Assembly (NCBI GenBank): GCA_024742485.1
Contig: JANSYK010000003.1
Coordinates: 558,001 to 622,000 of the forward strand
Source: Alphaproteobacteria bacterium
GTDB lineage: Bacteria; Pseudomonadota; Alphaproteobacteria; Rhizobiales; Rhizobiaceae
Direction: 5' to 3'
Length of the DNA stretch: 64,000 nt
Position numbers and translations under genes: made by a program. Under the pieces are notes generated by a model. The model made no database searches and was not told the DNA's origin. It saw only the letters and a program-made list of their open reading frames with translations. Shown in pieces: positions 1-64,000 of the stretch (position 1 is the stretch's first letter; each line of letters starts with the position of its first letter).

Positions 1-405
1 ATGATGCGGGGATTGATTGCTTATGATGCCGATATTGTCCGCTCGGCAGCAGCCGAGATCCAGGTGCATGCGGGGACCGCGATGACACAATTGTTTCCGG
101 CTGGAAGCGATGGCATGCCGTCTGAAGCCCGCCCCGAAATCTGGTCCGATTGGGACAGGTTCAGCGAGCTGGCGATGCGGCTGGAAGTGCTCGCCGAGGG
201 CTTGGAAGCAGCGGCTGGAAACGGTGTGGATGAGGCGGACGGCAGCAAGGCCGGTGGCCTGACGGCCAACTCGTCCACGATGAGTGCTGACAAAATGAGA
301 CTGGAGTTACTGGCACTGGACACCATGCCCGCCAATGCGGTGTTCAATATGATCGCGCAAACCTGTTCGGCCTGCCACGCCGAATTCCGATTGAAAATGC
401 AGTAG
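1..405 (+). CDS. cytochrome c'/c556-type protein, 5'-truncated by the window edge
   Basis: C-terminal part of a monoheme, periplasmic four-helix-bundle cytochrome. The heme attachment motif CSACH lies near the C-terminus (residues 121-125 of this reading frame), followed by about nine residues, which is where the cytochrome c' family carries it. The stretch FPAGSDG in the middle is also typical. The ATG at position 1 is probably an internal methionine: the usual signal peptide and first helix are missing, so the gene should begin before the window. It lies about 210 bp upstream of a multicopper oxidase on the same strand. Role in electron transfer or gas binding is inferred from the family; the substrate is unknown. 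Confidence 0.75.
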   Translation: MMRGLIAYDADIVRSAAAEIQVHAGTAMTQLFPAGSDGMPSEARPEIWSDWDRFSELAMRLEVLAEGLEAAAGNGVDEADGSKAGGLTANSSTMSADKMRLELLALDTMPANAVFNMIAQTCSACHAEFRLKMQ

Positions 406-616
406 CGCCATACGCTGGATCACTGGAATATTGATCGCTGTCCCGACTTGGGCGTGAGCGCGCAACCCTATCAATTACGATTGGCCCTGCTCGATCGTGA
501 TGGGATGCATAACGACCAATGGGCCAGCGTTTTGTCCTGGATCAAATCCATTTCGCGGATTGGCCTCAGGCTGTGATGCGATGAGAAAATGACAACGATG
601 TGGAGAGGATCAGGAA

Positions 617-2122
617 ATGAACCGGCGTAACTTTCTCCAAGCCAGTGCAGGTGCCATGGCGCTTGGAACTGGTTTCCTCGGGTGGCCGCCGGGACAGCGT
701 GTTGCCGCACGCGATGTGGCAGGCCGTTCCAGATTGCAGATGCCGGCGCGCCTTGATACTCGGGATACCGGTCGCCTGGCTCTTACCGCCATGAGCGGTC
801 ACTCCAATTTTCTTGGGCGGAGCCAGACACAAACCACAGGTTTCAACCAGCCTTATCTCGGCCCAACCGTTGTCATGCGAGAAGGGGGCCTGGCGGCCAC
901 TGTTCGAAACACGCTGAACGCCGCCGTGACGGCTCATTGGCACGGTCTGCTGGTGCCTGGTGAACATGACGGTGGTCCACACCTGCCAATTCCGCCCGGT
1001 GGTCTTTGGGATCCGGATATGTTCATCGCGCAGCCCCCGGCGACTGCCTGGTATCACACGCACATCCATGGCCAAACGGCCAACCAGGTCCATTCCGGGC
1101 TGGCCGGCGTCATTCATCTGACAGATGGCCGGGACGACCAACGCGGGATCCCATCCGCATATGGCGTGGATGATCTGACATTGGTGCTTCAGGACCGACG
1201 CTTCAATGGCTCAGGCCGAATGGTCTACGATTTGCACATGATGGACATCATGCATGGGTTTACCGGCGATACGATGATGGTGAACGGGCAGGTCGAGGCG
1301 GTTGCTGCTGTTCCGAAGGGAATTGTTCGTCTCCGTCTCGTCAACGGGTCCAACGCACGGATATATCTGCTGTATTTTGATGACGCCCGCACCATGCATC
1401 TTATAGCGACCGATGGCGGTTATCTGGATTCGCCCATTGCGCTCGACAAAGTGCGTCTGGCACCCGGCGAGCGCGTTGAACTTCTGGTTGATTTTTCGAC
1501 AGGTGGAAACCCTGTATTGATGAGTGAAGGCGATCCCAATCAAGGCCCAGCTGGGATGATGGGGCGGATGCGCGGTTTGATCGACACCCTCATCGATCGA
1601 TCGTTTCCTGTCTTGTCGTTTTCTCGGGATGAATCGTTGCCGGCGCGAATTGCCTCTGTGCCGGAGGAAATTGGTGGGTCACTCCCCAATCTTGAAGTGT
1701 CGCCGACAACAAGTCGTCATTTCTCCCTCGATATGAGTGGGGGCGGAATGACGGGGCGTGGCATGATGGGCAAGCGTGGTGGCGGCATGATGAGCGGACT
1801 GGCAATCAATGGCCGTCCCTTTGACATGGAGCGCATTGATCTCAAGATCGCCCATGGCACAGTGGAGCGATGGGTCGTCTCTTCGACTATGCTTTCTCAT
1901 CCATTTCACATTCACGGCGCCTTGTTCCAGGTTATCGCTGAAAATGGTGGTTCGCCACGTCCCGAATCGACGGGTTGGAAGGACACGGTGCTGGTCGAAG
2001 ATCAAACAGAAATTCTGGTTCGCTTCGATATGCCTGCCAGCCGTACGACGCCGTTCATGTACCACTGTCACATACTCGAACATGAAGATGCCGGCATGAT
2101 GGGTCAGTTTACAGTCAGCTGA
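617..2122 (+). CDS. multicopper oxidase, CueO/CopA-like, exported
   Basis: 501 residues. The N-terminus has a Tat-like start (RRNFLQAS followed by a hydrophobic run). All four copper-ligand motifs are present in order: HWHG (107-110), HTHIHG (147-152), HPFHIHG (near 427) and HCHILEHEDAGMM (near 482), so type 1, 2 and 3 copper sites should be complete. A Gly/Met-rich segment at about 373-394 (repeated GMM and GRGMM) resembles the Met-rich copper-binding insert of CueO cuprous oxidases. The probable role is periplasmic oxidation of Cu(I) for copper tolerance. A strong ribosome-binding site, GGAGAGGATCAGG, precedes the ATG. A Crp/Fnr regulator faces it tail to tail and a His-rich periplasmic protein lies beyond, suggesting a metal or redox locus. 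The oxidized substrate is inferred. Confidence 0.88.
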   Translation: MNRRNFLQASAGAMALGTGFLGWPPGQRVAARDVAGRSRLQMPARLDTRDTGRLALTAMSGHSNFLGRSQTQTTGFNQPYLGPTVVMREGGLAATVRNTLNAAVTAHWHGLLVPGEHDGGPHLPIPPGGLWDPDMFIAQPPATAWYHTHIHGQTANQVHSGLAGVIHLTDGRDDQRGIPSAYGVDDLTLVLQDRRFNGSGRMVYDLHMMDIMHGFTGDTMMVNGQVEAVAAVPKGIVRLRLVNGSNARIYLLYFDDARTMHLIATDGGYLDSPIALDKVRLAPGERVELLVDFSTGGNPVLMSEGDPNQGPAGMMGRMRGLIDTLIDRSFPVLSFSRDESLPARIASVPEEIGGSLPNLEVSPTTSRHFSLDMSGGGMTGRGMMGKRGGGMMSGLAINGRPFDMERIDLKIAHGTVERWVVSSTMLSHPFHIHGALFQVIAENGGSPRPESTGWKDTVLVEDQTEILVRFDMPASRTTPFMYHCHILEHEDAGMMGQFTVS

Positions 2123-2158
2123 TATATCCCGGCAGGTATAGAGGTATCTGATCCGGCC

Positions 2159-2725
2159 TCATGGCAAAGAGTAGGAACCACGCCCAGTCTTGGTGAGCCT
2201 GCCGGCCGCCACGAGATCAGCGAGAGCTCGATATGTGGCTTCGTGGGTCAAGCCGATCTCGGATGACAGCGATTTGATATTGCCCTTTAATAATCCCGCT
2301 GTGACGGAAGCGTAAACCCGCTCAGAGGCGGACCGAATGGCGAGCAGTTCGATACGTTGCCGGTAGGCCTGCACCTGCGCCGCGAGGTGGGCTGTCAATG
2401 CATATGAAAATGCAGCGTCCCGAGCCATGGTTTTCAGGATCGCGGCTTTATCGAGCACCGCGATTATTGCACTGTCCTGCACCACAGCATCACAGTGATA
2501 TTCATTGGAAAACAGCGAAGCTTCGGCAAAGGTCTGCCCCGCGATTGCGTGATGAACCAACACGGTATCGCCACCCATTGTGTGGCGCACCAACTGCAGG
2601 GTGCCAGTTTCGAGAAAAAACATTGCGTTCGGCCGATCGCCCTGGCGGAAGACGAACTGACCCTTATCAAGCGTTCGCCGTGTCCAGTCGTCCGGGCCAA
2701 GAGTATCGAAAGGTGCAGGTAACAT
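2159..2725 (-). CDS. Crp/Fnr-family transcriptional regulator
   Basis: 188 residues: an N-terminal cyclic-nucleotide-binding-like beta-roll (FVFRQGD, about 23-29, to about 115), a dimerisation helix, and a C-terminal helix-turn-helix (about 145-188). The recognition helix reads HEATYRAL. This keeps the Glu and Arg that FNR-type proteins use to read TGAT half-sites, with Tyr in place of the FNR Ser. There is no N-terminal cysteine cluster, so it is not a classical Fe-S FNR; the signal it senses cannot be told. It is divergent from a His-rich periplasmic protein, and a TGAT-N4-ATCA palindrome lies only 10 bp upstream of its start codon, which suggests autoregulation. The Shine-Dalgarno sequence is weak, so the exact start is slightly uncertain. 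Confidence 0.85.
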   Translation of the reverse strand: MLPAPFDTLGPDDWTRRTLDKGQFVFRQGDRPNAMFFLETGTLQLVRHTMGGDTVLVHHAIAGQTFAEASLFSNEYHCDAVVQDSAIIAVLDKAAILKTMARDAAFSYALTAHLAAQVQAYRQRIELLAIRSASERVYASVTAGLLKGNIKSLSSEIGLTHEATYRALADLVAAGRLTKTGRGSYSLP

Positions 2726-2734
2726 GGGTCAACA

Positions 2735-2750
2735 TATGATTGAAATCATA
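2735..2750. promoter_or_regulatory. FNR-like palindromic operator
   Basis: A perfect 16-bp inverted repeat, TATGATTGAAATCATA, with 7-bp arms around GA. Its core TGAT-N4-ATCA matches the FNR/FixK half-site pattern except for the outermost base of each arm. It sits in the divergent promoter region between the Crp/Fnr gene and the His-rich protein gene, so it is the likely binding site of that regulator. Confidence 0.6.
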
Positions 2751-2799
2751 CCGGCGCAACAGCCTCAAAGCCTATCATTGCGGAAACAGGAGACCGAAA

Positions 2800-3366
2800 A
2801 TGTCACGAAAATTGACTATGTGTGCCGTTGTCACATTTTTCATCGGCCTGATCGTGAGTCCCGCCGTTGCCCAGCAGCACGGATCGCACCATGGCGACGT
2901 AACAGCAAGTTCTGCAAAGGATATGCCGTTGGAAGCCGGTCAATCGGCGTTTGCCGCCATTGCCGAAATAGTGCGCATTCTCGACGCGGATCCCGAAACG
3001 GATTGGTCAAAAGTCGATATCACAGCCATTCGCAACCATCTTGTCGACATGGATGAACTCACGCTCAATTCCAGCGTTGAGCAAACGACCAAGGGCAGAA
3101 CAGTGACATTTTTTGTCAGCGGGAACGGCAGAACAGTTGGCGCGATAAGGTCGATGGTGCCAGCTCACGCTAAAGAGCTGGATAAAATCCCGGCATGGTC
3201 GGCCTCAACTACGGTTTTGCCCAACGGTGCAAAGTTGATCGTCAGTGCTGTAACCGACGAAGCTCTGATGAAAATTGAGGCGTTGGGATTTTTCGGAATG
3301 ATGGCAATCGGATCACATCATCAACCGCATCATCTTGCAATGGCGACCGGTCGCATCAACCATTAA
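2800..3366 (+). CDS. exported His-rich protein of unknown function
   Basis: 188 residues from the ATG at 2800, chosen over an in-frame ATG at 2740 because AGGAG lies 7 bases ahead and the shorter form begins with a clean signal peptide ending at AVAQQ. The mature protein starts with HGSHHGD and ends with GSHHQPHHLAMATGRINH. Clustered histidines at both ends suggest metal binding, plausibly copper given the multicopper oxidase nearby. The middle part has no motif I recognise. It is divergent from the Crp/Fnr regulator, with an FNR-like palindrome about 50 bp upstream of its start. Metal binding is inferred from composition only. Confidence 0.7.
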   Translation: MSRKLTMCAVVTFFIGLIVSPAVAQQHGSHHGDVTASSAKDMPLEAGQSAFAAIAEIVRILDADPETDWSKVDITAIRNHLVDMDELTLNSSVEQTTKGRTVTFFVSGNGRTVGAIRSMVPAHAKELDKIPAWSASTTVLPNGAKLIVSAVTDEALMKIEALGFFGMMAIGSHHQPHHLAMATGRINH

Positions 3367-3465
3367 CGATCACACGTAAAACATCGTTGTCCGTATGGAC
3401 ATCGGAACAATGCTACAAAGTTGAATTGCCGTCCCCACCAAAATTGATGAGTTCGGCGTTTGACC

Positions 3466-5571
3466 CTAGGTCATTCGACCCGTCACCTTCAGTGCGAAGG
3501 CGTATTCAAATGCGATTTCCTCAAGCCTCTGGAACCGGCCGGAGGCACCGGCATGGCCGGCTTCCATATTGGTTTTCAGAAGGATCGGACTGTCATCGGT
3601 CTTGGTGTCCCGCAATTTTGCCACCCATTTTGCCGGCTCCCAATAGGTCACACGGGGGTCGGTCAGACCGGCGACCGCCAGGATCGGCGGATAGGACTGG
3701 GCGTTGACATTGTCATAGGGTGAATAGGCGGCGATCCGTTCATAGTCCTCCCTGGCAGCGATGGGGTTGCCCCATTCGGGCCATTCCGGCGGCGTAAGCG
3801 GCAGTGTGTCGTCAAGCATGGTGTTGAGGACATCGACAAAAGGCACAGCGGCGATGATTGCGCCAAAGCGATCCGGTGCCAGATTGGCGATGGCCCCCAT
3901 CAGCATGCCACCGGCCGATCCGCCCTGAGCAACGATGCGGTCGAAGGCCGTATACTTTTCAGAGGCCAGGAATTCTGCTGATGCGATAAAATCACGGAAC
4001 GTGTTCGTCTTGTTTTCCCGCTTCCCATCCTCGTACCAGGCAAAGCCCTTGTCCTTGCCGCCACGGATATGTGCGATCGCGTAGACAAAGCCGCGATCGA
4101 CGAGCGACAGGCAATTGGTGTTGAAACTCGCCGGGATGCTCATGCCGTAGGCGCCATAGCCGTAAAGCAGGCACGGGGCCGACCCGTCGAGCGCCGTGTC
4201 CTTCCGGTAGAGCAGGCTGACCGGCACCAGCGCGCCGTCGTGGGAAGGCGCCATGACGCGCCGTGTCACATAGGCGTTGGGATCATGGCCCGATGGCACT
4301 TCCTGCGTCTTCAGCAGGGTGCGTTGGCGGGTGTGCATATTGTAGTCGAATTGCTGCGTCGGCGTGGTCATGGAGGAGTAGGAAAACCGGATGGTGTCGG
4401 TGTCGTACTCCAGCGATCCCTGCAATCCGAGAGAATAAGCCTCTTCATCGAAGGCAATGGCGTGTTGCTCACCGCTCTTTCTGTCGCGGATCACGATTTG
4501 CGGCAAACCATCCTTGCGCTCAAGCCACACCAGGTGCCCGGAAAACACCCCATGGCTCAAAATCAGCCGGCCGGGCTCGTGTTCCACCACGTCGCGCCAA
4601 TGGTCGCGGCCGGGATTGTCCACCGGTGTCTCGACGATTTTGAAGTCCTTCGCACCGTCTGCATTGGTCAGGATGTAGAAGACATCGCCGCCCTCATGCA
4701 TGTCGTATTCGACGCCGGTTTCACGGGCTGCCACCAGTTGTGGTTTCGCGGACGGATCGGTGGCCGGTACAAGGTAGTATTCCGAGGTTTCGTGGTCATG
4801 AATGTTGATGAAGATGAAATCATTCAACTTGCTGCCGCCAACACCCATGAAGAAGCCCGGATTGCTTTCTTCATGGATCAACCGGTCATCCGCCTGATCG
4901 GTGCCGAGAACATGATAGAACACCTTTGAGGGCCGGTGGTTGGCATCCAGCAAGGTATAGAAAAAGCCATTGCTGTCGGGTGACCAGGCGCCACCGCCAC
5001 CGGTATTGTGCAATAGATCATTGCGATCGGAACCATCCGAAAGGTCGCGAACCTTCAGGTCGAAAAACTCCGATCCCTTGTCGTCATACCCCCAAATGAT
5101 ACGGCTGTGATCGGGAGAATGATTGACGCCGGAGATACGGAAATAGCCCTTGCCGGCTGCCTCTGCATCGCCATCCAGCATGAGGTCCTCCGGACCACCT
5201 TCACGAGGCGTGCGAAAAAAGCGCGGCTGTTCGCCGCCGGTGACATAGGCTGTTCCATAGGCATAAGGTCCGTCGGGTGAGGGGACGGATGAATCATCTT
5301 CCTTGATGCGACCGCGCATTTCGGAAAACAGTTTCTTTTGCAAGGCATCCGTGTCTGCCATTGCCGCTTTCTGATAGTCGTTCTCCGCCTCCAGATAGGC
5401 ACGGATGTCGTTGTCGAGGACGGACGGATCCTGAAAGACCTCCTGCCAGTTGTCAGCGCGCAGCCAGGCGTAATCATCTTGTCGCGTGATGCCGTGGCGC
5501 GTGTCGGTCGACGGCTTCTTTTGCGCGACCGGGGCAGGGGATGGCGTTTTGAACATGGATGCGTCTTTCAT
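3466..5571 (-). CDS. ptrB: oligopeptidase B (S9A prolyl-oligopeptidase family)
   Basis: 701 residues, the usual length for protease II. An N-terminal segment (HGITRQDDYAWLRADNW) and a seven-bladed propeller region precede the C-terminal alpha/beta-hydrolase domain. The catalytic triad is visible: Ser in QGGSAGGML (about 550), Asp in GLTDPRVTYWEP (about 638) and His in EAGHAGASGRF (about 673). The enzyme cleaves short peptides after basic residues, normally in the cytoplasm; no signal peptide is seen. It is transcribed alone, divergent from an SH3-like secreted protein. The start may be this ATG or the Met five codons later; neither has a strong ribosome-binding site. Confidence 0.92.
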   Translation of the reverse strand: MKDASMFKTPSPAPVAQKKPSTDTRHGITRQDDYAWLRADNWQEVFQDPSVLDNDIRAYLEAENDYQKAAMADTDALQKKLFSEMRGRIKEDDSSVPSPDGPYAYGTAYVTGGEQPRFFRTPREGGPEDLMLDGDAEAAGKGYFRISGVNHSPDHSRIIWGYDDKGSEFFDLKVRDLSDGSDRNDLLHNTGGGGAWSPDSNGFFYTLLDANHRPSKVFYHVLGTDQADDRLIHEESNPGFFMGVGGSKLNDFIFINIHDHETSEYYLVPATDPSAKPQLVAARETGVEYDMHEGGDVFYILTNADGAKDFKIVETPVDNPGRDHWRDVVEHEPGRLILSHGVFSGHLVWLERKDGLPQIVIRDRKSGEQHAIAFDEEAYSLGLQGSLEYDTDTIRFSYSSMTTPTQQFDYNMHTRQRTLLKTQEVPSGHDPNAYVTRRVMAPSHDGALVPVSLLYRKDTALDGSAPCLLYGYGAYGMSIPASFNTNCLSLVDRGFVYAIAHIRGGKDKGFAWYEDGKRENKTNTFRDFIASAEFLASEKYTAFDRIVAQGGSAGGMLMGAIANLAPDRFGAIIAAVPFVDVLNTMLDDTLPLTPPEWPEWGNPIAAREDYERIAAYSPYDNVNAQSYPPILAVAGLTDPRVTYWEPAKWVAKLRDTKTDDSPILLKTNMEAGHAGASGRFQRLEEIAFEYAFALKVTGRMT

Positions 5572-5643
5572 GGGGCTAAGTCATTTGATGGATGTCACAT
5601 CGGCAAATATGGAGCCGGCATCCCGGGTTCAAGGTGAATGCCG

Positions 5644-5673
5644 CGTGAACCTGCCACTCAGCAGGGGTTCACG
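5644..5673. other. strong hairpin in the ptrB/SH3 divergent region
   Basis: Left arm CGTGAACCTGC and right arm GCAGGGGTTCACG pair over 11 bp with a two-base bulge around the loop CACTCA. No T-run follows on either strand, so it looks more like an operator or a leader structure than a terminator. It lies about 50 bp before the SH3-like gene. Confidence 0.45.
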
Positions 5674-5723
5674 GCGGACCCGTCATTGTGCTTTCATCGA
5701 TCAACCGAAAGGGGTGCGAACCG

Positions 5724-6089
5724 ATGAACAGAATTCTCACACTTTGCGCAGCCACGGCAATGGCCGCCACTGCATTTGCATCAACCGCCTCGGCCAATGC
5801 CTTCGTCGCCTGGGAAGTGGCCAATGTGGCCTGGAATGATGTCCTCAACGTGCGGGCCTGGCCGTCGTCGAAATCAGCCATTCGAGCGGCATATCCGAAC
5901 GGAACGCCGCTGTCGATGACCGGTCGGTGCATGAACGGGATCGACCTGAAGGATATTGCCGCAATGCCGGCATCACTTCAGGCCGAACAGGTCCGTTACA
6001 CCTGGTGCGAAGTTTGGCATGATCCCAAGGGCACCGACGAATGGCAGGCCGGATGGGTTTATGGTCGCTACATAACGCCGATGCAGTAA
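5724..6089 (+). CDS. secreted SH3-like domain protein
   Basis: 121 residues from the ATG at 5724, which follows AAAGGGGTG and begins a standard signal peptide (MNRILTLCAATAMAATAFA, cleavage near SANA). The mature part has the bacterial SH3 pattern: LNVRAWPSSKS, then PNGTPLSMTGRC, then W-C-E-V-W and finally GWVYGRYI. Two cysteines (in GRCMNG and TWCEVW) could form a disulfide. Such domains often bind cell-wall peptides. It converges on msrB with 18 bp between them. The specific ligand is unknown. Confidence 0.75.
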   Translation: MNRILTLCAATAMAATAFASTASANAFVAWEVANVAWNDVLNVRAWPSSKSAIRAAYPNGTPLSMTGRCMNGIDLKDIAAMPASLQAEQVRYTWCEVWHDPKGTDEWQAGWVYGRYITPMQ

Positions 6090-6107
6090 AGACAGGTTCC
6101 GCGGCCA

Positions 6108-6527
6108 TCAGCCGTTGTCCCCGGCCTCCGGCTTGAAGGACATCGCGGTGCCATTCATGCAATAACGCAAACCGGTAGGTTCAGGCCCGTCGGGAAACAC
6201 ATGCCCGAGATGCGCCTCACAATCCGCACATCGGATTTCCGTGCGGGTCATGAACAGCGAGCGGTCCTTGTGTTCGGTCACAGCCTCCGGCTCGACAGGA
6301 CTGTGGTAACTTGGCCAGCCCGTACCGGAATCGAATTTTGTGCCGGAGTGGAACAACGGTCTGTCGCAACAGATGCAGTGATAGGTGCCGTCGTCCTTGT
6401 TGTCCCAGTTCGGGCCCGTGAACGCTCGTTCCGTGCCACTCTTGCGGGTGACATGGAATTGCTCCGGTGTGAGTTCATCACGCCATTCGGCCTCGGTTTT
6501 GGTAACTTTCGGTCTTGTTTTTTCCAT
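6108..6527 (-). CDS. msrB: peptide-methionine (R)-S-oxide reductase
   Basis: 139 residues from the ATG at 6527, preferred because GGAGAG lies 8 bases upstream. MsrB reduces the R epimer of methionine sulfoxide in oxidised proteins. The zinc-binding pairs CICC (51, 54) and CADC (100, 103) are intact and the catalytic cysteine is in RYCMN (123). The block SGTGWPSY is the usual substrate-site sequence. No signal peptide, so cytoplasmic. It is divergent from the mrp operon. Confidence 0.95.
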
Positions 6528-6723
6528 CACAACAGCTCTCCTGCGTTTCACCGGATTTAGGGCTCAGCGCCGCCGCGTACAATAAACATCATGTCAAATT
6601 TTGGTAAACGGCCATAAGTGGGTGCAATTCGGGTGGAAATCGGCGCTGTTGACCTTGCCCGCAAAGGCCCGCATCCCTAAATTCAAGTCAACTTAGCCGG
6701 TTTGTTGAATTCCAGGAGAGCCG

Positions 6724-9090
6724 ATGGACTCTGTCACGCCGAGCACGACTTTTCTGGTCCTGCTCCTGCCGTTCTTCGCGGCTCTGTTTGCACCCTTGCT
6801 CACGCGGGTCTTCAAACACAACGCGGCATGGATTCTGGCTTTGGTGCCGGCGGTCATGGTGTGGCATTTTGCGGGATTTCTCGGCGAAATCGCCGACAGT
6901 GAAGTGGTCACCGGTGGCTACCGGTGGATCCCGGCTTTCAATGTCAATTTCTCGTGGTATCTGGACGGTCTGTCCCTGACATTCGCCCTGCTGATCTGTG
7001 GCATCGGCACGCTTATTGTCCTCTATTCGGGCGGGTACCTCAAAGGCCATGAACATCTCGGACGCTTCTTTTCCTTCATCCTGATGTTCATGGGGTCGAT
7101 GCTCGGCCTCGTGGTATCCGACAGTTTCCTGATGTTTTTCGTCTTCTGGGAACTGACCTCGATCACATCGTTTCTCCTGATCGGCTTCGATCACAAGAGG
7201 GAAGCATCCAGACGGGCAGCGCTGCAAGCGCTCGTGGTGACGGGCGGTGGCGGGCTCTTCCTGCTCGCCGGATTGCTGATGATCTGGAACATTACCGGCA
7301 TTTCCGAAATGTCTCTGCTTCTGAGATCCGGCGACATTCTGGTCAACAGCCCGTTTTACATTGCGGTTTTCGTGCTGGTTCTCGGTGGCGCCTTTACCAA
7401 ATCTGCGCAGTTTCCGCTGCATTTTTGGCTTCCCAACGCCATGGAAGCGCCAACGCCCGTTTCGGCCTATCTGCACTCTGCGACAATGGTCAAAGCCGGG
7501 GTCTATCTGCTGATGCGGCTCAACCCGGTCCTGGGCGATACGGTTGCCTGGGAAACGGTTCTGCCCATCTTCGGAGGAACAACGCTGATTGTTGGGACCC
7601 TGCTGGCAATCCGTCAGACGGATTTGAAGCTGATGCTCGCCTATACGACCGTGTCGTCACTGGGCCTGCTCGTCATGCTGACCGGATTTGGATCGGAAAA
7701 AGCCGTCTCGGCCGCCGTCATGTATCTTGTCGCACACTCCCTCTTCAAGGGCGCTCTGTTCATGGTCGCCGGCATTATCGATCATGAAGCCGGAACGCGG
7801 GACGTCACCAGGCTTGGTGGCCTCATGTCGGTGATGCCGATCACGTTCGGCGCGGCCATCGCCTCGGCGATATCGATGGCCGGTCTGCCGCCGTTCTTCG
7901 GATTTCTGGCCAAGGAAGAGATTTACTATGGATTGGCACATCCCGGTTTCTGGCCGGTCTTGCTGACAGTGGTGGCAATAGTCGGCAATGGTCTGATGTT
8001 CGTCATTGGTTTCGCTGTCGCGCTCAAGCCCTTTCTCGGCCCGAAGAAACCAGAGCTTCAGCATGCCCATGAGGGGCCGGTTCTTCTCTGGCTCGGTCCT
8101 GCCACCCTTGCAGTCTTCAGTCTGCTGACGGCCTTGTTTTCCGGTGTCAGCCACCGTTTCATCACAAATCCGATGTCGTCGGCCGTCGAGGGCGAGCCGC
8201 TCAACGTGACCATTTCCCTGATCCCGCATATCGGCTTGCCGCTGCTCCTTTCAGCTGTGACCATCGGTTTCGGGATTATCGCCTACCGGAACGTTGACCG
8301 TCTGCGCGCCGCTATGGCCAACCTTCTGGCGGCAATCGGCTGGGGCCCTGACCAGGGGTTCGACCAGTTCATTCGCGGCCTCGTTCGGGGGTCGTTCCAT
8401 CTGACCCGCCTGACCCAGCCAGGGCGCCTCGATCTCTATATGAAGGCAACCTTCATTCTGGTGGCCGTTTGCATCATTGTCCCGATGGTCTATTTCGACG
8501 AACTGCCCGCCTTTCCGCAGTGGCCCTCGGATCCGCCGTTCTATGAACTGATCATCATGGCGATTGCCGCAATTGGCCTGCTGTCGGTTCTTTATGCGGA
8601 AAACCGGCTGACGGCCATTGTGTCACTCGGCATCCAGGGATTTGCTGTGGCGTTGCTCTTCATGCTCTTTGGGGCGCCGGATCTGTCCTTCACCCAATTC
8701 ATGGTGGAAACGCTTTCGGTTGTTATTCTGGCGCTGGTCATGACACGCTTGCGCCTGACCCCGACCGATCGCCGGCCGATGGGCCGGACGATCCTGGATT
8801 TGTCGATTGCGGTGGCTTGCGGCATCGGCTTTGTCCTGCTGTTGCTGAGCGTGACCCAATTGCCATTCGACAGCACGCTGTCGGAGTTCTTCACACGCTA
8901 TTCCCTGTCGATTGCCCACGGTGCCAACATCGTCAATGTCATCCTGGTGGACTTCCGTGGGACGGATACCTGGGGAGAAATTGCAGTCGTGATGGTGGCG
9001 GGGCTGGCTATCCTGTCCCTGATCAGAATCAGGGCGCGTTCCAATCATGCGATTGCTTCCAACGATCCGTCCGAAGAGGAAGGGCGATAA
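6724..9090 (+). CDS. mrpA: Mrp Na+/H+ antiporter subunit A
   Basis: 788 residues, highly hydrophobic, related to the NuoL proton-pumping subunit of complex I. The proton-channel core is clear: the MFFVFWELTS segment (about 136-145) with its conserved Glu, FTKSAQFPLHFWLPNAMEAPTPVSAYLHSATMVKAG spread over about 223-260, and a C-terminal DUF4040-type extension (FMLFGAPDLSFTQFMVETLSVV, about 648-670). It is the first gene of a seven-gene operon, with AGGAG 5 bp before the ATG. The complex exchanges Na+ or K+ for protons and supports pH and salt tolerance. Subunit B is encoded separately here, with the ATG directly after this stop codon. Confidence 0.95.
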   Translation: MDSVTPSTTFLVLLLPFFAALFAPLLTRVFKHNAAWILALVPAVMVWHFAGFLGEIADSEVVTGGYRWIPAFNVNFSWYLDGLSLTFALLICGIGTLIVLYSGGYLKGHEHLGRFFSFILMFMGSMLGLVVSDSFLMFFVFWELTSITSFLLIGFDHKREASRRAALQALVVTGGGGLFLLAGLLMIWNITGISEMSLLLRSGDILVNSPFYIAVFVLVLGGAFTKSAQFPLHFWLPNAMEAPTPVSAYLHSATMVKAGVYLLMRLNPVLGDTVAWETVLPIFGGTTLIVGTLLAIRQTDLKLMLAYTTVSSLGLLVMLTGFGSEKAVSAAVMYLVAHSLFKGALFMVAGIIDHEAGTRDVTRLGGLMSVMPITFGAAIASAISMAGLPPFFGFLAKEEIYYGLAHPGFWPVLLTVVAIVGNGLMFVIGFAVALKPFLGPKKPELQHAHEGPVLLWLGPATLAVFSLLTALFSGVSHRFITNPMSSAVEGEPLNVTISLIPHIGLPLLLSAVTIGFGIIAYRNVDRLRAAMANLLAAIGWGPDQGFDQFIRGLVRGSFHLTRLTQPGRLDLYMKATFILVAVCIIVPMVYFDELPAFPQWPSDPPFYELIIMAIAAIGLLSVLYAENRLTAIVSLGIQGFAVALLFMLFGAPDLSFTQFMVETLSVVILALVMTRLRLTPTDRRPMGRTILDLSIAVACGIGFVLLLLSVTQLPFDSTLSEFFTRYSLSIAHGANIVNVILVDFRGTDTWGEIAVVMVAGLAILSLIRIRARSNHAIASNDPSEEEGR

Positions 9091-9510
9091 ATGCGTACGT
9101 TGATATTCAGCACTGTCGCACCCTATCTCACGAGCCTGATGGTGGTGTTTTCGATATTTGTCCTGCTGCGCGGCCATAACGAGCCGGGCGGTGGCTTTAT
9201 CGGTGGGCTGATCGCTGCTTCGGCCTTCGCGATTTATGGCATTGCTTGCGGTGTATCGCCCGTGCGGCGCGCGCTTTATTTTCATCCCATGGGTCTTGCA
9301 GGATTTGGCCTGCTGGTTGGTACGCTGGCGGGGGTCCTGTCGGTGTTTTTCGGTGTGCCCTTCATGACCGGACTTTGGGCCTATGTGCCGTTGTTCGGTG
9401 ATACGGTGGCACTGTCGACGGTCCTGATGTTCGACATCGGTGTCTATTTCGTTGTCGTGGGATCGATCACGTCCATTGCGCTGGCACTGGAAGAAAGGCC
9501 CTCGGACTGA
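9091..9510 (+). CDS. mrpB: Mrp antiporter subunit B
   Basis: 139 residues with four hydrophobic segments. It contains the subunit B signature [18 protein letters not shown] (about 25-42), also found in the C-terminal domain of fused MrpA proteins. It begins immediately after the mrpA stop codon and overlaps mrpC by one base (TGATG), showing tight translational coupling. It is needed for assembly of the hetero-oligomeric antiporter in the inner membrane. Confidence 0.93.
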
Positions 9511-9887
9511 TGGAAGCGATCATGACACTTCTTGTCGGCCTGTTCTTCGTCGTGGCCGTCTATCTGTTCCTGTCGAAACAGATTATTCGAATCCTGCTTG
9601 GCGTCGCGATATTGGGCAATGCCGTCAATCTGCTGATCTTCACTTCAGGTCGTTTGACGCGTGAAATCCCGCCCATCCTGACCAATGGCAGTGCGGCGAT
9701 TGTCCCGGTGACAGCCAATCCCCTGCCGCAGGCACTGATCCTGACGGCCATCGTGATCTCGTTTTCCTTTTTTGCGTTCCTGCTGGTCCTTGGCTTTCGC
9801 GCCTACCAGGAACTGGAGACCGATGACACAGAAGAAATGCGCTTTGCCGAACCGGCGGATCCAAAACTGCCGCCCTTGGGATATTAA
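9510..9887 (+). CDS. mrpC: Mrp antiporter subunit C
   Basis: 125 residues, three transmembrane segments, NuoK-like. The block RILLGVAILGNAVNLLIFTSG and later DPLPQALILTAIVIS-type sequence (here ANPLPQALILTAIVIS) match the MrpC/NuoK family, which lines part of the ion path. Its ATG overlaps the mrpB stop by one base, and mrpD follows after 12 bp. Confidence 0.93.
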   Translation: MEAIMTLLVGLFFVVAVYLFLSKQIIRILLGVAILGNAVNLLIFTSGRLTREIPPILTNGSAAIVPVTANPLPQALILTAIVISFSFFAFLLVLGFRAYQELETDDTEEMRFAEPADPKLPPLGY

Positions 9888-9899
9888 GAAGAAAACACG

Positions 9900-11465
9900 A
9901 TGGCATCGCCTGAAAAGACACCTGTAGATCTCTCTCTCGCCATGGTCACTGATCCGGTCGCCCTTGCCGATTGGCTTGTGATCGCGCCGCTGGTGATCTG
10001 TGTTTTGGTCGGTGCCGTGCTCCTGATGGTGCGCAAGAACACAGCTCTGCAGCCGATGATCGCCATTCCAGGTTTGTGTTTGCTGGTCCTTGTCGATGCG
10101 GCCCTTTTGGGTCGTGTCCTCGTGGAAGGGCCCATCACCATGACGATGGGGCGCTGGCTGCCGCCCTTCGGGATCGCATTCACCGTTGACCTGCTCGGTG
10201 CCGTCTTGACTCTGGTTGCCGGAATTGCAGCCCTAGCCGGCGGTATCTACGGGGCCGGCGACGTGAATGACAGTGGCCGTCGCTACGGCTTCTATCCGTT
10301 TCTCTTTCTGATGATGGCGGGTGTAAGCGGCGCCTTCCTGACTGGCGACATCTTCAACCTTTATGTTTGGTTTGAGGTCTTGTTGATCGCCTCGTTCGGC
10401 CTGCTCATTTTGGGATCGGAACGGGGCCAGATCGACGGTGCGACGAAATATGCGTTTCTCAACCTGGTTGCGACGACCCTGTTCCTGATTGCCACCGGCT
10501 ATCTCTACGGGATATTCGGCACGCTCAACATGGCCGACATCGCGACCAAGGCGCCGCAAATCAGCGACAAGGCGCCACTGGTGACGCTTGTCAGCCTGTT
10601 CGTTCTGGCTTTCGGAATGAAAGCAGCGGCGTTCCCGGTCAATTTCTGGCTGCCGGCGTCATACCACACACCGCGTGTGGTCGTGTCTGCTTTGTTTGCC
10701 GGGCTGCTGACCAAGGTCGGAGTCTATGCGCTGATGCGGATCGTGTTGCTGCTGTTTCCTGCCGAACGCGATATCCTGGCGATGATCATTGCCCTGATTG
10801 CGGCCGCGACGATGCTGCTTGGGGCAATCGGCGCCCTGGCGCAAACGGATTTTCGCCGGCTTCTCGGCTATCTGGTGATTTCCGGCATTGGCATCATGTT
10901 TGCGGGCATCGCGCTGGCCAGCCCGGGCGGCATTTCCGGAACGGTGTTCTATGCAGTCCATTCAATGGTCGTGATGACGGCGCTTTATCTTGCTTCGGGA
11001 CTGGCGGCACGTGTGAGCGGCGGTTTTTCGATTGCATCCACTGGCGGAATCTATCGATCCCATGTGGCGCTGGCGGGGATCACGCTGGTGCTGTTCTTTG
11101 CGGTGTCGGGCCTGCCGCCATTTTCCGGCTTCTGGCCGAAAGTCGTTCTCGTGAAAGCCTCGCTGGATGTTGGTGCCTGGTGGTTGGCAACCGCCATATT
11201 GTTGACCGGGTTTTTGACGACGATCGCTGTGGGGCGCGTGTGGCTGCTGACCTATTGGCGCAACGCACCATCGGATGAGACCGCAGTTGCGGCACCCATC
11301 AGCGCGCTTGTGGACTATTTGCCGCTGATCATGCTGACTGCCATTGTGATAATCCTCGGCGTGTTCCCGCAGCAGATACTGGAATTGTCGCAGACGGCCG
11401 CAGAACAACTGCTTAATCCGGTTGCCTATATCAGGTCCGTGTTCCCGACAGGAGGCGTGCAATGA
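9900..11465 (+). CDS. mrpD: Mrp antiporter subunit D
   Basis: 521 residues with about fourteen membrane segments, NuoM/NuoN-like. Conserved features include FNLYVWFEVLLIASFGLL with the key Glu (about 157-174), FGMKAAAFPVNFWLPASYHTPR (about 239-260) with the proton-channel Lys, and GLPPFSGFWPK (about 403-413). Together with MrpA it forms the proton-translocating core. It overlaps mrpE by four bases (ATGA). Confidence 0.95.
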   Translation: MASPEKTPVDLSLAMVTDPVALADWLVIAPLVICVLVGAVLLMVRKNTALQPMIAIPGLCLLVLVDAALLGRVLVEGPITMTMGRWLPPFGIAFTVDLLGAVLTLVAGIAALAGGIYGAGDVNDSGRRYGFYPFLFLMMAGVSGAFLTGDIFNLYVWFEVLLIASFGLLILGSERGQIDGATKYAFLNLVATTLFLIATGYLYGIFGTLNMADIATKAPQISDKAPLVTLVSLFVLAFGMKAAAFPVNFWLPASYHTPRVVVSALFAGLLTKVGVYALMRIVLLLFPAERDILAMIIALIAAATMLLGAIGALAQTDFRRLLGYLVISGIGIMFAGIALASPGGISGTVFYAVHSMVVMTALYLASGLAARVSGGFSIASTGGIYRSHVALAGITLVLFFAVSGLPPFSGFWPKVVLVKASLDVGAWWLATAILLTGFLTTIAVGRVWLLTYWRNAPSDETAVAAPISALVDYLPLIMLTAIVIILGVFPQQILELSQTAAEQLLNPVAYIRSVFPTGGVQ

Positions 11466-11935
11466 GGCTGTTTCTCATCAATGTTCTTCTGGCACTGACC
11501 TGGGCGGCTGTGACCGGATACTTCAGCCTGATCAATATTGCCTTCGGGTTTGTGCTTGGAATCTTTGCCTTGTCATTGATCCGGGAGCAGGTTGGCTCCG
11601 TCGGCTACTTCTCGAGAATTCGCCGGATCGTCAAGCTTGCACTGGTGTTTTTGTATGAACTGGTGATGTCGACCGTTCGCGTGGCAATCACAGTGTTGTC
11701 CCCGAACATGAACGTGCGCCCGGGAATTTTTGCCTACAAATTGAAGGTAGACAGGGATTTTGAGATCGCGCTTCTTGCCAACATGATCACGTTGACGCCC
11801 GGCACGCTTTCGGTCGATGTTTCCGAAGACAAGCAGTTTTTGTTCGTTCACGCCATCGATTGCTCCGATCCGGACGCGACGCGCCATGATATTGCCACCG
11901 GGTTCGAACGCAGAATTCTGGAGGCGTTCCGATGA
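11462..11935 (+). CDS. mrpE: Mrp antiporter subunit E
   Basis: 157 residues: two N-terminal membrane segments, then a soluble domain with the family pattern [17 protein letters not shown] (about 108-124) and LFVHAIDC. The start overlaps the mrpD stop (ATGA) and the stop overlaps mrpF in the same way. The subunit is required for full antiport activity; its own catalytic role is unclear in the family. Confidence 0.93.
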
Positions 11936-12264
11936 TCGATGCCAACGCTCTCCTTGATGGTGCGGTAACGATTGCATTGGCGGTGCTGTGCCTGTCCTTT
12001 TTCTTCGCCGTCATCAGGGTCGTCCGCGGTCCGACACTGCCCGATCGCGTGTTGGCGCTCGACATGCTGGTTGCTGCTGCCATCGGCTTTATCGCCGTCA
12101 TTGGTATCAAGACAGGGTATGAACTCTATGTGGACATCGCGATCGCCCTGGGCCTTGTTGGATTTCTGGCAACGGTTGCATTTGCGCGCTTCATCATGAC
12201 CCGCGGGCGGGTAGGGGAGGATCGCCCGGATCAGGACCAGGTGCCCGGCAAGGAGAGCAGTTGA
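11932..12264 (+). CDS. mrpF: Mrp antiporter subunit F
   Basis: 110 residues with three membrane helices and the signature [20 protein letters not shown] (about 26-45) that defines MrpF/PhaF. A polar tail follows the last helix. It overlaps mrpE by four bases, and the AGGAG near its 3' end serves mrpG. Confidence 0.93.
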
Positions 12265-12617
12265 TGGATACCCTTGTAACTCTGATCGTCGCCGCAATGG
12301 TCGTCATCGGCGCATTCTTCACGCTTGTTGCGGCATTGGGCCTGCTTCGCTTACCCGATGTCTACACACGGATGCACGCGGCCTCGAAAGCAGGAACCTT
12401 GGGGTCAGGGGTTCTTCTCATTGCGCTCGGCGTTCAGTCCGGAGACACGGGAACCCTGACGCGATCACTTGCCGGCGTGGCCTTCTTCCTGCTGACGGCA
12501 CCCATTTCGGCCCATCTTCTGGCCAAGGCCTCCTATGCAATGGGTTATCGTATGACGAATCTTACGGTGATTGATGAAATGCCGGAGCCGTCCGAAAGGA
12601 CAAAAGAGGCTGATTAG
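12264..12617 (+). CDS. mrpG: Mrp antiporter subunit G
   Basis: 117 residues from ATG 12264, which overlaps the mrpF stop by one base (TGATG) and has AGGAG 8 bp upstream; an in-frame TTG one codon earlier is less likely. Three membrane helices and the MrpG block LLRLPDVYTRMHAASKAGTLG (about 28-48). It is the last gene of the operon. No clear intrinsic terminator was seen directly after it; an AT-rich leader of mucR follows. Confidence 0.93.
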   Translation: MDTLVTLIVAAMVVIGAFFTLVAALGLLRLPDVYTRMHAASKAGTLGSGVLLIALGVQSGDTGTLTRSLAGVAFFLLTAPISAHLLAKASYAMGYRMTNLTVIDEMPEPSERTKEAD

Positions 12618-12874
12618 TATGATTGCAATCTAAGCTTGCAGTCTAAATTAGTCTTTTAGTCACAAATATGCACGTAACTGTAAGTTTTTGATTTATCTCA
12701 CAACTGAGATCCAGGCTATTCGACAATTTTTTGTTTGAAATAGTGTGTGAAAGTGGTATCAGCCACCCGGGTGACCTTATTATTGGCAGTTTCAGAGCTG
12801 CTGAATTGTCCAAACCACCAAAAATTGATGGGATTTGGTGCTTTGGAAAATCCATTAATATTAGAGGCATGAAA
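12618..12874 (+). promoter_or_regulatory. AT-rich upstream region and leader of mucR
   Basis: About 257 bp without a gene, clearly more AT-rich than the surroundings. Near the start, TTGCAATCTAA (12623) and TTGCAGTCTAA (12636) form an 11-base direct repeat with one difference, followed by TTAGTC twice. CACCCGGGTG (12764-12773) is a perfect palindrome. A hairpin lies at 12810-12846. MucR/Ros proteins bind AT-rich sites and repress their own genes, so this is the expected place for autoregulation; the exact site is not determined. Confidence 0.5.
12810..12846 (+). promoter_or_regulatory. hairpin before the mucR ribosome-binding site
   Basis: CCAAA-C-CACCAAA pairs with TTTGGTG-C-TTTGG: twelve base pairs interrupted by one C/C mismatch, around an 11-base loop. 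It ends 16 bp before the AGAGG ribosome-binding site of mucR. It could be an RNA structure that controls translation or a protein operator. Confidence 0.5.
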
Positions 12875-13297
12875 ATGACTGATACGGTCGACAATTCCCG
12901 AAATGACCTGCTGGCTGAGCTGACGGCTGAAGTGGTGGCCGCCTATGTCAGCAACAACGTGGTCCAAACAGCAGATCTGCCGAATTTGATCGCTGAAGTA
13001 CACACCGCCCTTGGGGCGACGGGAACGGTTGAAACAGCGCCTGCCGAGAAGCCGAAACCCGCCGTTCCCGTTCGCAAGTCGGTTCATCATGACTATATCA
13101 TCTGTCTCGAGGACGGCATGAAGTTCAAATCGCTGAAGCGGCATCTGATGACCTATCACGGCCTGACGCCGGATGAGTACCGCGAGAAGTGGGGGCTGGC
13201 GTCAGATTACCCCATGGTCGCTCCCGCCTATGCCGAGGCACGGTCCCGCCTTGCCAAGGAGATGGGGTTGGGTCAAAAGCGCAAAGGCAAGAAGTAA
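12875..13297 (+). CDS. mucR: MucR/Ros-family transcriptional regulator
   Basis: 140 residues from ATG 12875, chosen because AGAGG lies 7 bases upstream; another ATG lies two codons earlier and a long unlikely extension exists further up. The protein has the MucR layout: an N-terminal helix ([17 protein letters not shown]), a linker rich in Pro/Ala/Lys, and the DNA-binding domain [34 protein letters not shown] (about 86-119). The second zinc-ligand cysteine of Ros is replaced by Asp (CLED rather than CLEC), a variant also known in Mesorhizobium loti proteins of this family. MucR proteins are global, H-NS-like regulators of surface polysaccharide and envelope genes. A clear terminator follows. 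Confidence 0.93.
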
Positions 13298-13352
13298 CCC
13301 GCAGTTTTCGATCTGGCTGCCATCAAATCGGCAGGTCGTTGATCCTATCAAG

Positions 13353-13384
13353 AACGGGCGGGCCGAGCTGCGATGCCCGTTTTT
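13353..13384 (+). terminator. intrinsic terminator of mucR
   Basis: AACGGGC and GCCCGTT form a 7-bp stem around a 15-base loop, followed directly by a T-run. It lies 56 bp after the mucR stop. Confidence 0.75.
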
Positions 13385-13428
13385 GTCGACGGATTCAACT
13401 CTCTCCAATAATGCAGGCTCATAGGCTG

Positions 13429-14484
13429 TCAGCTTTTTGCTGCCGTCAGGATCTTGTTGCTGTCATGAAGCCGCCAGACATCCTGATCGCCAAATCCACG
13501 GATTGAGCGGGCGCCGAGATTGTCCATTTCGAATTGCTCGCGCAGAACGACGGCCATTTCGTCTTGAACGCTGATCTGCATCGGTTCGGAGTATTCCTGG
13601 AGTCGGGATGCGAGATTCACGGCCGGACCAAAGATGTCGTAGACATATTTCTGGATGCCGACCACTGAACCGACGACTGCACCCGTCGCAAGGCCGATGC
13701 GACATCGCCACTGGTTGGGATGGCTGGTGTTGCGGCGCTCCAGGTAGCGTATGAAGCGGATTGCCGCGTTGGCGGCGGCCTTGGCATGGTCGGGAGTCGG
13801 GTCGGGCAAGCCGGCAACAGTGATATATGCATCGCCGATCGTTTTGATCCGTTCGCATCCAAATTGCTCGCCGATGCGGTCGAACGCACTGTAGATATCG
13901 TTCAGTTCCGTGACTGTCACACTGGGGTCGGCCGAGGCGACCATATCGGTGAAACCGACGAAATCCAGCATCAGAACGGACACCGGGTCATAGAGTTGCG
14001 GTGTCACGACACCGAAAGTCTTGAACTCCTCGTAAACCGAGCGGGGCATGATGTTGAGAAGCAGTTTTTCGACCTGTTCCTTCTCGCGCTTGATCTCACG
14101 ATTGTTGCGCTCAACCATCATCGAATAGGAGTCGATCATCGATTCCAGCTCGCGAATGCGGGTGATATTTTGACATACCAGCACGGCAATATCCTGCTCA
14201 CCTTCCGTTGTCGGGGTGAAATCAACTGCGATGACCATCGTCCGGCGTTTCTTTTTGAAGCGGGTTTCGGCTGTGTAGCGCCCGTTCTGCTTCAATGCGC
14301 TGCTCAGCGCATCGATATCCAGCTCGGTAAAGACATCGGTCAGGCTGGCAGCACTTTCCGGGCGGCCGAACCACTCTTCGAACGTGTCATTGTGGAACTG
14401 GAAACTGAATGTCTTGCGATCGAGGAGGGCAACACCGACACCGATCGCCCGGAGCAATTGTTCATTGATGGCTTCGATTGACAT
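13429..14484 (-). CDS. class III adenylate/guanylate cyclase with PAS-like N-terminus
   Basis: 351 residues: a PAS-like sensor (about 1-110), a helical linker (about 111-150, LESMIDSYSMMVERNNREIK) of the kind that precedes soluble cyclases, and a class III catalytic domain (about 160-340). Metal-binding Asp174 (LMLDFVGF) and Asp218 (IGDAY) are present, as are Lys214 and Asp283, the pair that selects ATP over GTP, and the transition-state residues Asn290 and Arg294. All catalytic residues are therefore intact and cAMP is the likely product. It starts 4 bp after a truncated hemoglobin gene, with the ribosome-binding site AGGAT inside that gene's end. This suggests that the globin and cyclase act together, for example in sensing NO or O2; that link is inference. 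Confidence 0.9.
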   Translation of the reverse strand: MSIEAINEQLLRAIGVGVALLDRKTFSFQFHNDTFEEWFGRPESAASLTDVFTELDIDALSSALKQNGRYTAETRFKKKRRTMVIAVDFTPTTEGEQDIAVLVCQNITRIRELESMIDSYSMMVERNNREIKREKEQVEKLLLNIMPRSVYEEFKTFGVVTPQLYDPVSVLMLDFVGFTDMVASADPSVTVTELNDIYSAFDRIGEQFGCERIKTIGDAYITVAGLPDPTPDHAKAAANAAIRFIRYLERRNTSHPNQWRCRIGLATGAVVGSVVGIQKYVYDIFGPAVNLASRLQEYSEPMQISVQDEMAVVLREQFEMDNLGARSIRGFGDQDVWRLHDSNKILTAAKS

Positions 14485-14488
14485 AAAA

Positions 14489-14848
14489 CTATCCTACAAC
14501 CAGATTTCTTCTGTTCTCGAATTCCTGGAGAACAGCCTCGACATCGCCCGGTTGGAAGCCGTGCTTCTCCAGTGTTCCGCCCAGGATGACTTTCAACTCG
14601 TCGAAATGGCTATCTTGAATTGCCAGATGCGAATGCAACTGCCTGAGCTGATTGTCCGTATAGGAAGCGGGGCCTCCAAGAAGCGATGCAATGAATTTTG
14701 TCTGATGGTCGACCATTTTCGACATGTCGACTTCGTCAAAAAAGGGCCCGATCTCTTCGCTGTCGAGCATCGTATCGTAAAAAGCCAGGACGACCCGACT
14801 GATCTTGGAGAAGCCGCCATATTTTTCAAAGAGTGTCTGGTCCGTCAT
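14489..14848 (-). CDS. group 1 truncated hemoglobin (TrHbN type)
   Basis: 119 residues from the Met at 14848; an upstream ATG seven codons earlier is possible. The fold elements of two-on-two globins are recognisable: YGGFSKISRVVLAFYDTML with a B10 tyrosine (Tyr24), PFFDEVDM with the CD1 phenylalanine, HQTKFIASLLGGP, and LHSHLAIQDSHFDEL with the probable proximal heme ligand His72. Group 1 proteins bind O2 and NO and often detoxify NO. It is first in a two-gene unit with the cyclase, which is unusual and hints that the globin serves signalling or protects the cyclase signal. Confidence 0.88.
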   Translation of the reverse strand: MTDQTLFEKYGGFSKISRVVLAFYDTMLDSEEIGPFFDEVDMSKMVDHQTKFIASLLGGPASYTDNQLRQLHSHLAIQDSHFDELKVILGGTLEKHGFQPGDVEAVLQEFENRRNLVVG

Positions 14849-15008
14849 AGCCTTTTCCCCCAATGTCAAACTTCAAATGTGTTGCGTCTAGTTTTACCCT
14901 ATTCAGGGAGAGGCGAAAGTCCTTCTGTCGAAGCCGCCTTCCTCAAAATCATCGAAAATGCGACCATGGCAGGTGCCCCCGGCCTCCATTAGACCGAGGG
15001 TTGAACCA

Positions 15009-15839
15009 TCATGATTTGATAATGATGATCTCGGCATATTCGGAAGGCACAGCCATAGTGCCGTCTTCGGCGACATTGAACTGATCAATCGTCGCAAGGA
15101 TATCGTCGTTAAGGGCTTTTTTCCCGGCGTCATCCAAGGCCATGAAAGCCTTGTGGACCGGTCCATAGAAGGATCGAAAGAAATCAACGAAGTGCTGGGG
15201 CGAAGGATACCGGAAATTGAAGGTTTTCATCGCCATGTTAATGACCCGCGCATGCGGTTCGAAGGTCTGGCCGATCCAGCTTCGCTCACCCCAGCGGGCA
15301 GGCGAGGCAACCCCGGCAGGCGGTGCAACGTGTTTGCCCAGAGTCCTGAACAATGCCCCGATAAAACTCTCCGGGGTCCAGTTGGCGAGTGCAATTTTGC
15401 CGCCGCTTCTGCAGACGCGGACCAACTCCGATGCCGATTGTTCCTGATCGGGTGTGAACATCACACCAAAGCTGGAAACAACGCTGTCGAATTGCTGGTC
15501 GTCAAACGGTAGTGCCTCGGCATCGGCGACCTGAAAGGTGACTTCCAGACCTTCGGCTGCAGCGCGCTCACGGCCACCCTCCAGCAACGATTCCACATAG
15601 TCAGTTGATGTAACGTCGCACCAGCGGCGTGCAAACGCCATCGTCGCGTTGCCATTGCCGGCGGCCACGTCAAGAATTTTGGAACCGGGCGCCACATCGG
15701 CAGCTTCAGCCAGTTCTTCGCCGGTGATCTGCAATGTGACACCGATCTTCTTGTAATCGCCCGATGACCACGCAGCATTCTGCTTTGTTTTGATGGCTGT
15801 ATAGTCCGGCGTGTCAGGGGTTTGGGCCATGATGTTCAT
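15009..15839 (-). CDS. class I SAM-dependent methyltransferase
   Basis: 276 residues with a UbiE/Methyltransf_11-like Rossmann domain. Motif I is ILDVAAGNGNATMAF (about 54-68), the acidic residue of motif II is in TSTDYVESLL, and VADAEALPFDDQQFDSVVS follows (about 102-120). The substrate cannot be predicted. The start at 15839 has AAGGAG seven bases upstream, better placed than the Met three codons later. It lies 44 bp downstream of an alpha/beta hydrolase on the same strand, likely an operon. Confidence 0.85.
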   Translation of the reverse strand: MNIMAQTPDTPDYTAIKTKQNAAWSSGDYKKIGVTLQITGEELAEAADVAPGSKILDVAAGNGNATMAFARRWCDVTSTDYVESLLEGGRERAAAEGLEVTFQVADAEALPFDDQQFDSVVSSFGVMFTPDQEQSASELVRVCRSGGKIALANWTPESFIGALFRTLGKHVAPPAGVASPARWGERSWIGQTFEPHARVINMAMKTFNFRYPSPQHFVDFFRSFYGPVHKAFMALDDAGKKALNDDILATIDQFNVAEDGTMAVPSEYAEIIIIKS

Positions 15840-15883
15840 TTCAATTCTCCTTGGATGGGTTGGATGTTGGCGAGTTGTGAACG

Positions 15884-16723
15884 TCAGGCGGCCGACAATT
15901 GCGGCCAGTAGCAGTTTGCCGCCGGACGTTCAGTGCTGATGATGTGTTCGTAGATTCTCGGATTGACCCAGTCCGGCTCGAAGACTGGCGCCATGTGACC
16001 CATTCCCGGCAGCAGCGCCAGGCGCGAATGGGGAATGGCATCGGCGATCCGTGTCGCCACGTGTTGAGCGATATCGGGTGAGTCCATGCCTGTAAGCATC
16101 AAAACCGGCATCGGCAGGTCTGCCAGGTCGGCGAGCGACCAGGTCTCCGAAAGGCCGTTAGCAAAGTCCGCCATGATTGATGGCGCCAGAGTGGACAGGC
16201 CATCCCTGGTGTGCTCCGGCATAGAATCCCAGGCCCCGGTTCCGTTCCAGAAATCGATAAAGGCCTGCATGCCCCTGGTGGGCGACCCTGCGGCGTGGCT
16301 GTCGCTAACGGCCTGCGATACGTCGTAAATCTTGTCAAACAGAGCCTGCTCCGCCCCATCCCCGGATTTCAGGAAATGGAACGCTGCGGGTTCATACACC
16401 GTCAGGCTTTTAACGAGATGGGGCATGGTCAGTGCGATTTTCAAGGCAACTGCTGCGCCGAAGGAATGGCCGACGAGATGCACTGGCTGCCCAAATCCGG
16501 CAATATGCTGGATGATGGGGGCAGCGACCATCCGAACACCGTCCGCGCAGGCCGTATGCATGACGGCTTCGCCGCCGTAGCCGGGCAAGTTGGGAGCGCT
16601 CATGGTAAAGCGGTGGGAGAGCGTCTCCTCCAGATGTTTCCACTGATGACTGCTGGATGCTGAGGAATGCAAAGCGACAACAGGTGCGCTGAAACTGTTG
16701 GTGAAATGTGTATGTGCGGTCAT
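15884..16723 (-). CDS. alpha/beta-fold hydrolase
   Basis: 279 residues. The nucleophile elbow GHSFGAA (about 84-90), the oxyanion-hole segment VALHSSASSS near the N-terminus, and a C-terminal catalytic His in GMGHMAPVFEPD (about 243-254) define the fold; the acid is probably Asp in LTGMDSPD. No signal peptide, so cytoplasmic. It is the first gene of a likely operon with a methyltransferase, and a GTCTG-AA-CAGAC palindrome lies about 60 bp upstream of its start. Substrate unknown. Confidence 0.85.
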   Translation of the reverse strand: MTAHTHFTNSFSAPVVALHSSASSSHQWKHLEETLSHRFTMSAPNLPGYGGEAVMHTACADGVRMVAAPIIQHIAGFGQPVHLVGHSFGAAVALKIALTMPHLVKSLTVYEPAAFHFLKSGDGAEQALFDKIYDVSQAVSDSHAAGSPTRGMQAFIDFWNGTGAWDSMPEHTRDGLSTLAPSIMADFANGLSETWSLADLADLPMPVLMLTGMDSPDIAQHVATRIADAIPHSRLALLPGMGHMAPVFEPDWVNPRIYEHIISTERPAANCYWPQLSAA

Positions 16724-16784
16724 CGGTCTGTTCCCTTGGCAAATTCGATGATCGCTATTTGATCCTTCAAGGTTTCGTTTGGTT

Positions 16785-16796
16785 GTCTGAACAGAC
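16785..16796. promoter_or_regulatory. palindromic candidate operator upstream of the hydrolase
   Basis: GTCTGAACAGAC is a perfect inverted repeat (5-bp arms around AA) inside TTGGTTGTCTGAACAGACCAA-type sequence, where TTGGT and ACCAA form a second, offset inverted pair. It is 62 bp upstream of the hydrolase start, in the 248-bp divergent gap with the hybrid kinase. The shape resembles TetR-type operators. No regulator gene is adjacent. Confidence 0.4.
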
Positions 16797-16971
16797 CAAT
16801 CTGTGTTTCATTTGTTAAATGTGGGCAAAACAGAGCATCGAAAAAATCACCCATTATTTTCAATAGTGTACGAACTGCGTGTCCGTTTGATCCGCGGATT
16901 TCTGAAACAATTGAAACATTTGCCGGTCGTTTTGAAAACGGACTGAAACACGGGCAGGATAGGAAATTGGA

Positions 16972-19905
16972 ATGACCGGTGATCATCACTCCAACACAGT
17001 TTCTGCTGCGGCGCAGACCGTAGCCGTCGTCAGGTTCGACGGCGATGGCAAACTGGTCGACGCCAGCGGCGAATTTTGCGATTTGGCGAGTGTTGTTTCG
17101 GGTTCCGCGACGAGGTCGGAAATTCTTGGCGAATATCTCGACCGGTTTGAGACCATCAACAATGCGGATTTGCCCGAAGCGGCTGATGCAAGACAATCCT
17201 TGATTGACCGGTGGACAGAGCCCGCGAGTGCCGCGCTGGAAGGAAAAACAAAGCAGGGCCATTGGCAGCTCCTGTCATCCTGTCCGTTCCCGGACGGCGC
17301 ATCCATGTATATGAGCGTCAACATCGACCAGCAGAAAAGCGAACGGGATATGGCGCAATTCCTGGTCGATCAGATACCTCTGCCGATGTGGATGAATCGC
17401 GTCGAGGATGGTCTGGTCCTCTACGCAAACCCGGCCGTCAACAGACTTTACGGTGTCGAGGCGGACGTGGTGGAAGATCGTCACATCTTGGAAAACATGT
17501 TTGGAGCCGATGACAGTATCGAAATGCTCAAGACTCTGGAATCGAAAGGCTCGATCGAAAACTACCCAGTGAAAACCAAAACGACCTCTGGCCGTGAGCT
17601 TTGGGTCAATGGCTGCGCTCGTCTGGCGCAATTCCGTGGTGAGACCGTTGCGATATCTGCCATCCAGGATCTGACTGACCGAAGAGAACTGGAAGAGGAC
17701 ACGCTCAAGGCACGCGACATGCTGCGCGATGCGATCGAATCCCTGTCCGAGGGCTTTGCACTTTACGATGAAGACAGTCGCCTGGTGATGTGCAACAGCA
17801 GCTATCGCGAAATGAACCATGCGGTGGCCGATATCCTGGAACCCGGACTCGAATGGGAAATTCTGATGCGGGAAACCGCCCGTCGCGGCGTTTACGCCGA
17901 TGCCGTGGGTCGGGAGGCCGAATGGATTTCCGACCGCGTCGACAACGGGATCGAGTATATCCAGGATTTCGAACTGCAGCACACAGACGGATCCTGTTAC
18001 CTGGTTTCGGTGCATCCGACCAAACTCGGAGGTTTCGTCGTCACGCGTACCGATATCACCGACAAGAAACAGGCTGAAACCAATGAACGAGACGGTGATT
18101 TGCTGATCCGGCAGGTGCTGGAAGCAAGCCCTGCTGCGGTGGTCATGGCGCGGGTCGGAGATGGCGACATACTGTATCGGTCTCCGGCGGCTATGGAACT
18201 GTTTGGCAAGGTCAAGAACGTCAAGGAGTTCTTTCAAACCATTGATGATCGTGCTGACTACATCACGCGGTTGTTGGCTGATGGCCGCGTTGACGATTTC
18301 AAGCTCACACTGATCAATGCGCAGGGAAATGAATTCCCCGCCGCGGCCTATGGGCGATTTGCCGAATACAAGGGTGAGGAGGTTGCGGTCACCACGACCA
18401 TCGACCTGACCAGTCAAAATGAGGCGGAGGCACTTATCCGTCAGGTTCTTGAGGCCTGTCCTGTGCCCGTTCAGATGACCAATGCGGAAACCGGAAAGCT
18501 GCTGTTCAGGAGTCCGGAAACGACGGCGCTCTTTGGGGCTGTTGACTCATCGACGGAATATTATGTCGATCCGACCGCCCGCACCGATTATCTCAAGATC
18601 CTGCGTGAAAAGGGATGGGTGAACGAGCACAAGGCGTTGTTCCGGAACGCCAAGGGCGGACAATTCTGGGGGGCCGTGTCGGCGCGATTGATCCAATTCA
18701 AGGGTGAGCAGGTTATTGTCTCCAACACCCGCGATCTCACCGATGAACTCGCCATCCAGGAAGAACTCTCCAGCCAGCGCGAAATGCTGTTTCAAAATGA
18801 AAAAATGTCCGCTCTCGGGGAACTTCTGGCCGGGGTGGCCCATGAGCTCAACAACCCGCTTTCCATCGTGGTTGGCCACTCTTTGATGCTCCGTGAAGAA
18901 GCCCATGATCCTGATACCCTCAAGCGTATCGACAAGATCAGCAATGCGGCGGAACGATGTGCCAAAATTGTCAAAACCTTCCTTGCTATGGCCCGACAGC
19001 AGCCCAGCAAAATGGAGAATACGGACGTCAATGCGCTTATCTCCACGGCTGTCGATGTCGCCGGATATGGCAGTAAGGGCGAGGAATTGAGGATTGACTG
19101 CGACCTTGCAGCGGAACTGCCGGAAATCGTTGCTGACGGCGATCAGATTACCCAGGTGATCATCAATCTCATCATCAATGCCGAGCAGGCCATCGTCAGC
19201 AGCGGAAGCGGTGACATGATCATTGTCACAACGGGAATCGCCAAAACCGGCGAATCCGTCGAGATACACGTTACGGATAATGGACCGGGAATCCCCCAAA
19301 ACATCATGGCGCGGATCTTCGAGCCGTTCTTCACGACCAAGGATGTCGGCGATGGAACCGGAATCGGTTTGGCATTTTGCCATCGGATCATTCACTCCCA
19401 TGGCGGGCGGATTTGGGTGGATACGGAGTATAGCGGCGGCAGCCGTTTCGGAATTTCGCTGCCGATAACGGGCAGTGTGAGCGATGATGATAGCGATGGC
19501 GATGAATTGACACGATCGCGTGCCAATGTCCGGGCACTGATTGTCGATGACGAAAGGGAAGTTGCCGAGTTGATCACCGAAATCCTGAAGAAAGAGGGAT
19601 TTGTCGTCGACATGGCCCATTCGGGCACCAAGGCGGTTGAGATGCTGAAGACCAATCGCTACGATCTGTTGTTGAGCGATCTCAATATGCCGGAACTCGA
19701 TGGTCGCGGGCTCTATAAGGTCATTCGAGATGACTTTCCGGATCTGCTTGACCGGACGGCATTCATCACAGGTGATACGATGGGCTTTTCGTCCCAGGGC
19801 CTGCTGCAGGAATCCAAGAGACCTTATCTTGAAAAACCGGTTTCACCCTCTGAACTCCGCGAATTGGCTTACCGGCTTCTGAGCGACGAAAAAGAAAACG
19901 TGTAA
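16972..19905 (+). CDS. multi-PAS hybrid histidine kinase with C-terminal receiver
   Basis: 977 residues, no membrane segment, so a soluble sensor. Five PAS-like units can be delimited: about 13-120, 121-235, 245-365, 372-480 and 483-590; units four and five look like recent repeats ([14 protein letters not shown] versus [14 protein letters not shown]). The kinase core follows: [20 protein letters not shown] with His near 624, an N box ([10 protein letters not shown]), and DNGPGIP / FEPFFTTK / GTGIGLA ATP-binding boxes. The receiver domain (about 850-970) has the phospho-acceptor Asp903 in [13 protein letters not shown]. The next gene, an OmpR-type regulator, starts directly at the stop codon (TAAATG), so the pair probably works together in a phosphorelay. 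The signal is unknown. Confidence 0.9.
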
Positions 19906-20625
19906 ATGGAAAACAGTCACTTTCACATACTCGTATGCGATGACGAGCTCGATGTTCGCGAAATGGTCCAGGAATACCTGAGCAAACGGGGCTTCAAGGT
20001 CTCCATGGCCTCCAGCAGCGATGAGTTGCGCGCGACGCTGTCCGTCAACACCATCGATCTGATCATCCTGGATATCAACATGCCGAGGGAGGACGGTTTG
20101 ACGACCTTGCGGTCGCTGAGGATTGACGACCAGACCCCCGTTGTCATGCTGACCGCCGCTGGTGAAGTGGTCGACCGTATCATCGGGCTGGAGATGGGTG
20201 CTGATGACTACCTTGGAAAGCCGGTCGATCTGCGCGAATTGGAGGCACGCATCAAGGCGGTTTTGCGCCGCAAGCAGTCGGATGAGCCAGCAACATCAAA
20301 CGCCAAAAAGACCGGGACTGCCAATTTCGGTGACTATGTTCTGGATATCGAGGCAGCCAAGATGCACGGGCCGGATGGCGAGGAAGTTGCGCTGACGGCG
20401 ATGGAATTCAACTTGCTCAAGGCTTTTGCCGACAACCGGGGACGGGTTCTGAACCGCGACCAAATCCTGGAACAGGCCCATGATCGGACCTGGGATCCTT
20501 TCGACCGCAGCATCGATATCCGGATTTCAAGGTTACGCCGCAAGATCGAGAAGAACCCGGAAAAGCCGTCGATCATCAAGACCGTCCGCGGCATCGGATA
20601 TATCTACGATCCGGACAAGAATTGA
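19906..20625 (+). CDS. OmpR-family response regulator, partner of the hybrid kinase
   Basis: 239 residues: a receiver domain with Asp56 in LIILDINMP and the Lys of LGKPVDL, and a C-terminal winged helix (about 135-235) with ISRLRRKIEKNPEKPSIIKTVRGIGYIYD-type sequence. Its ATG follows the kinase stop codon with no gap. The acidic pair DDE at the receiver N-terminus is intact, so it should be phosphorylatable. It is likely to bind DNA as a dimer at direct repeats; targets unknown. It converges on sufE with a 48-bp gap. Confidence 0.92.
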   Translation: MENSHFHILVCDDELDVREMVQEYLSKRGFKVSMASSSDELRATLSVNTIDLIILDINMPREDGLTTLRSLRIDDQTPVVMLTAAGEVVDRIIGLEMGADDYLGKPVDLRELEARIKAVLRRKQSDEPATSNAKKTGTANFGDYVLDIEAAKMHGPDGEEVALTAMEFNLLKAFADNRGRVLNRDQILEQAHDRTWDPFDRSIDIRISRLRRKIEKNPEKPSIIKTVRGIGYIYDPDKN

Positions 20626-20673
20626 CGGCATCGGGCACCAAATGCGCCTCGTCTCCAGTCGGCAGTGCCGGCT

Positions 20674-21114
20674 CTAGTTCGAAATCGCCGTTTTTGCAGC
20701 AGCCGCAGCGGCCTCTTGCTTGATCCGCTTGACCATTGAACGAAGGCCATTTGCCCGCTGTGGGGTCAGATGTTCGATCAATCCCAATTGGCCGAATAAC
20801 GCACTTTCGTCCAGTGTCAGGATTTCAGATGCCTTCTTGCCCGAGCAGGCGGCCAACATGATGGCCACGAGCCCGCGAACGATATGGGCGTCGGAATCAC
20901 CCTTGAAGGTCAAAACCGGATCATCGGGATTCGTTCGGTCAACAGTATGTGTCAACCAGACCTGGCTGACGCAACCCTGTACCTTGTTGGTGTCGGTTTT
21001 GTCACTTTCCGGCATTTCATCCAGCGAGCGGCCCAACTCTATGACGTAGCGATACCGGTCTTCCCAATCGTCCAGAAACTCAAAATTTCCGACTATGTCG
21101 TCAAGCGTTGCCAT
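20674..21114 (-). CDS. sufE: SufE-family cysteine desulfuration protein
   Basis: 146 residues. SufE accepts sulfur from the desulfurase SufS during Fe-S cluster assembly. The acceptor cysteine is Cys48 in KVQGCVSQVWL, the signature of the family; the N-terminal helix FEFLDDWEDRYRYVIELGR is also typical. A low-complexity Ala-rich tail ends the protein. No suf operon is nearby. In the same strand direction a DUF5330 gene lies upstream. Confidence 0.9.
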   Translation of the reverse strand: MATLDDIVGNFEFLDDWEDRYRYVIELGRSLDEMPESDKTDTNKVQGCVSQVWLTHTVDRTNPDDPVLTFKGDSDAHIVRGLVAIMLAACSGKKASEILTLDESALFGQLGLIEHLTPQRANGLRSMVKRIKQEAAAAAAKTAISN

Positions 21115-21200
21115 GTCGACCCTTTGTGTTCAGTCATCTGGCTCTATAGGGAAGTTAAGGCAGCAACGCACGAAAAAAAGTCGGGAACACCGAGTGGTGG

Positions 21201-21506
21201 TCAGTTTTCTGACGGTACACTTTCATCATCGGCGGCACGCAGCAGCAATTCCAGAGCCAGGCGCGCGCCCTTTTCGGTATCCAGTTCGATGGTCGACAAG
21301 GCATTGGCGGCGCGTTCACAAACGCCGGGTTGTTCAGTGCACAGCCGAGAAACCTGCGCTATCACATCGCTCGTCTTGACGGACGAGGTTGTCGTTGAGC
21401 GGTCGATTGGGGCTGCCGATTTGCTGTCCGATTTGTGGATCGCATCCTCCGGCAGGAAAAGCAGGACAACCATGAACCAGAAAATCGCCTTGATGACAAA
21501 ACGCAT
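21201..21506 (-). CDS. DUF5330-type small membrane-anchored protein
   Basis: 101 residues from the Met at 21506. A longer reading frame exists, but this start gives a clean N-terminal hydrophobic anchor, MRFVIKAIFWFMVVLLFLP. The rest is polar, with a conserved-looking segment around SRLCTEQPGVCERA carrying two cysteines. I recognise it as resembling the DUF5330 family of Hyphomicrobiales, with no known function. It is divergent from a histidine kinase gene. Confidence 0.7.
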   Translation of the reverse strand: MRFVIKAIFWFMVVLLFLPEDAIHKSDSKSAAPIDRSTTTSSVKTSDVIAQVSRLCTEQPGVCERAANALSTIELDTEKGARLALELLLRAADDESVPSEN

Positions 21507-21732
21507 CGAACACTCCCAGGCTGCGTCCGGAAAAGGGGCGTTGTCTGTATTGTGACCCCAACCGTGCCCATAAGACGCCAAATAGATGAAGATATTCTTG
21601 TCCCTGCTCCGACGCCGGTGACCATGCATTAACCATGTTTCCCAATGCTCCTGTGGGAAGACGCGATCGCGCACCCATATTCACGAAATCGTCCGGATCG
21701 ACGCCCTCTTTTATCTATTCCTTAAGCTGGTT

Positions 21733-23637
21733 TTGCGATGGTGCGGTGGCCAGAACAACAAGCGTATCGAGTATTCAGTGGGCATCAGGGCAACCAGCAC
21801 GTTAGTAAAGGACACAGCCGAGGTTTTTCGGCAGGTGGTATCGACCTGGGTTCATCGCGACATTCGTGACGAAACCGAACAGGCCCTTCACTGCGCCCTG
21901 ATGATGCGTCTGATGGCGATTGCCGCGCTCCCGGTTATTGTTCTTCCGGTGGCCCTTCTGTCCTATTTCAGCCCGCAACAACTCATTCCAGCCGTCCTGG
22001 TCGTTTCTGCCCTGTCGCTTCTTCTGGTGGGCTATCTTGCTCAGACTGGACGTTGGGTGCAGACCGCCATGGCCGCATTGTTCGGTGCCGCAGCCGCAAT
22101 GGCGGCATTGGTAAGCGTGACCGGTGGCTTGACATCGCCATTTCTGTTCTGGGTCCTGGTGCTGCCGGTGGAGGCTGCATGGTTGGCGAGGAGCCGCAAG
22201 GCGCTGGCGACGGGACTGTTGGCCCTGGTCACCTCGGTCGGACTTGTTGCTGTCGCGCAGTTGATGTGGCCGCAGTCCCTGGCGCCCACCGTCGATAATC
22301 ATGTTTTTGGCGCAGTCGCCTCGATTGCCGGTCTGGTTCTCTATGCTGCGATGATGGGCGCCCGTCTGCTGAAAACGCCGGTGCAACCAGAAAACCCCGC
22401 CCAGCAAGATGATACGGGCGTGCGCTCCATGCTGAACCGGTTGCCCGGTCTTGTGACTTTCCATGACAGCAAGTCCGGTGTGTGCGCCGTCCATGGGTCC
22501 GATGCCAAACAGTTGATGAATACCGTTGGTGAGCTGTCTGGAGGCGGTTTTGCCGAGCATATACATGTTTCAGATCGAATCGAATTTCTGCAGGCCATCG
22601 ATCAATTGCGGACAGGCCAGGACACGCGCTCACTCATCGTGCGGATGCGCAACCGCATGAGTGCAACGGCGGAGGATCAATTTCGTCACTGGTCCATACA
22701 GCTGGTCGCATTGCGTGACCGTCACAATCGCTACAATGGCTTCATTGCACAGTCCCGCGACATCACGTCGGAAATCGAATTGCGCCGCTCCTATGTGCGC
22801 AAGGTCGGAGAGGCTGAGGCTGCCAATGAGGCCAAGACGCGGTTCCTGGCTGCCGTCAGCCATGAGCTCAGGACGCCACTGAACGCGATCCTCGGTTTTT
22901 CCGATATTCTGACCAGCGGCATCTGCGGCAACCCGCTGGACGACAAGCAATCCGAATATGTCGGTCTCATACGCCAGTCCGGACAGCATTTGCTCTCGGT
23001 GATCAACTCGATGCTGGATCTGAGCAAGATCGATGCCGGACGTTATGAACTGAATCTCGAACCCTTTGACATTCGAGAGGCCATACAAAATTGCGAAGCC
23101 ATGCTGAGCCAGCAGGCGCGCGACAACAAGATTGTCTTGACGACCCGCGTCGCCAAGGGCCATGTCCAACTGACCGCCTGCCGCCGTGCCGTGCAGCAGG
23201 TTCTGATCAATCTGATGGCCAACGCCATCAAGTTTACCGATGAAAACGGTGTGGTGACCGTTGACGCGATGGACCATGACGGGTTTACCCGCATAACCGT
23301 GTCGGACACCGGCATTGGAATGAGCCAAGAGGATCTGCAGAAAATTGGCTCGCCATTCGTCCAGATACAGGCAGACCATGCCCGCCAATATGAAGGGACC
23401 GGACTGGGTCTGAGCCTGGTAAAGGGACTGATCGACCTGCACGAAGGACAGTTTGCCGTTGAAAGCAGTCCCGGAGTCGGTACAACCGTGACGGTTGATT
23501 TGCCGCTTGGTGGGCCGCGCGAGGCGGCCGAGCAGGGCGAAACGCACGCCGCGTCCAAAATGGAGTTTCCGCCGCGGTTGGCACCGGCAACACAAAGCGA
23601 TACGGAGGATGTCCATGACCAGGCAAAAACGGCCTGA
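21733..23637 (+). CDS. membrane histidine kinase of the DivJ/PleC/CbrA type
   Basis: Up to 634 residues; the exact start is uncertain and could lie downstream. About six membrane helices (residues about 57-215) are followed by a PAS-like region (about 230-350) and a kinase core: FLAAVSHELRTPLNAILGFSDIL (about 373-395), the N box LINLMANAIKF, and DTGIGMSQ / GTGLGLSLV. The extended H box and spacing match the alphaproteobacterial cell-cycle kinases that act on DivK/PleD. CbrA is one possibility, held loosely. The gene overlaps the following peptidoglycan-binding protein by 23 bp, so translation is coupled. Confidence 0.85.
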   Translation: MRWCGGQNNKRIEYSVGIRATSTLVKDTAEVFRQVVSTWVHRDIRDETEQALHCALMMRLMAIAALPVIVLPVALLSYFSPQQLIPAVLVVSALSLLLVGYLAQTGRWVQTAMAALFGAAAAMAALVSVTGGLTSPFLFWVLVLPVEAAWLARSRKALATGLLALVTSVGLVAVAQLMWPQSLAPTVDNHVFGAVASIAGLVLYAAMMGARLLKTPVQPENPAQQDDTGVRSMLNRLPGLVTFHDSKSGVCAVHGSDAKQLMNTVGELSGGGFAEHIHVSDRIEFLQAIDQLRTGQDTRSLIVRMRNRMSATAEDQFRHWSIQLVALRDRHNRYNGFIAQSRDITSEIELRRSYVRKVGEAEAANEAKTRFLAAVSHELRTPLNAILGFSDILTSGICGNPLDDKQSEYVGLIRQSGQHLLSVINSMLDLSKIDAGRYELNLEPFDIREAIQNCEAMLSQQARDNKIVLTTRVAKGHVQLTACRRAVQQVLINLMANAIKFTDENGVVTVDAMDHDGFTRITVSDTGIGMSQEDLQKIGSPFVQIQADHARQYEGTGLGLSLVKGLIDLHEGQFAVESSPGVGTTVTVDLPLGGPREAAEQGETHAASKMEFPPRLAPATQSDTEDVHDQAKTA

Positions 23638-24451
23638 TAGAGGTTCCAACCGATTGTCGATCGTCAAGCGTGTCCTGCATGCCAGCGGCAACGCCATTTC
23701 ACGACACCCGTCCATCGCCGGTGGCGCCGCCTTGATCGCGGTAACATTCGCGTATGTGTCAATGAACGCCATGTATCAACCCGGCAAACATCCAGCACCC
23801 TGGTTTGACACCCGCACTGGTGCGCAAGTTGCTGTCGCAAATCCACCCAGAAACGTCCCGGTGCCTGAAAGCCGCGTGACAACCTTCAAGATCGAACGCA
23901 GCGATCCACAAAGCACCGCCAGCATTCCTGCAGTGCCAAATCCGCTGAAAAACGACACCGTCTTCCAGCTGCAGAAAGCCATGCGGGCCATGGGTGTTTA
24001 TCACGGGGCAGCTGATGGTGTTGCGGGTCCACAGACCCGAAATGCCATAGAGATGTATCAGGTGCAGGCCGGTATGACACCGACCGGCAAGCCAACCGAT
24101 GACCTGCTGGTTCATGTCCTGATGTCCAATCTGACGGACATTGCGACGCCGCGGAAGCGCCCGTCCGCAAATCGCCCAAATGTTGCCAAGTCACAGATTT
24201 GGTCGCGGTCGCAGTCGATCACGATTGAACAGCAATCCGTTCCTGCAAAGCCGGACCCGGTTGCCGATCTCATTGTCAACATTCAGAAAGGCCTCAGCAA
24301 TATCGCCTATTCCGAAGTTGAAGTAGATGGTGTGGTGGGGGCTCAGACGAGCACGGCAATCGCCCATTTCCAGAAGCATTATCGCTTGCCGGTAACGGGC
24401 AAGCCCGAACGCGTGGTCCTGGAAAAACTCAAGGAAATTGGCGCGTTGTAA
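23615..24451 (+). CDS. peptidoglycan-binding domain protein, membrane-anchored
   Basis: 278 residues from ATG 23615, chosen because GGAGG lies 6 bases upstream; another ATG two codons earlier overlaps that site. A single hydrophobic segment (about 33-50) anchors it in the inner membrane. Two peptidoglycan-binding type 1 repeats follow: FQLQKAMRAMGVYHGAADGV (about 120-170) and LIVNIQKGLSNIAYSEVEVDGVVGAQT (about 215-275). The linker is Pro/Lys/Arg-rich. It overlaps the upstream kinase gene, which suggests a functional link between cell-cycle signalling and the cell wall; that is inference from gene order. Confidence 0.85.
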   Translation: MTRQKRPDRGSNRLSIVKRVLHASGNAISRHPSIAGGAALIAVTFAYVSMNAMYQPGKHPAPWFDTRTGAQVAVANPPRNVPVPESRVTTFKIERSDPQSTASIPAVPNPLKNDTVFQLQKAMRAMGVYHGAADGVAGPQTRNAIEMYQVQAGMTPTGKPTDDLLVHVLMSNLTDIATPRKRPSANRPNVAKSQIWSRSQSITIEQQSVPAKPDPVADLIVNIQKGLSNIAYSEVEVDGVVGAQTSTAIAHFQKHYRLPVTGKPERVVLEKLKEIGAL

Positions 24452-24477
24452 GGTCGCAACGGCGTCGGACTTCGATC

Positions 24478-24834
24478 ATGATGCGTTTGACATCCGATCT
24501 TTGGGTCAGGGCGCTGATGCGGCGTGTCTTTGCTGACGGTGGATTTGCGGCGATTGAGAAAGCCGGTTCACCGGAAGCCGGTGCGATCTTCATCAAGGTC
24601 CGTGACAGGAGCGGCGAAGTTACGCTTTTGGGGCCTGCGCCGCAAAGCCTGTTTGAGGGTGACAATTCCGGTGACCGGCTGTTTGAACAGCGTCTTGCCG
24701 AAGGGGGAGAAGGTGAGGCTGCCGCCGTGCTGGTGCGTGAAACCAATTTCGACCCGGACCTGTGGGTTGTCGAAATTGAAACCGATCATCCCGGAAATTT
24801 CGTTGAGATTACGCCCGCCGCGCCTGATGTCTGA
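24478..24834 (+). CDS. DUF1491-family protein
   Basis: 118 residues (the start may be the second Met at 24481). The opening RLTSDLWVRALMRRVFADGGFAAIEKAG and the later PDLWVVEIE match the DUF1491 family found across alphaproteobacteria, with no assigned function. No signal peptide or membrane segment. It is 26 bp after the peptidoglycan-binding gene and its 3' end overlaps the opposing DUF2336 gene by 26 bp. Confidence 0.85.
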   Translation: MMRLTSDLWVRALMRRVFADGGFAAIEKAGSPEAGAIFIKVRDRSGEVTLLGPAPQSLFEGDNSGDRLFEQRLAEGGEGEAAAVLVRETNFDPDLWVVEIETDHPGNFVEITPAAPDV

Positions 24835-25840
24835 CGGTCCTGTTGCTGCGGTCCGCTGTGGTTACCGGGCGGTCTGACGGAAGTTTGCTGACCCGGTGTG
24901 GAATGTCGACGGTCAGCGGCTGGTGGAGCGCTTTGCGATTGTCAGCATCCTCATTGGCCCGTCGCCACGCATCCACCTTGCGGATGCTTTCTGTCTGGTC
25001 GCAGCTTTCCAGAACCATGCGGGAATGGGAAACGCCATCCAACTCGGATTGCAGATGGGGAAATACGCCTTCCAGCACCGCCACGGCGTGCTGATCGCTC
25101 ACGGGAAGGGAGCGCAAAGCCACCGCAAGCTGCCGTCCGGAGATGTCGAGCATGATGCGGTCTGTCAATGATGCGTTGGATCTGAGCGCCAATGCGAGGC
25201 AATCGGCAAACCGCAACCGATTGGGGCTGGCGGCTTGCATGACGAGCAGTTTGCCCAGCGTATCCTTCTGGTCCACGGCATTGGGCTTGGATTGGCGTAT
25301 ATCAAGGGCCATGCCCTTCAACCGGGTTCGCAAGGCTTCCTCGTTCCGTGCCCGGAGTTCCGGTTTCCTGTCGATCCGTTCCCCGTCATCCGTTGGGACG
25401 GTTCCACGCACTCTCAAGGAGCGCATAATGGCAATATCGTCAAGTGAGACAAGAGCGGTAATGACAGGTTCGGAAAGCGCCTTGCGCCGCGAGATGGCGC
25501 GTCCATGACCGACGCCATGTCGGGCGATGACCGTGAGCAGGACTGTGTCACTCGCGCAGTCGCTGAGGGCAAGAAAGGGCGCTGCAACACGAACCGGCTG
25601 CTCGGCAATGGTTGCCGATACACTCTCCGGCACATCAGGAAGGCGGGACAAGGCAGCCGCCGCGGTTCGTTTCGTTTCATCCTGCGTGTGCGGGAAGAGC
25701 GCCAGGAACAGATCGGAGAACTGCCTGCGGTCAACAGAGGTTGGATGATGCAGGGCCTCGAATCCGGCAATGGCTGCCAGGAGCGAAGCGTCCTTTCGTG
25801 CGGACTGGCCCGCTCTTTCCAGGTCGCGAAATCGATCCAA
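24809..25840 (-). CDS. DUF2336-family protein
   Basis: 343 residues, largely helical, without signal peptide. The repeated helices around FLALFPHTQDETKRTAAAALSRLPDVPESV (about 48-77) and the His-Gly-rich VIARHGVGHGRAI match DUF2336 proteins of Hyphomicrobiales. The function is unknown. A TTAG-N7-TTAAC sequence resembling a CtrA box lies 55 bp upstream of the start codon. The 3' end overlaps the DUF1491 gene tail to tail. Confidence 0.78.
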   Translation of the reverse strand: MDRFRDLERAGQSARKDASLLAAIAGFEALHHPTSVDRRQFSDLFLALFPHTQDETKRTAAAALSRLPDVPESVSATIAEQPVRVAAPFLALSDCASDTVLLTVIARHGVGHGRAISRRKALSEPVITALVSLDDIAIMRSLRVRGTVPTDDGERIDRKPELRARNEEALRTRLKGMALDIRQSKPNAVDQKDTLGKLLVMQAASPNRLRFADCLALALRSNASLTDRIMLDISGRQLAVALRSLPVSDQHAVAVLEGVFPHLQSELDGVSHSRMVLESCDQTESIRKVDAWRRANEDADNRKALHQPLTVDIPHRVSKLPSDRPVTTADRSNRTVRHQARRA

Positions 25841-25894
25841 AACTCAATACCCAATACGCGTGACTCTCTCATCCCTCACATTAGAAGCAATTAT

Positions 25895-25910
25895 TTAGCA
25901 AACTGTTAAC
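25895..25910. promoter_or_regulatory. CtrA-like box upstream of the DUF2336 gene
   Basis: TTAG-CAAACTG-TTAAC differs from the alphaproteobacterial CtrA consensus TTAA-N7-TTAAC by one base. It lies in a 253-bp AT-rich gap, 55 bp before the DUF2336 start. Confidence 0.4.
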
Positions 25911-26093
25911 TATCACCTGATTGAATCGGATTGTTCGCGTGGGATCAATCGAATCGAAACAGTGATTTTTCCCGGAGCGCTATGAGCCGCGCTGACCATG
26001 TGTACAGTATTTGCGCAACATGAACGCTACTAAGATGCACCGGTAGTCTCATCGATGGGGGTGGTGTCGGCGCATTCAATTGGGGGAAATCCC

Positions 26094-26270
26094 ATGGCTG
26101 AAATCATTCATTTGCACAAGCAGGCAAGAGGGCGCAAACCGCGGGAGCGATCTTTCGAAGCTGTTGCCGGCGAAGCCAAGATCCTGTTGTTCACCGGTGT
26201 TCGCTATGAGCGGGCTGCACCTGGCACTCCGGTTACAAAGCGAGGCGGCAAGCGCATAACAAGCCGCTAG
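26094..26270 (+). CDS. small basic conserved protein
   Basis: 58 residues from ATG 26094, which follows the ribosome-binding site TGGGGGAAAT; the longer frame starting at 26055 lacks one. The sequence MAEIIHLHKQ... with RGRKPRERS and a basic C-terminus (KRGGKRITSR) suggests a soluble nucleic-acid-associated or ribosome-associated small protein. I do not recognise a named family. It stands alone between DUF2336 and DUF1254 genes and is followed by a hairpin. Confidence 0.6.
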   Translation: MAEIIHLHKQARGRKPRERSFEAVAGEAKILLFTGVRYERAAPGTPVTKRGGKRITSR

Positions 26271-26298
26271 CCGATCCAGCCCTCCCGGTATCATCTAG

Positions 26299-26323
26299 AC
26301 CGCGAGAGGTGGTATCGCGGTTT
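26299..26323 (+). terminator. probable terminator of the small basic gene
   Basis: ACCGCGA and TCGCGGT form a 7-bp stem around a 9-base loop, followed by TTT, 28 bp after the stop codon. The T-run is short, so termination may be partial. Confidence 0.5.
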
Positions 26324-26332
26324 GGGCTGATA

Positions 26333-26878
26333 TTAGAATGCCGAAGTTGGCTGACAGATCGCCTCGTTCAGAAATTCCCTGGTGATGGTTCCCCAGCTAC
26401 CGTCGGGGGCGACAGCCCGCAAAACCAGATATCCGGACGTATCCGGAGACTCGATAAGCACTGACTCGGCCAGTTCTTCGGGAAGGCTTTTTCGAAATCC
26501 GATCATTTGCAGTGGTGTCACGACCACGATATCCAGGGCTGTGTCGGTACCTGTTCTGTCGTTCATGCTGTATATCTCGTTGGCCGAGGGGTCGAAAATG
26601 GAAAGCGACCAATAGGGCACATTGCCGATGGCGGTCACGCGTATCGGTTCCTGGGTGATATCAAAGCGGCATACCGCCACCCGGGCAAAGGGATTGGCCG
26701 AGGCCAGCCCATCGGGCTTGCGAACCGGTAGAATGTGAAAGAAGTCTGCGGCGCCCAATGCCCTGATGCGTGTCCAGGCATCACGGTCTGCATAGGCCGG
26801 TATCGATAGAATGATGACAATGTGCAGCAGCGCGGCGCCAAACACTCCGGCCAGCAATACAAAAAGTGGCTTACCCAT
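26333..26878 (-). CDS. DUF1254-domain protein
   Basis: 181 residues. An N-terminal hydrophobic helix (LFVLLAGVFGAALLHIVIILSI, about 4-25) anchors or exports it. The conserved part includes DPSANEIYSMNDRTG and VVVTPLQMIGFRKSLPEEL. In Hyphomicrobiales DUF1254 and DUF1214 domains are often encoded by adjacent genes, as here, while other bacteria fuse them. It overlaps the upstream DUF1214 gene by 8 bp. Function unknown; the envelope location is inferred. Confidence 0.8.
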   Translation of the reverse strand: MGKPLFVLLAGVFGAALLHIVIILSIPAYADRDAWTRIRALGAADFFHILPVRKPDGLASANPFARVAVCRFDITQEPIRVTAIGNVPYWSLSIFDPSANEIYSMNDRTGTDTALDIVVVTPLQMIGFRKSLPEELAESVLIESPDTSGYLVLRAVAPDGSWGTITREFLNEAICQPTSAF

Positions 26879-27461
26879 CAGGGCACGCGCTGCCCAATAT
26901 GTCGGGCATCTTCAGATCATTGACGCGTGACCCGCCGGTTGTCGGTGTATCAAATAGCGTCAGAACCAATTTGAAGGGTTTGTTTTCCCGTCCGGTCGCC
27001 AGCCAGTTACCCGGTTGCGGTCGATTGGCGATCCTGATTTCAAAGGCGCCGCTCTGATCTTTGAGAACATTGTTCGAGTGGAAGGCTGATGGAAACTGCT
27101 CGCCGGCCTCAAGCAGGACATCGTTTGCGTCGGTCGCGTGAAGTGTCCAGAAGCGCGCCGGTGGCGTTTCTCCAACGACGATATAATGACAATTCGTAAC
27201 AAGCCGATTACCCTCTTCGTCTCGTTCGGCGATAAAGGCCAGCCCCTCTGCATCGCCAAGAAGAAGTTTGCCGGACCGTGCCCGGTGTGCCTTTGCATAG
27301 GGATCAGCATTTTCCGTATGTGCCTCTGGCCACGCTCTCCAGGCACCCAGACCGATGGATCCGAAGCCGACCGTTGCCTTCAGCGCATAGACTGCAGTGG
27401 CGGTCGCACCGCCAAAAGAGATGAGCAGAATGACTGCGACTGAAAAGGGAACGCGAAGCAA
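26871..27461 (-). CDS. DUF1214-domain protein
   Basis: 196 residues with an N-terminal membrane helix (about 5-28). The characteristic DUF1214 block is present: FWTLHATDAND, FHSNNVLKDQSGAFEIRI and the GNWLATG segment (about 100-160). It overlaps the DUF1254 gene by 8 bp, so both are translated together and probably form a two-subunit version of the usual fusion. It lies 100 bp downstream of the penicillin-binding protein gene on the same strand. Confidence 0.83.
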   Translation of the reverse strand: MLRVPFSVAVILLISFGGATATAVYALKATVGFGSIGLGAWRAWPEAHTENADPYAKAHRARSGKLLLGDAEGLAFIAERDEEGNRLVTNCHYIVVGETPPARFWTLHATDANDVLLEAGEQFPSAFHSNNVLKDQSGAFEIRIANRPQPGNWLATGRENKPFKLVLTLFDTPTTGGSRVNDLKMPDILGSACPDG

Positions 27462-27561
27462 TGACGCAAGACCTGTTACAGGGTTTCAACGGGAATCAGA
27501 CATAGCAGTTGCGAGACGTCGATTTCAATTGAAAGACGCGGTCTGCCGAAAGGAAGACCGT

Positions 27562-29688
27562 TCAGTAGGGAAGGGCGGCGCGCAATTGTGCCGACTTCGC
27601 CGGCTCCGGCTTGGCTGGCTGGGCAGGAGTGGAATTCGCGAAACCGTCCGCCAGTTCACGCAGAATGCGTGTGGCGTCTTTCGACAACATGCGCGGGCGA
27701 ACCACGGTCGTGCCGGCATCATCATCAAAGGCATTGGATGCGATGCTGTCCGCACCGTCCTCGGTTTCCTTTTCGGGTGGCTCCAGCCCGGGGATGGGAC
27801 GCAAATCCACCCCCTGATGTGCGAAGGTCATCAGTTCCTTGAATGTCATGGCCGGAAGCGAGCCACCAGTCATGCGCCGTGATGAAGTGTAGTCATCATT
27901 GCCGAACCACACTGCTGCTGTGTAATTTCCGGTAAAACCCACAAACCATCCGTCGCGATAGGCTTGGGTCGTGCCGGTTTTCCCGGCCGTGGTGATGTTT
28001 TCCAGTTTGGCTCGCCGTCCCGTGCCCCATTCCGGAATCTGCGCCATGATCGTGTTCATCGCGGTGGTGGCTTCGACGCTGAGAATCCGTTCCCTTGGCG
28101 GCGCATCGCGCCCGTGATCATAGAGAACTTCGCCGCCATAATTGATGATCTGCGTGATGCCGTGTCGGTTCGATGCCATTCCACCAGCTGGAAGAACCGC
28201 ATAGGCTGTTGCCTGGTCGAGGACCGTTACTTCGGACGTGCCAAGCGGCATGGTCTTGTCGATGCGGATTGTCGATTCGATACCCATGCGTTTCGCCGTC
28301 TCGGCAATTGCCGGTGTTCCCAGGTGATCGCGTGCAAGGCGAACGGGGATCGTGTTCACGGATTTGACCAGGGCCCGCGTGATGTCCATCCGTCCGGAAT
28401 AACCCCGACCGTAATTGCGTGGCGACCAGCCACGCCAGGTAATCGGTGCGTCCCGAATGGTCGTATCGGGCGTGAAGCCATTCTCCATGGCTGTTGCGTA
28501 GACATAAACCTTGAAAGATGAGCCAGGCTGTCGCAGCGCGCGTGTTGCGCGGTTGAACTGGCTTTCTCCATAGTCGCGCCCCCCGACCATGGCCCGCACG
28601 GCTCCGCCATTTTCCAGCAACACGATCGCGCCCTGTTTGACGCCGTATCGTTTGCCGTGCTGACGCAATCCAAGTTCCAGCGCCTCCTCGGCAGCCTTCT
28701 GCAGGCCAAGGTCAATGGTGGTGCGGACAATCAGAGAATGTTGCGCGTAGGGCGAGGCTATGCGCTTGACCTCCTCGAAGGCCCAATCCAGGAAGTAATC
28801 GGGCGCTTCGGCATTGCCGCGGTCAACCACATCAGCCGGGTTGCGCCGGGCGCCTATCACCTGACCTTCGGTCATCAACTGTCCCTGGACCAGATTTGTC
28901 AGGACCTCATTCGCTCGTGCGCGCGCAGCCGGAAGGTTGATGTGTGGTGCGTAGCGGGCAGGGGCCTTGAAAAGGCCGGCGAGCATCGCTGATTCAGCCA
29001 GATTCACATCCGTGACATCCTTGCCGAAATAATATTGTGATGCCGCAGCAATGCCAAATGTTCCGCCGCCCATATAGGCGCGATCGAGATACAGCCTCAG
29101 AATGTCGTTTTTGGGAAGATTGGCTTCCAGCCACAGGGCCAGAAAAGCCTCCTTTATCTTGCGTTCGATGGTGCGCTCATTTGTCAGAAACAGGTTTTTG
29201 GCAAGCTGTTGGGTGATGGTTGATCCGCCCTGAACCACTGAGTTCGCCCGGACATTTTCGGTCATGGCGCGAGCCAGTCCGAAAAGATCGATGCCAAAAT
29301 GCTCGAAAAACCGGCGGTCTTCGGTGGCCAGAACCGTTTTGATCAGATGATCGGGAAGGTCCTCGATCGGAACCGCATCCTCGTGAATGATGCCGCGATG
29401 GCCGATCTCGTTTCCATAGCGGTCCAGAAATGTAACCGCGAAATCATCCTGCTCTTTCCAGTTGCCCCACGTTTCCTCAAAGGCCGGCAATGCCAGCGTC
29501 AACATCAAAACGGCACCAGCCGTTCCGAGCGTCATGGTTTCGCCAAGAACCTCGAAAAAGGCCCGCTTGTAGCCGCTGACCCTGAAGCGGCGAAAGAAGA
29601 TATTGATCTCCTCCCATTTCTCCGCGAGCCCGGAGCCCGCAGACCACAAGGTCGAGTCAATCCACGAATCAAGCCGCAGCAGGTTCAT
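27562..29688 (-). CDS. class A penicillin-binding protein (PBP1A-like)
   Basis: 708 residues from the Met at 29688; a longer frame to 29775 exists, but the conserved part begins at MNLLRLDSWIDSTLW. One membrane helix (about 55-75) is followed by a glycosyltransferase GT51 domain: EDRRFFEHFG with the catalytic Glu (about 121) and GGSTITQQLAKNLFL. The transpeptidase domain has SxxK in PGSSFK (about 388), SVN (about 444) and KTGTT (about 568). The enzyme polymerises and cross-links peptidoglycan in the periplasm. A Pro/Ala/Lys-rich tail ends the protein. It is divergent from the YcgN-type gene. Confidence 0.93.
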   Translation of the reverse strand: MNLLRLDSWIDSTLWSAGSGLAEKWEEINIFFRRFRVSGYKRAFFEVLGETMTLGTAGAVLMLTLALPAFEETWGNWKEQDDFAVTFLDRYGNEIGHRGIIHEDAVPIEDLPDHLIKTVLATEDRRFFEHFGIDLFGLARAMTENVRANSVVQGGSTITQQLAKNLFLTNERTIERKIKEAFLALWLEANLPKNDILRLYLDRAYMGGGTFGIAAASQYYFGKDVTDVNLAESAMLAGLFKAPARYAPHINLPAARARANEVLTNLVQGQLMTEGQVIGARRNPADVVDRGNAEAPDYFLDWAFEEVKRIASPYAQHSLIVRTTIDLGLQKAAEEALELGLRQHGKRYGVKQGAIVLLENGGAVRAMVGGRDYGESQFNRATRALRQPGSSFKVYVYATAMENGFTPDTTIRDAPITWRGWSPRNYGRGYSGRMDITRALVKSVNTIPVRLARDHLGTPAIAETAKRMGIESTIRIDKTMPLGTSEVTVLDQATAYAVLPAGGMASNRHGITQIINYGGEVLYDHGRDAPPRERILSVEATTAMNTIMAQIPEWGTGRRAKLENITTAGKTGTTQAYRDGWFVGFTGNYTAAVWFGNDDYTSSRRMTGGSLPAMTFKELMTFAHQGVDLRPIPGLEPPEKETEDGADSIASNAFDDDAGTTVVRPRMLSKDATRILRELADGFANSTPAQPAKPEPAKSAQLRAALPY

Positions 29689-29798
29689 GCCCCGTTTGCG
29701 CGGCCTGTCTGCGTGATTGAATGGGTCCTGCAACTGAACTTCCCATCTATTGACTGCACCACATGCAACGTTCAAAACCCGTATGGTGCACGCGGATC

Positions 29799-30356
29799 AT
29801 GAATTCATTGCATACGCGGTATTGTTTTGCCCACAATTTACCAAAAGGACAAGGGTTGCACCAAAAAGTGACGTTCCCCAAAAATGCATCCGCCGAATTG
29901 AGCGAACCGCCGTTCTGGAAAACAACTGCACTCGATGAATTGAGCCAGCAGCAATGGGAAAGCCTGTGCGATGGCTGCGGCCGTTGCTGCCTGAACAAGC
30001 TTGAAGATTGGGATACCGGCGAGATCGCCTGGACCAATGTCGCCTGCAAATTGCTTGATGTCGACACTTGCCGTTGCAAGGACTACGGCAATCGTCAGGC
30101 AAAAGTTCCTGACTGCATCGGTTTGACCCCGAAGACCGTCCGGGCATTGTCCTGGTTGCCGCCAAGTTGCGGATACCGTCTGGTCGCCGAAGGGCGCGAT
30201 CTTTACTGGTGGCACCCCCTCGTGTCGGGGGACGCGCAGACCGTTCACGAGGCCGGCGTTTCCGTCAGGGGGCGGACTGTTCCCGAGGCAGGGTTGGAGG
30301 CCGAGGACTTCGAGGACTACATTGTCGAGTGGCCCTTCGAGTCGGTCGAAGTCTGA
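29799..30356 (+). CDS. YcgN/UPF0260-family cysteine-cluster protein
   Basis: 185 residues from this ATG, but conserved sequence begins only at about residue 37 ([12 protein letters not shown]). Possible alternative starts are TTG 29856, which has AAAAGGAC upstream, and GTG 29868. The family signature is strong: [42 protein letters not shown] and [11 protein letters not shown]. Its many conserved cysteines suggest Zn or Fe-S binding; a role in the cytosol is likely but the function is not known. Divergent from the penicillin-binding protein. Confidence 0.88.
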
Positions 30357-30403
30357 AACGTCGCCCTACTGATTCAGCCAAATGCCGGCTCTGTCCTAAT
30401 CCC

Positions 30404-30419
30404 GTTCATTTGCAGTTCA
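30404..30419 (+). promoter_or_regulatory. GTTCA direct repeat upstream of the feuN-like gene
   Basis: GTTCA occurs at 30404 and again at 30415, an 11-bp period, with a further ATTCAGCC at 30372. Direct repeats one helical turn apart are typical of OmpR-family binding sites, so this could be a site for the FeuP-like regulator. Confidence 0.3.
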
Positions 30420-30545
30420 GCATTGCCGGTGTAGAAATGGTCACACACGGCAGTTCCTGCCGACGATTGTCAGGAATGGCCAGATGTTGAATGAATGATG
30501 GCGACCGGAGACAAAACGAAATTGACCATCAGGAGTTTGAGGTGG

Positions 30546-30806
30546 ATGATGACCGCATGTTCCAGAAGACAGTTACTGCTTGCGATGATCGCCGTGCCTT
30601 TCGCCATGGCAGCGGGTGTCGGGTCGGCAGAAGCAGCGCCGGATTGCTCTGCGGCCGTGCAGCGTGTTCTTGCCCAGACCAAGGGTGAATTGCTTTCGGT
30701 ATCGGTCGCCAAAAGCGGTGGACAGGATGTTTGTAGAGTGACGGTGCTGGCCAATGACTCCAGCGGCAATCGCCGGCGCAAGGTCACGGTCAACGCCAAA
30801 CCCTAG
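30546..30806 (+). CDS. small exported PepSY-like protein, FeuN-like modulator
   Basis: 86 residues from the ATG at 30546, which has AGGAG 10 bases upstream. The signal peptide (about 1-29) ends near GSAEAAP. The mature part, SAAVQRVLAQTKGELLSVSV to RRKVTVNAKP, resembles a half PepSY domain, and two cysteines could pair. Size, signal peptide and position directly before a FeuP/FeuQ-like pair match FeuN of Sinorhizobium meliloti, a periplasmic protein that restrains the FeuQ kinase. Sequence identity to FeuN could not be checked, so the name is held back. Confidence 0.65.
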   Translation: MMTACSRRQLLLAMIAVPFAMAAGVGSAEAAPDCSAAVQRVLAQTKGELLSVSVAKSGGQDVCRVTVLANDSSGNRRRKVTVNAKP

Positions 30807-30860
30807 GCCGCAACCACGGGCTGTGTGTCGCGAAATTCAGGAAACATCGGGCAAAACTCT

Positions 30861-31532
30861 ATGCGAATACTTGTTGTTGAAGACGATCGGGATTTGAACA
30901 GGCAGGTGTCCGAGGCCCTGGAGGAGGCTGGCTATGTGGTCGACAAGGCATTTGACGGTTCAGAGGGACATTTCCTCGGCGATACCGAACCCTATGACGC
31001 GGTTATCCTGGATATTGGTCTTCCGGAAATGGACGGCATATCGGTTCTTGAGGAATGGCGGTCAGCCGGCCGGGCAATGCCCGTATTGATCCTGACGGCA
31101 CGCGACCGCTGGAGCGACAAGGTGGCTGGTATCGACGCGGGAGCAGATGACTATGTCGCCAAACCCTTTCACGTCGAAGAAGTTCTGGCGCGGATCAGGG
31201 CACTGATCCGCCGCGCGGCCGGACATTCGTCCTCGGAAATCGTTTGCGGGCCATTGCGTCTTGATACAAGGGGCGCCAAGGCGACCGTCGACGGCAAGGC
31301 CCTGAAACTGACCTCCCATGAGTTTCGTCTTCTATCCTATCTTGTCCATCACGTGAACAAGGTCGTGTCGCGCACGGAACTGGTCGAGCACATGTACGAT
31401 CAGGATTTTGATCGTGATTCCAATACGATAGAAGTTTTTGTTGGGCGGCTTCGCAAAAAGCTTGGTGTGGATATGATCGAGACGATACGAGGCCTCGGCT
31501 ATCGCATCCAGGCACCGGGCGATGGCACCTGA
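30861..31532 (+). CDS. feuP: OmpR-family response regulator, FeuP-like
   Basis: 223 residues from ATG 30861, where the receiver begins at once (MRILVVEDDRDLN). Asp51 in AVILDIGLPEMDG is the phosphorylation site and the Lys lies in VAKPFHVEEV. The C-terminal winged helix ends with FVGRLRKKLGVDMIETIRGLGYRI. It overlaps the kinase gene by 11 bp. In rhizobia and Brucella this pair controls, among other targets, the export of cyclic beta-glucans and hence osmotic adaptation. The assignment rests on sequence resemblance and on the small exported protein upstream. Confidence 0.75.
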   Translation: MRILVVEDDRDLNRQVSEALEEAGYVVDKAFDGSEGHFLGDTEPYDAVILDIGLPEMDGISVLEEWRSAGRAMPVLILTARDRWSDKVAGIDAGADDYVAKPFHVEEVLARIRALIRRAAGHSSSEIVCGPLRLDTRGAKATVDGKALKLTSHEFRLLSYLVHHVNKVVSRTELVEHMYDQDFDRDSNTIEVFVGRLRKKLGVDMIETIRGLGYRIQAPGDGT

Positions 31533-32937
31533 ACGCAGCACCGGTCAGTCGCGATCGCTCACTGCCCGCGTCCTGACCATAGCATCGCTATGGGCAGTGA
31601 TTGCGCTTTTTGTCGTGGCGGTCCTTATTTCCACGCTCTACCGCAATGGCGTGGAAAGAAGTTTTCGTGAACTGCTCCGTGCTCAGCTCTACAATGTGAT
31701 CAATTCTGTTTCGCTGGGCGAGGCCGGGCGGCTTGACGGGACGCCGCAACTTGGAGACCTGCGATTTACGCAGCCCGGGTCCGGCTGGTATTGGATCGTC
31801 GACATTATCGAAGGCGGGCAGGCAGACAGGGCATCGTCGGTATCCTTGAGCGGGCAGAATGTGGCCATTGCCGATGTCGCCGAAGTTCCGTTCAACAGCC
31901 GATATGAACGGGTCTACAGCTCCAAAGACAGCAATGGACGTAGCGTTCTTGTATCGGAAACCGAAGTGCTGCTGGGTGACCAGGGCGAGGTCGCCCGATT
32001 TCGGGTGACCGGCAACCAGGCGGATGTCGACACGGATGTTTCCGCCTTTTCGCGCCAACTTTATTTGTTTTTGGCCGTGTTTGGCATTGGCAGCCTGCTG
32101 GTCAATGCGATTGCCATTCTGTTCGGCTTGCGCCCTCTTGATCGCATCCGGCGGTCGCTCGAACAAATCAGGGGCGGCAAGACGGACGCACTGGAGGGGA
32201 GTTTTCCGCGGGAAATCGCGCCGCTAACCGATGAAGTGAACGCGCTGATCGACAACAATCGCCGCGTGGTTGAACGCGCTCGAATGCAAGTCGGTAATCT
32301 TGCCCATTCGTTGAAGACACCAATCGCGGTTCTGTTGAACGAATCGCGAAACATGGCCCCGGAACAGGCACGTCTGGTTGGTGAGCAGGCAACCGCCATG
32401 CAAAATCAGGTGCAACACTATCTGGATCGGGCACGCATCGCATCGCAGCAAAACTCCATTCTTGTCCGGACCGACACAACACAGACGCTTCAGCGTCTGG
32501 TCCGCGTGATGGAACGGCTCAATCGCGATCTGCAATATGAGCTGGATATCCCCGTGACGGTCCCTGACTTGGCAATGGAGCAACATGACGTCGAGGAACT
32601 CCTTGGCAACGTTTTGGAAAATGCCGGAAAATGGGCAGCCGATTCCATTCGTATCACTGTCAAGACCATCAACAATGGCGAATTGGCTGACGCCAAAGAG
32701 CAACCTCAGGTCTGGCTGGAAATCAGTGTGGAAGACAACGGTCCGGGCATGCCCGACGATCAGATTGCCGAAGCCATGAAACGCGGCAGGCGGCTGGATG
32801 AATCCAAGCCCGGTACAGGATTGGGATTGTCGATTATCAAGGAAATAACCGGTGAATATAAAGGCAGTGTCGTGCTGGACCGCAGTCAAATGGGGGGGCT
32901 TCGCGTCCGGCTCAAACTCCCGGTTGCGGTTCGTTAA
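31522..32937 (+). CDS. feuQ: sensor histidine kinase, FeuQ-like
   Basis: 471 residues. Two membrane helices (about 15-40 and 178-200) flank a periplasmic sensor of about 140 residues, followed by a HAMP-like linker and the kinase core. The phospho-acceptor is His262 in LAHSLKTPIAVLLNES; the N box is LLGNVLENAGKWA, and DNGPGMP and GTGLGLSII complete the ATP site. It overlaps its regulator gene by 11 bp. The periplasmic loop would be the place of contact with a FeuN-like inhibitor. Confidence 0.75.
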   Translation: MAPERSTGQSRSLTARVLTIASLWAVIALFVVAVLISTLYRNGVERSFRELLRAQLYNVINSVSLGEAGRLDGTPQLGDLRFTQPGSGWYWIVDIIEGGQADRASSVSLSGQNVAIADVAEVPFNSRYERVYSSKDSNGRSVLVSETEVLLGDQGEVARFRVTGNQADVDTDVSAFSRQLYLFLAVFGIGSLLVNAIAILFGLRPLDRIRRSLEQIRGGKTDALEGSFPREIAPLTDEVNALIDNNRRVVERARMQVGNLAHSLKTPIAVLLNESRNMAPEQARLVGEQATAMQNQVQHYLDRARIASQQNSILVRTDTTQTLQRLVRVMERLNRDLQYELDIPVTVPDLAMEQHDVEELLGNVLENAGKWAADSIRITVKTINNGELADAKEQPQVWLEISVEDNGPGMPDDQIAEAMKRGRRLDESKPGTGLGLSIIKEITGEYKGSVVLDRSQMGGLRVRLKLPVAVR

Positions 32938-33026
32938 TCTTTCAATTCCATGATCAACAAAAGACTGCCACAATACGGCGCTAACGGTGCACGCCGGCAA
33001 AGCGATGAACCCAGAGGGGTGATGCC

Positions 33027-33449
33027 ATGAAAATCGGAATAGTCGTCGTTTCAGCGATGCTGATTGCGGCCGGTTGTACGAGCAATTCGGGTCAGCCGAA
33101 GGTCCTGAACGCCTTTGTCCCTTCCTCTGGTGGTAAAAACTCCGTTATCGAAGCGCTCAATGGTGGCATCATCGATCCAACGGTTTCGGCCACATTGAAC
33201 GCCGAGGATCGCATGAAGGCATTGGAGGCCGAGTATCGCGCACTGGAGATTGCACCCAGCGGGCAAATCGTCGCATGGCGAGGCTCTCAAAGCACGATTT
33301 CCGGTGAAGTTTACGCCGCTCAACCCTACGAGGTCGGGTCGCAAAACTGCCGGCAATACGTGCATAAGATCGATAATCGCGGACAGATGACCAGCACGCG
33401 CGGGACCGCGTGTCGCAACGAAGATGGCAGCTGGACCCCGCTTGTCTAG
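33027..33449 (+). CDS. lipoprotein with a 17-kDa surface-antigen-type C-terminus
   Basis: 140 residues. A lipoprotein signal peptide ends in the lipobox LIAAGC, so the mature protein starts at Cys17. The C-terminal part (about 75-140), with IVAWRGSQSTISGEVYAAQPY, QNCRQYVHKI and GTACRNEDGSW, matches the RT0821/Lpp0805 and rickettsial 17-kDa antigen type. It is probably an outer-membrane lipoprotein of structural role. AGAGGGGTG provides the ribosome-binding site. It lies 89 bp after the kinase gene; whether they share a transcript is unclear. Confidence 0.82.
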   Translation: MKIGIVVVSAMLIAAGCTSNSGQPKVLNAFVPSSGGKNSVIEALNGGIIDPTVSATLNAEDRMKALEAEYRALEIAPSGQIVAWRGSQSTISGEVYAAQPYEVGSQNCRQYVHKIDNRGQMTSTRGTACRNEDGSWTPLV

Positions 33450-33453
33450 GATC

Positions 33454-33541
33454 GCCTATTCCCTTAGATCACTTCAGGCTTAAGGGGCACCGGTTCCATT
33501 TAAGCTGGATGCGATCTAGACAGGGGTCGCGGGGAATAGGC
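33454..33541. repeat. 88-nt nested palindromic intergenic element
   Basis: Three nested inverted repeats: GCCTATTCCC (33454) with GGGAATAGGC (33532), TAGATC (33465) with GATCTA (33513), and GCTTAA (33478) with TTAAGC (33500). The centre holds ACCGGT. Such a long multi-stem structure in a short gap resembles the dispersed palindromic elements of rhizobial genomes, such as RIME-type repeats. No T-run follows, so it is not a simple terminator. Copy number cannot be judged from one window. Confidence 0.6.
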
Positions 33542-33597
33542 TCTGCGCAAGCTGATCCCTCGTCTGCAACCCGCGCGATGGTCATTGATCAGAGATC

Positions 33598-34749
33598 ATG
33601 ATGTTTTGGATTTTGGCTGCCCTGATGACGGTGGCCGTTGCGATTGCCCTTCTTGTCCCGCTGGCACGCCGTCCGCACGACGAAGCGCCAGAGCAGGATT
33701 TTGATGTCGAAGTCTATCGCGACCAATTGCGTGAAATCGATCGCGATGTCGAAAACAATCTCATTTCTGCAAAGGAATCAGAATTTGCAAAGGCGGAGGT
33801 CGGGCGCCGTCTGATCAAGGTGTCGAAGCAGGCGGAGCGAAAATCCAGTCCGGCACGCAGCCTGTCCTGGGCAGGACGCGCGGCTGTCACTATCCTGTTG
33901 CCCTCATTCGCGATCATCGGCTATCTGTCCTTCGGCAATCCCGGGATGCCATCTCAGCCCTTTGCCGCCCGTCAGGACAATTCAACCGTCACCCAAAATC
34001 CGCCCGCTGAGCAAGACGAGCAGAACGCGCCGGAAAACCAGAACATCGAAGCGCTGGTGGCGCAGGCGGAAAGCCATCTGGAAAGCAATCCCGATGACGG
34101 CAAGGGGTGGGACGTCGTTGCGCCTATTTATATGCGTCTGGGGCGTCTGCCGCAGGCAGAAACGGCTTACCGCAATGCGATCCGCTTGCTGGGTTCGACA
34201 GCGGTTCGCCAGGCTGGACTCGGGCAAGCTCTCTTTGCCCAGGCAGGTGGCGTTGTCACCCCGGATGCGCGCAGGGCATTTGAGGCCGTGCTCAAATTCG
34301 AACCACAAAACCCGTTTGCAGCCTATTTCATGGCACTGGCCTTGGCCCAGGACGGCAAGCGGGACGAGGCACTTCAGGCATTCAACGCAATTGCCCAGAA
34401 CTCGCCCTCCGATGCACCATGGATGCCCCCTGTGCGGCAGCAGATCCAAATCCTGACAGGTCCCGACAGCGAACAGGTGGAGGCTGCCATGGATATGTCA
34501 CCTGAGCAGCGCCAGGAGATGATTGTCGGAATGGTTGCCGGTCTGGATGCCCGTCTTCAGGATAATCCGGATGATATCGAGGGTTGGCTCCGGCTGATCC
34601 GGTCCTACATTGTTTTGGGACAGGTTGATCAGGCGGTGCGGGCGCTGGGGCAGGCGCTGGGCAGTTTCCAGGAAGGGTCCACGCAACAACTGGCACTGAA
34701 GGGTTTGGCGGCGGAGCTTGGACTGGAGAACACAGGATTGAGCGAATGA
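33598..34749 (+). CDS. ccmI: cytochrome c maturation protein CcmI
   Basis: 383 residues; the start is this ATG or the next codon, also ATG. Two N-terminal membrane helices (about 2-22 and 97-115) are separated by a cytoplasmic loop with [14 protein letters not shown], the CcmI signature. The periplasmic part has TPR repeats (about 155-270) that hold apocytochrome c for heme ligation, followed by a second helical segment. It opens the ccmI-ccmE-ccmF-ccmH operon and overlaps ccmE by four bases (ATGA). Confidence 0.92.
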
Positions 34750-35183
34750 CCCGGAAACAAAAGAGACTGGCGATTATCGGAGGCGGGGTCAGCGTGATCG
34801 CTGCTGCCGTTCTTTTGGTTCTGTTTGCGCTGCAGGAGCAGATTGTCTACTTCCACTCACCCTCCGATGTGGTGGAGAAACAGGTCGGTTCCGGTACCCG
34901 TATCAGGCTTGGTGGTCTGGTGGAAGACGGATCGGTAGTCCGCGGTCAGGGATCAGAAGTTGCCTTTGCCGTCACTGATACGGCCAACACGGTTTCCGTT
35001 CGCTATGAGGGGATATTGCCGGACCTGTTTCGCGAGGGACAGGGCGTGGTTGTCGAAGGCGCCTTTCCCCAGGCGGGAGCGCCCTTCGTTGCTGACACCG
35101 TGCTCGCCAAGCATGATGAAACCTACATGCCCCGCGAAGTTGCGGACAGTCTGAAGGACAAGGGTGTTTGGCAGGGAGAATGA
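34746..35183 (+). CDS. ccmE: heme chaperone CcmE
   Basis: 145 residues: a short cytoplasmic start (MTRKQKRL), one membrane anchor (about 8-29) and a periplasmic beta-barrel. The heme-binding His123 and the nearby Tyr127 lie in [10 protein letters not shown], as in functional CcmE. The protein carries heme to the CcmF/CcmH ligase. The ATG overlaps the ccmI stop; ccmF starts 15 bp after. Confidence 0.95.
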
Positions 35184-35198
35184 CAGTGGGGACGCGCC

Positions 35199-37187
35199 AT
35201 GATTGTTGAACTCGGCCACTATGCGTTGATCATGGCACTGGCGACAGCGCTGCTTCAATCGGTGCTGCCGCTCATCGGTGCCCGACGCATGGACCAGAGC
35301 CTGATGGACTTTGCACCGGCGGCCTCGCTGGCCTGTTTCAGTCTCACCCTGTTTTCGTTTTTCGCGCTGACGGTTGCCTATGTCACATCGGATTTCTCGG
35401 TGGTCAATGTCTGGGAGAATTCTCACACGCTCAAGCCGATGATTTACAAGATTTCCGGCGTGTGGGGGAACCATGAAGGGTCCATGCTGCTGTGGATTTT
35501 GATCCTGACCTTCTTCAGCGCGCTCGTTGCGGTCTTTGGCGGAAACCTTCCATCGACCTTGAAGTCCAATGTGCTTGCCGTGCAGGCCTGGATCGTGTCG
35601 ACATTTCTGCTGTTTGTGCTTTTGACATCAAATCCGTTTGCCCGCCTGAACCCGGCGCCGATCGAAGGTCGTGACCTCAATCCCATACTGCAGGATATCG
35701 GATTGGCGATTCATCCGCCGCTGCTTTATCTCGGCTATGTCGGATTCTCGATCTGCTTTTCCTTTGCGGTTGCCGCCCTTATCGACGGTCGGATTGACGC
35801 TGCATGGGCGCGTTGGGTGCGTCCGTGGACACTGGCTGCCTGGACAACGCTGACGGCTGGTATCGCCATGGGATCCTACTGGGCCTACTACGAGTTGGGT
35901 TGGGGCGGATGGTGGTTTTGGGATCCTGTCGAGAACGCGTCCTTCATGCCATGGCTGGCGGGCACCGCGCTGTTGCATTCGGCGCTGGTGATGGAAAAGC
36001 GTGAAGCGCTGAAGATATGGACCGTGCTGCTGGCCATCATGACATTCTCCCTGTCATTGCTGGGCACGTTCCTCGTGCGGTCAGGCGTGCTGACATCCGT
36101 TCATGCATTCGCAACCGATCCGACACGCGGCGTCTTCATTCTCGGGATACTCGTGCTGTTTATCGGTGGTGCATTCGCGCTATTTGCAATGCGCGCCCAA
36201 ACGCTCAGCCATGGCGGGATTTTTGCACCCATATCCCGCGAGGGCGCATTGGTGCTGAACAATCTCTTTCTCACCACAGCAACCGCCACGGTGCTGGTCG
36301 GGACCCTGTATCCGCTTGTTCTGGAAGCCATCACCGGCGAAAAAATCTCGGTTGGACCGCCATTCTTCAATCTGACATTCGGACCGCTGATGATCCCGTT
36401 GTTGCTGGCTGTCCCGTTTGGACCGCTGCTGGCCTGGAAGCGCGGTGATCTTTGGGCAGTGTGCCAACGCCTTTATGCTGCTGCCGGAATTTCGCTCCTC
36501 GTGGCGCTTGCCGTCATCTATTTTTCCACTGGTGCTCCGGTACTGGCCGCGCTCGGCGTCGCGCTCGGCGTTTGGTTGATGGCGGGAAGTGTGACTGACC
36601 TGTTGACACGAGCAGGGGTTGGTCGCGCAAAATTGTCCGTGCTTTGGCCACGTTTGAAAGGGCTGCCACGATCGGCCTTTGGCACCGCCACCGCTCATTT
36701 CGGCGTCGGAGTGATGGTGATCGGAATCGTCGCTGTCACGGCTTTTTCGACCGAGGCCGTTACGACGCTTCGTCCAGGCGAACAGACCACCGCGGGTCCA
36801 TTTGCGCTGAGGTTTGAGGAATTGCGACCCAACAATGGCCCGAATTACACCGAAACCCAGGGACGCCTGACGGTTTTGCGCGACGGTGAAGCCATATCGC
36901 AGATAACACCCTCCAAACGCATTTACACGGCGCGCCGCATGCCAACGACCGAGGCCGGGATCATGACCACCGGAGCAAGCCAGCTTTATGTCGCGCTCGG
37001 TGATGAAACCGCCGATGGCGGAACCGTTGTGCGTGTGTGGTGGAAACCGTGGGTAACCTTCATCTGGATTGGTGCGGTCATCATGTCGCTCGGCGGCATA
37101 GTCTCCTTGTCAGACCGTCGCCTGCGCATCGGTGCACCGTCTCCCAAGAGGGCCAAAACACCTGTGCCTGCGGGTGAAACGCAATGA
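35199..37187 (+). CDS. ccmF: cytochrome c heme lyase subunit CcmF
   Basis: 662 residues and about fifteen membrane helices. The tryptophan-rich WWD motif that contacts heme is clear: [20 protein letters not shown] (about 231-250). Other conserved blocks are [18 protein letters not shown] (about 89-106) and [20 protein letters not shown] (about 286-305). CcmF attaches heme to apocytochrome c at the periplasmic face of the membrane. It overlaps ccmH by four bases. Confidence 0.95.
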
Positions 37188-37660
37188 CGAGGCAGATTGC
37201 CGTATTTGCTGCCGTTTTGATGTCTCTGTGCCTGCTGGCTGTTCCCGGCAAGGCGGTTACCCCGGACGAGATATTGGACAATCCGGTCCTTGAACAACGG
37301 GCGCGGGACATTTCCGCCGGACTGCGCTGCCTGGTCTGTCAAAATCAATCGATCGATGATTCCGATGCTGAATTGGCCAAGGACTTGCGGCTGCTCGTCC
37401 GCCAGCGTCTGACCGAGGGCGACAGCGATACCGAGGTGATTGACTATGTCGTCTCACGATACGGCGAATTCGTGCTGCTCAAACCGCGTTTTTCGGCTCA
37501 GACCCTGCTTCTTTGGGGGATGCCCCTGATCGTTCTGTTGATCGGTGCGGCCTACATCATGATGGGGCGTCGCGGCGATGGTCAGACACCCACCGTGCTG
37601 ACGGCTGAGGAACACGCGGAACTCGAAAAAGTTTTACAATCGCGTGATCAGGATCCCTGA
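37184..37660 (+). CDS. ccmH: cytochrome c maturation protein CcmH
   Basis: 158 residues. A signal peptide (about 1-24) precedes the thiol-redox domain with [13 protein letters not shown], where Cys49 and Cys52 form the active pair that keeps the apocytochrome CXXCH thiols reduced. A C-terminal membrane helix (about 107-127) anchors it. It is the last gene of the ccm unit; the N-terminal domain corresponds to CcmH/CycL of rhizobia, while CcmI supplies the TPR part. Confidence 0.95.
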
Positions 37661-37716
37661 TACCGTGTGTTCCTGAGCATTGCCGACGGCTGGTTGGCGT
37701 TAACAGGAGCAGCAGG

Positions 37717-38964
37717 ATGACATCCACATCAATCAAGGCACAGTTCAAGGGGCACTCCGGGGCGAGCCTGGCAGCCCGCCTGGATATTCCGGCCGGTTCG
37801 GTGCGTGCCTATGCGTTGTTTGCCCACTGCTTTACCTGTTCCAAGGACATTCTCGCGGCCAAACGCATCTCGGCCGAATTGTCGCGCGCCGGTATTGCTG
37901 TGTTGCGATTTGATTTCACCGGGCTGGGCGCCAGTGAAGGTGAATTCGCATCCACCAATTTTTCCTCCAATATAGCGGATCTGCAGTCGGCGGTGGGCTA
38001 TCTGCGTGACAATTACGAGGCGCCTTCAATACTGATCGGGCATTCACTGGGAGGTGCGGCAGTATTGGCCGCCGCCGGTGACGTGCCGGAGGTCAAGGCC
38101 GTTGCAACGATTGGTGCGCCGGCCGATGTTGCCCATGTGATCCATAATTTCGGCAGCAAACTCGATGAAGTCGAGGAAAGCGGTGAAGCTCTGGTGCAAC
38201 TCGGTGGCCGGCCTTTCACGATCCGCAAGCAATTTCTGGATGATGTACGCGACACGGTCCTCGCTGATCGGATTTCCTCCATGCGCAAGGCGCTGCTTGT
38301 GCTTCATTCACCCGTCGATCAAACTGTCGGCATCGAGAATGCCGGGGCGATCTTTGGTGCTGCAAAACACCCGAAAAGCTTCGTATCGCTCGACAACGCG
38401 GACCATCTGGTAACGCGTGCTGACGATGCCGCCTTTGCCGCATCCATCATTGCGAGCTGGGCGTCCCGTTACCTCCGCGCCGACAAACCACAGGGTGATG
38501 AGGCCGTAGAGGCGGTCCGGGTTTCCGAAACGGGCGAGGGGAAGTTTCAAAACACGGTTCATGCGGGACGGCACCGCCTCTTTGCCGATGAACCGAGCAG
38601 TGTCGGAGGACTTGATTCCGGTCCGTCACCCTATGACTATCTTTCGGTGGCACTGGCCGCCTGTACCTCGATGACGTTGCGCATGTACGCCAATTTCAAG
38701 AAGGCCGATCTTGGCCGAATCACGGTGGATGTTTCGCACGCCAAAATTCATGCGACCGACTGTGCTGAATGCACTGACGATGACCAGGCAAAGGGCGGAA
38801 AAATCGATCGATTCGAGCGGACGATCATGATCGAAGGGGCTGTACCAGAGCCGCTACAGGACAAGATCGAGGAAATTGCCGACAAATGTCCGGTTCACAG
38901 GACCCTGGAAAGCAGTGCGAAAGTCGTTACCAAGGTTGCGAACGTCTCTGCCAGTGGTGGCTGA
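37717..38964 (+). CDS. alpha/beta hydrolase - OsmC fusion protein
   Basis: 415 residues in two domains. Residues 1-255 are an alpha/beta hydrolase with nucleophile Ser110 in GHSLGGAAV, the VLRFDFTGLGASEG strand-loop, and a late His in NADHLVTR. Residues about 265-415 are an OsmC-like peroxiredoxin with cysteines in LAACTSMTLRMYA and DKCPVHRTLES, the pair that reduces organic hydroperoxides. The fusion is a known bacterial architecture; it would combine ester hydrolysis with peroxide removal, though its substrate is not established. AACAGGAGCAGCAGG gives a strong ribosome-binding site. Confidence 0.88.
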   Translation: MTSTSIKAQFKGHSGASLAARLDIPAGSVRAYALFAHCFTCSKDILAAKRISAELSRAGIAVLRFDFTGLGASEGEFASTNFSSNIADLQSAVGYLRDNYEAPSILIGHSLGGAAVLAAAGDVPEVKAVATIGAPADVAHVIHNFGSKLDEVEESGEALVQLGGRPFTIRKQFLDDVRDTVLADRISSMRKALLVLHSPVDQTVGIENAGAIFGAAKHPKSFVSLDNADHLVTRADDAAFAASIIASWASRYLRADKPQGDEAVEAVRVSETGEGKFQNTVHAGRHRLFADEPSSVGGLDSGPSPYDYLSVALAACTSMTLRMYANFKKADLGRITVDVSHAKIHATDCAECTDDDQAKGGKIDRFERTIMIEGAVPEPLQDKIEEIADKCPVHRTLESSAKVVTKVANVSASGG

Positions 38965-39269
38965 AGATTCCGGTATCGCAGTGCTGTGAAACTTCCCGCT
39001 CGGAAGAATAATTTATATATATCAATAGCTTGAGTCACGAATCGGAATCATTTTGCGAAGTCCGCAATGTGTTGCCGGCTGAGTGGTTCATCGCCCATGT
39101 CATCTGATTTTTCGGATATGGCGTGATGATCGAGTGATATTCCCGAAGATTACAAATAATTCATGCTTTCGTTAGGCAACGGTAATGTGACCTTACCTAT
39201 CTCTTGTGCAACGAAATGCGCCGGACCGATTTGGTTTCCAGACGCATCTGACAACAAGAGGACAGTTAC
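38965..39269. other. 305-bp gap upstream of degP
   Basis: No gene seen. It is AT-rich in the middle (a run of TTTATATATATC at about 39012) and has a short hairpin CTTCC-CGCTC-GGAAG at 38993-39007, which may end the upstream gene. The degP promoter should lie here but I could not identify -35/-10 elements with confidence. The ribosome-binding site AAGAGGAC lies about 7 bp before the degP start. Confidence 0.5.
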
Positions 39270-40796
39270 ATGCTTTCCAAAAGCTCTCGCACTGCCCGAA
39301 TCGGATTGTTGACCTCGACTGCGGTATTTGGAATTGCGGCGGTGATGTTGACCACGGGTGTTCCCACAAAAATACACACCGCCTATGCCCAGGCCGTTCG
39401 GGTGCAGGCCCCGGCGATGCCGGGCTTTGCGGATGTCGTTGAAGCCGTAACGCCGGCCGTCGTGTCGGTTCGCGTCAAATCCGACATCAAACCGGTGTCG
39501 TCCCAGGGCTTTGGTGGGCCGGGCCTCGACAATCTGCCGGAAGACAGCCCCATGCGGCGGTTCTTCGACCAATTTGGCAAGCAGAATCCATTCGGGTTTG
39601 GTGAACGCGGAGAAGGTGGCCCAGCCCAGCCGGAGCGTCGCGGCAGGGCTAATCCGCTGTCTCAGGGATCTGGGTTTTTCATCTCCGATGACGGGTTCGT
39701 TGTGACCAACAACCACGTCGTTGACAATGGTACGGAATTTACCGTCATCATGCATGACGGGACGGAACTCGATGCGGAGCTGATCGGCAAGGATGCCCGC
39801 ACCGATCTGGCCGTGCTCAAGGTCGAAGATGACCGCACATTCACCTATGTCGAGTTTGACCGCAAGGACGAAACCCGCATCGGTGACTGGGTCGTTGCTG
39901 TTGGCAATCCGTTTGGGTTGGGTGGAACGGTCACCGCGGGAATTATCTCAGCCCGTGGTCGTGACATCGGAGCCGGGCCCTATGATGACTTCCTTCAGGT
40001 GGATGCTGCGGTCAATCGGGGCAACTCCGGTGGGCCGACCTTCAACCTCGAAGGTGAAGTCATTGGTGTAAATACGGCAATCTTCTCACCCTCTGGCGGA
40101 AATGTCGGTATAGCGTTTGCCATTCCCGCTTCCTTGGCAAAGGAAGTGGTTGCCGATCTGATGGATGACGGCAAGATCGAACGTGGTTGGCTGGGTGTTC
40201 AGATCCAGCCTGTAACCGATGATATTGCGGAGTCGCTTGGTCTGGCCGAGGCCAAGGGCGCGTTGATTACGGAACCTCAGGCCGATTCTCCTGCGATGAA
40301 AGCCGGTCTGCGGTCTGGAGACATCGTGACGGCCGTCAACGGTCAGCCGATTGACGATCCAAAGGACCTCGCATTGACGATATCGAAGGTCAAGCCGGGT
40401 GAAGACACTGAATTGACCGTATGGCGCAACGGCAAGTCCGAATCCGTGAATGTCGAAATCGGCAAGCTCAAGGATATCCAGAAAGCGGCTGCCGATATTC
40501 AGCCCAGCAAGCCCTCAAGTGGCGAAAAACTGGAGGAATTCGGACTGACAGTTGTACCCGCTGACGCAGAAGATGGCGTGATGATTACGGAAATCGAGCC
40601 GGATAGTGTTGCAGCCGAACGCGGAATGCGGGAAGGTGATATCATCGTCGCGGTCAACAATGTTGACGTCAAGACAGCGGAAGATATATCTACCGCCGTA
40701 GACAAAGCAACTGAATCAGGCCGCAAGGCGGTGTTGTTTCAGTTGAGCAACCAGGACAGCAGCAGGTTCATAGCTTTGCCAGTTGCTGTCGGTTGA
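39270..40796 (+). CDS. degP: periplasmic serine protease DegP/HtrA (Do family)
   Basis: 508 residues with a signal peptide (about 1-43). The trypsin-like domain holds the triad His149 (TNNHVVDNG), Asp179 (ARTDLAVLK) and Ser253 (NRGNSGGPT). Two PDZ domains follow (about 300-390 and 415-500). Together they degrade or refold damaged envelope proteins. A strong terminator after the gene separates it from the downstream two-component genes, so it has its own transcript. In rhizobia the same order degP - regulator - kinase is common. Confidence 0.95.
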   Translation: MLSKSSRTARIGLLTSTAVFGIAAVMLTTGVPTKIHTAYAQAVRVQAPAMPGFADVVEAVTPAVVSVRVKSDIKPVSSQGFGGPGLDNLPEDSPMRRFFDQFGKQNPFGFGERGEGGPAQPERRGRANPLSQGSGFFISDDGFVVTNNHVVDNGTEFTVIMHDGTELDAELIGKDARTDLAVLKVEDDRTFTYVEFDRKDETRIGDWVVAVGNPFGLGGTVTAGIISARGRDIGAGPYDDFLQVDAAVNRGNSGGPTFNLEGEVIGVNTAIFSPSGGNVGIAFAIPASLAKEVVADLMDDGKIERGWLGVQIQPVTDDIAESLGLAEAKGALITEPQADSPAMKAGLRSGDIVTAVNGQPIDDPKDLALTISKVKPGEDTELTVWRNGKSESVNVEIGKLKDIQKAAADIQPSKPSSGEKLEEFGLTVVPADAEDGVMITEIEPDSVAAERGMREGDIIVAVNNVDVKTAEDISTAVDKATESGRKAVLFQLSNQDSSRFIALPVAVG

Positions 40797-40851
40797 GCAG
40801 ATCGGGTGGGCGGTCACTAATGTCGCCCCCGGCCAACCGCCCGATTCTGTC

Positions 40852-40891
40852 GGCAGCGGGCCCCCCATCGGCCCGCTGCCACTTGTTTTTT
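40852..40891 (+). terminator. intrinsic terminator of degP
   Basis: GGCAGCGGGCC and GGCCCGCTGCC form a perfect 11-bp GC-rich stem with a 7-base loop; a run of six T follows after ACTTG. It lies 55 bp after the degP stop and is the strongest terminator in the window. A second, weaker pair GGGCGGT / ACCGCCC precedes it. Confidence 0.88.
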
Positions 40892-40974
40892 CACATCGAT
40901 CATTCTTTCAGCGCCTGTCCGACTGAAAAAAGATGACCTATTTTTCGACGCCAGATTTGCCTACACTGCCAGAC

Positions 40975-41652
40975 ATGAAGATTCTGGTTATTGAAGATGA
41001 CCTCGACGCGGCGTCCTATCTCGTCAAGGCGTTCAACGAGGCAGGCATTGTCACCGATCACGCAAGCGACGGAGAGATCGGTTACCATCTGGCCACCGAA
41101 AACACCTATGATGTGATGGTCATTGACCGGTTGCTCCCGAAGCGGGACGGCCTTTCAATCGTCAGCGCATTGCGTGAGAAATCGATCGATACACCGGTAC
41201 TGATCCTCTCGGCGCTTGGGCAGGTTGACGACCGGGTGACCGGCCTGCGGGCCGGTGGAGACGATTATCTTCCCAAACCCTATGCATTTTCCGAGTTGCT
41301 GGCGCGCGTTGAGGTGCTCGGCCGGCGCAAGGGAACGCGCGACAACGACACAGTTTACCGGGTGGCGGATCTGGAATTGGATCGGCTGGCCCATGAAGTG
41401 CACCGGGCCGGACAGCGCATAACGCTACAGCCCCGCGAATTCCGTCTGCTGGAATATCTGATGAAACATGCCGGGCAGGTCGTGACCCGCACCATGCTGC
41501 TCGAGAACGTTTGGGATTACCATTTTGACCCGCAGACCAATGTCATAGATGTCCACATTTCCAGGCTTCGGTCCAAGATCGAAAAAGGATTCGATCAGGC
41601 GCTTTTGCGGACCGTCAGGGGGGCCGGTTACATTCTCAAAGCGGACGGCTGA
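40975..41652 (+). CDS. OmpR-family response regulator (degP-glnE locus)
   Basis: 225 residues from ATG 40975, where the receiver starts (MKILVIEDDLDAAS); a longer frame begins at 40933. Asp51 in VMVIDRLLPKRDG is the phospho-acceptor and Lys lies in LPKPYAFSEL. A winged-helix domain (about 130-225) ends with VHISRLRSKIEKG and TVRGAGYILKA. The cognate kinase follows on the same strand after about 130 bp. Upstream degP suggests an envelope-stress role; this is inference from position. Confidence 0.9.
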   Translation: MKILVIEDDLDAASYLVKAFNEAGIVTDHASDGEIGYHLATENTYDVMVIDRLLPKRDGLSIVSALREKSIDTPVLILSALGQVDDRVTGLRAGGDDYLPKPYAFSELLARVEVLGRRKGTRDNDTVYRVADLELDRLAHEVHRAGQRITLQPREFRLLEYLMKHAGQVVTRTMLLENVWDYHFDPQTNVIDVHISRLRSKIEKGFDQALLRTVRGAGYILKADG

Positions 41653-41780
41653 GGAAAGGTTCGAGACGTGGAAGCCGTTGGTCCGACCGATTGCCCGAAT
41701 CCGATGCCGTTCCGATGCGCGCCTTTTGCCTTGGCACTGTTTTTCAGCACAGAGATGAGCGCCGACCGGATAGATCGACA

Positions 41781-43181
41781 ATGAGTCGTCTCCGCATCGC
41801 ATTGCAGACAACTGCCATTCGGTTGTCAGCCCTTTATCTGGGTCTGTTTGCGATCTGCGCGATCATCCTGGTGATTTATGTCACCGCTCTGTTCACATCC
41901 ATCTCCAATCACCAGACCAGATTGCTTGTGGAAGAAGAGCTTGAGGTGCTCGGGAGCTTCTATCGGCGCGGTGGTGTTACCATGCTGATCGGGCACGTCG
42001 ATCGGCGGTCCCGCGAACCAGGAGCCAGTCTCTACACGATTGCCGGCCGTGATGGAAAGATCATTGGCGGCAATGTGCAGAGCCTGGAAGCCGGGGTCCT
42101 CGATACGGAAGGTTGGACGGAACGTCCGTTTCGATATCGCCGCTTTTATCAGCCGGAAGGAACGCCGGGACACATGGCTTTGGCCGAAGTCATCTACCTG
42201 CCAAACGGAATGCGGCTTTTGGTCGGACGTGACCTTGGCGAACCGACCAAGTTTCGTTCGCTGGTCCGCGACTCGTTGACCATGGCGCTTGGCATTATGG
42301 TTCTGGGCGCGCTGCTCATCTGGTTCGTTGTCGGCCGTCGCGCGCTCCAGCGAATTGATCGCATGTCCGTTGCGACACAAAAAATCATGGCTGGAGATCT
42401 TGGCCAGAGGCTTCCCATGGGCGGATCGCATGACGAGTTTGACCGCCTCTCAGAATCGCTGAATGTCATGCTCGACCGCATCCAGAAACTTGATGAAGGT
42501 CTGCGGCAGGTTTCCGACAACATTGCGCATGACCTCAAGACTCCGCTGACACGGCTTCGCAACAAGGCGGAATCCGCTCTCGGTGATCGCGAGAACGTCG
42601 ATACTTACCGTGATGCGATGGAGGAGATTATCGATGAATCCGATCAACTCATTCGGACGTTCAACGCGCTGCTGATGATCTCGCGTGTCGAGGCGGGTTC
42701 GGCCGCCGCCGAAATGAGTGCCGTCGATCTGTCGCAGATCGCCGGCGACGCGGAAGAGTTGTATGAGCCGGTAGCCGAAGAAGCCGGTGTTACGCTTTCC
42801 ACCCGCATAGACCAGGACGTGGTCATCAACGGAAGCAGAGAATTGATCGGGCAGGCGATCAGCAACCTGCTCGACAATGCGATCAAATACGCCTGTGACG
42901 GAAACGCCAATCCCGCTGTCGCCATCGTACTGGAACGCAATTCCAATGAAACTGTCTTGAGTGTCAGCGACAACGGGCCGGGTATTCCCCACGCGAAGAC
43001 CGGTGAGGTGGTCAAACGGTTCTACCGGCTTGACGAGAGCCGCACGAAACCGGGAACGGGCCTTGGATTAAGTCTGGTCAAAGCGATCATGGGAATGCAT
43101 GGTGGACGTCTCGAGCTTGCAGGAAACACGGAAAGAGAACTATCGGGATTGAGCGCAAGAATGGTCTTTGTGAACACGTAA
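41781..43181 (+). CDS. sensor histidine kinase (degP-glnE locus)
   Basis: 466 residues from ATG 41781 (MSRLRIALQTTAIRLS), more plausible than the ORF start at 41691, which lacks similarity to kinase N-termini. Two membrane helices (about 15-40 and 165-190) flank a periplasmic sensor of about 125 residues; a HAMP domain and kinase core follow. His250 lies in IAHDLKTPLTRLRNKAES; the N box is AISNLLDNAIKYA, then DNGPGIP and GTGLGLSLV. Signal unknown. Confidence 0.9.
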   Translation: MSRLRIALQTTAIRLSALYLGLFAICAIILVIYVTALFTSISNHQTRLLVEEELEVLGSFYRRGGVTMLIGHVDRRSREPGASLYTIAGRDGKIIGGNVQSLEAGVLDTEGWTERPFRYRRFYQPEGTPGHMALAEVIYLPNGMRLLVGRDLGEPTKFRSLVRDSLTMALGIMVLGALLIWFVVGRRALQRIDRMSVATQKIMAGDLGQRLPMGGSHDEFDRLSESLNVMLDRIQKLDEGLRQVSDNIAHDLKTPLTRLRNKAESALGDRENVDTYRDAMEEIIDESDQLIRTFNALLMISRVEAGSAAAEMSAVDLSQIAGDAEELYEPVAEEAGVTLSTRIDQDVVINGSRELIGQAISNLLDNAIKYACDGNANPAVAIVLERNSNETVLSVSDNGPGIPHAKTGEVVKRFYRLDESRTKPGTGLGLSLVKAIMGMHGGRLELAGNTERELSGLSARMVFVNT

Positions 43182-43241
43182 TTCTCAACTCTGGAGCAAT
43201 AAAACGAACGATTGTTCTGGTGATCCGATGGGGGCGTGCGG

Positions 43242-46208
43242 ATGGACACAGCATTTTCAGAAATGGTCCGGAGCTCCGACACGCCGATTATGGCTCCGTC
43301 GGCTGATGAACTCGATCGTGTTCTTGCGGATCTGACGGAAGCAGCCGAAGACCTTCCGGAATTTGCCGTCTTTCTCGATCAACCTTCCGCTGCGCGAGAG
43401 TTTTTGTTGTCGGCGCTCTCACTGTCGCCTTATCTGTTCGACATCGCGACCTGCCATCCCGATTGCGCCTGGCGCGCGCTGTCATCCGAACCGGAAACGC
43501 TGCTCGATCAATTGATCATCGAAGCCGGTGTTTCGTGGAAAGAGCCTGATGACGGCGAGGCCGGATTCATGAAGCGGATGCGGCAGTTGAAACGAATGGC
43601 CGCCTTTTCTCTTGCGCTTTACGATCTTTCAAAAGTCCTCGAAACCCGACAGGTCACGGCCAGATTGAGTGCCTTTGCTGCAGCGGCGTTGTCATCCGCT
43701 ATCGATTTTTTGCTGATGGATGCTCACAACGCAGGAAAACTGAAGCTGCCCGATACGGATAATCCCAGTTCCGGATCCGGGTTGGCCGTCATAGGGATGG
43801 GTAAACTCGGGGCCGGGGAGCTCAACTATTCTTCAGATATTGATCTGATCGTTATCTACGATCCGGACAAGGCGGTCGTCATTGATGAAAGTGCCACGGC
43901 CGACGTCTTTGCCCGCATCATCCGGCGGGTCGTGCACATCATGCAGGAACGGACGGGAGACGGCTATGTGTTTCGGACCGATCTAAGGCTCAGACCGGAC
44001 CCCGGTTCGACACCTCTGGCAATCCCATATGATGCCGCGATGATCTACTACGAAGGCCGCGGACAGAATTGGGAACGTGCCGCCTTTATCAAGGCCAGAG
44101 CTGTCGCGGGCGATTTGCAGACGGGTGATGGGTTTTGCCGGGATCTCACACCGTTCATCTTCCGCAAATATCTCGATTACGGGGCAATTGCCGAAATCCA
44201 CTCCATCAAGCGTCAGATCCATGCCCACAAGGGTTTTGGGGATATCACAATTCGTGGCCACAACGTCAAGCTGGGCCGCGGCGGCATTCGGGAGATCGAG
44301 TTTTTCGTTCAAACTCAGCAACTCATTGCAGGCGGGCGCATGCCCGAATTGCGAACCCGGGAGACCGAGATCGCGCTGGCCCGTTTGGCTGAGGCGCGCT
44401 GGATCGGGACTGAGACCGCCAAGTCGATGCTGGAGTCCTATTGGTTTTTGCGTGATCTGGAACATCGCATTCAGATGCGCCGGGATGAACAGAGCCACAC
44501 GCTGCCGGACGACGATGAGGAGTTGCGAAAGCTGGCCCTGATGATGGGGTTTGCCGACACCGAGGGCTTTTCGGCCACCTTGTCAGCCACGTTGCAACAG
44601 GTAGAGCGGCACTATGCGGCTTTGTTTGAGAATGAAAAAGAGACTTTGAGTGACACCGGTGAGCTTGTCTTTTCCGGCGACGAAGATGATCCGGCAACGC
44701 TTGAAACACTCAGCAAGCTTGGTTTCGATCGTGCCGCCGATGTTTCGAGGATCATCCGGACCTGGTACTACGGACGCTACCGGGCCACGCAAACGGCTGC
44801 CGCACGCAAGAACCTTGCTGAACTGATGCCGCATCTGCTGCGGACCTTCTCGGAAACGCGGCGGGCCGATGAAACGTTCCTTCGGTTTGATGCGTTTCTG
44901 TCCGGTTTGCCCTCAGGTATTCAACTTTTCTCCCTGCTGCGCAACAATCCGGGGCTGCTCTCGCTGATTGTCAACGTGATGTCATCAGCACCGAGGCTTG
45001 CCGAGGTGATCAGTCGACGGCCGCATGTCTTTGATGGAATGTTGGATCCGACCCTGTTGGCCGAATTGCCGACGCGCGCTTACCTGGCAAAGCGGCTCGA
45101 TGAGTTTCTCATAGGCGATTTCCTTTATGAGGAAATTCTCGACCGACTGCGAATATTCGCATCCGAACAGAAATTTCTGATCGGTGTCAGATTGTTGACG
45201 GGTTCAATTTCCGGCGCGCGAGCGGGCAGGGCGTTTTCGGATTTGGCCGGCGTAATTGTCGGCGTGGCCGCACGTGCTGTGCAAACGGAGCTGGAAAGAG
45301 CGCATGGTCCGATCGAAGGAGGGAGGGTTGCAATCGTCGGAATGGGCAAATTGGGCAGCCGGGAGATGACCGCAGAGTCGGACATCGACATCATATTGCT
45401 TTATGCCCATGACGAAGACTGCATGGAATCGGCCGGCCCGAAACCGCTCGATCCACCACGCTATTATGCGCGTTTCACCCAAAGGCTCGTGGCCGCCCTA
45501 TCAGCACCCACGGCCGAGGGTGTCCTCTATGAGGTGGATCTGAGGCTGCGCCCATCCGGCAACAAGGGACCGGTGGCGACCAATATCCGTGCCTTTCGTA
45601 AATATCAGGCCGAGGGTGCCTGGACATGGGAGCATATGGCGCTGACTCGAGCGCGGATTGTTTCCGGTGATGCGTCCCTTGCCGAGGAGGCCGAAGAGAT
45701 TTTTTCCGAGGTGTTGGACCGGCCCCGAGATCGCGACCAAATTGCCAACGATATTGCGCAGATGCGTCAGAGGATTGCGACGGAAAAGCCGCCTGACAAC
45801 CTCTGGGACTTGAAACTTGTTCCCGGCGGCATCATCGATATTGAATTTATCGCACAATATCTGCGCCTTTTGGCGTCGACTTGCGAGGTCGACGCCGAGA
45901 CCGTCGGGACACGAACCAGGGATGTGCTTGGTGTTCTGGCACCAAGAATGATCAACGAGGCTGACGCAGAAAGTCTTCTGGAGGCACTGTCTTTGTTCAC
46001 CGAGATTTCCCAGGTCATCCGTCTGTGTCTGGAAACCCGCTTTGAACCCGAAGATGCGCCGCTTGCCTTTCGGGAACTTCTCTTGAAAATCTGCGACTGC
46101 TCCGATCTGAAGGCTCTCGAGGCGCGTCTGGAACAGGCCACGCAGACCGTCAGACGGATATTTGTTGATACAATTGGGGGCGTCGATGATGCAGGCCCGG
46201 TCTCCTGA
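43242..46208 (+). CDS. glnE: glutamine-synthetase adenylyltransferase/deadenylase
   Basis: 988 residues from ATG 43242 (MDTAFSEM); a GTG two codons earlier is also possible. GlnE controls glutamine synthetase by adding or removing AMP in response to PII proteins. Both nucleotidyltransferase halves carry the G-x-G-x13-D-x-D motif: GKLGAGELNYSSDIDLIVIYD (about 189-209, deadenylase half) and GKLGSREMTAESDIDIILLYA (about 702-722, adenylylation half). The GlnD_UR_UTase-like linkers follow each domain. It is downstream of the two-component genes, an order conserved in rhizobia. Confidence 0.95.
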   Translation: MDTAFSEMVRSSDTPIMAPSADELDRVLADLTEAAEDLPEFAVFLDQPSAAREFLLSALSLSPYLFDIATCHPDCAWRALSSEPETLLDQLIIEAGVSWKEPDDGEAGFMKRMRQLKRMAAFSLALYDLSKVLETRQVTARLSAFAAAALSSAIDFLLMDAHNAGKLKLPDTDNPSSGSGLAVIGMGKLGAGELNYSSDIDLIVIYDPDKAVVIDESATADVFARIIRRVVHIMQERTGDGYVFRTDLRLRPDPGSTPLAIPYDAAMIYYEGRGQNWERAAFIKARAVAGDLQTGDGFCRDLTPFIFRKYLDYGAIAEIHSIKRQIHAHKGFGDITIRGHNVKLGRGGIREIEFFVQTQQLIAGGRMPELRTRETEIALARLAEARWIGTETAKSMLESYWFLRDLEHRIQMRRDEQSHTLPDDDEELRKLALMMGFADTEGFSATLSATLQQVERHYAALFENEKETLSDTGELVFSGDEDDPATLETLSKLGFDRAADVSRIIRTWYYGRYRATQTAAARKNLAELMPHLLRTFSETRRADETFLRFDAFLSGLPSGIQLFSLLRNNPGLLSLIVNVMSSAPRLAEVISRRPHVFDGMLDPTLLAELPTRAYLAKRLDEFLIGDFLYEEILDRLRIFASEQKFLIGVRLLTGSISGARAGRAFSDLAGVIVGVAARAVQTELERAHGPIEGGRVAIVGMGKLGSREMTAESDIDIILLYAHDEDCMESAGPKPLDPPRYYARFTQRLVAALSAPTAEGVLYEVDLRLRPSGNKGPVATNIRAFRKYQAEGAWTWEHMALTRARIVSGDASLAEEAEEIFSEVLDRPRDRDQIANDIAQMRQRIATEKPPDNLWDLKLVPGGIIDIEFIAQYLRLLASTCEVDAETVGTRTRDVLGVLAPRMINEADAESLLEALSLFTEISQVIRLCLETRFEPEDAPLAFRELLLKICDCSDLKALEARLEQATQTVRRIFVDTIGGVDDAGPVS

Positions 46209-46220
46209 GCCCAAAGGTAA

Positions 46221-46243
46221 CCCCGGAGCAATCGAATCCGGGG
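46221..46243. other. GC-rich hairpin between glnE and pleC
   Basis: CCCCGGA and TCCGGGG form a 7-bp stem around 9 bases in the gap between the convergent glnE and pleC genes. Without a T-run on either side, a role as bidirectional terminator is only possible. Confidence 0.3.
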
Positions 46244-46293
46244 CGCCGGCTGAGCCCGAGTTGGCTGCACGGCAGAAAGAACCGTCGAATTCG

Positions 46294-48609
46294 TCAGAAC
46301 TCACCCGTATTCGTGGGAAGACGGAGCGAAACGATGGTACCAATGGATTGTCGCGATCGGATCTTCATCGCGCCGCCATGCAGGGCGACGAGCGCCCGTG
46401 AAATGGCCAGCCCAAGGCCGGAGCCACCCTTGCTTTTGGAAAATTGATTTTGGACCTGTTCGAACGGCTGTCCGATCGTTTTCATAGCCGATGAGGGAAT
46501 GCCAATGCCGGTATCCTCTATTGTTATGGTCACGGCACCGGTATGCCGCCGCGCGCGCACGGCTATACGGCCGCCGTCCTCGGTGAACTTCAAAGCGTTT
46601 GAGAGCAGATTCAACACAATCTGTTTGATGGCTCGGCGGTCGCCCTGAAGCGTCAATCCGGCGGATATTTTTGACTCCAGTTGAATGGATTTGCTCTCGG
46701 CCTGTACGGCGATCAGGCGAAGGGTTTCCTCGATGAGGGGAGCAATGTCGATTGTCTCGCTTTGCAGTTGCAGGCGTCCCGCTTCGATCTTTGACATGTC
46801 CAGAATGTCATTGATGACGCCCAACAGGTGTTTGCCGCTGCTGTTGATGTCACTGGCATATTCCGCATATTTGTCCGACCCGAGAGGCCCGAACATCCCC
46901 GAATGAAGGATCTCGGAAAAGCCGATGATGGCATTGAGCGGCGTCCTCAACTCATGGGACATATTGGCAAGAAATTCCGACTTGGCCTTGTTGGCGGCCT
47001 CGGCACGGTCCTTCTCGGCAAGGTATTTCGCATTGAGCTCGCTCAGTTCGGTGGTTTGTTTTTCCAGGGTAGAACGCGAGGCCGACAGGTCGCCGATGCT
47101 GGCCATCAGTCGTCGCTCCGATTCCTTCAGACGCTCCTGATGCCGCTTGAGTTGAGTGATGTCGGTCCCTATGGATACCGATCCGCCGTCGCGTGTGCTC
47201 CGCTGGTTGATCTGCAGCCAGCGGCCGTCCGCAAGCTGCGCCTCCATGCTCTTTGCTTCGCCACATTGCTCGTCGCTTGCCATGCGGGTTTTGACGATGG
47301 GTCGCTCGGCCGCGGCGAGCACGTCGGATTGCCGCATGCCCGGCCGCACGGATTCGTCTGGCAGCCCGAAAATCCGCTGATAGTTTGAGTTGCACATCAC
47401 CAGCCGGTTTTCCCGATCCCAGAGAACGAATGCCTCAGACGTGCTTTCGACCGCATCAAACAGACGTTGATCCGCTTCGGCTGATCTTCTCGCGAGTCTT
47501 TGTTGCTCGGTAACGTCCATCGTGATCCCGATCAGATGGGATGCACCGGCGGCATCGTTGGTGACCTGTCCACGGGCACGCAACACGACATAGTGGCCGT
47601 CAGCATGGCGCATGCGAAACAGGTGATCGATTTCTGTGACATCGCCTTCGGCGATCGACAGCGCCACTGAATGCAGGCTTTCATCATCGGGATGCATGAG
47701 ATGGTCGACATTGCGGTGAGACATTACGCAATCCCGCGGCTGCTGGCCGAGAATTTCATACATCGAGCGGGACCAGTACAGGCGACCCCTATCGAGGTCC
47801 CAGTCCCACAATCCGCAGCGCCCGCTGGAAAGGGCGGTATCAACCCTGTGATGGGCCTCGAGATAGATATCATCGGCATCGCGGGCTCGGGAAGCCTGGG
47901 TAAAATAGGCATAAAGAATGACGAGCAGTATGCTTGATGTCGCCGCAAAGAGTGTGACATTGAGCGAGACCTCGCGCCTCCAATGGGCAAGGATCTCCGC
48001 AGTTGGCGTCAATGCGGTCACAGTACCACCCTGCAGGTGGGAAAGGGCCGCATAGTAGGACCGACCACGAAACTCGATCATCTGAACACCGGCGCGCACG
48101 CCAAACAAGCGGAGCGGAGAGGCACGGGCGAGCAGCCGGTCCATCGACAGGCCGACATAGGACGTTCCGCCTGCCGTTGCGGCGAATATCCTTCCCTCCG
48201 GGCCGGCCACCAAAACGAAACGGCCATCGCTGACCAAATAGGGGGGTAGCACATCTCCGATTTGGGCTTCAGCCCGCCAGCGGTGCCGTTCCTGCAACGC
48301 GTCGTCCCGGGCCAAAGTTGCCGCGCTCGTCAGCGCGGTCAGTGCCGTGGCCTGCCGTGCCGATGCTTCCAGTTGGTCGCGCTTTTCGATCAGCTCGGCA
48401 AATCGCGCGGCCGCCACAACAATCAGAAATGCAACGATGAGGATCGGAATAGACCGTTTCAAAAACGGTTCGGCCTTGATTAATCGGCTGTAGGCTGGTT
48501 TTGCAAACAGTTTGGCGTGCCCGGCCAGATCAGAGCGCCACCCCTGGGCGCTGTGAAAGCTGGATAGAGTCTCCCCGTCAGTTGCGCTCTTGTAACGCGC
48601 CTCTGCCAT
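46294..48609 (-). CDS. pleC: cell-cycle histidine kinase/phosphatase PleC
   Basis: 771 residues. Two membrane helices (about 50-70 and 210-232) enclose a periplasmic domain of about 140 residues; two PAS domains follow (about 255-375 and 385-495), then a coiled linker and the kinase core. His552 lies in ANMSHELRTPLNAIIGFSEIL, followed by the extended helix GPLGSDKYAEYASDINSSG typical of DivK/PleD-interacting kinases, an N box (LNLLSNALKF) and GSGLGLAIS. PleC dephosphorylates DivK at one cell pole to allow CtrA activation. The position next to glnE and pepN matches pleC of Sinorhizobium, and an exact CtrA box lies 93 bp upstream. Confidence 0.8.
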   Translation of the reverse strand: MAEARYKSATDGETLSSFHSAQGWRSDLAGHAKLFAKPAYSRLIKAEPFLKRSIPILIVAFLIVVAAARFAELIEKRDQLEASARQATALTALTSAATLARDDALQERHRWRAEAQIGDVLPPYLVSDGRFVLVAGPEGRIFAATAGGTSYVGLSMDRLLARASPLRLFGVRAGVQMIEFRGRSYYAALSHLQGGTVTALTPTAEILAHWRREVSLNVTLFAATSSILLVILYAYFTQASRARDADDIYLEAHHRVDTALSSGRCGLWDWDLDRGRLYWSRSMYEILGQQPRDCVMSHRNVDHLMHPDDESLHSVALSIAEGDVTEIDHLFRMRHADGHYVVLRARGQVTNDAAGASHLIGITMDVTEQQRLARRSAEADQRLFDAVESTSEAFVLWDRENRLVMCNSNYQRIFGLPDESVRPGMRQSDVLAAAERPIVKTRMASDEQCGEAKSMEAQLADGRWLQINQRSTRDGGSVSIGTDITQLKRHQERLKESERRLMASIGDLSASRSTLEKQTTELSELNAKYLAEKDRAEAANKAKSEFLANMSHELRTPLNAIIGFSEILHSGMFGPLGSDKYAEYASDINSSGKHLLGVINDILDMSKIEAGRLQLQSETIDIAPLIEETLRLIAVQAESKSIQLESKISAGLTLQGDRRAIKQIVLNLLSNALKFTEDGGRIAVRARRHTGAVTITIEDTGIGIPSSAMKTIGQPFEQVQNQFSKSKGGSGLGLAISRALVALHGGAMKIRSRQSIGTIVSLRLPTNTGEF

Positions 48610-48701
48610 GTGTCCCGCCTTGCAGCTCTAAGTGATTCGGGCGCCGCTGCCCGAAACTAGCCTAATGAATCAAAGGTGATTCGCCTTGTCTAGCCCTCTC
48701 G

Positions 48702-48717
48702 TTAAAACTTTTTTAAC
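48702..48717. promoter_or_regulatory. CtrA-binding box upstream of pleC
   Basis: TTAA-AACTTTT-TTAAC on the plus strand, and the same pattern on the minus strand, match the full CtrA consensus TTAA-N7-TTAAC. It lies 93 bp upstream of the pleC start. CtrA binding to the pleC promoter was reported in Brucella abortus, which supports both the site and the gene call. Confidence 0.7.
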
Positions 48718-48823
48718 GCGTTGCTATTGTTGGACAAATTTAATTTTCGATTCGTTCGGCACAGGGTGGATGTGTCGGCAGAAGGCAACCAAACGGCAAA
48801 TCACTTGCGCAAAACTGGAAAAG

Positions 48824-51466
48824 TCAGCGCAGCGACCGTTCCGCTATGTCTCTGACATCGGTGGACAGACCGCGCTGATCGACAATTGTTTGCAGCGCTG
48901 TCCCCGCCTGTTTGCGCCGCACCGGCTCGAGGGATTGCCAGGATCGCATCGCCGTCAATAATCGGGCGGCAACTTGCGGATTGCTGTTGTCCAACCTGAT
49001 GACCTGCTCGGCAAGGAAGCTATATCCGTGACCGTCAATATCATTGAAGCCGGACGGGTTGCCGGTGACGAAACTTCCGATAAGAGCGCGTATACGGTTG
49101 GGATTCGTTGCCTGAAAGTGGTCCGAGTCCATAAGGTTTTTCACACGGTCCAGAGTCTTTCGCCCCGGGATGGTGGCCTGAACGGCGAACCATTTGTCAA
49201 GAATCAACGGGTTGTCTTGATATCGTCGTCTAAAATCTTCGAGCGCGGCAATCGTTCCGGAGTGCTCCGTGAACTGGTGGGCCAGAATGCTCAATGTCGC
49301 GCTGAGCACCGTCATATTATCCGCGTTTCGATAGGCGACGAGAACTTCGTCGGGATCTTCAAGGCCAATTGCCTGATAGAGAAGTCCAGCAACATAAAGA
49401 GCCCGTCGACCGGCGCTTTGGGCATCCGGTGTGTACCCGCCCGCTGGTCTGAAGGTGTCGACAGTACGGCCGAAAACCGCGACGCCAGATCTGGCAATCG
49501 ATCCAATCACGGCCTTGCGGGCTGTATGGATCACATCCGGATCGATATTGCTTCCGATCTCCCGGGCAATATCCGACTCTGAGGGCAGCGACAAGCCCTG
49601 GGCCCTCAACGCAGGCTCGAGAGTGTCGTCGGCTACGGTGGCCAACAGACAATCCTTCAGCAGCGAATCACGCGATGCCGGTGCGCTGTGTGTGGTATCT
49701 GTCGCGCCGATCAGTTCTCTGATGGCAAGTTCATTGAGAGCCTGCCAACGCGAATAGGGCTCCGTCTCATGGCGCGCCAAATGAGCCAGATCGGCCGAGG
49801 CCTGCTGGAATTGGATATTGACCGGTGCCGAAAAATTGCGATTGACCGAAAGGATTGGTTTGCCAGCGAGTCCGGAAAACGTGACCTGATGACGGCGTTT
49901 CGTGAGATGCAGCACATCGCCTGTCATGTTGATTCCGGTCACCGCTGATGCCGTTATTTCACCACCGGTCCCGTCAAACAGGCCGACCCTCAAAGGAATA
50001 TGCATGAGTTTCTTCTTGCTCTGGCCGGGTGTTGGCGAGACCGATTGCTCCAGGTTCACAACCAGTGCCTTGTCCCTTCGATCATAGCGTGTCGCAATTG
50101 TAACGGCAGGCGTGCCCGCTTGATGATACCAGGTTGAAAACTGTGTGAGGTCGATCTCTGCTGCATCCTCGAAGCAAGCAAGAAAATCTTCAACCGTTGC
50201 CGCATCTCCGTCATGTCGATCGAAATAGAGATCAAGGCCTTTCTTGAAGTCTGTCGGTCCGAGAATTGTTGCCAGCATCCCGACAACTTCGGATCCCTTT
50301 TCATACACCGTGGCGGTGTAGAAATTGTTGATTTCGCTGTACTGCACCGGTCTGACGGGATGGGCCAGTGGACCACTGTCCTCAGGAAACTGATGGGCCT
50401 TCAACAGACGAACTTCGGCAATCCGCTTGACGGCGCGCGAGCGCATATCGGCTGAAAATTCGTGGTCGCGATAGACGGTCAATCCCTCTTTCAGGCACAG
50501 TTGAAACCAGTCGCGGCAGGTAATCCTGTTTCCGGTCCAGTTGTGAAAATACTCATGCGCAATGATGGCTTCAATGTTGGCGTAGTCGGCATCCGTAGCT
50601 GACTGCGGATCGGCCAGTACATATTTGTCATTGAAGATATTCAGGCCCTTGTTTTCCATGGCGCCCATATTGAAGTCCGACACGGCCACGATCATGAACA
50701 CGTCCAGATCATATTCGCGCCCGAAAGTGTCTTCATCCCAACGCATCGAGCGGACGAGCGCGTCCATTGCATAGGCGGCAAGTGGCTCCTTGCCGTGCTC
50801 CACAAAAATCTTGAGGTTGACCGGCCGCCCTGATCGCGTCGTGAAATCCTGTTCGATGACGCCGAGGTCTCCTGCAACCAGAGCGAACAGGTAGCTTGGC
50901 TTTGGATGGGGGTCATGCCACTCGGCAAAATGCCAGCCATCCTCGAGGTCGCCTGCATCGGTCGGGTTGCCATTTGACAACAACAGCGGTGCCTCGGAGC
51001 GCTTGGCCTCGAGACGAGTTGTGTACACCGCCAGAACATCAGGCCGGTCCAGAAAATAGGTTATGCGGCGAAATCCCTCCGCCTCGCATTGTGTGCAGTA
51101 ATTTCCGCTGGAACGATAGAGCCCCATGAGCTTGGTGTTTGATTCTGGTGAAATGCGGGTTTTGACAGTTACGAAAAAACGGTCGGCCGCCGGCAATTGA
51201 CGGATTTCCAGCCGGTCCGGGTCGGCATCGTATCGTTCGGTATCGACCGATTGACCGTCCAGCTCCACCCCAGCGAAAACAAGCTCGTCACCATCAAGGA
51301 TCAATGGTGCTTCGTGAGAGACGCCATTGCGCCGTTTGACGGACAAGGTACTGGTGACCAGTGTATCAGTCGGCTCAAGCCGGAATGTCAGTGCCACCGT
51401 ATCGATTTCGAAATCCGTTGGACGGTACTCGTCCAGCCGAAAGACCGGTCCGCTTTCTGTTTTCAT
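48824..51466 (-). CDS. pepN: aminopeptidase N (M1 family)
   Basis: 880 residues, the normal length of gammaproteobacterial-type PepN. The substrate-binding GAMEN motif (GAMENKGLN, about 267) and the zinc motif HEYFHNWTGN (about 304-313) with its downstream Glu (LKEGLTVYRD) are intact. The enzyme removes N-terminal residues from peptides in the cytoplasm; no signal peptide is seen. AAGGACC precedes the start. It follows pleC's upstream region and precedes an MFS transporter on the same strand. Confidence 0.95.
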   Translation of the reverse strand: MKTESGPVFRLDEYRPTDFEIDTVALTFRLEPTDTLVTSTLSVKRRNGVSHEAPLILDGDELVFAGVELDGQSVDTERYDADPDRLEIRQLPAADRFFVTVKTRISPESNTKLMGLYRSSGNYCTQCEAEGFRRITYFLDRPDVLAVYTTRLEAKRSEAPLLLSNGNPTDAGDLEDGWHFAEWHDPHPKPSYLFALVAGDLGVIEQDFTTRSGRPVNLKIFVEHGKEPLAAYAMDALVRSMRWDEDTFGREYDLDVFMIVAVSDFNMGAMENKGLNIFNDKYVLADPQSATDADYANIEAIIAHEYFHNWTGNRITCRDWFQLCLKEGLTVYRDHEFSADMRSRAVKRIAEVRLLKAHQFPEDSGPLAHPVRPVQYSEINNFYTATVYEKGSEVVGMLATILGPTDFKKGLDLYFDRHDGDAATVEDFLACFEDAAEIDLTQFSTWYHQAGTPAVTIATRYDRRDKALVVNLEQSVSPTPGQSKKKLMHIPLRVGLFDGTGGEITASAVTGINMTGDVLHLTKRRHQVTFSGLAGKPILSVNRNFSAPVNIQFQQASADLAHLARHETEPYSRWQALNELAIRELIGATDTTHSAPASRDSLLKDCLLATVADDTLEPALRAQGLSLPSESDIAREIGSNIDPDVIHTARKAVIGSIARSGVAVFGRTVDTFRPAGGYTPDAQSAGRRALYVAGLLYQAIGLEDPDEVLVAYRNADNMTVLSATLSILAHQFTEHSGTIAALEDFRRRYQDNPLILDKWFAVQATIPGRKTLDRVKNLMDSDHFQATNPNRIRALIGSFVTGNPSGFNDIDGHGYSFLAEQVIRLDNSNPQVAARLLTAMRSWQSLEPVRRKQAGTALQTIVDQRGLSTDVRDIAERSLR

Positions 51467-51664
51467 TTTTTCGGTCCTTCGTTACTGCCGATGGGTATGG
51501 CTTAGTGAATCGCGGGCAATACAGTCAATTGCGATTTTCGCCAGCCGTTTCGAAGAAGCGGCTGGTGTCCTTCATCTTTCAGCGTGTAAACGGCAGAGTT
51601 TTGTTGATGGCGGACCGAACGATTGGACGGCAAGGGCATGATGCGGTTGCATTGTCCTGCCGCC

Positions 51665-52933
51665 TTATTCGCCCGCTGACATGCCATCCTCATCTGCGGC
51701 GAAATCACCGCGGGGATCAAGTTCATAGGTTTGCGGTGTTTGTGTCCGGGTCAGCGGCATGGCCTGGAAATCCGTGCGATCCTCTTCCGACACCTGCTGC
51801 CGGCGGAAGGTGCGATAGTAGGCATATCCACCGTAGAACGCGAATGTCAGCCCGATGACGGCAAAGAGGGATGATGAACCGAATTGATCCATGGCTGCAC
51901 CCGACAGCAACGGTCCCAGCATCGTTCCAAGTCCATAGATGATCAACATGCCTCCCGAAACCGCCACAAATTCATCGGGCTGCGCGAAATCATTGGCATG
52001 GGCGACATTGAGCGCGTAGATCGGCAGAAGGACCGATCCCAGAAGAAAAACCGCCGACAGAAAAATATAGATATTGCCGATACCGACGAACAGGATCAGT
52101 CCACAAAAAAGACAGCCAACAGCCCCTGAAAAGGCCATGATGTAGCGCCGGTCGATCCGGTCGGACAGGCGCCCGAGTGGAATCTGGAACAGTGCGCCAC
52201 TGATCATCGCCACCGCCAGCATTGCGGCACCCTGAGCGTTCGAAAGACCATTCTGTTGTGCAAAGACGGGTGCCAGGTTGAACCATGAACCAGATACCGC
52301 GCCAGCAAGCAGCGACCCGACAGCTGCCGCCGGTGATTTTCTGTAGAGCCCGCGAAGATCGACACTGACCTGGGTCAGAGGCTGCGGTGACTGGGCGCTC
52401 GACAGGCCCGTCGGCATCAGCGCCAGCGCGTAAAGGATCGCCGCGACCATAAAAAGGGTGGTTGCGCCGATGTCGCCCAGCGGAACTGCGAACTGCCCCG
52501 CCATCACTGCAACCATGGATACGGCCATGTAAAACGAAAACACCGTGCCGCGCGTTTCGTTGGTCACCCGCTCATTCAACCAGCTCTCGATCACCATGTA
52601 GCCGCCGGCGATGGAAAACCCGGCGATGCCGCGAAACAGGATCCAGGCGACGCTGTCGACCACCAGCGCGTGCATCAGCAGTGAGATCGACATCAAGGCT
52701 GCCAGAACAGCGAAGACGCGAACATGACCCACCCGCAAAACCAGCCGGGGTGTGATGAAACAGCCCAATGTAAAGGACAGCGCATACCCCGCGGCGATCA
52801 GTGAAATCTGAAAGGTCGACCAACCTTCCAGAACGGCACGCAGTGGTATGAGGTATCCAGCAAGCCCGCCGGCAGCCAGCATGAAAAACGCGGATGCCAG
52901 CAAACTTGCGATCGGTAAGATGCTGATGATCAT
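51665..52933 (-). CDS. MFS transporter (YcaD-like)
   Basis: 422 residues with twelve predicted membrane helices and a polar C-terminal tail. MFS signatures are seen: GCFITPRLVLRVGHVRVF between helices 2 and 3, FRGIAGFSIAGGYMVIESWLNERVTNETRG (about 100-129), and GRLSDRIDRRYIM (about 255-267) in the second half. The ESWLNE segment is typical of the YcaD/UMF-like subgroup. The substrate is unknown. Confidence 0.88.
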   Translation of the reverse strand: MIISILPIASLLASAFFMLAAGGLAGYLIPLRAVLEGWSTFQISLIAAGYALSFTLGCFITPRLVLRVGHVRVFAVLAALMSISLLMHALVVDSVAWILFRGIAGFSIAGGYMVIESWLNERVTNETRGTVFSFYMAVSMVAVMAGQFAVPLGDIGATTLFMVAAILYALALMPTGLSSAQSPQPLTQVSVDLRGLYRKSPAAAVGSLLAGAVSGSWFNLAPVFAQQNGLSNAQGAAMLAVAMISGALFQIPLGRLSDRIDRRYIMAFSGAVGCLFCGLILFVGIGNIYIFLSAVFLLGSVLLPIYALNVAHANDFAQPDEFVAVSGGMLIIYGLGTMLGPLLSGAAMDQFGSSSLFAVIGLTFAFYGGYAYYRTFRRQQVSEEDRTDFQAMPLTRTQTPQTYELDPRGDFAADEDGMSAGE

Positions 52934-53096
52934 GGCATCCGCCCCCGCCTTGAACTGATGGGATCATGATCCCTGCCTGGAGGCATCGAGAGCCGCCAGG
53001 GAGATGAAACACACACCCTCAAACTTTCACGAAAGTGCAAAAAAGGCGCTTCAATTCGCGACATGAAAAGTGAAGATTGTAGCTGGAGCTTTTGCC

Positions 53097-54002
53097 CTAT
53101 TCGCTTGCTTCGGCCATCCCGTCAAGCCGCGCACGCACATTCAGGAAATCCTGCCAAGACAACCTTTTCTGGACTGGATTGCGCAAGAGATAAGCCGGAT
53201 GGAGTGTCGGCATGGCTGGAATATCGGTGTCGCTTTTGGAATGATAGGTAGACCAGGTTCCGCGAATCGACAGGATGCCACGGTTCGTTTCCAACAGCGT
53301 CTTCGTCGGCACATTGCCCATGAAGACGAGGATTTTCGGATTGACCAGCCGCACATGCTGTTCGACAAACGGCCTGCACAACTCGATTTCCAGCGGCGTT
53401 GGAGTCCGGTTTCCTGGAGGACGCCAGGGAATGATATTGGTGATGTAGCTGCTCGTGCGGTCCAAACCGATTGCCTGCAGCATTCTGTCCAGTAGCTGGC
53501 CGGCACGTCCGACAAATGGCAACCCCTGTCTATCCTCGTCGCGTCCCGGCGCTTCACCGATAAACATGATGTCAGCTTCAGGATTGCCGTCGGCAAAAAC
53601 CGTGCTTTTTGCTCCAAACCTGAGATTGCATTCATTGAAGCTGGCCAGCGCCTCACGCAGCGCATCAATGCTTCCGGCTGCACCAGCCGCCTCGCGTGCA
53701 GATTCAACGGCCGTTTCATCTGGCACGGTTGCCGGTCTTTGGCTGTGGGATGGCTGGGATGGTTCCGCCGCTTGTGACCGTACCGAACCCGGGTGTAGTG
53801 CGTCATTGTGGCCGGTTTGCTGAACCGGCTGTGCCGGACCCGCCGACCGTGGCCGGGACTTTGCGTCCTCAGATTCCTTGAACAGATCATTCGGAACGTC
53901 ATTGAGAGCGCAGTCGACGCCGGCCTCGGCATAGAAGTGCAGCACGGCCGCAAGCTCCGCGCTGTTCTTCTTTTTGCCGGTTTCTTCATCCGCTGTCGTC
54001 AT
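53097..54002 (-). CDS. uracil-DNA glycosylase, family 4/5 type
   Basis: 301 residues from the Met at 54002; an upstream in-frame Met exists. An N-terminal helix [16 protein letters not shown], typical of alphaproteobacterial forms, is followed by a variable Pro/Ser/Gln-rich linker (about 45-120). The catalytic core has [29 protein letters not shown] (about 155-183), [15 protein letters not shown] and a late HPAYLLRNP with the conserved His. The enzyme removes uracil from DNA, usually with an Fe-S cluster; only some of the expected cysteines are obvious here, so cluster status is open. Confidence 0.88.
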
Positions 54003-54245
54003 CGCACAACGATAAAACAGCACGGAATTGAAAGATAGCTTCCGAGCGGGCAATCCATCAATTCCGAGGCTCCCATTATATCGATTGGTTGGACTTGACC
54101 GAACACGTGTGGCGAATGGTCAGGATGTGAAAGCACACCGTCTTTGATAGGATCGTCAAAACGATTGCACCACAATTGCTGAAAGGCTATTTGCGGTGGG
54201 AATTAAATCGAGCGACAAAAGCTCGGCTCCTGGAGGTCAGATACA

Positions 54246-55919
54246 ATGAGTGACGCTATCGAATTGCCTGAACGAGAGAGTATGGAATTCGACGTCGTTA
54301 TCGTCGGGGCGGGACCGGCCGGACTGGCAGCGGCGATACGGCTCAAACAGATCGATTCTGAGCTGTCGGTTGTTGTTCTCGAAAAGGGTGGCGAGGTCGG
54401 TGCCCATATTCTCTCCGGCGCGGTGGTGGATCCTGTTGGTATCGACCAGCTTCTGCCCGATTGGCGTGATGATCCGGACCATCCGTTCAAGACGGAGGTG
54501 AAGAAAGACCGGTTTTTGGTTCTGGGAGCCGGAGGCTCGATCACACTGCCGAATTTCATGATGCCGCCGCTGATGAACAATCACGGCAATTACATCGTTT
54601 CACTTGGCAATGTTTGCAGGTGGCTCGGCGCCAAGGCGGAAGAACTCGGTGTTGAGATTTACCCCGGATTTGCCGGCAGTGAGGTCCTCTACAATGAGGA
54701 TGGCGCGGTGATCGGGGTTGCGACTGGAGATATGGGGCTTACCCGGGATGGAACGCCCGGTCCGAATTTTGCACGCGGCATGGCACTGCTTGGCAAATAT
54801 GTTCTGATCGGCGAGGGCGTTCGCGGGTCACTGGCAAAACAGCTGATCTCGAAGTTTGACCTTGAGCGCGATTGCCAACCGCAGAAATTCGGCATCGGGT
54901 TGAAGGAACTGTGGGAGGTGGATCCCTCCAAGCATCAACCCGGCCTCGTCCAGCACTCATTTGGATGGCCGCTGGACTGGAAGACCGGCGGCGGTTCATT
55001 TCTTTATCACCTGGAGGACAATCTGGTCGCCGTCGGCTTTGTCATGCACCTCAACTACAAGAATCCCTATCTTTCGCCCTTCGGTGAGTTCCAACGGTTC
55101 AAGACGCATCCGACAATCAGCCCGACATTCGACGGTGGCAAGCGTATCTCCTATGGAGCCCGTGCGATCACCGAGGGCGGCTGGCAATCCGTTCCGAAGC
55201 TGACCTTTCCGGGCGGCGCGCTCATCGGCTGTTCGGCCGGGTTCGTCAATGTTCCGCGCATCAAGGGCTCTCATAACGCGGTGCTGTCCGGCAAAATGGC
55301 GGCCGAACATGTGGCCGAGGCAATTGCCGCGGGACGTTCCGGCGATGAAGTGGAGGGCTATGAGGCGGCATGGCGAACCAGTGAGATCGGCACCGATCTT
55401 CAACGGGTTCGCAACGTCAAACCGCTCTGGTCGAAGCTTGGCACGATCGGTGGCGTCATGCTCGGTGGGCTCGACATGTGGATGAACACCATCTTTCGCG
55501 GATGGTCTCCGTTCTCAACGCTCAATCACGGCAAGCCCGACTATGCCACGCTGGAACCCGCGGCAAAGAGCCGGAAGATCGACTACCCGAAGCCAGACGG
55601 AGTTTTGACATTCGATCGGCTCTCCTCGGTGTTTTTGTCCAACACCAATCACGAGGAAGACGAGCCGGTTCATCTTCATCTGGCCGAAGCGCAACTCCAG
55701 AAGACATCCGAGCATGATGTCTTTGCCGGACCATCGACACGCTATTGTCCGGCCGGGGTTTACGAATGGGTGACCGAGGAAGACGGCGGCGAACCGCGCT
55801 TCGTCATCAACGCGCAGAACTGTGTCCATTGCAAGACATGTGACATCAAGGACCCGAACCAGAATATCAACTGGGTTCCGCCACAGGGCGGCGAGGGGCC
55901 GGTCTACCCCAATATGTAG
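54246..55919 (+). CDS. electron-transfer flavoprotein:ubiquinone oxidoreductase
   Basis: 557 residues. The N-terminal FAD-binding motif is DVVIVGAGPAGLAAAIRL (about 16-33). The C-terminal 4Fe-4S domain has NCVHCKTCDIKDPNQNINW (about 524-542) with the clustered cysteines, plus an earlier cysteine in TRYCPAGVYEW. A segment with GWPLDWKTGGGSFLYHL (about 239-255) is typical. The enzyme passes electrons from ETF, derived from fatty-acid and amino-acid oxidation, to ubiquinone at the inner membrane. GGAGG precedes the start. Confidence 0.95.
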   Translation: MSDAIELPERESMEFDVVIVGAGPAGLAAAIRLKQIDSELSVVVLEKGGEVGAHILSGAVVDPVGIDQLLPDWRDDPDHPFKTEVKKDRFLVLGAGGSITLPNFMMPPLMNNHGNYIVSLGNVCRWLGAKAEELGVEIYPGFAGSEVLYNEDGAVIGVATGDMGLTRDGTPGPNFARGMALLGKYVLIGEGVRGSLAKQLISKFDLERDCQPQKFGIGLKELWEVDPSKHQPGLVQHSFGWPLDWKTGGGSFLYHLEDNLVAVGFVMHLNYKNPYLSPFGEFQRFKTHPTISPTFDGGKRISYGARAITEGGWQSVPKLTFPGGALIGCSAGFVNVPRIKGSHNAVLSGKMAAEHVAEAIAAGRSGDEVEGYEAAWRTSEIGTDLQRVRNVKPLWSKLGTIGGVMLGGLDMWMNTIFRGWSPFSTLNHGKPDYATLEPAAKSRKIDYPKPDGVLTFDRLSSVFLSNTNHEEDEPVHLHLAEAQLQKTSEHDVFAGPSTRYCPAGVYEWVTEEDGGEPRFVINAQNCVHCKTCDIKDPNQNINWVPPQGGEGPVYPNM

Positions 55920-55937
55920 CCTGATTGGTGCCGAGGC

Positions 55938-57443
55938 CTACTGAAACGCCGGTTCGAAGAAACTGCGCAGCTTGCGCGAATGCAGCCGTTCCGGCGGCAT
56001 GGCCGCGAGTTTTTCGAGCGCAAGCAATCCAATCTTGAGATGTTGGTTCACCTGCGTTCGATAAAAGTCCGTTGCCATGCCGGGCAATTTCAATTCGCCA
56101 TGCAGCGGCTTGTCTGAAACGCAAAGAAGGGTGCCATAGGGGACCCGGAACCGGAACCCGTTGGCGGCTATCGTCGCCGACTCCATGTCGAGCGCGATGG
56201 CACGCGATTGCGACAGTCGGTGAACGGGACCACTTTGGTCACGAAGCTCCCAGTTTCGGTTGTCGATAGTGGCGACTGTCCCGGTCCGCATAACGCGCTT
56301 GAGATCATATCCCTGCAGGCCGGTAATTTCGGCGACCGCTTCCTGCAATGCGACCTGAACCTCCGCAAGCGCGGGTATCGGGACCCAGACCGGCAGGTCG
56401 TCATCGAGCACATGATCCTCACGGACATAGGCATGGGCAAGGACATAATCACCGAGCTGCTGGCTGTTGCGCAACCCCGCGCAGTGGCCAAGCATGATCC
56501 ATGAATGCGGTCTGAGAACTGCGACATGATCGGTGATCGTCTTGGCATTGGATGGCCCCACTCCGATATTGATCATGGTGATGCCCGTGTGGTCATCCTT
56601 TTTCAGGTGATAGGCCGGCATTTGCGGCAGTCTTACGGGTTCGGAATTGCCGGACGGCACGATGTCGCCGGCCCGCATGACATTATTGCCTGGCTCGACG
56701 AACTCTGTGTAGCCTCCGCCGCCATCAGCCATCAAAGTGCGGGCATAGGCGCAGAATTCTTCAACATAGAACTGGTAGTTGGTGAAGAGAACGAAGTTCT
56801 GGAAATGCTCCGCACCGGTTGCGGTATAATGGGCGAGGCGGGCCAGGGAATAGTCAACGCGCTGCGCCGTGAACGCCGCCAACGGCAGAGGCCCGCCGTC
56901 TTCAGTGTCGTAGGTCCCGTTGACGATCATGTCATCGGTGATGTTGAGATCCGGCGCATCGAAAATGTCACGCAATGGAGCTTCAATGTTGCCGGCGGCC
57001 GATGCCTCGACATTCGAACTGTCTCCAAGCGCAAAGTGCAGGGGAATGGGTGTATCCGATTCACCAACGATCACATCCACATCGTGGTTCTTGATCAGCA
57101 GAGAGAGTTGATCCTCGAGGTAGGGCTGAAACAGATCCGGATGGGTAATCGTCGCCGTGTAAGTTCCAGGCGCCGGTACATGTCCGTAGGACAGGCGACT
57201 GTCGATATGCGAGAAGCTGGAGGTCGAAACGCGGACTTCGGGATAAAAGGCCCGATAGCGCAGATTTTCCACCGGATCACCGTTCCCGACGGCGAGAAAC
57301 GCATCTCTTAGAAAGGTGGTGTTTCGGCGATACAGGGCCCGGATTGCGGCAACCGCTTCCTTTGCGTCGGAAAAGGAGGATTCCGTGACTGCCGGTGGTG
57401 TTTTCAGATTGATCTGATCTTGTTTTTCGATTCGTTTGTCCAT
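55938..57443 (-). CDS. amn: AMP nucleosidase
   Basis: 501 residues, the full length for bacterial Amn, which splits AMP to adenine and ribose 5-phosphate and adjusts the adenylate pool. The N-terminal regulatory domain covers about 1-185 (YPEVRVSTSSFSHIDSRLSYGHVP). The C-terminal nucleoside-phosphorylase-like domain includes MINIGVGPSNAKTITDHVAVLRPHSWIMLGHCAGLR (about 287-322) and AIALDMESATIAANGFRFRVPYGTLLCVSDKP (about 408-439). Convergent with the ETF oxidoreductase gene, 18 bp apart. Confidence 0.93.
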   Translation of the reverse strand: MDKRIEKQDQINLKTPPAVTESSFSDAKEAVAAIRALYRRNTTFLRDAFLAVGNGDPVENLRYRAFYPEVRVSTSSFSHIDSRLSYGHVPAPGTYTATITHPDLFQPYLEDQLSLLIKNHDVDVIVGESDTPIPLHFALGDSSNVEASAAGNIEAPLRDIFDAPDLNITDDMIVNGTYDTEDGGPLPLAAFTAQRVDYSLARLAHYTATGAEHFQNFVLFTNYQFYVEEFCAYARTLMADGGGGYTEFVEPGNNVMRAGDIVPSGNSEPVRLPQMPAYHLKKDDHTGITMINIGVGPSNAKTITDHVAVLRPHSWIMLGHCAGLRNSQQLGDYVLAHAYVREDHVLDDDLPVWVPIPALAEVQVALQEAVAEITGLQGYDLKRVMRTGTVATIDNRNWELRDQSGPVHRLSQSRAIALDMESATIAANGFRFRVPYGTLLCVSDKPLHGELKLPGMATDFYRTQVNQHLKIGLLALEKLAAMPPERLHSRKLRSFFEPAFQ

Positions 57444-57542
57444 GCGACACTATAATCAAGCATGTATGACATGAAAACGACCTGCGCACGGAATTGGTCC
57501 GTATGTTGATGTCTTTGGTGGTGCGGATTGTCCAATGGAAGC

Positions 57543-57713
57543 TCAACGGTTGCGCTGCAGGCTGACGAAAAGAACCAGTCCAGCGCCCTTCACGCTTGCG
57601 CCCGAGCCTTCAAGACTTGCAGCAAATCCGGCGACCGGACCGATGAAGACCGTGCTGACAACGGCGATACGCAGCATGGTTGAAATGAACTGGGTTGTAT
57701 TGGCGAACATCAT
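57543..57713 (-). CDS. small hydrophobic protein, unrecognised
   Basis: 56 residues from the Met at 57713, preceded by AAGGATAGG. A hydrophobic stretch (about 11-30, LRIAVVSTVFIGPVAGFAAS) could be a signal peptide or a membrane anchor; the remainder is Gly/Ser-rich with VLFVSLQRNR at the end. It follows another small gene by 11 bp, suggesting a two-gene unit. I recognise no family, and it may be non-coding. Confidence 0.4.
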   Translation of the reverse strand: MMFANTTQFISTMLRIAVVSTVFIGPVAGFAASLEGSGASVKGAGLVLFVSLQRNR

Positions 57714-57724
57714 CCTATCCTTAC

Positions 57725-57904
57725 TCACTGAGATTTCGGTGTCAGGCAAAGCGGGTTGTGACCCGTGGCGCAGGGAATCGGTTGGCCGGCCACCCAGGCA
57801 CGGCTGTGGCGACTTTCCTGGCCAACAACAAAGGCCATGCCCATAGCGAGCAGGGAGAAAACCAATCCGATCAGAATGAAACGGCGTGTCAGGATGGCAA
57901 TCAT
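57725..57904 (-). CDS. small membrane protein, unrecognised
   Basis: 59 residues from the Met at 57904, preceded by AGAGGACACGAGA. An N-terminal basic start (TRRF) and one strong hydrophobic helix (ILIGLVFSLLAMGMAFVVG, about 10-28) are followed by a short polar tail with two cysteines (IPCATGHNPLCL). It could be a small inner-membrane protein with a periplasmic disulfide tail. It precedes a second small gene by 11 bp. No family recognised. Confidence 0.5.
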   Translation of the reverse strand: MIAILTRRFILIGLVFSLLAMGMAFVVGQESRHSRAWVAGQPIPCATGHNPLCLTPKSQ

Positions 57905-58262
57905 TCTCGTGTCCTCTTGTCTCCGGCGCTGGGCCTGCGGTGAACCTTGAAGACACTTATGATGCATCCGCGCTGAACCAGCCCTGACAGGCACGTTCAC
58001 CTGCGGTTCAGTTTGTTTAACTCCTTTGAAACGGGGCTACCGATCGCTTGCGCTCTTGTCGGGGCATGGTTTGCCGAGCGTTTCGAGAACGGTACAGATC
58101 GTGCCGAATGTGGAGATTGGCGAACGGCCTGTTCTTCCGGGGCTGGATCAGGCTGCGATAAGCATGGAACTCACCGGGTACTGGCGGTAGGCAGGAACTT
58201 GAGTGGGATGAACGAGGCGCCGGGCCGTCACCGACCCTGCTGTCCGGTGCTCAAGCACCGGC
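57905..58262. other. 358-bp gap with palindromes near the DUF2147 stop
   Basis: No convincing gene. CCGGTGCT-CA-AGCACCGG (58244-58261) is a perfect 8-bp hairpin directly after the DUF2147 stop, without a T-run on that strand, so a weak terminator. CTGAACC (57973) and GGTTCAG (58005) form a second inverted repeat. The promoter of the two small genes should lie in the first 100 bp of this gap, but no clear elements were found. Confidence 0.45.
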
Positions 58263-58604
58263 TCACTTTCTTGTCCATTTCTGTGAGCTGCAGATCAGGC
58301 CGCCAAGGACGCATCCTTTCATGTTCAAGATAGCGCCCGAGAGTGTTGCCTTGCCATTGTAGGTTCTGTCACTGGAGGGATCGGTAATCTTGCCGGCATA
58401 ACCCTTGCCGTTGTTTCGCATGATACCGATCTGCTTGCCTGCATATTTTCCGGTTTTCAGGGTCACGCAGAAGCCGCCGCTGCATGGCGTGATGGCTGCC
58501 GTCTGTCCCCGGTAGGTCAGCCAGTTGCCGACGATGGGGTCAGCGGACTGTGCCGGCGTCAATGATACTGTGGCAAGAAGGAGCGACAGGCTTATGTGTT
58601 TCAT
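58263..58604 (-). CDS. secreted DUF2147-family protein
   Basis: 113 residues. A signal peptide (about 1-20, ending TPAQSADP) is followed by DPIVGNWLTYRGQTAAITPC, the start typical of DUF2147, and the later KITDPSSDRTYNGKATLSG and GCVLGGLICSSQKWTR. Four cysteines (PCSGGFC and KGC-LIC) may form disulfides. The protein should be periplasmic with a small beta-barrel fold; its role is not known. Two overlapping palindromes lie 35-60 bp upstream of the start. Confidence 0.82.
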   Translation of the reverse strand: MKHISLSLLLATVSLTPAQSADPIVGNWLTYRGQTAAITPCSGGFCVTLKTGKYAGKQIGIMRNNGKGYAGKITDPSSDRTYNGKATLSGAILNMKGCVLGGLICSSQKWTRK

Positions 58605-59026
58605 TGTTTGTCCTCATGACTGTTATCGGGTGGAACGCCCAATCCGGATTGGATCATACGATCCAAGCATCCTGTATCGGCCTGTCGTTTGCTTCGATAT
58701 CTCCTTATTAACAGGAATCTAAACGCCATAAGCTGTTTTCGAAAACAATACCGTGGTTATCAAATCCTTGAATTTGATTGATTGCATTTGTCTTAAATTT
58801 GAGCGGAATGTCCGCAATGCCAGCATCTTCCATGTTTAACAAAAGTTCAAGTTTACCAATCATTTGAACTTTGTTTGCTTCAAATTAAGCATGCAATTTA
58901 ACGACAGATTCAAATCCCCGATGCACACTCAGGCCATCAAAAGGACACCGGCAAAACGGTGACGCAAACAGGCTCTTGGAAGCTTGACAGGGTGAAACGA
59001 GAATTTGTGAAACGGGGACCAACAAG
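58605..59026. promoter_or_regulatory. AT-rich divergent region with several palindromes
   Basis: A 422-bp gap between the DUF2147 and Sel1-like genes without a gene. It contains CCAATCCGGATTGG (58639-58652, perfect), TTGGATC-ATAC-GATCCAA (58649-58666), TGTTTTCGAAAACA (58734-58747, perfect) and AAAGTTCAA/TTGAACTTT (58842-58872, loop 13). It is far more AT-rich than the flanking genes. These are likely operator sites or RNA structures; the proteins that bind are unknown. Confidence 0.5.
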
Positions 59027-59293
59027 ATGGCACGCTTTGAAATACTGGACCAACAAATGGCAACGATCGGCGGAGACGCCGAAGCAGATATTTTCTGCGA
59101 GATGGGCCTCATGTATGCCGCCGGACGTGATTGTCCGCTGGACTATGTGGCAGCCCATAAATGGCTGAACATTGCGGCTATCAAGGGATCCGAACGGGCC
59201 GCTGAATTGCGCGCCGACCTGGCCCAGAGCATGACGAAATCCGACCTGGCATCGGCGCTGCGTTCGGCACGTGAATGGATGACCGTACACTAA
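59027..59293 (+). CDS. short Sel1-repeat-like protein
   Basis: 88 residues. The central segment, FCEMGLMYAAGRDCPLDYVAAHKWLNIAAIKGSERA (about 23-58), is one Sel1/TPR-like helical repeat, with the alternating Ala/Gly/Leu pattern. No signal peptide, so cytoplasmic. Similar short proteins are common in rhizobia. It lies 168 bp upstream of a porin on the same strand, separated by a hairpin, and may be its own transcription unit. Confidence 0.72.
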   Translation: MARFEILDQQMATIGGDAEADIFCEMGLMYAAGRDCPLDYVAAHKWLNIAAIKGSERAAELRADLAQSMTKSDLASALRSAREWMTVH

Positions 59294-59354
59294 ACGTCTA
59301 GCCGGGAAGGGGACCACGACACTGGCGCTCCCTGATTGGCCTTGTTTCATGCGA

Positions 59355-59391
59355 CCGGAAGGCCGATCACATTGTTCGGCCGGCGTTCCGG
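59355..59391 (+). terminator. hairpin between Sel1-like and porin genes
   Basis: CCGGAA-GGCCGA pairs with TCGGCC and TTCCGG, separated by GGCG on the right side, around a 9-base loop. CTTCGATTTT follows. It could terminate the Sel1-like transcript or be part of the porin leader. Confidence 0.4.
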
Positions 59392-59444
59392 CTTCGATTT
59401 TCAGCGCGGAACTTGCAACCACAGCTTGAGCACCTCCCGTCATA

Positions 59445-60577
59445 TGACTGGAGGTCAGAAAATGAACATTAAGAGCCTTCTTCTCGGCTCCGCTGCAGCG
59501 ATGGTTGCAGTTTCTGGTGCTTCCGCAGCCGATGCGATTATCGCTGCAGAGCCAGAGCCAGTAGAATATGTACGCGTCTGTGACGCATTCGGTAGCGGAT
59601 ATTTCTATATCCCTGGTACCGAAACCTGCCTGCGCATCAGCGGTAACGTCCGCTTCCGCCTGGGCTTCGAGGAAACAATCGCTGCAGATGCAGCAAATGG
59701 CGTGCTTGCGAGAGACTCTTATGACACTGCAACACGTGCTCGTGTTCAGGTCAGCGCAAAGTCCGACACCGAATGGGGCGAACTGCACTCCTACATTCGT
59801 CTGCAGGCTGAAAACTCGTCCACGGCTAATACTGCTGCCTTCAATATGGACCAGGGTTACATCGAAATTGCCGGCCTGCATGTCGGTTATGACGATTCAG
59901 CTTGGGCATACTCCACGAATGGTGGCCTGTCCGGTTACGGTGCTCACGGTATCTTCGGCGGTAACTACGGTTTCACCAAGTCGAACATGATCCAGTATCA
60001 GTTCGGTGGTGGCAACTGGTTCGGCGCGATCTCACTTGAAGATGATGGCGTTATGACCACTTATACCCCGGATGTTATCGGCCGTTTGGGCGGTGTTGTT
60101 GGCGGTATCACTGTGTTCGCAGTTGTCGCTTATGACGAAGCCAACGCGGTTGGTACAAGCGAATGGGCCGCAAAGCTCGCCTTGAACGCGGACATCGGAG
60201 CCAACGGCAACCTTCGCGTACAGGGTTTCTATGCTTCCGGTGCAACTCGTTTCGGCGCGAACACCAGTAATGGGTTTGCTACACCTGGAACATCCATAAC
60301 CTATACTCCAGAGTGGTCGATCCTGGGTTCCTACCAGCATCAGTTCACTCCTGAAGTTGCGGTCTATGTCGCTGGTCAGTGGTTCTCCGACTTCTACAGC
60401 TCTGCAACAGGCGCACAGACCGGTCTTGATGGATGGCGCGCTTCTGGTGGTATCAGCTGGGATCCGGTCGACAACCTGAACTTTGGTGTTGCGATCAACT
60501 ACTTCGATCTCGACGCACCGGTTAACGCTGGTAACGGCGACTGGAGAGTCATCGCTGAAATGGTTCGCAGCTTCTAA
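59445..60577 (+). repeat. porin-bearing inverted repeat, left copy
   Basis: From TGACTGGAGGTCAG at 59445 to the porin stop, this segment matches the reverse complement of 62813-63936. Homology starts sharply 17 bp before the start codon, while the sequences further upstream differ. The first 200 bases are nearly identical; later parts alternate between near-identical blocks and short divergent blocks. Confidence 0.85.
59462..60577 (+). CDS. Omp2/RopA-type outer-membrane porin, copy A
   Basis: 371 residues from ATG 59462, preceded by GGAGGTCAG. A signal peptide (about 1-22, ending SGASAAD) is followed by VEYVRVCDAFGSGYFYIPGTETCLRISG, the N-terminal signature of Hyphomicrobiales porins, and the protein ends in Phe (AEMVRSF), as outer-membrane beta-barrels do. 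Two cysteines at 40 and 56 may pair. It forms water-filled pores for small hydrophilic solutes. The protein is about 86% identical by hand count to the porin on the opposite strand at 62813-63919. It is followed by a strong terminator and a tyrosine recombinase gene. Confidence 0.95.
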   Translation: MNIKSLLLGSAAAMVAVSGASAADAIIAAEPEPVEYVRVCDAFGSGYFYIPGTETCLRISGNVRFRLGFEETIAADAANGVLARDSYDTATRARVQVSAKSDTEWGELHSYIRLQAENSSTANTAAFNMDQGYIEIAGLHVGYDDSAWAYSTNGGLSGYGAHGIFGGNYGFTKSNMIQYQFGGGNWFGAISLEDDGVMTTYTPDVIGRLGGVVGGITVFAVVAYDEANAVGTSEWAAKLALNADIGANGNLRVQGFYASGATRFGANTSNGFATPGTSITYTPEWSILGSYQHQFTPEVAVYVAGQWFSDFYSSATGAQTGLDGWRASGGISWDPVDNLNFGVAINYFDLDAPVNAGNGDWRVIAEMVRSF

Positions 60578-60624
60578 GCTGGGCCATTCCTGCGGCACGG
60601 AAGTATCAGCCGGAAAAATCTTGG

Positions 60625-60657
60625 AACGCCCGGTTGTGGAATGCTGCCGGGCGTTTT
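60625..60657 (+). terminator. intrinsic terminator of porin A
   Basis: AACGCCCGG and CCGGGCGTT form a perfect 9-bp stem around 13 bases, merging into TTTT. It lies 48 bp after the porin stop and separates the porin from the recombinase gene. Confidence 0.82.
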
Positions 60658-60769
60658 GCTTTGAAGAGGTGACACAACCAGAACGTATATCAACGATAAG
60701 TGCAACCATTCCAATGTGTGGAACCGGAACAATTCGGACACCATCGGTTGCACGGATGTGTGGGGCATC

Positions 60770-61603
60770 ATGACAGACAATCTTATTGAACTTTGGGAAA
60801 ACTACGGTGATCTTCTGTGGGAGGACGGCAAGCACAAGGAGGCATGTCGTGCCTATGTTGACGAAATCCACCGCTACATGCTGATCAGCAAACACCGAAG
60901 CTACGACAATGCGCTTCTGGACGGGCTGACGATCCATTTTCGGCAAAAGGGCAACAGAAATTCGACCATCAATCGGAAATTTGCAAGCCTTTCCAAGATC
61001 TTGCGGAAACACCAGAGAAATGGCGGGCTGGCCAATTTACCAGACTTCAGCAAACTGCCGGAGCGGAATGGGCGCATACGCTATCTGACGCATCAGGAAG
61101 AACAATCCCTGCTTGAACGGTTGGAACCTGAAAGCCACCACTACGCTCAGCTATCGCGCTTCCTGGCGGAAACGGGCGCACGGATTGGCGAAGCGCTTCA
61201 ACTCAATTGGGTTGATATTGTCTCAGACCACGTGACGTTCTGGGAGACGAAATCACATCGTCCGCGCACCATTCCATTGAGTTTGAGGGCTCAAAAGGTG
61301 ATCGAGCGACAGCGCATGATGGTTGCCGACAAATCAGGACCGTTCCGAAATGTCGCCTATGCCAAATTCCGCAAAGGATGGAACAACGCCAAGGACGGAA
61401 CCGAAATGCGTGATGATCCACAGGTGGTGCCCCATGTCCTGCGCCATACCTGTGCATCCCGCCTGGCTCAGGCTGGTGTCGACATCAAACGCATCCAGGA
61501 GTTCCTGGGCCACAGGACCCTTTCGATGACGCTGCGATACGCACATTTGTCGCCCAAGCATCTGAATGTTTGCGCTGAGGCGCTCAATGGATTGAGGAAC
61601 TGA
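60770..61603 (+). CDS. tyrosine recombinase/integrase, copy A
   Basis: 277 residues from ATG 60770 (MTDNLIELW), aligned with the start of the opposing copy. The N-terminal core-binding domain (about 1-105) includes NSTINRKFASLSKILRKH. The catalytic domain has every residue of the family: Arg138 (GARIGEAL), Lys161 (ETKSHRPRT), His222 and Arg225 (HVLRH), His248 (LGHRT) and the nucleophile Tyr257 (RYAHLS). It should therefore be active. It lies after a porin terminator, with no other phage or transposon gene nearby. Its mirror partner at 61801-62634 is about 79% identical by hand count. Target sites unknown. Confidence 0.92.
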   Translation: MTDNLIELWENYGDLLWEDGKHKEACRAYVDEIHRYMLISKHRSYDNALLDGLTIHFRQKGNRNSTINRKFASLSKILRKHQRNGGLANLPDFSKLPERNGRIRYLTHQEEQSLLERLEPESHHYAQLSRFLAETGARIGEALQLNWVDIVSDHVTFWETKSHRPRTIPLSLRAQKVIERQRMMVADKSGPFRNVAYAKFRKGWNNAKDGTEMRDDPQVVPHVLRHTCASRLAQAGVDIKRIQEFLGHRTLSMTLRYAHLSPKHLNVCAEALNGLRN

Positions 61604-61800
61604 TCCGCTGCAAATGGTTGGTCACAAAGCCGCCTTCTCTGCGCCGAAATCTCAACGCTGGTTATCCGTGATCGTATGTTCTTTTCGCCTCTGCAAAGTA
61701 TGGATTACGAAAAACCAAGCCAAAACAGAGCCTTGGGAAAAAGCTGCAGCCGGGATACCCAACGCCAGTGGGCGAGGGAGAGCAGCCTGAGATTGATCGG

Positions 61801-62634
61801 TCAATGTTTCATCTTGTCCAGAACATCTGCACACACATCGAGATGTTTCGGTGAAAGATGCGCATAACGCAGTGTCATCGCAAGGGTTCGATGACCGAGA
61901 AATTCCTGAATGCGTTTGATGTCGACGCCAGCCTGAGCCAGGCGGGAGGCACAGGTATGGCGCAGGACATGGGGAACCACCTGTGGATCATCACGCATTT
62001 CGGTTCTGTCCTTGGCATTGTTCCATCCCTTGCGAAACCGGTAATATGCGACATTTCGAAAGGGGCCGGGCTTCATGGCCAGTTGCTGACGCTGCACTTC
62101 AATCACCTTGATAGCGCGTTGGCTGAGGGGAATCGTCCGTGGTCTGTTGGATTTGGTTTCCCAGAAGGTGACGTGCCGCGGGCCAATATCTGACCAGTTC
62201 AAATGCAGTGCTTCGCCGATGCGGGCACCTGATTCGGCCAGGAATCGGGACAGCTGTGCGTAGTGATGGTTTTCCTCTTCGAGGTGGCGTAGCAATTGCT
62301 GTTCTTCCTCGATGGTCAGAAAGCGGATACGGGCATTGCGTTCCGGCAATTTCTGAAAGTCCGGAAGCGTTGCCAGTCCACCATTGCGGTGGTGCTTCCG
62401 TAAAATCTTGGAAAGACTCGCAAATTTCCGGTTGATGGTTGAGTTCTTGTTGCCCTTTTGGCGAAAGTGGATTGTCAGCCCATCCAGAAGTGCATTGTCA
62501 AAATTCGTGTGGTCGTTCACCAGCATATAGTGGTGGATTTCGTCCACATAGGTTCTGCAGGCTTCCCTGTGTTTTCCGTTTTCCCACAGAAGGTCGGCAT
62601 ATTGCCCCCAGAGGTCCAGAAGGGGTTGTGGCAT
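61801..62634 (-). CDS. tyrosine recombinase/integrase, copy B
   Basis: 277 residues, same length and start as copy A (MPQPLLDLW). All catalytic residues are intact: Arg in GARIGEAL, Lys in ETKSNRPRT, HVLRH, LGHRT and Tyr in RYAHLS, at the same positions as in copy A. Differences are scattered, with most in the first 45 residues and about 103-123. It converges on copy A with a 197-bp gap and follows porin B on the minus strand. The two recombinases are diverged enough to be old duplicates, both kept functional. Role inferred from family. Confidence 0.92.
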   Translation of the reverse strand: MPQPLLDLWGQYADLLWENGKHREACRTYVDEIHHYMLVNDHTNFDNALLDGLTIHFRQKGNKNSTINRKFASLSKILRKHHRNGGLATLPDFQKLPERNARIRFLTIEEEQQLLRHLEEENHHYAQLSRFLAESGARIGEALHLNWSDIGPRHVTFWETKSNRPRTIPLSQRAIKVIEVQRQQLAMKPGPFRNVAYYRFRKGWNNAKDRTEMRDDPQVVPHVLRHTCASRLAQAGVDIKRIQEFLGHRTLAMTLRYAHLSPKHLDVCADVLDKMKH

Positions 62635-62730
62635 GTTGAGTGTCCCATAACAAAATAACTATTGAGTCAGCAGGACCACACTCCATGGCTGATTGTTTTG
62701 ACGGAATTCTCCGCATTGTTTCCCCCATAG

Positions 62731-62766
62731 AAAAGGGCGCCTGGTGAAACAATCCACCAAGCGCCC
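62731..62766 (-). terminator. intrinsic terminator of porin B
   Basis: On the minus strand GGGCGCTTGGTG pairs with CACCAGGCGCCC over 12 bp with one G-T pair, loop GATTGTTT, then TTTT. It lies 46 bp after the porin stop. Its sequence is unrelated to the porin A terminator, so homology ends at the stop codon. Confidence 0.85.
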
Positions 62767-62812
62767 CCAATTTTGGCAGCAGCTTTAAGGCTGCTACAGA
62801 ACAATCCGTAGC

Positions 62813-63919
62813 TTAGAAGCTGCGAACCATTTCCGCGATGACTCTCCAGTCGCCGTTACCGGTGTTAACCGGAGCGTCGAGATCGAAGTAGTTGATCGCA
62901 ACACCGAAGTTCAGGTTGTCAACCGGATCCCAGCTGATACCACCGGAAGCGCGCCATCCGTCAGCACCGGTCTGAACGTTACCGGCTGATGTGTAGAAGT
63001 CAGAGAACCACTGACCAGCTACGTAGAGAGCGACTTCAGGAGTGAACTGATGCTGGTAAGAACCCAGAACCGACCACTCAGCTGTGTAGGTTGCACCACC
63101 GGTGATCGGTGTGTTGTTTGCACCGAAGCGGGTTGCACCGGAAGCGTAGAAACCTTGCAGGCGAAGGTTGCCATTGGCGCCGATGTCGGCGTTCAGGCCG
63201 AGCTTTGCAGCCCATTCGCTACCGAAGCCAGCGCCGGCGCTACCCTGTTCGTCATAGGCTACAACACCGAATACAGTGATACCGCCAACAACACCGCCCA
63301 AGCGACCGATGATGTCAGGAGTGTAGCTGGTCATAACGCCATCATCTTCAAGAGAGATTGCGCCGAACCAGTTGCCACCGCCGAACTGATACTGGATCAT
63401 GTTCGATTTGGTGAAACCGTAGTTACCACCGAAGATGCCGTGAGCACCGTAACCTGACAGGCCACCATTCGTGGAGTATGCCCAAGCTGAATCGTCATAA
63501 CCGACATGCAGGCCGGCAATTTCGATGTAGCCCTGGTCCATGCCGAAGGTTGCGCCCTGGGCCATGGAAGAGTTTTCAGCTTGCAGACGAATGTAGGAGT
63601 GCAGTTCACCCCATTCGGTGTCGGACTTTGCGCTGACCTGAACACGAGCACGTGTTGCAGTGTCATATGAATCCTTTGCAGCAGCTGCGGGAGGAGAAAC
63701 TTCTTCTTCCTCGAAGCCCAAGCGGAAGCGGACGTTACCGCTGATGCGCAGGCAAGTTTCGGTACCAGGGATATAAAAATATCCGCTACCGAATGCGTCA
63801 CAGACGCGGACATATTCTACTGGCTCTGGCTCTGCAGCGATAATCGCATCGGCTGCGGAAGCACCAGAAACTGCAACCATCGCTGCAGCGGAGCCGAGAA
63901 GAAGGCTCTTAATGTTCAT
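62813..63919 (-). CDS. Omp2/RopA-type outer-membrane porin, copy B
   Basis: 368 residues from the Met at 63919, with the same GGAGGTCAG ribosome-binding site and an identical first 71 residues, including the signal peptide, as copy A. The beta-strand blocks are nearly identical, while short blocks at about 72-82, 119-126, 225-236, 270-285 and 310-320 differ in sequence and length. It ends in AEMVRSF. The pattern suggests gene conversion of the framework with diversification of loops. Convergent with copy A, it is followed by its own terminator and recombinase. Confidence 0.95.
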   Translation of the reverse strand: MNIKSLLLGSAAAMVAVSGASAADAIIAAEPEPVEYVRVCDAFGSGYFYIPGTETCLRISGNVRFRLGFEEEEVSPPAAAAKDSYDTATRARVQVSAKSDTEWGELHSYIRLQAENSSMAQGATFGMDQGYIEIAGLHVGYDDSAWAYSTNGGLSGYGAHGIFGGNYGFTKSNMIQYQFGGGNWFGAISLEDDGVMTSYTPDIIGRLGGVVGGITVFGVVAYDEQGSAGAGFGSEWAAKLGLNADIGANGNLRLQGFYASGATRFGANNTPITGGATYTAEWSVLGSYQHQFTPEVALYVAGQWFSDFYTSAGNVQTGADGWRASGGISWDPVDNLNFGVAINYFDLDAPVNTGNGDWRVIAEMVRSF

Positions 63920-63936
63920 TTTCTGACCTCCAGTCA
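62813..63936 (-). repeat. porin-bearing inverted repeat, right copy
   Basis: Reverse-complement partner of 59445-60577. The homology edge is again at TGACTGG, 17 bp before the start codon (63936 on the plus strand). The sequence between the two copies (60578-62812) holds both recombinase genes in mirror order, so recombination between the copies would invert that segment. Confidence 0.85.
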
Positions 63937-64000
63937 ATTTTCTAAAATGGTCTGGGCAAAAGCTTTTGACGGCGTTCCCTGTCCCATCCCCAACTAAAGA

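What the first reader, a model, noticed from the sequence alone, without database searches (positions are those of the whole stretch)
59445..63936. Mirror-image porin-recombinase cassettes that could invert
Two porin genes in opposite orientation each have an intact tyrosine recombinase directly downstream: porin> rec> <rec <porin, with no other mobile-element gene. The porins match sharply from 17 bp before the start codon to the stop codon, so homologous or site-specific recombination would invert the 2.2 kb between them and swap porin 3' halves while leaving promoters in place. Brucella omp2a/omp2b are also an inverted porin pair, known for gene conversion, but without recombinases between them. 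The combination suggests a dedicated porin-variation system. The architecture is seen; the variation is inferred.
Basis: partly seen in the sequence, partly recalled or inferred. Interest (0 to 1): 0.82.

Follow-up and report, generated by a model that had tools for sequence, protein, structure and literature searches.

The report
Porin-swapping recombinase locus in rhizobia
Two outer-membrane pore genes face each other with their own DNA-flipping enzymes between them, and comparison with relatives suggests that such an enzyme recombines at a short site at each gene's start, so that DNA can flip or be inserted and change which pore gene sits behind the conserved start region.

Summary
In detail: porA> rec1> <rec2 <porB, recombinases intact. 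The inverted repeat begins 17 bp before each start codon, at a 13-bp dyad, TGACTGGAGGTCA, that holds the Shine-Dalgarno sequence.

The recombinase family was found in 134 of 394 genomes of the bacterial family. In 123 of 134 loci a porin lies directly upstream on the same strand; 94 hold two opposite copies of the site. One leader per pair is usually conserved between genera (80% identity); the other is no more alike than shuffled DNA. In 8 of 21 genera with two or more divergent loci, the DNA between the sites occurs in both orientations among species, with collinear flanks in all eight pairs checked. In Sinorhizobium meliloti Ak57 the porin-rec-porin block is inverted relative to Sinorhizobium sp. 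K101, and a 2.3-kb porin-recombinase cassette, 98.8% identical to one on pSymA, is inserted exactly at the site.

Inversion of the window's own block (same orientation in all four recombinase-bearing species of its genus), switching within a culture, the recombinase as catalyst and any effect on expression remain inferred.

The parts
59445..59457 (+). proposed recombination site TGACTGGAGGTCA (dyad TGAC-TGGAG-GTCA), left copy, overlapping the Shine-Dalgarno of porA
   Evidence: exact match; inverted-repeat edge; junction evidence from relatives
59462..60577 (+). porA, Porin_2 family porin, 371 aa
60626..60656 (+). terminator-like hairpin with T run between porA and rec1 (read by eye, no tool run)
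   Evidence: sequence
60770..61603 (+). rec1, tyrosine recombinase, 277 aa, catalytic residues intact
61801..62634 (-). rec2, tyrosine recombinase, 277 aa, catalytic residues intact, 79% identical to rec1
62735..62766 (-). terminator-like hairpin with T run between porB and rec2 (read by eye, no tool run)
   Evidence: sequence
62813..63919 (-). porB, Porin_2 family porin, 368 aa
63924..63936 (-). proposed recombination site TGACTGGAGGTCA, right copy, overlapping the Shine-Dalgarno of porB
   Evidence: exact match
59445..59674 (+). left arm of the 98% inverted repeat (site plus porin 5' end)
   Evidence: pair I5
63707..63936 (-). right arm of the 98% inverted repeat
   Evidence: pair I5
63937..64000 (-). 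type-1 (conserved) porin leader in front of porB (GGGGATGGGACAGGGAACGC ... GCCCAGACC ...), running beyond the window end; assigned by eye and by the rough rule, because the score was ambiguous for this genome (11 against 10)
59380..59444 (+). type-2 (unconserved) leader in front of porA
59027..59293 (+). flanking small ORF, found beside the locus in six loci of the genus, the window's included (flank marker, not part of the machine)

Best explanation
The locus is a site-specific recombination system for porin choice. Each recombinase recognises a dyad site (TTCTGAC-TGGAG-GTCAGAA in its fullest form) placed over the ribosome-binding site of the porin gene. Recombination between two inverted sites inverts the DNA between them. 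In the window that would be the whole 4.5-kb block; in the commonest layout of relatives it is the intergenic DNA (0.6-1.4 kb in 80 of 81 loci). Either way the result is the same: the conserved type-1 leader, probably the main porin promoter and 5' UTR, is moved from one intact porin to the other. Recombination between a free or plasmid-borne porin-recombinase cassette and a site inserts the new porin directly behind that leader. SHOWN by comparison: recombinase-porin linkage, repeated inversion with edges at the site among species, one block inversion, cassette insertion exactly at the site, and usually one conserved leader per pair. INFERRED: that this recombinase is the catalyst, that the type-1 leader drives expression and the other copy is poorly expressed, that the window's own block flips, and that switching occurs within a culture and is useful, for example against phages that use the porin as receptor.
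For: Porin immediately upstream on the same strand in 123 of 134 recombinase loci. Inversions in 8 of 21 genera that have at least two divergent loci, with outer flanks collinear and edges within 6 bp of the site in all eight pairs aligned. Site-bounded insertion of a 2.3-kb cassette (98.8% identity over 2334 bp) and block inversion in S. meliloti Ak57. Plasmid cassettes in eight records, five of them compared and without similarity to the left of the site; crossover confined to the CT within the site in the pSymA case. One type-1 leader per pair in 87 of 95 loci; identity between 30 genera 0.80 against 0.58 for type 2 and 0.58 shuffled. Genomes with the recombinase have site copies on both strands in 104 cases and two or more on one strand only in 1; genomes without it 16 and 34 (strands on different contigs are arbitrary). 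Of the 8 linked inverted pairs without an intact recombinase, 4 still carry broken recombinase remnants.
Against: The motif is also present in many genomes without the recombinase (305 of 394 genomes have the pattern), and tandem pairs without the recombinase share 14-16 of 16 leader bases in 10 of 11 pairs, so its conservation alone does not prove a recombination site; it may serve translation. In the window's type of layout all 17 within-genus comparisons are collinear, with no inversion. The type-1 leader is on the distal porin in 58 of 76 scorable divergent loci; of 21 genera with two or more such loci 11 show one state only and 2 could not be scored, so switching is biased or slow. Four linked inverted pairs have no recombinase match at 1e-20. 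An empty pSymA target was not found in PLSDB. There are no expression data and no mixed-orientation reads.
Confidence: 0.77

Rival explanations
1. Homologous (RecA-type) recombination between the inverted porin 5' ends causes the inversions and homogenises the genes, as described for Brucella omp2a/omp2b; the neighbouring recombinase is incidental to it.
For: The 5' ends are 97-100% identical in many pairs. Synonymous identity at the 5' end is higher between the two copies of one genome than between species in 16 of 19 genera. Tandem pairs without the recombinase also show raised 5' identity in several cases. Brucella shows extensive gene conversion, and the word recombinase does not occur in that paper (PMC7050475, passages).
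Against: Plasmid cassettes are inserted, with edges at the site, in flanking DNA where no porin homology was seen. Recombinase presence goes with inverted pairs and not with same-strand pairs. Pairs with only about 80% 5' identity still have an identical 16-bp leader end, though tandem pairs show this too.
Confidence: 0.15
2. The porin-recombinase pair is mainly a selfish mobile cassette that integrates at porin leaders; inversions are by-products and there is no adaptive switching.
For: Cassettes of 2.2-2.3 kb on plasmids. A single leader state in 11 of the 19 genera that could be scored. Recombinase remnants in four genomes.
Against: Retention beside porins in loci drawn from 44 genera, nearly all with an open reading frame, often with opposite porin pairs and a single conserved leader, suggests use by the host. 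A search for the palindromic right end of the mobile cassettes found it in none of 134 loci of the genome survey.
Confidence: 0.3
3. The recombinase is the remnant of an ordinary prophage or integrative element that happened to insert beside a porin.
For: Profile similarity to phage integrases (PHROG 1); the best matches among solved structures by sequence are integrases, HP1 integrase among them.
Against: No other element genes were seen beside it in the window. The linkage holds in 123 of 134 loci of a sample with 44 genera, and two copies flank opposite porins in two species of the genus.
Confidence: 0.02

Closest known systems
Invertible-promoter phase variation by tyrosine recombinases (Bacteroides surface genes, E. 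coli fim; recalled, with titles seen in the listings)
   Same: Short inverted sites, linked tyrosine recombinase, both orientations found in nature, surface protein as target
   Different: The site overlaps the ribosome-binding site; two porins compete for one conserved leader; the recombinase travels with the porin as a cassette; both promoter-flip and gene-block-flip layouts exist
Brucella omp2a/omp2b locus (PMC7050475, passages)
   Same: Two related porins in opposite directions about 830 bp apart, 82-100% alike, only omp2b shown to be expressed, recombination between copies
   Different: No recombinase is mentioned in that paper (term count 0); variation is explained by gene conversion; site and leaders of Brucella were not examined here
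Integron gene cassettes (features recalled)
   Same: Promoter-proximal insertion of gene cassettes by a tyrosine recombinase at a short core site; plasmid cassettes of Sinorhizobium/Ensifer end in an imperfect palindrome
   Different: Each cassette carries its own recombinase; the integron integrase models are far below cut-off; the palindrome was not found in the 134 surveyed loci
Agrobacterium ropA1/ropA2 porins (PMC10132094, passages)
   Same: Neighbouring homologous porins whose recombination accompanies loss of phage adsorption
   Different: A deletion fused the two genes in frame, which implies a tandem layout (my reading); no recombinase is described at the locus in the passages seen

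Membership tests
Tyrosine recombinase superfamily | Phage_integrase domain with R-K-H-R-H-Y catalytic residues | tested here: met
   Pfam 92-93 bits against cut-off 27; residues invariant in the six genus recombinases
XerC / XerD | score above NCBIfam equivalog cut-off | tested here: not met
   68-79 bits against cut-offs of 330-335
Integron | IntI-type integrase | tested here: not met
   61-64 bits against cut-off 265
Integron | attC-like palindromic cassette end | tested here: inconclusive
   palindrome present in six Sinorhizobium/Ensifer plasmid cassettes and at one recombinase of Ak57; not in the two P. flavum cassettes by that pattern, and not within 600 bp of the recombinase in 134 of 134 surveyed loci
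Site-specific DNA inversion system | inverted recombination sites bounding the invertible DNA | tested here: met
   94 of 134 loci have two sites in opposite orientation (81 divergent, 13 convergent)
Site-specific DNA inversion system | both orientations found | tested here: met
   between species in 8 of 21 genera and between S. meliloti Ak57 and Sinorhizobium sp. K101; not between the four species of the window's genus
Site-specific DNA inversion system | inversion depends on the linked recombinase | not testable with these tools
   needs a deletion or in vitro assay
Phase variation | reversible switching of expression within a clone | not testable with these tools
   no reads, no expression data
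Brucella omp2-type inverted porin pair | two opposite, closely similar porins less than about 1 kb apart | tested here: not met
   the window's porins are opposite and similar, but 2.2 kb with two recombinases lies between them; in relatives 69 of 81 divergent loci have their sites under 1 kb apart

The most novel reading that the evidence does not exclude
Rhizobiaceae carry a dedicated porin-exchange system: self-mobile 2.3-kb cassettes, each made of a porin and its own recombinase with the attachment site at the ribosome-binding site, circulate between plasmids and one chromosomal expression site. Inversion and insertion there decide which porin is made. Loci such as Brucella omp2a/omp2b, with one expressed copy of an inverted pair, may be descendants that lost the recombinase.
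Probability: 0.5. Interest if true: 0.9.

Novelty: new variant of a known kind. Interest (0 to 1): 0.82.

Why it matters
Porins of this kind are phage receptors (RopA1 in S. meliloti, as reported in passages of PMC10132094) and gates for solutes. A recombinase that travels with the porin and swaps it behind the main leader would make receptor switching a programmed trait in a large group of plant-associated bacteria. It would offer a common origin for many opposite porin pairs, and it turns the question of why such pairs exist into one that can be answered with PCR and long reads. A recombination site over a ribosome-binding site is also an unusual design.

Tried and rejected
1. Swap of porin 3' halves by inversion of the inner 2.2 kb: not supported; breakpoints in relatives lie at the 5' site.
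2. The conserved 16-bp leader end as proof by itself: rejected as a sole argument, because the motif is also found in genomes without the recombinase and in tandem pairs.
3. Empty pSymA target site: 10 PLSDB records match the joined flanks, none with one place covering 80% of them, so none shows the site uninterrupted.
4. Remains of a second site 3' of the recombinase: 18 of 134 loci with up to 3 mismatches against 14 in one shuffle, so no general signal; exact copies in two, L089 and L123.
5. Rfam at gathering cut-offs on five loci: only tRNAs. PADLOC on three proteins: no family.
6. Strain-level inversion in Sinorhizobium sp. K101, M103 and C101: none, 99.9-100% identical and same orientation.
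7. Order-wide search: 13 of 397 genomes at E 1e-50 or better, 9 of them in the same family; of the other four only G453 scores high, with a weak porin match (84 bits) and no site with up to 2 mismatches in its 3.8-kb locus.
8. Recombinase tree of 14 rows: the two copies pair by genome (G000, G007) with moderate support (84/80, 90/94), so duplication history and concerted evolution cannot be separated.
9. Folds: five stretches were folded; the intervals for L239 and L262 were ill placed and say nothing about their palindromes; the window's own site does not fold better than shuffles (z -0.45).
10. Literature: ten searches listed no title or abstract start on a recombinase-linked porin inversion in rhizobia. 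Three lists were capped (15 of 180, 15 of 29, 12 of 88), and only open-licence PMC papers are held. PMC5903667 (passages), on genome-wide detection of inversions, has no occurrence of rhizobi, porin or Brucella.
Full report
WHAT IS THERE. A relative in the same genus (G007) is an uncultured Rhizobiaceae group bacterium, CANMVS010000006.1 (the contig lengths agree). At the right end of the window stand porA> rec1> <rec2 <porB. The porins are Porin_2 and the recombinases Phage_integrase. The inverted homology begins 17 bp before each ATG. The first 13 of those 17 bases are TGACTGGAGGTCA, found exactly only at these two places in the window.

THE GENUS. Of 8 genomes of the genus, 4 have this recombinase family. 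G007 has the same mirror of four genes; G002 and G003 have por> rec> <por; G006 has three tandem porins and no recombinase; G001 has one matching porin; in G005 two matches lie at contig ends; G004 has no porin match at 1e-30, although it has two copies of the site pattern, which I did not follow up. In the six loci that cover the flank, the AMP nucleosidase and the small ORF are beside the porins in all, and the DUF2147 gene in five, so the place is old in this genus. In all four mirror loci the inverted homology begins 16-23 bp before the ATG and ends within 3 bases of the stop codon.

THE FAMILY. A profile of six recombinases found the family in 134 of 394 genomes, 44 of 109 genera, at E 1e-60; at most six candidates per genome were scored in full, so this is a lower bound. 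DNA around all 130 loci outside the genus was fetched and scanned together with one locus each from the 4 genomes of the genus. In 123 of 134 the nearest upstream match is a porin on the same strand, 155-1112 bp away (median 472, profile boundaries). Of the other 11, one is a recombinase split by a stop codon with a porin before it (L053), eight lie at contig ends, and two are real exceptions (L060, L123). The commonest layout is <por por> rec> (71 loci); 29 show por> rec> alone, 'por> rec> <por' occurs in 8 and the double-recombinase mirror in 2, besides rarer forms and 7 recombinases alone. Outside the family the recombinase is rare (13 of 397 genomes of the order, 9 of these in the same family). 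I tested conserved neighbours only within the window's genus.

SITE AND LEADERS. In 87 of 89 opposite-strand porin pairs the 16 bp before the ATG are identical, while positions 17-40 match in 7.8 of 24 on average; one of the two others (L013) differs by spacing. Six same-strand neighbours in the same loci match in 4-13 of 16. But tandem pairs in genomes without the recombinase match in 14-16 of 16 in 10 of 11 pairs (ten such loci were fetched where coordinates were listed, L220 gave no usable pair, and L016 gave two), so the motif is conserved without the enzyme too. Beyond the site, one porin of the pair usually has a leader that is conserved between genera (80-bp identity 0.80 over 30 genera), and the other leader is no more alike between genera than shuffled sequence (0.58 against 0.58). 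One search scored 95 loci: the conserved leader was on the distal porin in 59, proximal in 18, convergent in 10, and ambiguous in 8, of which the window is one; by eye porB has the conserved leader. A similar leader stands in front of at least one porin in most of the ten tandem loci without recombinase (by eye), which suggests that it is the ancestral main porin leader.

INVERSIONS IN NATURE. Of the 134 loci, 94 have two opposite sites in one of two layouts: 81 divergent upstream of the recombinase and 13 convergent. With the recombinase as reference, the DNA between the sites lies in both orientations among species of 8 of 21 genera that have at least two divergent loci; in one of these, g51, a short internal repeat also gives mixed-strand matches, but the leader state differs as well. 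Eight pairs, one per genus, were aligned over the whole locus: the outer flanks are collinear and the plus-strand matches stop and resume within 6 bp of the sites. In L153 against L158 the left match ends at the last base of the site core in both and the right match starts at its first base. Of the 81 divergent loci the conserved leader is distal in 58, proximal in 18 and unscored in 5.

THE WINDOW'S LAYOUT. For 'por> rec(s) <por' loci all 17 within-genus comparisons (three genera) are collinear, including the 6 of the window's genus, so no flip of the window's own block is shown. The exception comes from named records: S. meliloti Ak57 (CP090106.1, labelled pSymB, 3.7 Mb) against Sinorhizobium sp. 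K101, with which M103 and C101 agree. The inner block aligns plus and both flanks minus; five loci of genus g46 show the same relation to Ak57.

A MOBILE CASSETTE. Ak57 also has an extra porin and recombinase between the conserved leader and the next porin. This 2.3-kb piece, L238:3647-5977, is 98.8% identical over 2334 bp to a cassette on pSymA of strain R28 (CP130049.1). Its edges are the site itself. On pSymA the left junction reads TGTCT/GGAGGTCA and the right TGACT/AGCAGTCA, so the exchange lies in the shared CT. Cassettes of 2.23-2.32 kb on plasmids of S. meliloti, S. medicae, Ensifer adhaerens, E. canadensis and Pseudorhizobium flavum were read in eight records. Five of these, compared with each other, have no detectable similarity in the 1000 bp to the left of the site. 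The Sinorhizobium/Ensifer cassettes end in an imperfect palindrome (fold -7.7 kcal/mol, z -3.6 for L244) that the same pattern search did not find in any of the 134 surveyed loci. The empty target was looked for and not found.

ASSOCIATION. A pattern of the site plus start codon occurs in 305 of 394 genomes, so the motif is not confined to genomes with the recombinase. Its arrangement differs: with the recombinase, 104 genomes have copies on both strands, 1 has two or more on one strand only and 29 have fewer than two; without it, 16 and 34 (the Fisher p of 7e-21 ignores kinship, and strands of different contigs are arbitrary). Of the 16, eight show no linked pair in these assemblies, and four of the eight linked pairs carry broken recombinase remnants; the other four have no recombinase match at 1e-20. 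Of the 34, ten were fetched and are linked tandem pairs.

RECOMBINATION AT THE 5' END. Synonymous identity of the first 62 codons is higher between the two copies in one genome than between species in 16 of 19 genera; for the rest of the gene the count is 11 of 19. Tandem pairs without the recombinase also show raised 5' identity in several cases, so this supports exchange in general, not this enzyme.

MECHANISM. The simplest reading is a tyrosine recombinase acting on TTCTGAC-TGGAG-GTCAGAA over the ribosome-binding site: inverted sites give inversion and leader exchange, and cassette and site give insertion behind the leader. Expression of only one copy is inferred; [quoted passage not shown] That such porins are phage receptors is taken from PMC10132094 (passages), which also reports a phage-resistant Agrobacterium clone whose ropA1 and ropA2 had recombined.

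LIMITS. One genome per species, no reads, no expression data. Kinship among genomes means that counts are not independent events. The type-1 leader is called a promoter only by inference. The literature searched is the open-licence PMC set, by listings and passages.

Noticed in passing
L017:3166-5261 (G001:C22) and L021:2744-4803 (G003:C10): Porins with a different, about 22% identical tyrosine recombinase divergently upstream within 400 bp; possibly a second porin-linked recombinase family.
   Followed up: no
L244:5939-5971; also L238, L239, L246, L261, L262, L264: Right end of plasmid porin-recombinase cassettes is an imperfect palindrome that recalls integron attC sites.
   Followed up: partly
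L241, L242, L243 (Sinorhizobium sp. K101, M103, C101): Three nearly identical strains; the porin match is split in M103 for the copy with the type-2 leader and in C101 for the one with the type-1 leader. Sequencing error or selection against a porin.
   Followed up: no
window 59027-59293: Small ORF, 78-89% identical in five other loci of the genus beside the porins, without a Pfam match.
   Followed up: no
L146, L147, L163, L165 intergenic regions: A segment of about 139 bp, 97-99% identical, lies in both orientations among species of one genus within otherwise less similar DNA; perhaps a small mobile repeat.
   Followed up: no
L247:5846-5895 and L248:5846-5895: Two plasmids of Pseudorhizobium flavum YW14 each carry a cassette at the same long palindrome.
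   Followed up: partly
G004 (genus g1): Two copies of the site pattern but no porin match at 1e-30 with the window's porin.
   Followed up: no
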